From: Acidobacteriota bacterium
GTDB lineage: Bacteria > Acidobacteriota > Vicinamibacteria > Fen-336
Direction of reading: 5' to 3'
Length of the DNA stretch: 32,306 bases
NCBI GenBank assembly: GCA_003223555.1
Contig: QHVM01000049.1
Coordinates: forward strand, 20,019-52,324
The translations under genes were made by a program, and so were the position numbers. The notes beneath the pieces were generated by a model that saw only the letters and a program-made list of their open reading frames with translations, had not been told where the DNA came from and searched no databases. Below, piece after piece: positions 1-32,306 of this stretch; position 1 is the first letter of the stretch; the number at the start of each line of letters is the position of its first letter.

Positions 1-968
1 GACAGGCCCGGCTTGAAGATGATGCGGGCGACGCCCATCTGCTTGGCCCGCGCTTGCAAGGCCGACCCCAGGCTCTCCGTCATCATCAGCACCGGCGGAT
101 GGAGGCTCATCTTGCCGAGACGCTTCACCACCTCGAACCCGCCCTGGAACGAAGAGCCGCCCGAGGTGGGCATGCCGAGGTCGGTGACGAGCAGGAACGG
201 GATCCCGGCCTTGCCGAGCCGGCCGCCCTTCTTCACCGCCACGTCCGGGTCCTCCGCTTCCACGACCTGGTAGCCGCCGGCGGTGAAGTGGTCCGCGAGC
301 ACGCGCCGCACTTCCTCCTCGTCGTCGACCAGGAGCACGACTTTCTCGGCCGGGGACGCAGACGGGGCAGACGGGGCAGACGGCGCAGAGAGGGTCGCGG
401 AGGGGCCGGGGGCGGCGGGAAGCTCGGGGGTGGAGGGCGGCGGGGGCGCGGCGGGGGCGACGGCCGCCGGCCAGGGCGCCGGCGTTCCAGGCGGCGGCGA
501 GGCCGCGGGCGCCGGCTCCTCCGCCTCGACGAAGGAGACCTCCAGCGCGGCCGTGGAGTCGCGCCGGTCCTCGTCCATTCCCCGGGCGAGGTCCAGGAGC
601 AGCTCCTGGGGATTGATGCCCTCGGGCAGCGTCTCCTCCATGATGTCGCGCGCGCCCACGCGCGTCGGAGGCTCCTCGGCGAGGCTGAAGTTGAACTGTC
701 CCTCGCGCAGCCGGATGAGCTGCTGGAGGGCCAGCTCGATCCGGTGCCGGAGCATTCGCGTGCGCTGCGGAGGGGGAAGGTTTTGCACCCGCGGGTCGAG
801 GGGCGGGCTGTCCCACGTGAAGGAAGACGTCACGAAGCCGTCCTGGAAGACGATCGCCCCATCGCCGGCGCCGGTCCGGATCGAGAGATGGCCGGTCTTC
901 TTGCTGAAGGAAACGATCTGGAGGATGTCGAGGAGGGGAAGGTCCTCGAGGTTGCCGGTGAGGCTCAT
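1..968 (-). CDS. DUF4388 (PatA-like) plus receiver-domain protein, C-terminus cut by the window edge
   Basis: 322 codons are visible, starting at the ATG at 968; the 3' end lies outside the window. Residues 1 to about 110 match the DUF4388/PatA-like N-terminal type, beginning MSLTGNLEDLPLLDILQIVS. A Pro/Ala-rich linker (about 150-207) contains a short tandem APS repeat. A receiver domain starts near 208, with the acidic pocket in VDDEEE, probable phosphoacceptor Asp263 in VTDLGMP and conserved Lys319. The gene begins 15 bases after the cheB stop and is the last visible gene of the chemosensory operon, so it may be an output or adaptor protein phosphorylated by CheA; that role is inferred. No clear Shine-Dalgarno sequence precedes the ATG, so translation may depend on coupling to cheB. 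Confidence 0.85.
   Translation of the reverse strand, partial: MSLTGNLEDLPLLDILQIVSFSKKTGHLSIRTGAGDGAIVFQDGFVTSSFTWDSPPLDPRVQNLPPPQRTRMLRHRIELALQQLIRLREGQFNFSLAEEPPTRVGARDIMEETLPEGINPQELLLDLARGMDEDRRDSTAALEVSFVEAEEPAPAASPPPGTPAPWPAAVAPAAPPPPSTPELPAAPGPSATLSAPSAPSAPSASPAEKVVLLVDDEEEVRRVLADHFTAGGYQVVEAEDPDVAVKKGGRLGKAGIPFLLVTDLGMPTSGGSSFQGGFEVVKRLGKMSLHPPVLMMTESLGSALQARAKQMGVARIIFKPGL
360..398. repeat. Short 9-bp tandem repeat in the linker of the DUF4388-receiver gene
   Basis: The unit AGACGGGGC is repeated about three times, the last copy being imperfect, and runs into CGCAGAGAGGG. On the coding (minus) strand it encodes the APSAPSAPSA linker. The flanking CGCAGAG resembles the core of the CGCAGAGG inverted-repeat elements elsewhere in the window, but the likeness is short and may be coincidental. 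Confidence 0.6.
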
Positions 969-983
969 CTGGACCGGGCGATT

Positions 984-2012
984 CTACACCGCGGCCAGGA
1001 TCTCGTCGGCCACGCGGGGCAGCGGCACCGCGTGCTCCGCGACCCCCGCTTCCAGCGCCGCCTTGGGCATGCCGTAGATGACGCAGGTCTCCTGGCTCTC
1101 GGCCAGCGTGCGGCCCCCCGCCTCGCGGATGGCCCGCAGGCCTTCGACGCCGTCGGTGCCCATGCCGGTGAGCACGATGCCCATGCAGCGGGCGCCGTAA
1201 GCCTTCGCGACCGTCGCCATCAGCACGTCGACCGACGGCCGGTGGAGAGCGGAACGCGGCTCGTCGTCCAGCCAGACGCGCGGCTGCCCGCCCCGCCGCC
1301 GCACCTTCATGTGGACGCCGCCGGGGGCGATCAGGACCGTCCCCGGCGGCACCAGCTCTCCGTCCTCCGCTTCGCGCACGGGCACCGCGCTGCGCTGGTC
1401 GAGGCGGTCGGCCAGCGAGCGCGTGAAGCCGGCCGGCATGTGCTGGACCACCAGGATCGCGCTCGGCAGCTCCCGCGGCAGCCGCGGGACGAGGGCCTGG
1501 AGGGCGGACGGCCCGCCGGTCGAGGTCCCGATCACGACCACGTCCGCCTGCTGCTGGTGTCGCGCGGGCAGGACGGCCGGCCGCGCCGGGGCCGCCGGCT
1601 CCCCCAGGCGCTCGCGGGGAACGCCGGCCAGGGCGCGCACCTTGGCCAGCAGCTCGTCGGCCAGCCCCAGCAGGTTCATGTGGCCCTGGACGCTGGACTT
1701 GTCGACGAAGTCCATCGCCCCCAGCTCCAGCCCCCGCAGCGTGACCTCCGCCCCTTCGCTCGTGTGCGACGACAGCAGGAGGACGGGAGTCGGGCAGTCG
1801 GCCATGATGCGCCGGAGCGCCTCCAGCCCTCCCATGCGCGGCATCCTCACGTCGAGGGTCACGACGTCGGGCCGCAGCTCGCACACCTTTGCCACGCCGT
1901 CCTCGCCGTCCACCGCGGTGGCCACGACCTCCACGTCGGAAGCGGCTCCGAGCATGCGGGAGAGGGCCTGGCGCACGAAGGCCGAATCGTCGACGATCAC
2001 CACCCGGATCAT
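984..2012 (-). CDS. cheB: Chemotaxis protein-glutamate methylesterase/deamidase CheB
   Basis: 342 residues, the usual length for CheB. CheB removes methyl groups from chemoreceptor glutamates once phosphorylated by CheA. The N-terminal receiver begins MIRVVIVDDSAF with phosphoacceptor Asp54 in TLDVRMP and the conserved Lys105. After a linker, the methylesterase domain shows the catalytic Ser164 in GTSTGGP, His191 in VVQHMP and the Asp of LTGMGTDG. A longer frame extends upstream to 2519, but the conserved N-terminus fixes the ATG at 2012. That ATG overlaps the cheR stop (ATGA), so the two are translationally coupled. The partner methyltransferase is directly upstream. Confidence 0.96.
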   Translation of the reverse strand: MIRVVIVDDSAFVRQALSRMLGAASDVEVVATAVDGEDGVAKVCELRPDVVTLDVRMPRMGGLEALRRIMADCPTPVLLLSSHTSEGAEVTLRGLELGAMDFVDKSSVQGHMNLLGLADELLAKVRALAGVPRERLGEPAAPARPAVLPARHQQQADVVVIGTSTGGPSALQALVPRLPRELPSAILVVQHMPAGFTRSLADRLDQRSAVPVREAEDGELVPPGTVLIAPGGVHMKVRRRGGQPRVWLDDEPRSALHRPSVDVLMATVAKAYGARCMGIVLTGMGTDGVEGLRAIREAGGRTLAESQETCVIYGMPKAALEAGVAEHAVPLPRVADEILAAV

Positions 2013-2890
2013 CGGCGCTCCGCGCCCGGCAGCGGCTTCTGGTAGACGATCGCGCCCTGGAACCGGATGGCGGTGAAGAGGTCGGTAATCCGGGAGAGGC
2101 TCTCGGCGTGGCCGAGGAACAGGTAGCCGCCGGGCGCCAGCAGGTCGTAGAAGCTCCGCACCACCTTCAGGATCATGACGTCGGAGAAGTAGATGAGCAC
2201 GTTGCGGCAGAAGACCACGTCCACGGGGGCCAGGCCGTCGAAGCTGGCCGGATCGACGAGGTTGCCGTGGCGCAGGCTCACCATGCGGCGGATGGCCTCC
2301 TTCACCGTCCCGCCACTGCCCTGGCGCACGAAGTGGCGGCCGAGCAGGGCCGGGCTCAGGGAACGGAAGGAGTTGTGGAAGTACAGGCCCCGGCGGCCCT
2401 TCTCGAGCGCGAGATGGTCCACGTCCACGCCCACGACCTGCACGTCCCAGTTCCAGAAGAACTGGCCGCTGTCGTAGACGATCATGGCCAGGGTATGCGC
2501 CTCCTCGCCGGTGGAGCACCCGGCGGAGAGGACCCGCAGCGTGCGCCGAGGGCTGGCCTCGGTCAGCTTCCTCTCCTTGAGGCTGCGCAGGACGTGGTCG
2601 GCGAAGACCTGGAGCTGGGGCATCTCGCGGAAGAAATAGGTCTCGTTGTTGGTGAGGTGGCTGACCATCCGCTCCAGCTCCTCGGCCCGCTGGGGACCGA
2701 AGCGCAGGTAGTGGTAGTAGTCCTCGAAGCTCATCAGGTCCAGGCTGGCCAGCCGGCCCACCAGCCGGGACCGCAGGGAGGCCCGCTGCCCGTCCTCGAA
2801 GTAGAGCCCGAACCGCTCGTGGATGAAGTCGCGCAGCAGGCGGAACTCTTCTTCGCTCAGGTCGACGTCATGGTCGGACGGGTGATACAC
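2009..2890 (-). CDS. cheR: Chemotaxis protein methyltransferase CheR
   Basis: 293 residues. CheR is a SAM-dependent O-methyltransferase that methylates receptor glutamates. The helical N-terminal CheR domain (about 10-85) is followed by the SAM-binding domain, with SAGCSTGEEAHTLAM near 120-135 and CRNVLIYF near 230. No C-terminal TPR extension is present. The start is GTG at 2890, and no in-frame ATG precedes the conserved domain. The likely ribosome-binding site AAGAGG, 5 bases upstream, is formed by the end of the inverted-repeat element at 2900-3060. The gene lies between the HEAT-repeat gene and cheB in the chemosensory operon. Confidence 0.95.
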   Translation of the reverse strand: MYHPSDHDVDLSEEEFRLLRDFIHERFGLYFEDGQRASLRSRLVGRLASLDLMSFEDYYHYLRFGPQRAEELERMVSHLTNNETYFFREMPQLQVFADHVLRSLKERKLTEASPRRTLRVLSAGCSTGEEAHTLAMIVYDSGQFFWNWDVQVVGVDVDHLALEKGRRGLYFHNSFRSLSPALLGRHFVRQGSGGTVKEAIRRMVSLRHGNLVDPASFDGLAPVDVVFCRNVLIYFSDVMILKVVRSFYDLLAPGGYLFLGHAESLSRITDLFTAIRFQGAIVYQKPLPGAERR

Positions 2891-2899
2891 GGGGGCCTC

Positions 2900-3060
2900 T
2901 TAACGCAGAGGACGCAGAGGAACGAACGGAGAGGACGCAGAGGAAATCAATGGAATACTGACGAACCGGCGCACCAACTGAATCATCCGTTTATTTCATT
3001 CCGTCTCTGCGTCCTCGAGCCTGGTCGGCCTTTCTCCGCATCCTCTGCGTTCAAAGGCAA
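2900..3060. repeat. Inverted-repeat element, copy E1 (CGCAGAGG family)
   Basis: The plus strand starts TTAACGCAGAGGACGCAGAGG (less one end base, 2900-2920), with a second GGACGCAGAGG at about 2933-2943. It ends in the inverse, CTCTGCGTCCTCG at 3004-3016 and CATCCTCTGCGTTCAAAGG at about 3039-3057. The interior is AT-richer and codes for nothing recognisable. It fills the gap between the HEAT gene stop (3066) and the cheR start (2890). The same family recurs at 5440-5618, 26271-26456 and, as halves, near 23800 and 24925. Confidence 0.85.
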
Positions 3061-3065
3061 CGCCG

Positions 3066-5432
3066 CTACCGGGGGGCGAGCTTCTTGAGGGCGGTGGCGG
3101 CGGCCTGGCGCACCTCGGCCGAGGGGTCGGCGGCCTTGAGGTCCATGAGCGGGCGCAGCGCGTCCATGAAGCCGCCCTCGCCGAGAGCCAGCGCCGCCTC
3201 CGCCCTCACCCGGGCGCTGTCGTCGGCCAGGCCGGAGAGCAGCAGCTTGCGGGCGCGCGCGTCCTCCAGCCGTCCCGCCAGGTCCACCGCGAGCCTCCGC
3301 GTCTCGACGTCCGAGCCGACAAAGGCCCGCTCGAGGTCGGGCAGCGCCGCGGCTCCCATCCGTCGCAGGGCCTCGAGCGCCGCGGGTTGGAGCGCGGCGT
3401 CGGCCAGCGCGCGCACGAGCGCCCCCGCCGCGCGGCCGTCGCCGATCTCGCCCAGGGCGGCCACCACTGCCCGGCGCACGGTGGCGTCGCCGTCGGCCAG
3501 GCGGCCGACCAGACCCGGCAGCGCCTTGCCGCTGCGGATGCGGCCGAGGGCGGTGGCCGCCGCGCAGCGCACGCTCCAGTGCTCGTCCTCCAGGGCCAGC
3601 AGCAGGGGCGGCACGGCCTGGGGGTCGCCGATGCTGCCCAGGCTCTCCGCGGCGGCCCGGCGCAGGTTGCGGTCCAGGTCGCGCAGCACCGCCCCCAGCG
3701 GCCGCACCGCGGAGAGGGCGCGGATGGAGCCCAGCGCTTCCACCGCCGCGAAGCGCAGCTCCTTGCGCCGGTCCTCGATGAACGCCAGCACGCGCGGCAC
3801 CGCTTCCGCGCTCCGCACCTGGCCCAGGGCCCGCAGGGCCACGAAGCGCATCTTCGGATCGGGGTCGTCGAGGAGCGGGATGAGGTCGGCGGCCGCCTCG
3901 GGGTCCTCGAGCTTGCCCAGCGACAGCACGGCCTGCTGGCGCACCAGGCTGCTCTCGTCGCCGAGGGCGCGGCGCAGCCGCTCGGCCACGCCCGGGGCGT
4001 CGATCTCCCCCAGCGCCTTGAGCGCGGCGCGGCGCACGCTCTCCCGGGCGTCCTCGGCGAGCGACATCAGCGCCGGAGCGGCGGAGGGATCGCGCACGAG
4101 CCCGAGCGTCTCCGCGGCCCGGATCCGCACCTTCACGTCGTCGCTGGCGAGCGCCTGCACGAGCAGGGGCAGCACTCGCGCCGGCGAGAGCCGGGCCAGC
4201 GCCCCCATCGCGCTCTCCTGGATGAGCTCGCTCTCGTCGCCGAGCAGCTCGAAGAGGAGCATGGCGGCGTCCTCGTCGCCCAGGCGGCCGATCGCCGCCG
4301 CCGCCTCGGCCCTCACCTCCACCGACGGATCGTGGATGAGAGGCGCGACGAGCGCGATCCCTTCCGGGGGCGCGACGAACCCCAGGCAGCGGATGGTCCC
4401 CTGCCGCACGGCGTCGTCGGCGTGCTCGAGGCCGGCCGCCCACGCCGGAGGGTCCTGGAACCCGATGGAGACGAGGGCGTGGGTGGCGTACTCCTGGAGG
4501 GCCGTCTCGGTCAGCATGGCGACCAGCGGCCGGACCGCCCGCGGCTCCTTCAGCCAGCCCAACGTGATGGCGGCGGTGCGCCGGTTGCTCGGCTCTTCGT
4601 CGGCCAGGGCGGCCAGCAGGTGGTCGACGAGCCCCTGGCGGCGCAACGCGGCCTGCACTTCGGGATCGAGGCTCTCGCCGCTGGCGGTGGCCCGCTGCTC
4701 GATGGCGACCACGGCCTGGATGGCCATGTTCCTCAGCAGGGGGTCGGGATCGTAGAGGTGCGGCACCAGGCGGGGCAGCGCCTCCCGCCCGGCCAGTCGG
4801 CCCAGCGCTTCCATGGCCGGGCCGCGCAGGAGCTCGTCGCCCAGCAGGTCGAGCAGGGCCGGGGCGGCCTGGGGGTCGCCGATCTCCCCCAGCGCGCCGA
4901 TGGCCGGGTATTGGAGCCACGGCTCCGTGCGCAAGACCTCGACGAGGGGGAGGACCGCCCGGGGGTCGCCGATCTGCCCGAGGCCGGCCGCGGCGGCGTG
5001 GCGGACGTTGAGGTCCGGGTCGGCGAGGGCGGCGATGAGCCTTTCCACCGCCCGCCGCTCGCGGCGCGCCCCCAGCATCACCGCCGCGAAGTTGCGCACC
5101 TCCTCGTCCGGGTCGTCGAGCAGCTGCAACAGGGCCTGGCCGGCGCGCGGGCCCAGCTTGACGTAGATCTCCATGGCCGAGTTGCGCATCCCCGCGTCTT
5201 CGTCGTTGCGCAGCGCCGCCTCCAGCCGCGGCAGCAGCGCTTCCTCGGGGAAGGCGGCCAGGGCCTCGGCGGCGGCCTGGCGCACGGGCCAGCTCTCGTC
5301 CGCCACCGCCACCAGCAGCGGGGCCACCGCCTCCGGCTGGCCAGAGCGGCCCAGCTCCTCGACCACCCGCCGCCGCACCGGCTCTTCCCCGCTGCGCAGC
5401 GACTCGAGCGCCGCCTGGATGTCAAGCGTCAT
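3066..5432 (-). CDS. Large HEAT-repeat protein of the chemosensory operon
   Basis: 788 residues made almost entirely of about 25 HEAT/PBS-lyase-type repeats of around 31 residues. The recurring motif is DPxxxVRxxAAxALGxIGDxxAVxxL; examples are DPDLNVRHAAAAGLGQIGD and DRNLRRAAAESLGSIGDPQ. No signal peptide, membrane segment or catalytic domain is visible, so it is probably a cytoplasmic alpha-solenoid scaffold. It lies between mcp and cheR and is bracketed by two inverted-repeat elements, E1 and E2. A role as a scaffold or adaptor for the receptor array or for CheR/CheB is inference from position only. The start ATG at 5432 is preceded by GCGTTTAAAGGCAAAG, which is the outer end of E2. Confidence 0.93.
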   Translation of the reverse strand: MTLDIQAALESLRSGEEPVRRRVVEELGRSGQPEAVAPLLVAVADESWPVRQAAAEALAAFPEEALLPRLEAALRNDEDAGMRNSAMEIYVKLGPRAGQALLQLLDDPDEEVRNFAAVMLGARRERRAVERLIAALADPDLNVRHAAAAGLGQIGDPRAVLPLVEVLRTEPWLQYPAIGALGEIGDPQAAPALLDLLGDELLRGPAMEALGRLAGREALPRLVPHLYDPDPLLRNMAIQAVVAIEQRATASGESLDPEVQAALRRQGLVDHLLAALADEEPSNRRTAAITLGWLKEPRAVRPLVAMLTETALQEYATHALVSIGFQDPPAWAAGLEHADDAVRQGTIRCLGFVAPPEGIALVAPLIHDPSVEVRAEAAAAIGRLGDEDAAMLLFELLGDESELIQESAMGALARLSPARVLPLLVQALASDDVKVRIRAAETLGLVRDPSAAPALMSLAEDARESVRRAALKALGEIDAPGVAERLRRALGDESSLVRQQAVLSLGKLEDPEAAADLIPLLDDPDPKMRFVALRALGQVRSAEAVPRVLAFIEDRRKELRFAAVEALGSIRALSAVRPLGAVLRDLDRNLRRAAAESLGSIGDPQAVPPLLLALEDEHWSVRCAAATALGRIRSGKALPGLVGRLADGDATVRRAVVAALGEIGDGRAAGALVRALADAALQPAALEALRRMGAAALPDLERAFVGSDVETRRLAVDLAGRLEDARARKLLLSGLADDSARVRAEAALALGEGGFMDALRPLMDLKAADPSAEVRQAAATALKKLAPR

Positions 5433-5439
5433 TGCCGCT

Positions 5440-5618
5440 TTGCCTTTAAACGCGGAGGACGCAGAGGAAAGAACGAAGAGGACGCCGAGACGGATGAATG
5501 AAGGCGAGAACGGACGGTGGAACCCGGGTCCCCGCGACTACCCGCCTCGGCCCCATCACTCATTTCCTTCTCTGCGTCCTCGCTTCTGGCCCTCTCTGCG
5601 TCCTCTGCGTTAAGAGCC
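5440..5618. repeat. Inverted-repeat element, copy E2 (CGCAGAGG family)
   Basis: The plus strand begins TTGCCTTTAAACGCGGAGG (5440-5458) then ACGCAGAGG, and ends CTCTCTGCGTCCTCTGCG (about 5592-5609) followed by TTAAGAG. A second inner right-arm copy, TCTCTGCGTCCTCGC, lies near 5570-5583. The element spans nearly the whole gap between the mcp stop (5624) and the HEAT gene start (5432). Its outer end lies 7 bases from the HEAT start codon. The central part (5490-5560) has no gene that I recognise. Confidence 0.85.
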
Positions 5619-5623
5619 CTGCG

Positions 5624-7903
5624 CTATTGGACGCGGAAGACGGAGATCAGCTTGGCCAGGTTCTCGGCCTGCTGGGCCAGGTTGGCGGTGGCCTTCGACA
5701 TCTCCTCCACCGTGGAGAGGTTGTCCCGCGCGATCTCGGAGATGTTCTCCATCGCCCTCACCACCAGCTCCCCGCCCCGCTTCTGCTCGGCGGTGGCGTA
5801 GGAGACCTGCTGGGTCATGCGGTTCATGTTGTCCACCGCCTGGACGATCTGGCGGCTGCCTTCCGCCTGCTCCTTGGTCGCGATGTTCACCTGGCCGGCG
5901 ATCTTGTTCATGTTCTCCACCGCCACCCGCACCTGGCGCCCGCCCGCCGCCTGCTCCTTCGTCGAGTAGGCGGCCTGGGTCATGATCCGGTTGATGTTCT
6001 CCATGGCCTGCCGGATCTGCTTGGTCCCTTCGGCCTGCTCCCGCACCGCGCTCGTGACCTGGTTGGTGGCGGAGGTCATGTTGGCCACCGTCCCCAGCAC
6101 CTCGGTCGACGCCTGCGACTGCTTGCTGGTGGCGGAGGCGATCTGGGCCATGAGCTGGGTCGAGCGCGAGACCGACTCGATGATGCTGCGCAGGGCGAGG
6201 CCCGCCTTGTCGGCGAGCGTGATGCCGTCCTTGGTCTCGGCCGCCCCGGCCTTGGCCGTCTCGACCGCGTCGCCGGTCTCGGCCTGGACCTGCCGGATGA
6301 CCTCGCCGATCTCCTTGGTCGCCTCGACCGAGCGCTCGGCCAGCTTGCGCACCTCGTCGGCCACCACCGCGAAGCCGCGGCCTGCCTCCCCCGCCCGGGC
6401 GGCCTCGATGGCGGCGTTGAGGGCGAGCAGGTTCGTCTGGTCGGCGATCTCCTCGATCACCTCCAGGATCTTGCCGATCTCCTGCGACCGCTTACCCAGC
6501 CCGGTGATGACGCGGGCCGTGTTCTCCATGGTCTCCGAGATCGTGCGCATGCCCGCGATCGTGCGGCCCACCGCCTCGTCGCCGGTGCGGGCGTCCTCGG
6601 AGGCGCGCCGGCTGATGCGGTCCGCCTCCTCGGCGATCTTGGCCACGTCGTTGACGGCGGCCGCCATCTCGGAGACGGTGTGGGCCGTCTTCTGCACGGC
6701 CTGGCTCAGCGACTCCGCGTTGCGGGCCACCGAGGCGATGAACGTCGTCATCTCCTCCACGGTGGCCGAGGTCTCGGTCACGGTGCCGGCCAGGTTCTCG
6801 AGGTTCTTGGCCATCTGGTCGATGGAGACCGTCATCTGCTCGATCGTGGCCGAGGCCTCGGTCACGGTGCCGGCCAGGGTGGCGCTGGAGCGGGCCACCT
6901 CCTCGATCGAGGCCCCCATCTGGTTGATGGAGCTGCTCGTCTCCTCGACGTAGGTGGCGAGGCTCTGGGCGTTGCCGGCCACGGTCTGGATGGAGGCGGC
7001 CATCTGCTCCATGGAGGTGGAGGTCTCCTCGGCGGCCTGGGCCTGGCTCTGCGCCCCCTGGTTGATGAGCTTGGCGTTGGCGGAGATCTGTCCCGCCGAA
7101 GACGCGACCTGCACCGAGGTCTCCTGGATGTTGTCCACGATGCGCCGCAGGTTGCTGACCATCTCCTTCAGGCTCTTGGCCAGTACCCCGATCTCGTCCT
7201 CGGAGTCGATGCGCAGCGTCTCGGTCAGGTCGCCCTTGGCCACCGCGCTCGCCACCTCGACCATATGGCGGACCGGGTCGAGCCAGCGCCCGGTGAGGTA
7301 CCAGCCGAGGAGAGAGCCGCCCGCGAACAGCGCCAGCGCGACCAGGAACGTCTGGAGCAGCGTCGCTCGCTGCTGCTGGTTCATCACCCGCTTGCTGATG
7401 GCCACCTCGACCCCGCCCTTCAGCTCCTCGGCCGGCTTGGCGGCGCCGGGGGCGGCCTCGGGTCCCGCCGCCTCCGCCCCGGGGGCCGTGGTGACCGGGG
7501 CGCGGAAGAGGATCACCTCGTCGCTGTTCTCGGCGACCGCGTCACGGTCCTCGACCGCGGAGGCGGCGGTCAGGGGCAGCTCGCGGATCGGGACGCCCTT
7601 CTGGGCGAGGATCGCTCCCTTGGCATCGCGGATCATGGCTCCTACCACGTCCGTGCCCTGCTCGGCGGAGATCGCCCCCTGCAGGAGCTGGCCGAGGAGC
7701 GGCCGGTCCTCGGTGAGGACGCCGTACTTGCTGTTGAAGGCGAGGTTGCCGGCGATGTAGGTTCCCCGCTTCACCATCTGTTCCCGCAACACGCGCCCGC
7801 TGCTCACGGAGGAGTAGACCGCCGACACCACCCCGACCACGAGCGCCACGCCGGCCACGAGCAGCAGCAGCTTGGTGCGGATCGAAAGCGTCCTCAGGTC
7901 CAT
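5624..7903 (-). CDS. Methyl-accepting chemotaxis protein (transmembrane receptor)
   Basis: 759 residues. A first membrane helix (about 11-31) and a second (about 182-203) enclose a periplasmic sensor region of about 150 residues. A Pro/Ala/Gly-rich stretch at about 138-158 lies just before the second helix. A HAMP domain (about 204-257) is followed by an unusually long cytoplasmic coiled coil. The highly conserved receptor tip [19 protein letters not shown] lies near 487-505, followed by [18 protein letters not shown]. No C-terminal pentapeptide tether for CheR/CheB is present; the protein ends SVFRVQ. A GGAG 5 bases before the ATG supports the start. The adjacent upstream gene (21-base gap) encodes a periplasmic binding protein that could present ligand to the sensor region. 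Confidence 0.95.
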
Positions 7904-7924
7904 AGGTGCTCCAGAAGGCCTCCG

Positions 7925-8827
7925 TTAGAAGACGCGGCTCGCCGCCTTCAGCGCGTCGGCGGGGATGTCGATCTTGAGCTTGGCCGCTATCTTGCGGTTG
8001 ATGATCAGCTCCGCGCGCGGCACGCGCATGTCCATGCGCCCCCGCTCACCGGCGGCAAAGCGGCCGACGAGCTCGGCCGCCTGCTCGCCCACCGATGACG
8101 GGTCGGGCCCGTCGCTCACCAGGGCGCCCTCGGCGATGAGGCTCGACGCATACGCGTAGACCGGCCGGCCCGCCTTCAGCGACTCCGCGAGGACGAAGCG
8201 CCGCGTCTGGTCACCGGTGAGGATGGGATCGGCCAGCATCCACACCGCGTCGACGGCGTCGGCCCCGCTGAGCAGCTCGCGCATCGCTTGCGGAACCTCG
8301 CGCTCGGAGCTGACGAGCCGCGGGACGAGCGCCACCCGCACCAGGCGGGCGGCCTTCTGGGCCTCGTCGATCTCTCCCGCCGTGTCCGGTCCGTGGAGCA
8401 GCCCGATGCGCACGCCGCGCGGGTTGACGAGGCGGAAGGCCGCGAGCTGGTTCTTCATCGGTACGCCCGCGGATACCCCCGCCGCCCGTGGCGCGTCGGC
8501 GAGGCCGGCCTTGTCGGGGTCGGGGACCATGCAGAAGACCAGCGGGCTGTCGGGCAGGGACGCCCGCGCGACCTGGGCGGCCAGGCCGCCGAGCGCGACC
8601 AGGATCATCGTCCGGCCCCGGAGGCCGGCGGCGATGCGCTCACCCTGGGCGCGGTTGCCGGCCAGGTCGAACTCGGTGAAGGTGTGGGCCGGGCCCGCCC
8701 GCCGCAGCGCGTCCACCACCGCCCGGACGCCCGGCTGCTCGCTGCTCTTGAGCACGACCACCTCCGCGCCCTGGACGGGAACGGCCAGGGCCACCCCCAG
8801 CACGAGCCACGAGCCCTTTGCCTTCAT
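7925..8827 (-). CDS. Periplasmic substrate-binding protein, ABC_sub_bind (DUF534/TrpX-like) family
   Basis: 300 residues. The N-terminus MKAKGSWLVLGVALAVPVQG reads as a signal peptide, so the mature protein should be periplasmic. The body shows the two-lobed pattern of the ABC_sub_bind family: VVVLKSSEQPGVRAVVDALRR, the TMILVALGGLAAQVAR switch, PLVFCMVPDP and VWMLADPILTGD. The frame runs back to 8941, but the ATG at 8827 is chosen because it follows GGAGGACGTGCG and begins the signal peptide. No permease or ATPase gene of an ABC transporter is nearby. Placement directly before mcp suggests it is a ligand-binding subunit for the receptor rather than for transport; that is inference. Confidence 0.88.
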   Translation of the reverse strand: MKAKGSWLVLGVALAVPVQGAEVVVLKSSEQPGVRAVVDALRRAGPAHTFTEFDLAGNRAQGERIAAGLRGRTMILVALGGLAAQVARASLPDSPLVFCMVPDPDKAGLADAPRAAGVSAGVPMKNQLAAFRLVNPRGVRIGLLHGPDTAGEIDEAQKAARLVRVALVPRLVSSEREVPQAMRELLSGADAVDAVWMLADPILTGDQTRRFVLAESLKAGRPVYAYASSLIAEGALVSDGPDPSSVGEQAAELVGRFAAGERGRMDMRVPRAELIINRKIAAKLKIDIPADALKAASRVF

Positions 8828-8884
8828 CGCACGTCCTCCGCCCTCCACGCCTTTCGGCGGGCAGCGTAATTTATTCGTCAATTC

Positions 8885-8917
8885 GGGGGGGTGCGGACCT
8901 AACGAAAGCACCCCCCC
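8885..8917. repeat. Perfect G/C-run hairpin between cheW and the binding-protein gene
   Basis: Seven Gs plus TGC (8885-8894) pair with GCA plus seven Cs (8908-8917), a 10-bp stem with a 13-base loop. On the minus (transcribed) strand it is followed by AATTGACGAATAAATTA rather than a T tract, so it is not a convincing intrinsic terminator. It could be a processing or stability hairpin in the chemosensory transcript. A related G-run hairpin sits beside the REP-like units inside cheW. Confidence 0.6.
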
Positions 8918-8949
8918 GCGCGCATTCGCGCTCCCCCCCATGTCGCTCC

Positions 8950-8970
8950 GCGCCGAAGTGAATTCGGCGC
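8950..8970. repeat. REP-like palindrome, copy A
   Basis: GCGCCGAA (8950-8957) pairs with TTCGGCGC (8963-8970) around the 5-base loop GTGAA. The preceding CTCCCCCCCATGTCGCTCC closely matches the sequence in front of the hairpin at 18331. The palindrome layout, short stem with a (G/A)TGAA loop, matches the units inside cheW (9656-9733). Confidence 0.6.
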
Positions 8971-9001
8971 TCCGCTGCTACGGGCCGGGTGCTCGCTGCC
9001 T

Positions 9002-9847
9002 TCATTCAGCGGTCCCGACGCCTTCCCGCAGCTCGAGGGCCAGGACCTTCGGCAGATCCATGAGGATGATCAGGCGGTCCTGGAGCTTGGCCACGCCGCG
9101 GAGGTAGTTGGCGTCGATCTCCACCACTTCCTCGGGGGCCGCTTCGATGCTGGCCACGGGCACCTTCAGCACCTGGGAGGCGCCGTCGACCAGCAGGCCG
9201 ACCAGCCGCTCCCGCACCTTGACGACCACGATGCGTGACGGGCGGGCGGCGCCGTCCACCTGCCCCAGTCCCAGCTTCCGCTTCAAGTCCACGACCGGGA
9301 TGATCCGCCCGCGCAGGTTGATCACTCCCTTGATGAAGTCCGGCGCCCGCGGGACGGGGGTGATCTCGCTGACGCGGATGATCTCCTGGACGAGGCGGAC
9401 GTCCACGCCGTACTCCTCGCCGGCGAGGAGGAACGTCGCTAGGTGCTCGGTGGCCTCGGCCGCCTTGCGCTCCTCCCGCACCGGCGCCCCGAAGATCGAG
9501 ATGCTGTGGGCGGGCGCGGCCTCGCCCTCGGGTGTGCGCCGCTCGACCACCGGCGGGGCCGACGGAGTGGCCGGCTCCAGGGCCCCGCTCGCCGCCAGGG
9601 CCAGGATGTCGGCGGCGAGGCCCGAGGAGGGCAGCGCGATGCGCGCAGGGTCTTCCGCTCGCGCGGAATGAATCCGCGCTCGCTCATCGAGTTGGGGCGC
9701 TCGCGCGGAATGAATCCGCGCTCGCTCATCGAGCGGGGGGGACTCTCCGGTCCCCCCAGATCCCCCCGGCCGCGTCTGGGCCGACTCCGGGGAAGACCCG
9801 GCGGTCCTCTTTCGCGCCGCTCTCTTGCGAGGGGCCGGGCGAGCCAT
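9002..9847 (-). CDS. cheW: CheW-type coupling protein with a long disordered N-terminus
   Basis: 281 residues; ordinary CheW is about 150-170. CheW links receptors to CheA. The CheW fold occupies about 138-275, from LATFLLAGEEYGVDVRLVQEI through INLRGRIIPVVDLKRKL to KLQDRLIILMDLPKVL. Residues 1-135 are basic, Pro/Ala-rich and probably disordered. Within them, residues 39-52 and 53-66 are a near-exact 14-residue duplication (LDERARIHSARA), encoded by two REP-like DNA units. The ATG at 9847 lies 6 bases after the cheA stop. An internal start after the duplication cannot be excluded, since the conserved domain begins much later. Confidence 0.9.
   Translation of the reverse strand: MARPAPRKRAARKRTAGSSPESAQTRPGGSGGTGESPPLDERARIHSARAPQLDERARIHSARAEDPARIALPSSGLAADILALAASGALEPATPSAPPVVERRTPEGEAAPAHSISIFGAPVREERKAAEATEHLATFLLAGEEYGVDVRLVQEIIRVSEITPVPRAPDFIKGVINLRGRIIPVVDLKRKLGLGQVDGAARPSRIVVVKVRERLVGLLVDGASQVLKVPVASIEAAPEEVVEIDANYLRGVAKLQDRLIILMDLPKVLALELREGVGTAE
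9656..9733. repeat. Two tandem REP-like units (36 bp each, 42-bp period) inside the cheW ORF
   Basis: Identical 36-base units lie at 9656-9691 and 9698-9733. Each contains the palindrome GCGCGGAATGAATCCGCGC (7-bp stem, ATGAA loop). They are followed at about 9734-9756 by a GGGGGGAC...GTCCCCCC hairpin. The 42-bp period keeps the reading frame, giving the duplicated LDERARIHSARA peptide. The loop and arrangement resemble the intergenic copies at 8950-8970 and 18331-18351. Confidence 0.85.
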
Positions 9848-9853
9848 GACGCG

Positions 9854-11599
9854 TCAGCTTCCGCCGGCCAGGGCGGGCAGGCTCCGGCCGTGGGCGAGGG
9901 CCTGGCGCCGGCCCTCGAAGAAGGCGGCCACGTCCAGGATGAGGACGACGCGGCCGTCGCCCATGATCGTGGCCCCGGCGAGGGCGAAGGCGGTCCCCGA
10001 CACCGACGGGTCGAGCGCCTTGATGACGACCTCCTGCTGGCCGCGCAGGCGGTTCACCACGAGACCCACCCGCTTGTCCCCCCGCCCGAGGATCACCGCG
10101 TAGTGGGCGGCGGCCGCGCCGGCCACGGGGGCGAGGCCGAAGAAGGCTTCCAGGTGAACGAGGGGCACGATGCGGTCGCGAATCCGCAGGGTGTCCCGGC
10201 CGTTGATCGCGTGGACGTCGCCGGGCCGGAACTTCAGGCTCTCCACCACCGACCCCAGCGGCACCGCGTAGGTGCGGTCGGACACCTCGACCAGGAGGGC
10301 GGAGATGATGGCGAGGGTCAGCGGGAGCTGAATGGTGAACTTCGTGCCCACCCCGGGCACCGTCTCCACCTCGACGAGGCCGTTGAGGCGCTCGATGGAC
10401 TTCATCACCACGTCGAGCCCCACGCCGCGCCCGGACAGCTCGCTCACCCTCTCCGCGGTCGAGAAGCCCTGGGAGAAGATGAGCTGCACCAGCTCGCGGT
10501 CGGCCAGCGTCTCTTCGGGCTTCACGAGCCCGCGGTCGAGCGCCTTGCGGCGCACGGCGGCGGCGTCGATGCCCGACCCGTCGTCCATGATCGTGATGAG
10601 GACGTGGTTCGACTCCTGCATCGCCGAGAGCAGGATCGTGCCGGTCGGGGTCTTGCCCCGGGCGACCCGCACCGACGGCGCCTCGATGCCGTGATCGACG
10701 CTGTTGCGGATCATGTGGACGAGCGGCTCGCCGATCTCGTCGATGATGGCCTTGTCGATCCGGGTGGCCTCTCCTTCCAGGATCAGCTCGATGTCCTTGC
10801 CCTGCTGGCGGGCCAGGTCGCGCACCAGCCGCGGGAAGCGCTCGAAGACGTGGCGGATGGGCAGCATGCGGATGTCCATCACCGTCTCCTGGAGCTGGGT
10901 GCTGACCGAGGCCACCTGCTGCACGGCCGAGAGCAGCTCGACCGCTTCCCGTCCTCCACCGAGCCGCTCGGCCAGGTGGCGGCCCAGCTCATGGAGCTTG
11001 GTGCGGTGGATGATCAGCTCGCCGACGAGGTTCAGCAGGTGGTCCAACTGCGAGAAGTCCACGCGGACCATGTTCGAGCGGGTGGAGACGTATTCCGCAG
11101 AGATCGCGGACGGCGCGGCCGCCTCCGCGACGGCCGGCGGAGCGGGAGCGGCCGGGAGGGCAGGGGTCGGCGGGGTCGCCGCCGGGAGGGCAGGGGCGGT
11201 CTCGGGGGCCTGGCGCAGGATTGCCTCGAGGACCGCTCGCTCGCCCTCGAGGTTCCGCACCTCGGCCCGCTGCCGGCAGGCCTGCTCCACCGCGTCGCGC
11301 AGGGCGCTCGCGCCGGCGAACAGTCGATCGAAGAGCGGGCCGGACAGGGTCACCGTCCCCTGGCCGACGCGTACGAAGACGTCCTCCAGGCGGTGGACGT
11401 AGTCCTTGATGCCGCCGAAGCCCATCATGCCGCTGTTGCCCTTCAGCGTGTGCAGGGGGCCGAGGATGCCGGATACGATCTCCGGATCCAGCCCTTCCCG
11501 CTCCAGGGCGAGCAGGGCATGGTCGAGCGCCTCGAGGTGGGCGCGGGCGTCCTCGAGGTAGATGTTGAGGAGTTCCGGGGAGATCTGGAAGTCGGACAC
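9854..11599 (-). CDS. cheA: Chemotaxis histidine kinase CheA
   Basis: 581 residues, short for a CheA. CheA autophosphorylates and passes phosphate to CheY and CheB. The HPt domain (about 5-110) has phospho-accepting His50 in LHTLKGNSGMMGF. No CheY-binding P2 domain is recognisable; a Pro/Ala linker (about 130-165) follows instead. The dimerisation domain contains DFSQLDHLLNLVGELIIHRT. The ATPase domain carries HMIRNSVDHGIE (N box), MDDGSGID and GRGVGLDVV. A C-terminal CheW-like regulatory domain follows. The start codon is GTG at 11599, 12 bases after the cheY stop. The 6-base gap to cheW supports co-transcription. Confidence 0.96.
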   Translation of the reverse strand: MSDFQISPELLNIYLEDARAHLEALDHALLALEREGLDPEIVSGILGPLHTLKGNSGMMGFGGIKDYVHRLEDVFVRVGQGTVTLSGPLFDRLFAGASALRDAVEQACRQRAEVRNLEGERAVLEAILRQAPETAPALPAATPPTPALPAAPAPPAVAEAAAPSAISAEYVSTRSNMVRVDFSQLDHLLNLVGELIIHRTKLHELGRHLAERLGGGREAVELLSAVQQVASVSTQLQETVMDIRMLPIRHVFERFPRLVRDLARQQGKDIELILEGEATRIDKAIIDEIGEPLVHMIRNSVDHGIEAPSVRVARGKTPTGTILLSAMQESNHVLITIMDDGSGIDAAAVRRKALDRGLVKPEETLADRELVQLIFSQGFSTAERVSELSGRGVGLDVVMKSIERLNGLVEVETVPGVGTKFTIQLPLTLAIISALLVEVSDRTYAVPLGSVVESLKFRPGDVHAINGRDTLRIRDRIVPLVHLEAFFGLAPVAGAAAAHYAVILGRGDKRVGLVVNRLRGQQEVVIKALDPSVSGTAFALAGATIMGDGRVVLILDVAAFFEGRRQALAHGRSLPALAGGS

Positions 11600-11611
11600 C
11601 GCCTCTGAACC

Positions 11612-11989
11612 CTAGCCCGGGGCGGTGATCTTCTCGATGAGCCCGTGCAGCTCCGAGGCCTGGAAAGGCTTCTTGACGTAGCCCTTGGCTCCCATCTTGA
11701 GGCCCCGGATGGTGTCCTCCTCCTTGCCCTCGGTGGAGATGATGATGACCGGTATCGCCTGGTAGGCCGGCTCCTTCTGGACGCGCTGCAGGAACTCGAG
11801 GCCGTTCATGACCGGCATGTTGATGTCGAGGAGGATGAGGTCGATGCCCTCCTCCTGGCCGAGCTTGTCGAGCGCCTCCAGCCCGTTCATGGCGCTGATG
11901 AGCTTGCAGTTCTTGTAGCGGGAGAGGAAGAGCTTGTACATCTGGTGGATGAGGGCCGAGTCGTCCACCGCGAGGATCTTCCTGAGCAT
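11612..11989 (-). CDS. cheY: Single-domain response regulator, CheY-like
   Basis: 125 residues, a receiver domain only. The acidic pair is Asp9-Asp10 (LAVDDS), the phosphoacceptor is Asp55 in LILLDINMP, and the switch residues lie in IIISTEG and the KKPF loop. It is the first gene of the chemosensory operon and the probable diffusible output of CheA. A GTG at 11992 lies directly upstream in frame, but AGGAG ends 7 bases before the ATG at 11989, so the ATG is preferred. Whether it acts on a flagellar motor, pili or another output cannot be told from this window. Confidence 0.94.
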   Translation of the reverse strand: MLRKILAVDDSALIHQMYKLFLSRYKNCKLISAMNGLEALDKLGQEEGIDLILLDINMPVMNGLEFLQRVQKEPAYQAIPVIIISTEGKEEDTIRGLKMGAKGYVKKPFQASELHGLIEKITAPG

Positions 11990-12016
11990 CACCCCGCTCC
12001 TAGCTGGTCAGCGCAG

Positions 12017-12045
12017 TTTGTAGCACCGAACCCCCTGCGGTTCAA
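12017..12045 (-). promoter_or_regulatory. Candidate sigma-70-type promoter of the chemosensory operon
   Basis: On the minus strand, TTGAAC (12045-12040) and TACAAA (12022-12017) are separated by exactly 17 bases. Each hexamer matches four of six consensus bases. The predicted transcription start near 12010 would give a leader of about 20 bases carrying the AGGAG before cheY. It lies in the divergent gap between cheY and the M15 peptidase gene. Confidence 0.45.
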
Positions 12046-12117
12046 CCGTCTGCGGCCGTTCGGCGCCGGGCCCTTGAAGGCCTGCGTGCTTCCGGACACG
12101 ATGGAATCAAGGTCCGA

Positions 12118-13254
12118 ATGAGCGAAGCCGCCCTGCTGCCCCCCGCGCGGCACAAGCGGCCGGGGTTGACCCCCCGGCAGGAGCGCGGGTTCAACCTGCT
12201 CGTCGCCGGGCTGATGGGGGCGATGGTCCTGGGCTGGATCGTCTCCATCGCCGACCAGCTCCGTGAACGGCGGGAGGCCGAGCCGGCCGGACCCACGGCC
12301 GCCCGGGTGCTGGCGGCCGCCCTCACTGATCCCCGAGCGTCGGGCACCGCCTACCTGGCCGACGCCCCGGTGGAGTTCCTCGACGAGCTGCGGGGGAGGT
12401 CGGGCAAGGTGGAGGCCGTCTTCCGGACGCCCGGGGCCTCGCTGACTCCGCCCCAGGCCCCCGCCAAGCCGGCCCCCGAGCTGAGTGCCCGCTACGACAC
12501 GCCCTCCGGCCGGGAGCTCGTCTCGGAGGACTTCACGGCTCCCAGGGATCCCGGGATCTACAAGCTCGCCGTGGAGATGAACAAGGCCACCCGCTCCATC
12601 GACGACCTGCGGGTCATCACCCTCGTACCCTTTGCCGAGAAGAAGGAAGGGCGCATCGGCCTGTACTACCTCGGCCGGTGGCCTTTCGAGAGCGGGGCCG
12701 CGCCCCCGCGGCCCTCCTACGCGAACCCGGCCGGCTTCATCGAGGTCACCCGCGAGAACAAGGACACTCCCGTCTCGGAGCACTTCAAGCTGGCCGACTT
12801 CCTCACCAAGGACCAGTTCGACGTCTGGCCCAAGTACCTCCTCCTCGACTCGCGACTGCTCGACAAGCTGGAGCTGGTCATCCAGGAGCTGCAGGCCGAG
12901 GGGCATCCCGTCGAGCACGTGCAGATCATGAGCGGTTTCCGCACGCCCATCTACAACCACAGCGGCGGCAACACCGCCGGCCGGGCCAGCCTCAGCCGCC
13001 ACATGTACGGGGACGCGGCCGACATCTTCGTCGACAACGACCGCAACGGCATGATGGACGACCTCAACGGCGACGGCAGGGTCGATCCGGCCGACTCGGA
13101 GGTGATCGCGCGGGCGGTCGACCGCGTGGAGGCGAAGTACCCGGCTCTGGTCGGAGGGGTGGGGCTCTACGCCGCGTGCTGCGGCCACGGCCCCTTCACC
13201 CACGTTGACGTGCGCGGCTATCGCGCCCGCTGGCGCGGCACCGGCAACGGATAG
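12118..13254 (+). CDS. Membrane-anchored M15A/DUF882-like peptidase with a calcium-loop insert
   Basis: 378 residues. A single membrane helix near 25-44 suggests an inner-membrane anchor with an extracytoplasmic catalytic domain. The C-terminal half shows the peptidase M15A (VanX/DUF882-like) pattern: SGFRTPIYN, the zinc-ligand motif SRHMYGDAADI and HVDVRG near the end. Such enzymes usually cut peptidoglycan cross-links. Between the first and last zinc motifs, about residues 305-327, lies an Asp/Asn-rich EF-hand or dockerin-like loop (DNDRNGMMDDLNGDGRVD). The middle (about 60-230) is not recognised. The ATG at 12118 gives the natural N-terminus. The gene is divergent from the chemosensory operon and shows no obvious functional link to it. 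Confidence 0.82.
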   Translation: MSEAALLPPARHKRPGLTPRQERGFNLLVAGLMGAMVLGWIVSIADQLRERREAEPAGPTAARVLAAALTDPRASGTAYLADAPVEFLDELRGRSGKVEAVFRTPGASLTPPQAPAKPAPELSARYDTPSGRELVSEDFTAPRDPGIYKLAVEMNKATRSIDDLRVITLVPFAEKKEGRIGLYYLGRWPFESGAAPPRPSYANPAGFIEVTRENKDTPVSEHFKLADFLTKDQFDVWPKYLLLDSRLLDKLELVIQELQAEGHPVEHVQIMSGFRTPIYNHSGGNTAGRASLSRHMYGDAADIFVDNDRNGMMDDLNGDGRVDPADSEVIARAVDRVEAKYPALVGGVGLYAACCGHGPFTHVDVRGYRARWRGTGNG

Positions 13255-13277
13255 CCCGCGCAAGAAGGAGGACTGCC

Positions 13278-13736
13278 TTGACCGATTCCGTCTGTCCCGA
13301 GTGCGGGTCCGAAAGAAAGGACTTCACCCGCGTCTGCCCCGCTTGCGGGGCGCCCCCCGTCGACAACCGGCAGGGCCCCGTCCGGGCCCCGGGTGTCCGG
13401 ACGGCCGACCTGGAGCCCTACGTCGCCCTGCGCTACATCGCGAAGCTCTTCAAGGTCCTGGCCGCGCTCATCATGATCATGCTCATCGGCGAGGTCATCC
13501 TCGGCCTCGTGATCGACGGCCGGACGTCCATCACCGTGCTCCTCGGGGAGGCCACGCGGCTGCTGGTGCTGGCGGGCATGCTGTGGGCGGCGGGCGACAT
13601 CGCCGTGCTGATGGTCGACGCCGGCCACGACCTGCGGGTCGCCCGCATCCTGCTCGGCCGCATCAACGCGCAAGCGCACCGCCGCGAGGCCCCCGAAGAA
13701 GAAAAGGCCGCGCCGCGCCCGCGGGCCGCGCCCTGA
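13278..13736 (+). CDS. Zinc-ribbon membrane protein, function unknown
   Basis: 152 residues. The N-terminus has two CxxC knuckles (CPECGSERKDFTRVCPACG), a short zinc ribbon. Two hydrophobic helices follow, about 57-77 (FKVLAALIMIMLIGEVILGLV) and 85-107. A charged, Pro/Ala-rich tail ends the protein. The start is TTG at 13278; it is favoured because a strong AAGGAGG lies 7 bases upstream and the zinc ribbon begins at once. It sits 23 bases after the peptidase gene, so the two may be co-transcribed. No family name can be given with confidence. Confidence 0.75.
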   Translation: MTDSVCPECGSERKDFTRVCPACGAPPVDNRQGPVRAPGVRTADLEPYVALRYIAKLFKVLAALIMIMLIGEVILGLVIDGRTSITVLLGEATRLLVLAGMLWAAGDIAVLMVDAGHDLRVARILLGRINAQAHRREAPEEEKAAPRPRAAP

Positions 13737-13771
13737 GGCGCGTGCGATAATCCCGGCCATGGCCGTGGCCC

Positions 13772-14239
13772 GTGTTTGAGTCCCGCGAGCGGCTGGCCGA
13801 GGACATCCGGGTGCTGCTCGACGGCGTGCGGGCGGAGGCGCGCGGCCGCTACGCCTGCCTGATGGAGCCCGGCCGGATCGTCTTCGAGAGCCCGGAGCCG
13901 GAGGCGCGCGAGGAGTGGGCGCTGCGCCGCCTGCTCGAGGAGCGCAGCGCGGCGCTCTTCTCGCTGCCCGGGAGCATGGCCGGGGAGGGGCCGGCCGAGG
14001 ACCTCTTCGAAGGCTGCGAGCAGGACGACTTCCTGCTCGCGTTCCTCAACGGCCGGGTGGCCGTCGTCGTCGCCTGTCCCGACGCGGAGGGCGTGCGGGA
14101 CGCGGTCATGAGGCCGCTGCGCGCGCTGGCCGACCGGCTCTTCCGCTACAACGAGACCTGGCGTCTCGACGAGAAGGGCCACGGCTTCTTTCTCGGCAGC
14201 GCGCGGCTGGACGTGGTGGTCGTGGGCCGCACGGGATAG
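13772..14239 (+). CDS. Unrecognised 155-residue soluble protein, possibly a roadblock-like fold
   Basis: Begins at GTG 13772 (MFESRERLAEDI); an ATG just upstream at 13759 is in another frame and stops at once. There is no signal peptide or membrane helix. The alternating pattern, a hydrophobic strand (YACLMEPGRIVFESPE), helix, FLLAFLNGRVAVVVACPD, then helix, recalls the profilin/roadblock (LC7) fold, but no diagnostic motif is present and this is only a guess. Codon use fits the neighbours. It follows the zinc-ribbon gene by 35 bases, and the sequence 3' of it is gene-poor. Confidence 0.65.
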   Translation: MFESRERLAEDIRVLLDGVRAEARGRYACLMEPGRIVFESPEPEAREEWALRRLLEERSAALFSLPGSMAGEGPAEDLFEGCEQDDFLLAFLNGRVAVVVACPDAEGVRDAVMRPLRALADRLFRYNETWRLDEKGHGFFLGSARLDVVVVGRTG

Positions 14240-14600
14240 ACCACCCGCGAGCTCGACGTGGGCGTCCGAGGGGACGGCCGGCGCGGTCTTCAGCCGCCCC
14301 ATGCACTCCAACGAGTCTCTCCGATTTGGCCGCCGAGAAGGATCGAGCGGAATGGCTCCCGTATGGGGTTGACTTTCCTGCCCTTTCCAAGACTCCAGCA
14401 GATAGACGCCCAGCATTCGGCTTCCGATGCACCACATCGGAGGCGGCCACAACCAAGACGCCAAACTCCGAACGGCCTGAACCCCGAAAGAGAGAAGCCC
14501 GACGACGTCACCGGTCGATATGCTCCAGAAACTTGCGACATTGAATTGAGAACCTGGAGATATCGCGGGGTGCGGGCATCCTCGGCGGCCGAAATTCGCC
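14240..14600. other. Gene-poor stretch with lower GC than its surroundings
   Basis: No frame on either strand shows a recognisable protein or sustained GC-rich third codon positions. The local composition is clearly less GC-rich than the flanks, for example GTATGGGGTTGACTTTCC near 14362 and GACATTGAATTGAGAACC near 14537. It could be the decayed upstream part of an inserted segment that ends with the HNH relic. I see no RNA gene in it. Confidence 0.5.
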
Positions 14601-14605
14601 GTGGT

Positions 14606-15045
14606 ATGAGAAGAGGACGCCGAGCTCATGGCCGAGGTGAGTCCCTCGCTCGGTCCGAGCGCGAAGCAACGGCCGATCTCATCGCTCACCTGGCGGAGCT
14701 GGACGCCCGGCGGCTCTACCTGGGCGCCGGGTTCTCGTCGTCTGAAGCGGAGGCCTACAACCGCATCGAGGCGGCGCGGGCGGCCAGAAGGTTCCCGGCC
14801 ATCCTCGACATGCTCGGCGACGGCGCCCTGACCTCACCACAGTGCGCCTCCTCGCCGCGCACCTGGATGACGACAACCAACGGGAGCTGCTCGCGGCCGC
14901 ATCCCGCAAAAGCAGGCGCCAAGTCGAGGAGCTGCTGGCCCGATACTCCCGCGGCCCGCTGTCGCGCCCACAACGCTTACGAGGCCGAGGTTTTCTACGG
15001 CCGGAGGAAATTCCGGGGCGGGGAGGGGGTCCTACGGGAGTCGTG
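14606..15045 (+). pseudogene. Decayed HNH endonuclease gene (Deltaproteobacteria/Rokubacteria-type family)
   Basis: The remnant starts in one frame with REATADLIAHLAELDARRLY, then SSSEAEAYNRIEAARAARRF and ILDMLGDGALT. A one-base shift near 14833 moves to the next frame, TTVRLLAAHLDDDNQRELLA, followed by SRRQVEELLARYS. The original frame resumes near 14955 with RCRAHNAYEAEVFYG. From memory of the family, two segments are missing: a dozen or so residues between LGAGFSS and SEAEAYNRIE, and the entire HNH catalytic core between ELLARYS and RCRAHNAYE. What remains cannot encode an active nuclease. Ends are approximate. Confidence 0.75.
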
Positions 15046-15076
15046 TGCGCCCGTATCGTCCCGCGCGACGGATCGA

Positions 15077-15094
15077 ACTCGTTCTGGAACGAGT
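15077..15094. repeat. 18-bp palindrome downstream of the HNH relic
   Basis: ACTCGTTCTGGAACGAGT: two 8-base arms that are perfect inverse copies around the central TG. The loop is too short for a good RNA hairpin, so a DNA-level site or the scar of an insertion is more likely. Function unknown. Confidence 0.5.
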
Positions 15095-15155
15095 CCGGCC
15101 ACAATCACCGGAGGGGCGGTTCGGTGAAGTAACAGCTGTTGGCGGCCAACCCGGA

Positions 15156-15182
15156 CTTGAGGTCGCGAATTTCGACCTCAAG
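15156..15182. terminator. 10-bp perfect stem-loop upstream of lepA
   Basis: CTTGAGGTCG (15156-15165) pairs with CGACCTCAAG (15173-15182) around a 7-base loop. No T tract follows on the plus strand (CCTTCCG), so it is not a classical intrinsic terminator. It may end transcription from the left by another mechanism or act as an operator near the lepA promoter. Confidence 0.3.
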
Positions 15183-15210
15183 CCTTCCGTAAGCAGGGAC
15201 CGATCCACGC

Positions 15211-15216
15211 TAGAAT
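15211..15216 (+). promoter_or_regulatory. Candidate -10 box of lepA
   Basis: TAGAAT (five of six consensus bases) lies 43 bases before the lepA ATG. No good -35 hexamer is visible at the right distance. The same TAGAAT, in the context GGCTAGAATA, precedes lepB. Confidence 0.35.
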
Positions 15217-15259
15217 GTCGCATGAGGGCGGTCCGGAGTCCCGGCCCAACTCCCATTCC

Positions 15260-17050
15260 ATGAAGCAGATCCGCAACTTCTCGATCATCGCCCACATCGA
15301 CCACGGCAAGACGACGCTCTCCGACCGCCTGCTCGAGCGTACGGGAGCGCTCACCCAGAGGGAGATGACCGAGCAGTTCCTCGACTCGATGGACCTCGAG
15401 AAGGAGCGCGGGATCACGATCAAGCAGCACTCGGTCCGCCTCGAGTACAAGGCGAAGGACGGCCAGGACTACGTCCTGAACCTCATCGACACCCCCGGCC
15501 ACGTGGATTTCTCCTACGAGGTCTCGCGCTCGCTGGCGGCGTGCCAGGGGGCGCTCCTCGTCGTGGACGCGAGCCAGGGCGTCGAGGCGCAGACGCTGGC
15601 CAACGCCCACCTGGCGGTGGACTCCGGCCTGGAGATCGTCCCCGTCCTGAACAAGATCGATCTGCCCGGCGCCGAGCCGGAAAAGGCGCGAGAACAGATC
15701 GAGAACATCATCGGCATCGACGCCTCCCACGCGATCCTGGCCTCGGCCAAGCAGGGAATCGGGATCGACGAGATCCTGGAGGCGATCGTGGCCCGGATCC
15801 CGGCCCCGAAGGGCGACCCCGACGCGCCCCTGCGCGCGCTCGTCTTCGACTCCTGGTTCGATCAGTACCGCGGAGTGGTGGTCCTCGTCCACCTCGCGGA
15901 TGGTCGCCTCGCCCCGGGGATGAAGGTCCGCCTCATGGCCTCGGGGGGAACCTACGAGGTGGAGCAGCTCGGGGTCTTCACCCCCAAGCCGCTGCCGGTC
16001 GACTCGCTGTCGGCGGGCGAGGTAGGCTTCGTGATCGCGGGCATCAAGAAGGTGTCGGACGTGGCCATCGGCGACACCCTGACCGACGACCGGCGGCCCG
16101 CTCCCGAGCCGCTGCCGGGCTTCAAGGAGGTCAAGCCGATGGTGTTCGCCGGGCTCTACCCGGTGGACGCCGACCAGTACGCCGAGCTGCGGGACGCGCT
16201 CGAGAAGCTCCGCCTCAACGACTCGTCCTTCTTCTACGAGCCGGAGACCTCGGCCGCCCTGGGCTTCGGGTTCCGCTGCGGCTTCCTGGGCCTGCTGCAC
16301 ATGGAGATCGTCGAGGAGAGGCTGGAGCGGGAGTTCGACCTCGAGCTGCTGGTGACCGCGCCCTCCGTGCGCTACCGCGTACTCCGCACCGACGGCGAGG
16401 TGGTGGAGGTGGATTCCCCGGCCAGGCTCCCCGACGCCGGCTCGATCGAGGCCGTCGAGGAGCCCATCATCACCGCCGTCATCCTCACCCCCGACGAGTT
16501 CGTGGGGCCGATCCTCAAGCTGTGCCAGGAGAAGCGGGGCGTGCAGAAGGGGCTCGACTACCTCACCCAGACCCGCGTGATGATCACCTACGAGCTGCCG
16601 CTCAACGAGATCCTCCTCGACTTCTACGACCGCCTGAAGTCCGCCTCGCGCGGCTTCGCCTCCCTCGACTACCAGTTCTCCGGCTACTGGACCTCACCCC
16701 TCGTGAAGCTGGACGTGCTCGTCAACGGCGACCCCGTGGACGCGCTTTCGCTCATCGTGCACCGCGAGACGGCCTACCAGCGGGGCAAGACCCTGGTCGA
16801 GAAGATGCGGGCGATGATCCCCCGCCAGATGTTCGAGGTGGCGATCCAGGCCGCCATCGGCAGCCGCGTGATCGCCCGGGAGACGGTCAAGCCCCTGCGC
16901 AAGAACGTGCTCGCCAAGTGCTACGGGGGAGACATCACGCGCAAGCGCAAGCTCCTCGAGAAGCAGAAGGAAGGCAAGAAGCGCATGAAGCGCGTGGGAC
17001 AGGTGGACATTCCGCAGGAGGCCTTTCTGGCCGTCCTGAGGGTGGACTGA
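15260..17050 (+). CDS. lepA: Elongation factor 4 (LepA), ribosome-associated GTPase
   Basis: 596 residues, the normal length. LepA is a translational GTPase that acts on stalled or mistranslocated ribosomes and in 30S assembly. The start [16 protein letters not shown] is the canonical LepA N-terminus, so the in-frame ATG at 15215 is not used. GTPase motifs are AHIDHGKTT (P loop), ERGITIK (switch I), DTPGHVDF and NKID. The LepA-specific C-terminal domain ends with [20 protein letters not shown] and [21 protein letters not shown], as expected. The gene is intact and lies upstream of lepB, a common pairing. Confidence 0.98.
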
Positions 17051-17168
17051 CCCCCGGACGAATGGCGTTTACCAAGTCCCAGGTCAAGAACTCGAGGAGA
17101 TCCACGATCTAGGCTTGGATCGAAAGGCCGCCCTGGGGCGCCGCCCTGCCGATTCGCCCGCATTCGGC

Positions 17169-17174
17169 TAGAAT
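17169..17174 (+). promoter_or_regulatory. Candidate -10 box of lepB
   Basis: TAGAAT lies only 7 bases before the lepB ATG. If functional, transcription would begin at or within a base or two of the start codon, giving a leaderless messenger. No clear -35 box or Shine-Dalgarno sequence is seen between lepA and lepB. Confidence 0.35.
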
Positions 17175-17181
17175 ATCCGCG

Positions 17182-17913
17182 ATGGCCGCCGCCCAGCCGC
17201 AGACCGCGCCCCGCGCCGAAGCTCCCGCCTTCAAGAAGTCCGTGGCCCGGGAGTACCTCGAGTCGGTCGTGGTGGCGGTGATCCTGGCCCTCTTCATCCG
17301 CACCTTCGTGGTGCAGGCCTTCAAGATCCCCACCGGCTCCATGGAGACCAACCTCCTCATCGGGGACCACCTCCTGGTCAACAAGGTCATCTACTCGCCC
17401 TCCGCCATTCCGTTCGAGGACCGGCTCCTGGCCAAGAAGCCGGTGCAGCGCGGTCACGTGGTGGTGTTCAAGTTCCCGGAGGATCCTTCCCGCGACTTCA
17501 TCAAGCGCGTCATCGGGCTGCCGGGAGAGACGGTGGAGATACGGGACAAGACGGTCTTCGTCAACGGACGGCCGCTGACTGAGCCCTATGCCCACTTCCT
17601 GGAGCCGCCGCTGCGCCGCGACGATCCCGAGTACGGCCTGCGCAGCGAGGGGGTGCGGGACAACTGGGGGCCGGAGGTGGTGCCCGCCGGCCAGCTGTTC
17701 GTGATGGGCGACAACCGCGACAACAGCCGCGACAGCCGCTTCTGGGGCTTCCTTCCCCGCGACCAGGTCAAGGGCCGGGCGCTGCTCGTGTACTGGTCCT
17801 ACGAGGCCTCGCGGGAGGAGTACCACCGCACCGGTTACCTCGACTGGCTCCGCGACACGCTCTCCGCCTTCGGCAAGACCCGCTGGAGCCGATTCTTCCA
17901 TCTGATCCGCTGA
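17182..17913 (+). CDS. lepB: Signal peptidase I
   Basis: 243 residues. Signal peptidase I removes N-terminal signal peptides from exported proteins at the outer face of the inner membrane. One membrane helix (about 26-44) precedes the catalytic Ser53 in IPTGSMETNL (box B) and the catalytic Lys108 in RDFIKRVIGLPGE (box D). Box E is MGDNRDNSRDSRFWG. The region between boxes D and E is moderately long (about 60 residues), as in many non-enterobacterial enzymes. The gene follows lepA by 131 bases and precedes a small membrane protein by 16 bases. Confidence 0.97.
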   Translation: MAAAQPQTAPRAEAPAFKKSVAREYLESVVVAVILALFIRTFVVQAFKIPTGSMETNLLIGDHLLVNKVIYSPSAIPFEDRLLAKKPVQRGHVVVFKFPEDPSRDFIKRVIGLPGETVEIRDKTVFVNGRPLTEPYAHFLEPPLRRDDPEYGLRSEGVRDNWGPEVVPAGQLFVMGDNRDNSRDSRFWGFLPRDQVKGRALLVYWSYEASREEYHRTGYLDWLRDTLSAFGKTRWSRFFHLIR

Positions 17914-17929
17914 GGCCTGGAGGAGCGCG

Positions 17930-18298
17930 ATGAGAGCCGGAAACGAAAAGGGCGAGGGCCGGATGGGGACCGTGGTCGGCCTGCTGTTCTTCGTGGCCGT
18001 GGTGCTCGCCATCTGGAACCTCGCTCCGCCCTTCTGGGCCGATTACAACTTCAAGGACAAGCTCAACGAGTTCGCGCGGGTCGGGCGCCACAAGAGCGAC
18101 GACGAGATCCTGCGCATGATCATGCGCGAGGTGAGCGACAACCACCTCGAAGGCTACATCACCGGCAACACTTGCAAGATCAACACCATGGAGACGCGGC
18201 GCGTGATCCGGTGCGAGTACGACCGCACGGTGGACATCCTCCCCGGCTTCAAGCACACGTTCCATTTCAAGGACGAGGCGGACCAGCCCGTTCTCTAA
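17930..18298 (+). CDS. Small single-pass membrane protein, DUF4845-like
   Basis: 122 residues with one membrane helix near 13-31 (GTVVGLLFFVAVVLAIWNL) and an extracytoplasmic domain of about 90 residues. The pattern of a short basic N-terminus, one helix and a soluble tail (EFARVGRHKSDDEILRMI, then VIRCEYDRTVDILPGFKH) resembles the DUF4845 proteins often encoded next to lepB. Function unknown. The ATG at 17930 is preceded by GGAGGAGCG. It shares the lepB transcript and is followed by a terminator hairpin. Confidence 0.8.
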   Translation: MRAGNEKGEGRMGTVVGLLFFVAVVLAIWNLAPPFWADYNFKDKLNEFARVGRHKSDDEILRMIMREVSDNHLEGYITGNTCKINTMETRRVIRCEYDRTVDILPGFKHTFHFKDEADQPVL

Positions 18299-18330
18299 CG
18301 CGCCTTCGCACTCCCCCCCCAGGTCGCTCC

Positions 18331-18360
18331 GCGCCCGCGTGGATCGGGCGCTTTCGTTTT
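18331..18360 (+). terminator. Intrinsic terminator-like hairpin after the lepA-lepB cluster
   Basis: GCGCCCG (18331-18337) pairs with CGGGCGC (18345-18351) around a 7-base loop, followed by TTTCGTTTT (18352-18360). It lies 33 bases after the stop of the small membrane protein and faces the convergent receiver gene. The preceding CTCCCCCCCCAGGTCGCTCC matches the lead-in of the REP-like palindrome at 8950, so it may be a REP-like copy serving as a terminator. Confidence 0.6.
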
Positions 18361-18380
18361 CGAAGTCGATGCCTGCGCGG

Positions 18381-18758
18381 CTAGGCCGGAGACGCCAGCA
18401 GGGCGAACACGACCCGCGCCACGTCGGAGAGCGCCTGCGGCTTCTGCAGGAAGGCATCGGCCCCCAGCCGGCGCGCCTCGCCGACGACCTCGGGCGTCGC
18501 GTAGCCGGTGAAGATCACGACCCGGGTCCGGGGGAAGCGCTCCCGCACCAGCGCGAGCAGGTCCAGGCCGTCCGCCTCCCGGATCGGATGGAGCCGCAGG
18601 TCGGCGATCATCAGCGAGTACGAGCCCGCGTCGAGGAAGGACTCGGCCTCCTCTCGCCCGCGGGCGACGTCGACCTGGTGGCCGTAGGTCTCGAAGTACT
18701 CCTTCATGGTGACGACGATTCCCTCTTCGTCGTCCACGATCAGGAGGCGATGGCCCAC
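18381..18758 (-). CDS. Single-domain response regulator
   Basis: 125 residues, receiver domain only. The acidic pair is Asp9-Asp10 (LLIVDDEEG), the phosphoacceptor is Asp53 in LMIADLRLHP, and the switch residues are in VVIFTGYATPEV and the conserved Lys of FLQKP. There is no DNA-binding or enzymatic output domain. The start is GTG at 18758, 4 bases after the stop of the cyclodeaminase-like gene, which implies one transcript with that gene and the acyl-CoA dehydrogenase. No histidine kinase is adjacent, so its partner is unknown. Confidence 0.9.
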   Translation of the reverse strand: MGHRLLIVDDEEGIVVTMKEYFETYGHQVDVARGREEAESFLDAGSYSLMIADLRLHPIREADGLDLLALVRERFPRTRVVIFTGYATPEVVGEARRLGADAFLQKPQALSDVARVVFALLASPA

Positions 18759-18762
18759 GCGC

Positions 18763-19395
18763 TCAACGACCCCCGCCGGAACCGGCCCCTCCCGGGGCCA
18801 GGCCGAGCCCGCCGAGCATCACGGCCGCCGCACCTTCCAGCGATTCGATCCACGATCCGATCTCCGAAGCGCGGGCCGACTCGCCGAGGTTGATCCGCAC
18901 GTTTTCCGCCGCCCCTTTGAGCCCGGCCCAGGCCAGCGCCGCCGCCGTGCGGGCGTCGCTCACCGCGTTGGAATTGCCGCTCTCCGCCGCCACCTGCGCT
19001 GCCGCCAGCACCGTCAGGCACATCTCGGCCGTGCGCATGGGGACGTCAGTGGCGACCGAGACCGCCGCCTCGACCGCGCGCTTGCGTGACGCCTCATCCT
19101 CGTCCGTCGCCTTCGGCAGGCGGTAGGCCGCGACCACGGCGTCGTAGGCCGCGCTGTCCTCGTCCACCAGCCGGCGGAGCTGATCGCCCGCGGCGCGCGC
19201 GTCGGCCAGGGCCCCGTCGAGCCGGATCCGTTCGCCCGGCTCGCCAGTACGGGTCTTCGGCATCCCGCACACCATGGCGACGAGGGCGGCGGCGATGGCT
19301 CCCGCGAGGGCGGCCGCGGAGCCGCCGCCGGGGGTGGGATCGGAGGATGCGAAGCGGTCGAGCAGGTCGGAGGCGCTGAGGGCGAGCAGCGCCAC
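18763..19395 (-). CDS. Cyclodeaminase / methenyl-tetrahydrofolate cyclohydrolase (FchA) family protein
   Basis: 210 residues, the length of the free-standing FchA or the C-terminal half of FTCD. The family hydrolyses 5,10-methenyl-THF or deaminates formimino-THF. Diagnostic motifs are DPTPGGGSAAALAGAIAAAL near 19-38 and AESGNSNAVSDARTAAALAW near 140-160. A Gly-rich tail ends the protein. The start is GTG at 19395, abutting the stop of the acyl-CoA dehydrogenase gene (TGAGTG). Which of the two reactions it catalyses cannot be decided here. The link with acyl-CoA oxidation suggests amino-acid or one-carbon breakdown, by inference. Confidence 0.85.
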   Translation of the reverse strand: MALLALSASDLLDRFASSDPTPGGGSAAALAGAIAAALVAMVCGMPKTRTGEPGERIRLDGALADARAAGDQLRRLVDEDSAAYDAVVAAYRLPKATDEDEASRKRAVEAAVSVATDVPMRTAEMCLTVLAAAQVAAESGNSNAVSDARTAAALAWAGLKGAAENVRINLGESARASEIGSWIESLEGAAAVMLGGLGLAPGGAGSGGGR

Positions 19396-20535
19396 TCAGA
19401 GCTTCCCGAGGAGCTGCTTCGCGATCACCATGAGCTGCATGTTCGTGGTCCCCTCGTAGATCTGGCCGACCTTCTGGTCGCGGAAGTACTTCTCCACCGG
19501 GTACTCCCGCGTGAAGCCGTAGCCGCCGTAGATCTCGATCACCTTCGAGCTGACGTGCTCGGCGGCCCGGGAGGCGACGAGCTTCGCCATGGCCGCTTCC
19601 TTGATGAAGGGAGCGCCGGTGTCGCGCAGCCGGGCCGCGTTGTAGGTGAGGAGGCGGGCGGCCTCCAGCTCGGTGGCCAGCTCGGCGAGCAGGAACTGAA
19701 CGGCCTGGAACTCGGCGATGGGCCGCCCGAACTGGCTCCGCTCCTGCGCGTAGCGCAGGCCGTGCTCGAACGAGCCCTGGGCCACCCCGACCATCTGGGC
19801 CCCGATGCCGATCCGGCCCTCGTTGAGCGTCTCGATGGCGATCTTGTAGCCCTTGCCCACCTCGCCGAGCACGTTTCCCTTGGGCACCCGGCAGCCCTCC
19901 AGCACCAGCTCGCAGGTCGAGGACGCCCGGATGCCGAGCTTGTCCTCCTTCTTGCCGACCTGGAAGCCCCGGTAGCCCCGGGCGGGGTCGACGGTGGCCA
20001 TCACGATGAACAGGTCGGCCTCGGCGGCATTGGTGATCCACAGCTTGCGGCCCGTGAGCTCGTAGTGGTCGCCCTTGTCGGCGGCCCGGCAGGCGAGGGC
20101 GAAGGCGTCCGAGCCGGAGCCGGCCTCGGAGAGGGCGTAGGCCCCCACCCATTCGGAGGCGAGCCGGGGGAAATAGCGGGCCTTCTGCTCGTCGGTGCCC
20201 CACCGGAGCAGGGCGTTGTTGACGAGGGTGTTCTGGACGTCGACGAGCACGGCCAGCGAGGCGTCCACCCGCGCCAGCTCCTCGACGGCGAGGACGGACA
20301 TGAAGAAGGTGGCGGCGGCGCCTCCGGCCGACTCGGGGACCTCGATCCCCATGATCCCCAGCTCGAAGCACTTGTCGATCAGCTCCCGGGGAATGCGGGC
20401 CTCCCTGTCCATCGTGGGCACGAGCGGGCGCACCTCGGCTTCGGCGAAGTCACGTACCTGGTCGCGGAACATCCGCTCGTCCTCGGAGAGGTCGGTGAGG
20501 GGGAGGCTGCGGGCAGGAGCGAGCGTCTCGGGCAT
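19396..20535 (-). CDS. Acyl-CoA dehydrogenase (short/branched-chain type)
   Basis: 379 residues, the typical length. It is an FAD-dependent enzyme making an alpha-beta double bond in acyl-CoA and passing electrons to ETF. N-terminal helical domain, then the middle sheet with YALSEAGSGSDAFAL and LWITNAAEADLFIV (FAD contacts), then a C-terminal helical domain with FGRPIAEFQAVQFLLAE. The catalytic base is probably Glu361 in QIYEGTTNMQL. A GTG lies one codon upstream, but GAGGTG ends 5 bases before the ATG at 20535, so the ATG is preferred. It is the first gene of a minus-strand operon, divergent from argC. Confidence 0.95.
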   Translation of the reverse strand: MPETLAPARSLPLTDLSEDERMFRDQVRDFAEAEVRPLVPTMDREARIPRELIDKCFELGIMGIEVPESAGGAAATFFMSVLAVEELARVDASLAVLVDVQNTLVNNALLRWGTDEQKARYFPRLASEWVGAYALSEAGSGSDAFALACRAADKGDHYELTGRKLWITNAAEADLFIVMATVDPARGYRGFQVGKKEDKLGIRASSTCELVLEGCRVPKGNVLGEVGKGYKIAIETLNEGRIGIGAQMVGVAQGSFEHGLRYAQERSQFGRPIAEFQAVQFLLAELATELEAARLLTYNAARLRDTGAPFIKEAAMAKLVASRAAEHVSSKVIEIYGGYGFTREYPVEKYFRDQKVGQIYEGTTNMQLMVIAKQLLGKL

Positions 20536-20574
20536 CACATCACCTCGGGAACGCCATGCTACCGCTAAAACGCC

Positions 20575-20602
20575 TTGACACCCCGCGGCTTTGTCCTATG
20601 AT
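20575..20602 (+). promoter_or_regulatory. Strong sigma-70-type promoter of the arginine operon
   Basis: TTGACA (20575-20580, perfect) and TATGAT (20597-20602, five of six) are separated by 16 bases. Predicted transcription starts near 20609, just before the leader ORF at 20613. This is the best promoter match in the window and the only clear one in the divergent gap. Confidence 0.8.
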
Positions 20603-20612
20603 CTAGCTTGTG

Positions 20613-20690
20613 ATGCTGGCGTCCCCTGCCGTGCGACCGCGGGTCCGCGCGAGGCGAGGCCCGTCTCTCCGGCGGGGAGCCATGGTCTAG
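20613..20690 (+). CDS. Putative arginine leader peptide (25 residues, 7 Arg)
   Basis: Too short for ordinary gene calling. The ATG at 20613 opens a frame ending TAG at 20688-20690. It encodes a 25-residue peptide with Arg at positions 8, 10, 12, 14, 15, 20 and 21 (core VRPRVRARRGPSLRR). It lies between a strong promoter and an intrinsic terminator just ahead of argC, the layout of a ribosome-mediated attenuator. The start would be only a few bases from the predicted transcript end, so translation would be nearly leaderless. Arg-rich frames are common by chance in GC-rich DNA, so this call rests mainly on context. Confidence 0.5.
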   Translation: MLASPAVRPRVRARRGPSLRRGAMV

Positions 20691-20718
20691 TTCGCGGCGC
20701 CAGTCGAACGGACCTTCC

Positions 20719-20753
20719 GACCCGCTGGATCTGAGCCAGCGGGTCTTTTTATT
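20719..20753 (+). terminator. Intrinsic terminator (attenuator) directly before argC
   Basis: GACCCGCTGG (20719-20728) pairs perfectly with CCAGCGGGTC (20736-20745) around a 7-base loop, followed by TTTTTATTT (20746-20754). It stands between the promoter at 20575 and the argC ATG at 20755, so it must be read through for the operon to be expressed. GCGGGTC at 20639-20645, inside the leader ORF, is complementary to the left arm (20719-20725) and could form a competing helix. Confidence 0.85.
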
Positions 20754-20754
20754 T

Positions 20755-21738
20755 ATGAGCTTCAAGGTCGGCGTTTTCGGGGCGACCGGTTATGCCGGGC
20801 GGGAGATCGTCCGCCTGCTCTCCGTCCACCCCCGGGCGCAGCTCGCCTTCACCACCGGGAGCGGCGAGGGCCACCTGGCCCACGAGGCCGGGCTGCAGCG
20901 CGCGGCCGATGCGTACCTCCTCTCGCTGCCGCACGGCGTCTCGGCCGCCTACGCCGCCCGGCTCCGGCAGTTGCAGCCGCAGGCCGTCGTGGTGGATCTC
21001 TCCGGCGACCTGCGGCTGCCGGACGCCGACTCCTACAAGCAATGGTACGGGCACGACCACCCGGCCGCGTCGCTCCTGGGCGGCGCCCCCTACGGCCTCA
21101 CCGAGCTGTACCGCGAGCGGATCCGCGGCGCGCGTCTCATCGCCAACCCCGGCTGCTATGCCACGAGCGTCCTCCTTCCCCTGGTCCCGCTCGTGAGCCA
21201 GGGGCTGGTGGAGGCCGACGACGTCGTCGTCGACGCCAAGAGCGGGGCCACCGGCGCCGGCCGCACGCCCAAGGAGGATCTGCTCTTCTGCGAGGTGGAC
21301 GAGGACCTCAAGGCCTACTCGCCCGGCCGCAGCCACCGGCACGTCGGGGAGATGGAGGCGGTGCTGGCCGAGCGGACGGGCCGCAAGGTGAGCCTCACGT
21401 TCTGTCCCCATCTGCTGCCCGTGAAGCGCGGCATCCTCTCCGCCCTCTACGTCAGGACACGCGCTTCGGCGGCCGACCTGGCGGGCGGCCTGCGGCAGGC
21501 CTACGACGGCTCGCCGTTCGTCAAGGTCGGCGCGGAGCCGCCGCGGCTGTCGGATGTGGTGGGGACCAACGACTGCCGTCTCTCGGTCCATGCCGCCGCC
21601 CCGGGCCGGGCCGTCGTCTTCTCGGCGCTCGACAACCTCGTGAAGGGAGCGGCGGGCCAGGCGGTGCAGAACCTGAACGTCGCCCTGGGCTGGCCGGAAA
21701 CCGAAGGCCTGCCCACGCTCGACGGGAGTACGCGATGA
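20755..21738 (+). CDS. argC: N-acetyl-gamma-glutamyl-phosphate reductase
   Basis: 327 residues. ArgC reduces N-acetylglutamyl phosphate to the semialdehyde with NADPH, the third step of arginine synthesis. The N-terminal Rossmann motif is VGVFGATGYAGREIVRLL, and the catalytic Cys134 lies in IANPGCYATS. Further family motifs are SGATGAGRTP and HRHVGEMEAVL. The start at 20755 is fixed by the Rossmann fold starting at once. There is no Shine-Dalgarno sequence; the five-T run of the terminator ends 4 bases before the ATG. The stop overlaps the argB start (ATGA). Confidence 0.97.
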   Translation: MSFKVGVFGATGYAGREIVRLLSVHPRAQLAFTTGSGEGHLAHEAGLQRAADAYLLSLPHGVSAAYAARLRQLQPQAVVVDLSGDLRLPDADSYKQWYGHDHPAASLLGGAPYGLTELYRERIRGARLIANPGCYATSVLLPLVPLVSQGLVEADDVVVDAKSGATGAGRTPKEDLLFCEVDEDLKAYSPGRSHRHVGEMEAVLAERTGRKVSLTFCPHLLPVKRGILSALYVRTRASAADLAGGLRQAYDGSPFVKVGAEPPRLSDVVGTNDCRLSVHAAAPGRAVVFSALDNLVKGAAGQAVQNLNVALGWPETEGLPTLDGSTR

Positions 21739-22547
21739 GCCGCCGGCTGTCGCTGGCCCGCGATGGGGGCCCCGTGCGGGTCTACAAGGTCGGCGGACCC
21801 GCGCTCGAAGACCCCGGCCTCATCGCGCCGCTGGCCGAGGAGATCCGCCGGGCGCCGGGGCCGTCGGTGCTCGTCCACGGCGGTGGCCGCCACGTGGACC
21901 GCATGCTGCGGGCCCTGGCCATCGAGTCCCGGTTCATCGCGGGCCGCCGGGAGACCTCTCCCGCCGCCATGGAGGTCGTGGAGATGGTCCTCTCGGGTGT
22001 CGTCAACAAGGACCTGGCCGCGCGCCTCACCCGGGCTGGCCTGCCGGCGGTCGGCATCTCGGGCCGCGACGGCGCCATGATCCGCGCCCGCTTGGAGCCG
22101 GGACTGGGCCGGGTGGGAGTGCCGGTCGAAGCCGATCCGGCGCCGATCCGCGCGTTGTGGGACGCGGGGTTGCTGCCCGTCGTCTCCCCCGTCTCGTGCG
22201 GGCCGGGTGGCGAGTCGGTGAACGTCAACGCCGACGAGGCGGCGCTCGTGCTGGCCCGCGCGCTCGGCGCGGCCGGCCTCGTCTATCTCTCCGACGTCGA
22301 CGGTGTGCGGGTGGGGAACGAGACGGTCGGCGTCCTCGACGCGGCGGCGGCGGGACGCCTGATCGAGGACGGGACGATCGCGGCCGGCATGGCGCTGAAG
22401 GTGCGCATGGCCCTCGAGGCGGCCGGGGTCGGGATCCCGGAGGTCGTGGTGGCCGGCAAGGGCCGCCTCAGCGGAGGCTTCCCGGGCACCCGGATCACCG
22501 CGGGGGTGGAGGCGGCCCGGACCCGGATCCGGCGGGGGGGGCGGTGA
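21735..22547 (+). CDS. argB: Acetylglutamate kinase
   Basis: 270 residues. ArgB phosphorylates N-acetylglutamate using ATP. Amino-acid-kinase motifs are YKVGGPALEDP, LVHGGGRHVDR, ETSPAAMEVVEMVLSGVVNK, VGISGRDGAMIRA and VNVNADEAALVLA, with a C-terminal GTRI. The frame is open far upstream, but the ATG at 21735 overlapping the argC stop is the natural start. The sequence is rather divergent (KVGG in place of KYGG), so a related LysZ-type substrate is not excluded, although the gene order argues for ArgB. No N-terminal extension typical of arginine-sensitive kinases is seen. Confidence 0.92.
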   Translation: MSRRLSLARDGGPVRVYKVGGPALEDPGLIAPLAEEIRRAPGPSVLVHGGGRHVDRMLRALAIESRFIAGRRETSPAAMEVVEMVLSGVVNKDLAARLTRAGLPAVGISGRDGAMIRARLEPGLGRVGVPVEADPAPIRALWDAGLLPVVSPVSCGPGGESVNVNADEAALVLARALGAAGLVYLSDVDGVRVGNETVGVLDAAAAGRLIEDGTIAAGMALKVRMALEAAGVGIPEVVVAGKGRLSGGFPGTRITAGVEAARTRIRRGGR

Positions 22548-23752
22548 GCGCGCTGCTGCCGGTCTACGACCGCGACCTGGTGGTCGTCTCGGGCAAGGGC
22601 GCGCGCGTCACCGACGCCGAGGGAAAGACCTACCTGGACTTCGCGGCCGGGATCGGCGTCAACGGACTCGGCTACGGCGACCGGGAGGTCGTCGCGGCCA
22701 TCCGAAAGCAGGCCGCGAGGCTCCTGCATGCCAGCAACCTCTACTACAGCCAGCCCGTCCGGGACCTGGCCGACCGCCTGGTCACGCTGGCCTTTCCGGC
22801 CAAGGTCTTCTTCTGCAACTCGGGAACCGAGGCGGTCGAGGCGGCGATGAAGTTCGCCCGGCGTATCGGGGGTCCCGCCGGACGCACCGACTTCGTGGCC
22901 TTCGAGCATGCCTTCCACGGCCGCACGCTCGGCGCGTTGTCCATGACGTGGACCGAGAAGTACCGGACGCCCTTCGAGCCGCTGCTGCCCGGCGTGCACT
23001 TCTGCCCCTGGGACGACCTGAAGGCCGCCGCGGCCGCCATCGGGCCCAAGACGGCGGCGGTATTCGTGGAGCCGGTGCAGGGGGAGGGCGGAGTGCGGGT
23101 GGCCCCTCGCGAGTTCCTGCAGGGCCTGGCCGACATCTGCCGCGACCGCGGCGCGCTGCTGGTCTCGGAGGAGGTCCAGTGCGGCCTCGGCCGCACGGGC
23201 AAGCTCTTCGCCTACCAGCACGCCGGCATCCGGCCGGACATCCTCACCCTGGCCAAGCCGCTCGGCGGCGGCCTGCCCCTGGGCGCGGTCCTGATCAAGG
23301 AGGAGCTCGCGCCTGCCATCGCCGTCGGCGACCACGGCAGCACGTTCGGCGGCAACCCGGTGGCGGCGGCGGCGGCCCTGGCCGTCCTCGATCGGCTCAC
23401 CTCGCCGAAGTTCCTGGACAAGGTGGACCAGAAGGGCGTCTTCCTGCGCAAGGGCCTGAACCGGATCGCGCGCAGCTACCCGGCGATCTCGCAGGTGCGC
23501 AGCCAGGGCCTGATGGTGGGGATCGAGCTGGTCTCCAGCGCCATTCCCGTCGTCAAGGGGCTGCGCGAGAAGGGCATCCTGGTCACCCGGGCCGGGGACA
23601 ACGTGGTGCGTCTGCTGCCGCCACTGGTCGTCAAGCGGAAGGACATCCGCGAGTTCCTCGGCGCCCTCGACGCGGTCCTTGCCAGCGGAGCTTGCGCCCC
23701 CCCGGCCCCGCCGGCCGTGATGCTGGAAGGAGGCGGCGGTGCGGTTGCGTAA
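22544..23752 (+). CDS. argD: Acetylornithine aminotransferase
   Basis: 402 residues, PLP-dependent class III aminotransferase making N-acetylornithine. Motifs are GKTYLDFAAGIGVNGLGY, NSGTEAVEAAMKFAR, FEHAFHGRTLGALS, VEPVQGEGGV and the PLP lysine Lys238 in LTLAKPLGGGLPLGA. The start is GTG at 22544, overlapping the argB stop (GTGA). The last 20 or so residues (ACAPPAPPAVMLEGGGGAVA) are low-complexity and overlap the ribosome-binding site and first codons of the truncated acetyltransferase gene. Confidence 0.95.
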   Translation: MSALLPVYDRDLVVVSGKGARVTDAEGKTYLDFAAGIGVNGLGYGDREVVAAIRKQAARLLHASNLYYSQPVRDLADRLVTLAFPAKVFFCNSGTEAVEAAMKFARRIGGPAGRTDFVAFEHAFHGRTLGALSMTWTEKYRTPFEPLLPGVHFCPWDDLKAAAAAIGPKTAAVFVEPVQGEGGVRVAPREFLQGLADICRDRGALLVSEEVQCGLGRTGKLFAYQHAGIRPDILTLAKPLGGGLPLGAVLIKEELAPAIAVGDHGSTFGGNPVAAAAALAVLDRLTSPKFLDKVDQKGVFLRKGLNRIARSYPAISQVRSQGLMVGIELVSSAIPVVKGLREKGILVTRAGDNVVRLLPPLVVKRKDIREFLGALDAVLASGACAPPAPPAVMLEGGGGAVA

Positions 23753-23843
23753 GGCGGCCGCGGCCGACGTGTCCTCGCTGCTCGCCCTCATCAACGGCCG
23801 TTCTCTGCGATCCTGTGCGTTAAAAGGAGAGTCCTGGCAATGA
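23739..23843 (+). pseudogene. Truncated GNAT acetyltransferase, probably a short-type N-acetylglutamate synthase
   Basis: A GTG at 23739 with a perfect AAGGAGG 5 bases upstream opens [19 protein letters not shown], the typical N-terminus of GNAT acetyltransferases and of short argA-type enzymes. After only 20 or so codons the frame runs into the CGCAGAGG-family element end and stops at 23841-23843, overlapping the argG start. The acetyl-CoA site is missing, so the product cannot be active. Its position between argD and argG supports an argA origin, by inference. Confidence 0.7.
23800..23827. repeat. Half copy (right end only) of the CGCAGAGG inverted-repeat element
   Basis: GTTCTCTGCGATCCTGTGCG followed by TTAAAAGG matches the right arm of copies E1-E3 with a few changes. 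The matching left arm is absent upstream; instead the truncated GNAT frame joins it directly. The end sequence AAAAGGAG is the apparent ribosome-binding site of argG. Confidence 0.7.
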
Positions 23844-25027
23844 GCGGTGTGAAGAAGGTCGTGCTGGCGTACTCGGGGGGGCTCGATACGTCGATCATCA
23901 TCCCCTGGATCAAGGAGAACTACGGGGGAGCCGAGATCGTCGCCTACTGCGGGGACGTCGGCCAGGGCGACGACCTGGAGGCCGTGCGCGGCAAGGCGGT
24001 CGCCACCGGGGCCAGCAAGTGCGTGGTGGAGGACCTGCGGGAGGAGTTCGTCCGCGACTACGCCTACAAGGCCCTGGCGGCCGGCGCCGTCTACGAGGAC
24101 AACTACCTCCTCGGCACCGCGCTGGCCCGGCCGCTCCTCGCCTACCGCCAGGTCCAGTGCGCGCTGCGCGAAGGGGCGGACGCCCTCGCCCATGGCGCGA
24201 CTGGCAAGGGCAACGACCAGGTCCGCTTCGAGGTGACGTACGGCGCGTTCGCCCCCCACATGCGCGTGATCGCGCCGTGGCGGGAGTGGAACATCCGCTC
24301 CCGGGAGGACGCCCTCGCCTACGCGGCCGCCCACGGCGTCCCGGTCGACCAGTCCCCCCGCGACATCTTCAGCCGCGACGGCAACCTCTGGCACTTGTCG
24401 CACGAGGGCGGCGTGCCCGTGATCCTCAACGGCGAGCGGCGGGGGCCGGTGGAGATGGTCGAGACGCTGAACCGGGTGGCGGGGGCGCACGGGATCGGCC
24501 GCCTGGACCTCGTCGAGAACCGGCTGGTGGGGATCAAGTCCCGCGGCGTGTACGAGACACCGGCGGGGACGGTGCTGCACCACGCGCACCGCGAGCTGGA
24601 GCGGCTGGTGCTCGACCGGGATACGCTTCACTTCAAGCAGTCCATCTCGGTCCGTTACGCGGAGCTCATCTACGACGGGCTGTGGTTCTCGACCCTGCGC
24701 CAGGCCCTGGCCGCCTTCGTCGACTACACCGAGCGGGAGGTCACCGGGGAGGTCAGGGTCCGCCTGTTCAAGGGGCGGGCGGAAGCGGTCGGGCGCCGGT
24801 CGCCGCGCAGCCTCTATCGCCAGGACCTGGCCACCTTCGGCCAGGGCATGGCCTACGACCACAAGGACGCCGGCGGCTTCATCCGGCTCTTCGGGCTTCC
24901 GGAGCGCGTACGGGCGCTGACGCGGAACGACGAGGGTGCAGAGGGGAACGGAGAGCATCGGGAGAACAACGAAAAGTCCGCCGGGAACGCTCGCCGGCGC
25001 GCAGAGAAGGCTGTGACCCGCGGATGA
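23840..25027 (+). CDS. argG: Argininosuccinate synthase with an internal gap and a repeat-derived tail
   Basis: 395 residues. ArgG joins citrulline and aspartate with ATP. Motifs present are [17 protein letters not shown] (ATP P-loop), [29 protein letters not shown] and [14 protein letters not shown]. Two oddities. After [11 protein letters not shown] the sequence jumps to [10 protein letters not shown]; from memory of the family about 35-37 residues containing the LEDPW segment are missing, in frame. The last 35 or so residues (from about [16 protein letters not shown]) extend beyond the usual end and read like translated element DNA. The Shine-Dalgarno AAGGAG is part of an element end. The ATG overlaps the stop of the truncated GNAT frame; the stop overlaps argJ (ATGA). 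Confidence 0.9.
24922..24976. repeat. Diverged left arm of the CGCAGAGG element, translated as the ArgG tail
   Basis: AACGACGAGGGTGCAGAGG followed by GGAACGGAGAGCATCGGGAG resembles the left arm AACGCAGAGGACGCAGAGG with substitutions. No right arm follows before argJ. It encodes the extra C-terminal residues of ArgG. The likeness is weaker than for the other copies. Confidence 0.45.
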
Positions 25028-26262
25028 GCATGTCCGAGTGTCGGCTGCCGGCGATGGCCCGGGAGGATCCCGAGGCGAAGGGAGCCATCACGGCTCCGGC
25101 CGGTTTCCGCGCCGCCGCGGTGGCGGCTGGCATCAAGCCCGAAGGGGCCGACCTCGCGCTGCTGGTCGCCGACCGGACCTGCGCCGCGGCGGCCGTCTTC
25201 ACGACGAACCGGGCCCAGGCCGCGCCGGTGGTGGTATCGCGTGAGCACCTCGCTTCCGGCCGCGCGCGCGCGGTGGTCGTCAACGCCGGCTGCGCCAACG
25301 CGGCCACCGGCGAGGAGGGCGTGGCCGACGCGCGGGAGATGGCCGTCGTGACCGCCCAGGCCGTCGGGTGCCTTCCCCCGGAGGTGGTCGTGGCCTCCAC
25401 CGGCGTCATCGGCACCCGGCTGCCCATGAAGGAGCTGCGCTCCGGGATCGCCCGGGCGGCGGACCGGCTCAGCCGTGAGGCCGGAGCGGAGGCTGCCCGC
25501 GCCATCCTCACCACCGACACGCGGCCCAAGGAGGCCCAGGTGCGCTTCTCCCTCGGCGGGGAAACGCTCACCGTCGGCGCGATGGCCAAGGGCGCGGGTA
25601 TGATCGCGCCCCGCATGGCCACCCTGCTCGCCTTCTTCACCACCGATGCCGCCATCGAGCCGGGGCTGCTGCGACGGGCCTTGCGCGACGCGGTCGGCGC
25701 GAGCCTGAACCGGGTGACGGTGGACGGCGACACCTCGACCAACGACATGGCGGTGGTGCTAGCCAGCGGCGCGCGCGCCCGCCCCGTCCAGACGGAGGGC
25801 GCGGACTACGACGGCTTCCGCGAGGCGCTGTCGGAGGCGGCGCGCCGCATCGCCGGCCTGATCGTGCGCGACGGCGAGGGGGCGACCCGCATGGCCGAGG
25901 TTCGCGTGGAAGGGGCCCGGGAGGAGGCGGAGGCCGACCGCGTGGCGCGCACGGTGGCGGACTCGCCCCTCGTCAAGACCGCGCTCCACGGCGGCGACCC
26001 GAACTGGGGTCGCATCCTGGCCGCGGTGGGCCGGTCCGGCGTGGCGGTGGACATCGACCGCGTGGACCTGTTCCTGGGCGACGTCTGGGTGGCCGAGAGC
26101 GGCCAGGCCCGCGGCTACGACGAGACGGCCGCGCGCCGCGCGATGCTCGAAGACCCGGTCCGCATCCTCGTGCGGCTCAACCAGGGCCGGGCCGCGGGCT
26201 GGATCTGGACCTGCGACTTCAGCCACGGCTACGTGGACATCAACGCGCACTACCGGAGCTAG
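25024..26262 (+). CDS. argJ: Bifunctional ornithine acetyltransferase / N-acetylglutamate synthase
   Basis: 412 residues. ArgJ moves the acetyl group from N-acetylornithine to glutamate, so it closes the acetyl cycle; bifunctional forms also use acetyl-CoA. The precursor cleaves itself before a conserved Thr, here Thr200 in [17 protein letters not shown], giving alpha and beta chains. Other motifs are [46 protein letters not shown] and the C-terminal [16 protein letters not shown]. The ATG at 25024 overlaps the argG stop; a second ATG at 25030 is also possible. An intact argJ beside a truncated argA-like gene suggests the cell relies on acetyl recycling, by inference. Confidence 0.96.
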
Positions 26263-26270
26263 AAGGCTTC

Positions 26271-26456
26271 TTGAACGCAGAGGCCGCCGAGGAACGCGCA
26301 GAGGCCGCGTACCTGAGGCTCTCCGGCTTGCACGTCGGGCTGCTCATCAACTTTGATGTGACCGCACTGAACTGGGGTATCCGACGTGTGGTCAACTCCT
26401 ATCCTGATTCTCCGCGGCCTCTGCGGTCCTCTGCGACCTCTGCGTTAAAGGGCAAT
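26271..26456. repeat. Inverted-repeat element, copy E3 (CGCAGAGG family), with GxxExxY gene tail
   Basis: The left arm starts TTGAACGCAGAGGCCGCCG (26271-26289) and repeats CGCAGAGGCCGCG. The right arm is CCTCTGCGGTCCTCTGCG then ACCTCTGCGTTAAAGGGCAA (26438-26455 region). The element fills the argJ-argH gap: it starts 9 bases after the argJ stop, and its far end lies 5 bases from the argH start. The interior encodes the C-terminal part of a GxxExxY-family protein. Confidence 0.88.
26310..26411 (+). pseudogene. C-terminal remnant of a GxxExxY-family protein inside element E3
   Basis: The frame reads YLRLSGLHVGLLINFDVTAL then NWGIRRVVNSYPDS, which I recognise as the conserved C-terminus of GxxExxY proteins (typical form LRLTGLRVGLLINFNV...L..GIRRVVN). 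The N-terminal part with the naming motif is missing. The tail joins straight onto codons made from the repeat arm (MNAEAAEERAEAA). The family's function is not established. This indicates that the element was once a gene-carrying unit, later shortened by deletion. Confidence 0.7.
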
Positions 26457-26461
26457 GTCTC

Positions 26462-27838
26462 ATGAGGCTATGGGGCGGGAATTACTCCGGTGATCCGGAC
26501 CGGGACTTCTGGGAGTTCAACCGGTCGTTCCCGTTCGACCGGCGGCTGGTGACGGAGGAGATCGCCGCCTCGCGGGCCTGGGTCCGGGCCCTGGCCCGCT
26601 GCCAGGCGGTGACCGCGGATGAGGCCGACCGCCTCGACGGCGCGCTGGAGCGGCTGGCGCAGCAGGTGCAGGCCGACCCCGCCTGTCTCGACCTGGACGC
26701 CGAGGACGTGCACAGCTTCGTCGAGACGCGGCTCACGGAGGCGCTGGGCCACCTCGCGGGGCAGGCCCACCTGGGGCGGAGCCGCAACGAGCAGGCGGTC
26801 ACCGCGCTGCGCCTCTGGATCCGCGGGGCCGCCGACCGGCTGCGCGAGGGCGTGGCGCGGCTCGTCGAGGCGCTGGCCGAGCAGGGCCGCGCGGGAGCCG
26901 AGGCGGTCATGCCCGGCTACACGCACACGCGGGCGGCCGAGCCGATCACGTTCGGCCACCTGGCCGCCGCCCACGCCTGGGCCCTCGTGCGCGACCACGA
27001 GCGGCTGGCCGACGCGCGCCGGCGCGCGAACGTGCTGCCCCTCGGGTCGGGCGCGCTGGCCGGGACCGCGTTGCCCATCGACCGCGAGGCGCTCGGGCGC
27101 GACCTCGGCTTCGACTCGGTGAGCCCCAACGCGCTGGACGCGGTCATGGACCGCGATTTCGCGGCCGAGTTCGTGTTCGCCTGCGCCCAGCTCCAGACGC
27201 ATCTGGCGCGCCTGGCCGAGGACCTCATCTGGCTCTCGGGGCCCGAGTATGGTTTCTTCGAGCTGCCCGAGAGCTTCACCACCGGCTCGAGCCTGATGCC
27301 GCAGAAGAAGAACCCGGACGCGCTGGAGCTGGTGCGGGGCAAGGCGGCCCGCGTCGACGGCGACCTCGTCCGGCTGCTGGCCCTCATGAAGGGGCTGCCC
27401 GCCGGTTACCAGAAGGACCTGCAGGAGGACAAGGAAGCGGTCTTCGACGCGGCCGACGCGGCCTCCGCCTCGGTCGTGGTGATGACGGGGGTGGTCGCCG
27501 GCCTCGGCTTGAACCGGGAGGCCATGAGACGCGCGGCCGGGCGCGAGGAGCTGATGGCGGCCGGCCTGGCCGTGGCCCTGGCCCGCGACGGGATGCCGTT
27601 CCGCCAGGCGCACGCGCTCGTCGGCTCGCTGGTCGCCGAGGCCCGCCAGACCGGGGCCTCGCTGCGCGAGGTCGCCGGCCGCGCGCTCGCCGTCCAATCC
27701 CCTGGCGTGGCCGCGCGGCTGGACTCGGTCCTGGACGCCGAGCAGGCCGTGAGGGCCAAGGCCGCCCGGGGCGGGACGGCGCCCGACGCGGTGAGGGAAT
27801 CCCTCGCCGGGGCCGTCGAGCGGGTCCGGAGGCGCTGA
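26462..27838 (+). CDS. argH: Argininosuccinate lyase
   Basis: 458 residues, full length. ArgH splits argininosuccinate to arginine and fumarate, the last step of the pathway. Motifs are MRLWGGNYSGDPDRDFWEFN at the N-terminus, HLGRSRNEQAVTALRLW, MPGYTHTRAAEPITFGHLAA (catalytic His) and the signature GSSLMPQKKNPDALELVRG. LGRSRNEQ and THTRAAEP differ from the common TGRSRNDQ and THLQRAQP and mark a distinct ArgH subgroup. The start ATG at 26462 has AAAGGG about 9 bases upstream, supplied by the end of element E3. It is the last gene of the arginine operon. Confidence 0.96.
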   Translation: MRLWGGNYSGDPDRDFWEFNRSFPFDRRLVTEEIAASRAWVRALARCQAVTADEADRLDGALERLAQQVQADPACLDLDAEDVHSFVETRLTEALGHLAGQAHLGRSRNEQAVTALRLWIRGAADRLREGVARLVEALAEQGRAGAEAVMPGYTHTRAAEPITFGHLAAAHAWALVRDHERLADARRRANVLPLGSGALAGTALPIDREALGRDLGFDSVSPNALDAVMDRDFAAEFVFACAQLQTHLARLAEDLIWLSGPEYGFFELPESFTTGSSLMPQKKNPDALELVRGKAARVDGDLVRLLALMKGLPAGYQKDLQEDKEAVFDAADAASASVVVMTGVVAGLGLNREAMRRAAGREELMAAGLAVALARDGMPFRQAHALVGSLVAEARQTGASLREVAGRALAVQSPGVAARLDSVLDAEQAVRAKAARGGTAPDAVRESLAGAVERVRRR

Positions 27839-27844
27839 GGCCGC

Positions 27845-28792
27845 ATGGCGGAGACCCCGCTGGCCGCCCGGCTGGTGGAGAGCGTCGAGCGCGTCGTCCT
27901 CGGCAAGCGCACGGTGGTGGAGACGGTGGTGGCGGCGCTGCTCGCCCGCGGCCACGTGCTGGTCGAGGACGTCCCCGGGGTGGGCAAGACCATGCTGGCG
28001 CGGGCGCTCGCGCGGTCGATCCGGGCCGCGTTCCGCCGCGTGCGGTGCACGCCCGACCTGCTGCCCAGCGACGTCACCGGCGTCTCGCTCTACAACCCCA
28101 AGGAGCTCTCCTTCGAGTTCCGCCGCGGCCCCGTCTTCACGCACGTGCTCCTCGCCGACGAGATCAACCGGGCCACCCCGCGCACGCAGTCGGCCTTCCT
28201 CGAAGCGATGGAAGAGCGTCAGGTGTCGCTGGACGGGGCGACGCATCCCCTGCCCGCTCCCTTCTTCCTGATCGCGACCCAGAACCCCATCGAGCTGGCC
28301 GGTACCTTCCCCCTGCCCGAGGCGCAGCTCGACCGCTTCCTCGTCCGGGTCTCCCTCGGCTATCCCGACGACGCGACCGAGGCCCGCGTCATGAAGGCCC
28401 AGCGGGAGTCGCATCCCATAGACGCGCTGTCGCCGGTCGCCGAAGTGGCCCACGTCGCGGCCGCCCAGGAAGCGGTGGCGCGCGTGTTCGTCCATGACGC
28501 GCTCGTCCGCTACGTCCAGCGGCTGGTGGCCGAGACGCGGCGCCATGCCCACGCCGCGTGGGGAGCGAGCCCGCGCGGAGCGCTGGGCCTGATGCGCCTG
28601 GGCCAGTCGCTGGCCGCCCTCCGGGGCGAGCGCTTCGTGACCCCCGACCACGTCAAGCGGCTGGCCGAGGCCGTCCTCGCCCACCGCATCGTGGTCAAGC
28701 CGCGCTCCCGGGTGCAGGGCGTCGACGGCGCGCGCATCGTGGCCGAGTCGCTCGAGCGCGTCGAGGTGCCGATCGACTACGGCCCGGCCTGA
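27845..28792 (+). CDS. MoxR-family AAA+ ATPase
   Basis: 315 residues. MoxR ATPases act as chaperones that help mature or activate partner complexes, often with DUF58 proteins encoded next door. Walker A is EDVPGVGKTMLA (about 41-52). Walker B is VLLADEINRATPRTQSAFLE with Asp105-Glu106. Sensor 1 is FFLIATQNPIELAGTFPLPE. The C-terminal lid domain contains ASPRGALGLMRLGQSLAAL. It begins 6 bases after argH and leads directly to a DUF58 gene, so it may be read through from the arginine operon. Confidence 0.95.
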   Translation: MAETPLAARLVESVERVVLGKRTVVETVVAALLARGHVLVEDVPGVGKTMLARALARSIRAAFRRVRCTPDLLPSDVTGVSLYNPKELSFEFRRGPVFTHVLLADEINRATPRTQSAFLEAMEERQVSLDGATHPLPAPFFLIATQNPIELAGTFPLPEAQLDRFLVRVSLGYPDDATEARVMKAQRESHPIDALSPVAEVAHVAAAQEAVARVFVHDALVRYVQRLVAETRRHAHAAWGASPRGALGLMRLGQSLAALRGERFVTPDHVKRLAEAVLAHRIVVKPRSRVQGVDGARIVAESLERVEVPIDYGPA

Positions 28793-28801
28793 GCCCGCTC
28801 C

Positions 28802-30082
28802 ATGGTCCCCTCGCGCACCTCCACGTACCGGCGCTTCCTCTACGCGTCGCTCGGCTTCGTCGGCCTGCTCGGCGTCGCGCTGCGCGTCGAGGCGCTGGCC
28901 GGGCTGGCCCTCGGCGGCTTCGCCTTGCTCCTCGTCGCGTGGCGGCAGGCTCGCGCGCAACTGGACGGCCTGACCGTGGCCCGCGAGCTGTATCCGAGCG
29001 CCTTCGAAGACGACACCGTCGCCGTGTCCCTTGCTCTCGACAACCGCTCCCGGCGTCCGGCGTGGCTGGTGGAGATCGGCGACTGCTTCGGCCCCGCGGT
29101 GGCCGACCGGCAGGCCATGCTCGAGCCGGGTCCGCTCCGCGGCTCCCGGCGGCGGCGCCTCACCTATCGCACCACCTGCTCCCGTCCCTGGGGCATCCAC
29201 GCGGTGGGGCCGCTGACCCTGGCCGCATCGGACGCCTTCGGCCTCTTCCACGCCGAGCGCAGCCTGCCTGACGTCGCGGCCTTCGCGGTCTTCCCGCGGG
29301 TGTGGACGGTCTCAGGCCTCGAGAAGCTGGGCGCGCGGCCGAGCCTTTCGCCCCGGGAGGCGACCTCGCCGCGGCCGGGCCAGAGCCTCGCGTACCTCGG
29401 CGTGCGCGACTACCGGTCCGGCGACGACCTGCGCCGCATCCACTGGCCGGCCACCGCCCGCCGGGGTACGCCCACCGTGAAGGAACACGAGGTGGACCTC
29501 GTGCCGTACTTCACGCTGTTCGTCGACCTCGACCGCGCCCACCGCGCGGGGACGGGCCTCAAGTCCACCCTCGAGTACCTGGTGCGGACGGCGGCGTGCG
29601 TCGTGTGGACGGCGGCCCGCCGGGGCGACCTCGTGCAGGTGATGGGCGAGGGCGCTCGCAGCCTGGTGGTGGCCCCGGGCGCAGGGACGCTCCACGCCAC
29701 CCTCGCGCTCTACGAGCTGATCCGCGTCCAGCAGGACGGGCGGGTGCCTTTGCTGGAGCTGGTCGAGCAGCACCGGATGCATCTTCCCGGAGGCTCCACG
29801 GCCGCCCTCCTCGCGGGGACGATCTTCCTCGACCTCGCCCAGCTCGAGGACACCCTGGCCGCGCTCCAGGCGCGGGGTGTGCGGCCGGCGGTCCTCCTCG
29901 TCAACAAGGACTCTTTCCTCCCCATCGACCGGCGAGCGGCCCCCCGGGAGGAAGCCGCCGAGCAGGCGCATGCGGTCGTCGCGCTGCTCCGGGCGCGGGA
30001 CATCCCGGGGACGATCCTCGCGGCGGAACAGGACCTGGAAGCGGAGCTGGCCCGGCCCGACCTCCTCGGCGATCCGTCATGA
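28802..30082 (+). CDS. DUF58 protein, membrane-anchored von Willebrand-like
   Basis: 426 residues. Two N-terminal hydrophobic helices (about 11-46) are followed by an extracytoplasmic or cytoplasmic beta domain. The DUF58 signature VRDYRSGDDLRRIHWPATAR lies near 201-220 and precedes a von Willebrand A-like region (VDLVPYFTLFVDLDRA, DXS-like site not obvious). DUF58 proteins are partners of MoxR ATPases. The ATG at 28802 is 9 bases after the moxR stop. Its own stop overlaps the next start (ATGA). Confidence 0.92.
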   Translation: MVPSRTSTYRRFLYASLGFVGLLGVALRVEALAGLALGGFALLLVAWRQARAQLDGLTVARELYPSAFEDDTVAVSLALDNRSRRPAWLVEIGDCFGPAVADRQAMLEPGPLRGSRRRRLTYRTTCSRPWGIHAVGPLTLAASDAFGLFHAERSLPDVAAFAVFPRVWTVSGLEKLGARPSLSPREATSPRPGQSLAYLGVRDYRSGDDLRRIHWPATARRGTPTVKEHEVDLVPYFTLFVDLDRAHRAGTGLKSTLEYLVRTAACVVWTAARRGDLVQVMGEGARSLVVAPGAGTLHATLALYELIRVQQDGRVPLLELVEQHRMHLPGGSTAALLAGTIFLDLAQLEDTLAALQARGVRPAVLLVNKDSFLPIDRRAAPREEAAEQAHAVVALLRARDIPGTILAAEQDLEAELARPDLLGDPS

Positions 30083-31227
30083 GCGAATCGCGGCGGGGAG
30101 ACGCGACCGCCCTGATCGCCGTCCGGTCCGTGACCCTCTACGCCCTTTCCCTGCACACGGTGGCCAGCGCGCTCGGGGCGTGGACCGAGCCCGGCCCGGC
30201 GCGGCTGTTCCTGGCCGCCGCGGGCCTGGCCCTGGCCCTCATCCTCGGCGAGTCCGCGGGCGGGGCCGCGAGCGCCGGCCTGGAGGGCGCCCGCCGGCTC
30301 CGCCTACGCGTCACCGCCGGGGCCGGCTACGCGGGCCTGGCGGTCCTCGCCCTCACGCTGGCCGTGGGCAGTGGGGACCCGCGGCTCCTCGGACAGGAAG
30401 CCGTGCTCTTCTCGGTGTTCCAGGCCGTGTTCCTCCTGCTGAGCGACCTCGGCCGCACGCATCTCGGTCCGGTCGCCAACGCCTTCGTCCTGGTGGTCCT
30501 GGCCTCGCTTCGCGGAGGGCTGGCGGCGGCGGCGGGCGTCACCGGCGGCCTCGCGCTGCTCGGCTTCTTCCTCGCCTTCGATCACGCCGCGCGCGTGCTC
30601 CAGGCCTACCCGGCCGGCCGAGCCGAGCTGCTGGGTCCGACCCTCCGCCGCGCGTCGGCTGCGCTCGCGCCGATCGTGCTGGGACTGGCCCTCTTCTTCG
30701 TCCTGCGGCCCCCGCCGCCGTATGCCGGCATCCGTTTCCGGATGGGCGCGGGCGGGCCGCGCGACGAAGACGTGGCGGCGGCCTATCGCCGCCTCGTCGG
30801 GCTCGCCGCGGTCGGCAGCGCGGTGGTCTTCGGCGTTGTGCGTCTGCTTCGGCGCGGCCAGGCCGAACGGGCCCCGTTCGAAGAAGTGCTGCCGGTGGAG
30901 CGCGGGGCCGAGGAGGTCCTTTCGCCGCCGCCTTCGCCGAGACGTCGCGAGTACGCCGGCCGGCGGGGGCGGATCGTGCGCGCCTACGTGGGCGTGCTGG
31001 CCCGGGCGCGGTCGGCGGGGTTCGTCTGGCGGCCGAGCCAGACTCCGCGCGAGATCGCCGCCGCCCTGCCCGCGCCGGCCGGACCGACCGCGGCTCTCAC
31101 TGACCTGTTCGTGGAGGCCCGCTACGGTCCCGAAGAGCCCTCCGAGCAGCAGGCGCTGGCCGCCGAGCGCGCCGCGGGCGTGATCGTGGCCGGCCTCGGT
31201 AAGAGCACGGGGCACCGCTTGAGGTGA
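30079..31227 (+). CDS. Multi-pass membrane protein with C-terminal DUF4129, TgpA-like without the transglutaminase domain
   Basis: 382 residues. About six membrane helices in the first 215 residues (for example LFLAAAGLALALILGES and SAALAPIVLGLALFFVL) resemble the N-terminal domain of TgpA/DUF3488 proteins. A short loop (PPPPYAGIRFRMGAGGPRDE) leads to one more helix (VGLAAVGSAVVFGVVRLL). The DUF4129-like tail follows: IVRAYVGVLARARSAGFVWR, QTPREIAAAL and LTDLFVEARYGPEEPSEQQA. TgpA proteins in MoxR-DUF58 clusters usually carry a transglutaminase domain of about 150-300 residues at that loop; here it is absent. It may be a natural short form or a deletion. Confidence 0.8.
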   Translation: MSESRRGDATALIAVRSVTLYALSLHTVASALGAWTEPGPARLFLAAAGLALALILGESAGGAASAGLEGARRLRLRVTAGAGYAGLAVLALTLAVGSGDPRLLGQEAVLFSVFQAVFLLLSDLGRTHLGPVANAFVLVVLASLRGGLAAAAGVTGGLALLGFFLAFDHAARVLQAYPAGRAELLGPTLRRASAALAPIVLGLALFFVLRPPPPYAGIRFRMGAGGPRDEDVAAAYRRLVGLAAVGSAVVFGVVRLLRRGQAERAPFEEVLPVERGAEEVLSPPPSPRRREYAGRRGRIVRAYVGVLARARSAGFVWRPSQTPREIAAALPAPAGPTAALTDLFVEARYGPEEPSEQQALAAERAAGVIVAGLGKSTGHRLR

Positions 31228-31493
31228 CCCGTTCCATGGGCGCCCTCCAGGTCCGCAACGCGACCGCCGCAGACGCCGAGGCCATCGCCGAGCTCGTCAA
31301 CCACGCCTTCCTCGTCGAGCGCTTCTTCGTCGACGGCGACCGGACGAACCCGGCCGCGGTCTCGCGCCTTCTCGAGACCGGGACGTTCTACCGGCGGCTC
31401 GGCCACGTCGAGGTCGGGACGGCGCCGTTCCCGAACGGCGAGCGCGTCAAGCTGCCCTGCCGGTTCATCGTCATGGCCAAGCCGCTCGGCTGA
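31224..31493 (+). pseudogene. GNAT acetyltransferase with its central region missing
   Basis: The frame (GTG 31224 overlapping the previous stop, or ATG 31236) reads VRNATAADAEAIAELVNHAF then VERFFVDGDRTNPAAVSRLL, a GNAT N-terminus. It then jumps to YRRLGHVEVGTAPFPNGERV and LPCRFIVMAKPLG, a GNAT C-terminus. Intact relatives are about 160-170 residues; the 85-90 here lack the central strands and the acetyl-CoA-binding Q/RxxGxG/A loop. The join is in frame, between LLETGTF and YRRLG, at about 31388-31390. It is probably inactive. Frame and codon use are otherwise normal, so the loss is recent or an assembly fault. Confidence 0.7.
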
Positions 31494-31558
31494 AGCGCCG
31501 CATCTGCCCGAGAGTCCTGCCTCCGGCCGTCGTTAGAAGGACATAAGAGCGTCCTCCG

Positions 31559-32048
31559 ATGAGCGCCCCCGACGCCGCCGGGCTGTTCGACCGCCACCAC
31601 CTGGCGGTCTTCCGCTTCCTGAGGCGCATGACCGGAAGCTCCAGCCTGGCCGAGGACCTGACCCAGGAAGTCTTCCTACGAGGAGCGCTCGCGCGAGGTC
31701 TCGTGGATCTTCCGAATCGCGCGCAACGTCCTCTCGGATCGGCTCCGCTCCCAGGCCCGAACGCCGATCGATGCTCCCGTTCACGAGGCGCGCGCGCTGG
31801 CGCGGCCGGCCGTGCAGGCGCTGGCTTCGGCGCTCGACCAGGCTCTCCTGCGGCTGGCCGACGAGGAGCGCGAGGCGTTCCTCATGCGCGAGGTCGGGGG
31901 GCTCGGGTACCGGGAGATCGCGGAGGCGACGGACTCGACGCCGGACGACGCACGCATGCGCATCTACCGCGCGCGTCTCGCGCTGCGGGACGCGCTCGCG
32001 CCGTCGCGGGCCGCGGTCGCGAGAAGCCCGAAGGAGGTTTCCAAGTGA
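31559..32048 (+). pseudogene. ECF RNA polymerase sigma factor gene, broken by a small deletion/frameshift
   Basis: From ATG 31559 the frame reads MSAPDAAGLFDRHHLAVFRF then LRRMTGSSSLAEDLTQEVFL (sigma-70 region 2 start). At about 31676 the homology moves to another frame: YEERSREVSWIFRIARNVLS then DRLRSQART. Region 4 follows as LRLADEEREAFLMREVGGL, GYREIAEATDSTPDDARMRI and YRARLALRDAL, ending at TGA 32046-32048. About eight or nine codons of region 2 (usually RVxRxxxR) are missing at the junction. As read, only an out-of-frame protein is made. The next gene is a probable anti-sigma factor. Confidence 0.8.
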
Positions 32049-32306
32049 GTCAGGATTCGCTCGAGGTCATGTCCGCTCTACTCGACTGCGAGCCGGTCGC
32101 GCCCGACGTCCTGGCGGCGGCTCTCCTCGCGCCCGGCGCGCGGGAAGCGCTCGTCGATTTCGTCACGTTGAAGGCCAGGCTCGCCGACGACCACTCGCGT
32201 CCGTCGCCCGTCTTCTATCGCGCGATGGACCGGACCCTCGGCTGGCGCGCCCGGCCGGTGTGGCAATTGCTGCGGCGCGTGGCGGCGGTCGTGGTTCTCG
32301 CCCTCG
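32045..32306 (+). CDS. Probable anti-sigma factor, 3' end beyond the window
   Basis: GTG at 32045 overlaps the sigma gene stop (GTGA), with AAGGAGG (32031-32037) 7 bases upstream. The 87 visible residues begin MSQDSLEVMSALLDCEPVAP, a pattern seen in anti-sigma factors (an acidic N-terminal helix). A probable membrane helix begins at the window edge (LLRRVAAVVVLAL). No HxxxCxxC zinc motif is seen in this part. The call rests on overlap with the sigma gene and the layout of helix, linker and membrane segment. Confidence 0.6.
   Translation, partial: MSQDSLEVMSALLDCEPVAPDVLAAALLAPGAREALVDFVTLKARLADDHSRPSPVFYRAMDRTLGWRARPVWQLLRRVAAVVVLAL

Follow-up and report, generated by a model that had tools for sequence, protein, structure and literature searches.

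A family of two-hairpin palindromic elements in an Acidobacteriota genome and its congener, with one member in frame within cheW

The cheW gene in the stretch of Acidobacteriota DNA analyzed here (32,306 nucleotides, hereafter the window) contains palindromic units that very probably reflect the insertion of a non-autonomous, mobile, REP-like element into the disordered N-terminus of the CheW protein, the element being one of a family of which in-frame copies in protein loops and tails survive. The initial annotation of the window had proposed that REP-like palindromes lie in frame within cheW and add protein sequence to its product, and this is upheld by CheW orthologues that lack the units, by a start codon upstream of them and by the occurrence of the same DNA family both in unrelated genes and between genes.

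The repeated units in cheW

The features of the locus, in window coordinates, are as follows.

9002..9847 (-): cheW ORF with the insert, 281 aa (P0001); CheW domain at residues 137-270 (Pfam)
9845..9847 (-): ATG start codon of cheW, upstream of the units
9614..9634 (-): LPSSGLA, the family-conserved CheW N-terminal motif, downstream of the units (alignment with 10 orthologues)
9651..9654 (+): TCTT directly 5' of the element, an instance of the family's TCNT boundary motif (ANGA on the coding strand)
9656..9697 (+): first copy, a 42-nt unit with hairpin 1 only, lacking the second hairpin (repeat scan)
9661..9679 (+): hairpin 1 of the first copy, GCGCGGA-ATGAA-TCCGCGC, with a 7-bp stem and a 5-nt loop
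9697..9769 (+): second copy, a full two-hairpin element (covariance model match of 86.2 bits, E 2.5e-15, with the copy itself among the 15 used to build the model)
9703..9721 (+): hairpin 1 of the second copy (pattern match and model pairs)
9735..9757 (+): hairpin 2, a G-run/C-run hairpin, GGGGGGGACTCTCCGGTCCCCCC (pattern scan and model pairs)

The repeat consists of CGCTCGCGCGGAATGAATCCGCGCTCGCTCATCGAG, present twice on the plus strand (9656-9697 and 9698-9739) with a period of 42 nt and with identity at all of the first 36 bases (36/36), and the two units are followed by GGGGGGGACTCTCCGGTCCCCCC (9735-9757) and then by a C-run. The two 36-base units, their 42-base period and the adjoining G-run hairpin are therefore as they had been annotated. 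Read on the minus strand and in frame with cheW, the units encode the peptides PPLDERARIHSARA and PQLDERARIHSARA, and AlphaFold models the CheW N-terminus without structure (block means of 37-46 over residues 1-70), in agreement with the proposal of a duplicated in-frame peptide within a disordered region. The core 19-mer occurs at 9661 and 9703, and a search allowing up to 3 mismatches returns 4 matches (these two places, each counted on either strand), a number reached in 0 of 100 shuffled sequences. The hairpin at 9735-9757 is the sole G6..C6 hairpin found in the window (shuffle mean 0.42), and the DNA fold of the unit region is better than that of 199 of 200 shuffles (z -2.8).

The statement that the palindrome design matches intergenic copies within the window did not hold up, as the family was found there once, in cheW; no further site was detected by the 19-mer, the covariance model or the G6..C6 scan, and a looser inverted-repeat pattern matched at chance level. 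A second dispersed repeat, AACGCAGAGGACGCAGAGG..., is present in both orientations (2895-2942, 3028-3054, 5442-5489, 5594-5619, 26267-26314 and 26424-26453), and its sequence is unrelated to that of the cheW element. Separately, a minus-strand ORF at 3066-5432 consists of 93-nt repeats (a 31-residue period) and probably encodes a repeat protein.

The start of cheW

If the start of cheW were wrongly assigned, the units would be intergenic sequence drawn into the gene by an over-long ORF. Such a reading can point to our home-made codon-usage gene finder, which began cheW past the units at a GTG at 9550, to the modelling of the CheW N-terminus without structure, and to the caution about N-terminal REPs that is voiced in passages of Di Nocera et al. 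2013 (PMC3733652). Against it, ATG, GTG or TTG occurs within codons 1-110 of the cheW ORF only at codon 1 (9845-9847) and codon 100, and no such codon separates the units from the conserved LPxSGLA motif (codons 72-78 of the window cheW). In ten aligned CheW orthologues, for which starts were picked by a pattern of our own and among which L059 (start not found) is not counted, a start region with M1 and K8 invariant (mostly as RKR) precedes the place of the units, and the LPxSGLA motif follows it. Since this conserved start region and motif lie on opposite sides of the insertion place, we have overruled the GTG at 9550 as misplaced and therefore regard the units as an insert inside translated sequence. 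The alignment of N-termini that had been suggested as a check finds relatives without the units in 10 of 10 aligned cases, plus an eleventh that is incomplete, and the closest orthologue (same genus, 82% identical) reads MAQTPSSRKRAPRKK...ESIVEPSRIALPSSGLAADIL across the insertion place. As judged from sequence, then, the units are inside the cheW ORF and downstream of what appears to be its sole plausible start codon, codon 1, and a true start beyond them is very improbable.

The element family and its distribution

A pattern search allowing up to 2 mismatches located 19 places in the genome from which the window comes (G000), 15 of which were aligned to build a two-hairpin covariance model of 72 positions (L001, L014, L016 and L017 were left out). 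The family consensus is ~72 nt long and consists of hairpin 1 (GCGCGGA-RTGAA-TCCGCGC), a spacer, hairpin 2 (GGGGGGAC..GGTCCCCCC) and a C-run. With this model there are 65 matches in G000 at E<=0.01, including the 15 training copies, and 42 at E<=1e-4, and there are 64 matches at E<=1e-4 in a congener, G001 (titled Acidobacteria AA35). Among the 40 genomes searched, 12 other members of the bacterial family have 0 or 1 match each at E<=1e-4 (two with one each), and a genome from a different family of the same order has four. These four matches in G015 (C298 and C369; L082, L085, L087 and L089) are weaker and form two tandem pairs with ~90-nt spacing; they are perhaps a related element. In a sample of the phylum searched with stricter filters, G000 was the sole genome of 297 with a match at 1e-6.

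When GTDB genomes were scanned for an exact 23-mer, isolate AA35 gave 13 stretches, Deltaproteobacteria MAGs gave two and a Bifidobacterium gave one. The last of these genomes has no model match at 1e-4 and otherwise one partial, weak match; the two Deltaproteobacteria MAGs have two model matches each at 1e-4, so that the family is not confined to the genus, and transfer between phyla is possible. The Deltaproteobacteria elements at L192 74-148 (-) and L188 4434-4525 (+) have the same hairpin-1 sequence, and one of them has a G-run second hairpin.

Elements occur in both orientations. Of the 97 matches analyzed in G000 and G001 (see below), 59 fall into five stem types that pair over their full length (35, 11, 8, 4 and 1 matches, respectively), and the stems of the other 38 comprise 11 (GCTCGGGA/TCCCTCGC) that pair in their inner part only and 27 that fit none of these types. 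Tandem arrays recur in which the unit repeats about every 65-72 nt, and short-period arrays with hairpin 1 only and no hairpin 2 are found at independent sites (cheW of the window, L133, L140, L158 and L173), which suggests that tandem arrays arise by slippage with loss of the second hairpin. In cheW, an element of about 72 nt would have inserted and then undergone a tandem duplication and the loss of hairpin 2 from one unit.

Copies within genes

Approximately 6 kb were fetched around the stronger copies (about 44 bits or more) in G000 and G001, which gave 97 matches at 85 sites; outside these sites are the 27 weaker of the 65 matches in G000 and 8 of the 64 in G001 (seven weak ones and a strong one at a contig end, C201). 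Genes were called with the home-made codon-usage gene finder at a coding density of about 91%. Strictly within a predicted gene are 30 of the 85 sites, and in 27 of these the best codon frame is the same on either side of the element; the two sides differ at L104, L108 and L112. With the margin loosened from 60 to 40 nt, which adds L137, L140, L147 and L158, and with cheW added by hand, an in-frame read-through ORF is present at 35 of the 85 sites (34 of them by gene finder) and not at the other 50. By genome, 9 of 32 sites in G000 read through in this way, as do 26 of 53 sites in the congener. The hosts between them read the element in all six frames, and conservation across the different hosts is at the level of the DNA, the opposite of the peptide conserved over varied DNA that had been envisaged as a counter-finding. 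As for the suggestion that the element spreads while keeping a reading frame open, in-frame copies are indeed seen, and they are best read as the outcome of selection on where copies survive.

In a Pfam scan of the 35 hosts, a domain match spans the element in nine: GH9 (L123), carbon-nitrogen hydrolase (CN-hydrolase, L125), UvrC RNaseH (L131), NFACT (L145), PAD (L153), RlmN radical-SAM (L157), HisF (L163), UvrD-type helicase (L166) and DAO (L173). Pfam matches stop or start at the element in DnaE (L128) and UvrA (L171), and in RNase R (L170) the element lies between domains. Seven of the 35 hosts have no Pfam match (L118, L137, L139, L140, L143, L147 and L154), and for these an open frame across the element says less, since many copies contain no stop codon. 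At seven sites, at or near the 4-nt overlap of two genes (L113 RecO, L114 PLP enzyme, L122 SNF2 helicase, L130 PBP, L132, L134 and L146), the upstream ORF reads through the element, which would thereby form a C-terminal tail. No gene split by an out-of-frame copy was found in six co-directional gene pairs adjoining elements (L116, L119, L120, L152, L165 and L167), a test that is weak for two of the pairs, in which the left ORF of L119 and the right ORF of L165 (2 of the 12 ORFs) have no Pfam match. Hosts or neighbors with roles in repair or replication include DnaE (L128), UvrC (L131), a UvrD-like helicase-nuclease (L166), UvrA (L171), RecO (L113) and a PolX-like protein (L115).

Empty sites and placement in loops

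Comparison of the two congeners at the DNA level reveals filled and empty versions of the same genes. RlmN has an additional 72 nt and the UvrD-like gene an additional 75 nt in G001, both absent from G000, and DnaE has an additional 72 nt in G000 that are absent from G001. Among the orthologues readable at the junction, congeners included, no insert was found in nine for RlmN, eight for the UvrD-like protein and five for DnaE, all with ordinary short variable loops there; these counts exclude RlmN L203 and L204 and DnaE L211, L215, L216, L217 and L220, as well as HisF L245, which the junction patterns missed. The alignments from homologue searches mostly break at the insert. In HisF, the insert is in the loop after IDARR, and this loop is 16 residues shorter in G000 and shorter also in three other orthologues; compared by gene length, HisF of one relative, G006, matches the inserted HisF (840 vs 828 nt), which counts against the insertion reading. 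Overall, an element is present at the orthologous place for 2 of the 32 sites of G000 (among the fetched G001 loci), so the sites differ between the congeners.

RlmN and HisF had no other close copy in searches of G001, nor had the replicative DnaE in searches of G000, where the next best sequence was 31% identical; for the UvrD-like gene, a different contig of G001 gave a partial 88% match. The interrupted DnaE, RlmN and HisF genes presumably work. In the structure model of RlmN, 194 of 382 residues have a pLDDT of >=90, and the insert (residues 151-175; means of 56, 51 and 63 for blocks of ten residues) falls between a helix at 135-152 and a strand at 180-185; it is thus modelled as a low-confidence loop in an otherwise confident fold. 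Comparisons with PDB entries place the inserts of RlmN, the UvrD-like protein, DnaE and HisF between aligned blocks.

Boundary motif and reading frame

Of 84 boundaries, 44 have the tetranucleotide TCNT just before the element, and for those in genes the figure is 16 of 35; the background frequency of TCNT is 1.55% of positions. The count leaves out a single site of the 85, which lacks 12 nt upstream. On the other strand the motif reads ANGA, which includes AAGA, AGGA and ATGA. Comparison with empty sites is hampered at this motif by sequence divergence, and, with the insertion ends placed only approximately, TCNT may belong to the element itself instead of to its target.

Antisense frame 1 (GGSGG...ERARIHSARA) is used at 18 of the 35 in-gene sites, where 6.3 would be expected from the openness of copies outside genes and 9.1 from target phase combined with openness (P 0.001 for the latter; both comparisons are post hoc). 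A null model in which frames follow target frequency multiplied by openness was rejected as a misfit (chi-square P 6e-16), with sense frame 2 observed 5 times against 18.8 expected. Read post hoc, this misfit could reflect the loss of insertions at hydrophobic xTC-NTx codons and retention at polar codon pairs, and the frame bias would then be due to selection. One may go further and regard the element as adapted to coding sequence, its ANGA targeting and favored antisense frame together making insertions into essential enzymes nearly neutral. Insertion beside ANGA would then fall at xAN-GAx codon pairs, which are rich in Asp, Glu, Lys and Asn and typical of surface loops, or else where a start and a stop codon overlap as ATGA. 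The favored frame would supply a flexible GGSGG linker followed by a charged stretch. We consider such adaptation a tentative idea and rather unlikely.

A possible mechanism and its alternatives

The history that best accounts for the cheW feature is that of a mobile element. Copies of it would land beside TCNT (ANGA when read on the opposite strand) in either orientation; within genes, those with an open frame in a loop, a linker, a tail or a gene-gene junction would survive, and the host protein, if expressed and active, would gain about 24-26 hydrophilic, linker-like residues. The two hairpins and the fixed boundary tetranucleotide resemble the substrates of REP/IS200-type single-strand transposition, and by analogy the mobilizer may be a single-strand HUH transposase with hairpins as its substrate, its gene having perhaps been lost or missed in the assemblies. 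No Y1 transposase (Y1_Tnp, PF01797, RAYT) was found in G000 or G001, both of which are fragmented, incomplete assemblies, and 5 of 14 control genomes were positive in the same search.

The cheW repeat might instead be a peptide motif, duplicated and selected at the protein level in CheW, rather than mobile DNA. The duplicated peptide is in frame, its 42-nt period is a multiple of 3, and the over-use of one antisense frame across hosts (the 18 of 35 noted above) leans the same way; the peptide is nevertheless absent from the orthologues, and closely similar DNA recurs between genes and in six frames of unrelated genes, which refutes selection on a peptide as a general explanation and leaves it scarcely credible for cheW. 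More can be said for functional RNA hairpins (terminators, mRNA-stability signals or coupling signals) selected near gene ends, with the in-gene copies as by-catch, as several copies are at gene ends or at the 4-nt start/stop overlaps listed earlier and as 50 of the 85 sites are outside ORFs by the criterion used. Yet copies in the catalytic domains of hisF, rlmN and the uvrD-like gene and within dnaE could hardly be terminators, and neither the differing sites of the two congeners nor the occurrence of both orientations favors a role as RNA signals, which we consider improbable.

Comparison with known systems

In-frame "selfish" palindromes are best known from Rickettsia, the Rickettsia palindromic elements (RPE) having reportedly been described by Ogata et al. 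in 2000/2002. The family described here shares with RPEs a short, palindromic, mobile form, in-frame presence in many unrelated genes, and occurrence both in genes and between them; it differs in being ~72 nt long, GC-rich and built of two hairpins, the two having been compared by description rather than by sequence. It thus appears to work like an RPE, a likeness for which we claim no kinship by descent. According to passages of a review on MITEs, RPEs are ~150 bp long, reside in obligate intracellular alphaproteobacteria and occur as in-frame inserts, with 44 copies in R. conorii, nearly half of them in ORFs (PMC10969869).

Parts of another paper describe intragenic GTAG and CGTC REPs, many of them in uvrABCD, recBCD and dnaE, which are thought to be tolerable in linkers or loops (PMC3733652). 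Here too UvrA, UvrC, a UvrD-like helicase and DnaE are among the hosts, but the present elements have two hairpins per unit and no tag at the hairpin foot. Membership in the GTAG superfamily was rejected because GTAG occurs 5 times across the 97 matches and their 12-nt flanks without sharing a position at the hairpin foot, and for the CGTC superfamily the tetranucleotide occurs six bases before the model start in 12 of 97 matches and at position 30 in 6 of 97, with no consistent tag. In the available text of that paper, Acidobacteria are not among the phyla listed for GTAG or CGTC REPs and are named only as owners of a tyrosine transposase group (PMC3733652). PARCEL repeats, as portrayed in portions of their description, are likewise palindromic coding sequences spread among genes, but what is conserved in them is an amphipathic protein domain, found mostly in membrane proteins (PMC2996958), whereas the present family conserves its DNA and not its reading frame. 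The hairpins and boundary tetranucleotide recall miniature elements derived from IS200/IS605, the difference being that no Y1 transposase was found in the two genomes. Such miniature elements (REPINs, PATEs) have hairpins and a conserved tetranucleotide at one boundary.

The initial annotation had called an element of this kind unusual; its behavior is so, and it has precedents in the Rickettsia RPEs and in the intragenic GTAG and CGTC REPs. In a literature search of partial coverage, we recognized no account of such an element in Acidobacteria. What appears to be new is an untagged, two-hairpin, protein-coding palindrome family with a boundary motif, in a host group not listed for GTAG or CGTC REPs. 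The outcome is the same as in Rickettsia and is reached at high frequency (35 of 85 sites) in a GC-rich bacterium with a 5.4-Mb genome and in its congener, both presumably free-living. DnaE, HisF and RlmN each bear an insert in the sole close copy that was found, and the congener retains empty sites, which makes the two genomes a source of paired natural insertion variants. With these one may ask how random loop insertions are tolerated by proteins and perhaps put to use later on, and if the reading frame is set by the element or by selection alone. The overlap with the published REPs in uvr genes and dnaE makes a target or survival bias toward replication and repair genes testable.
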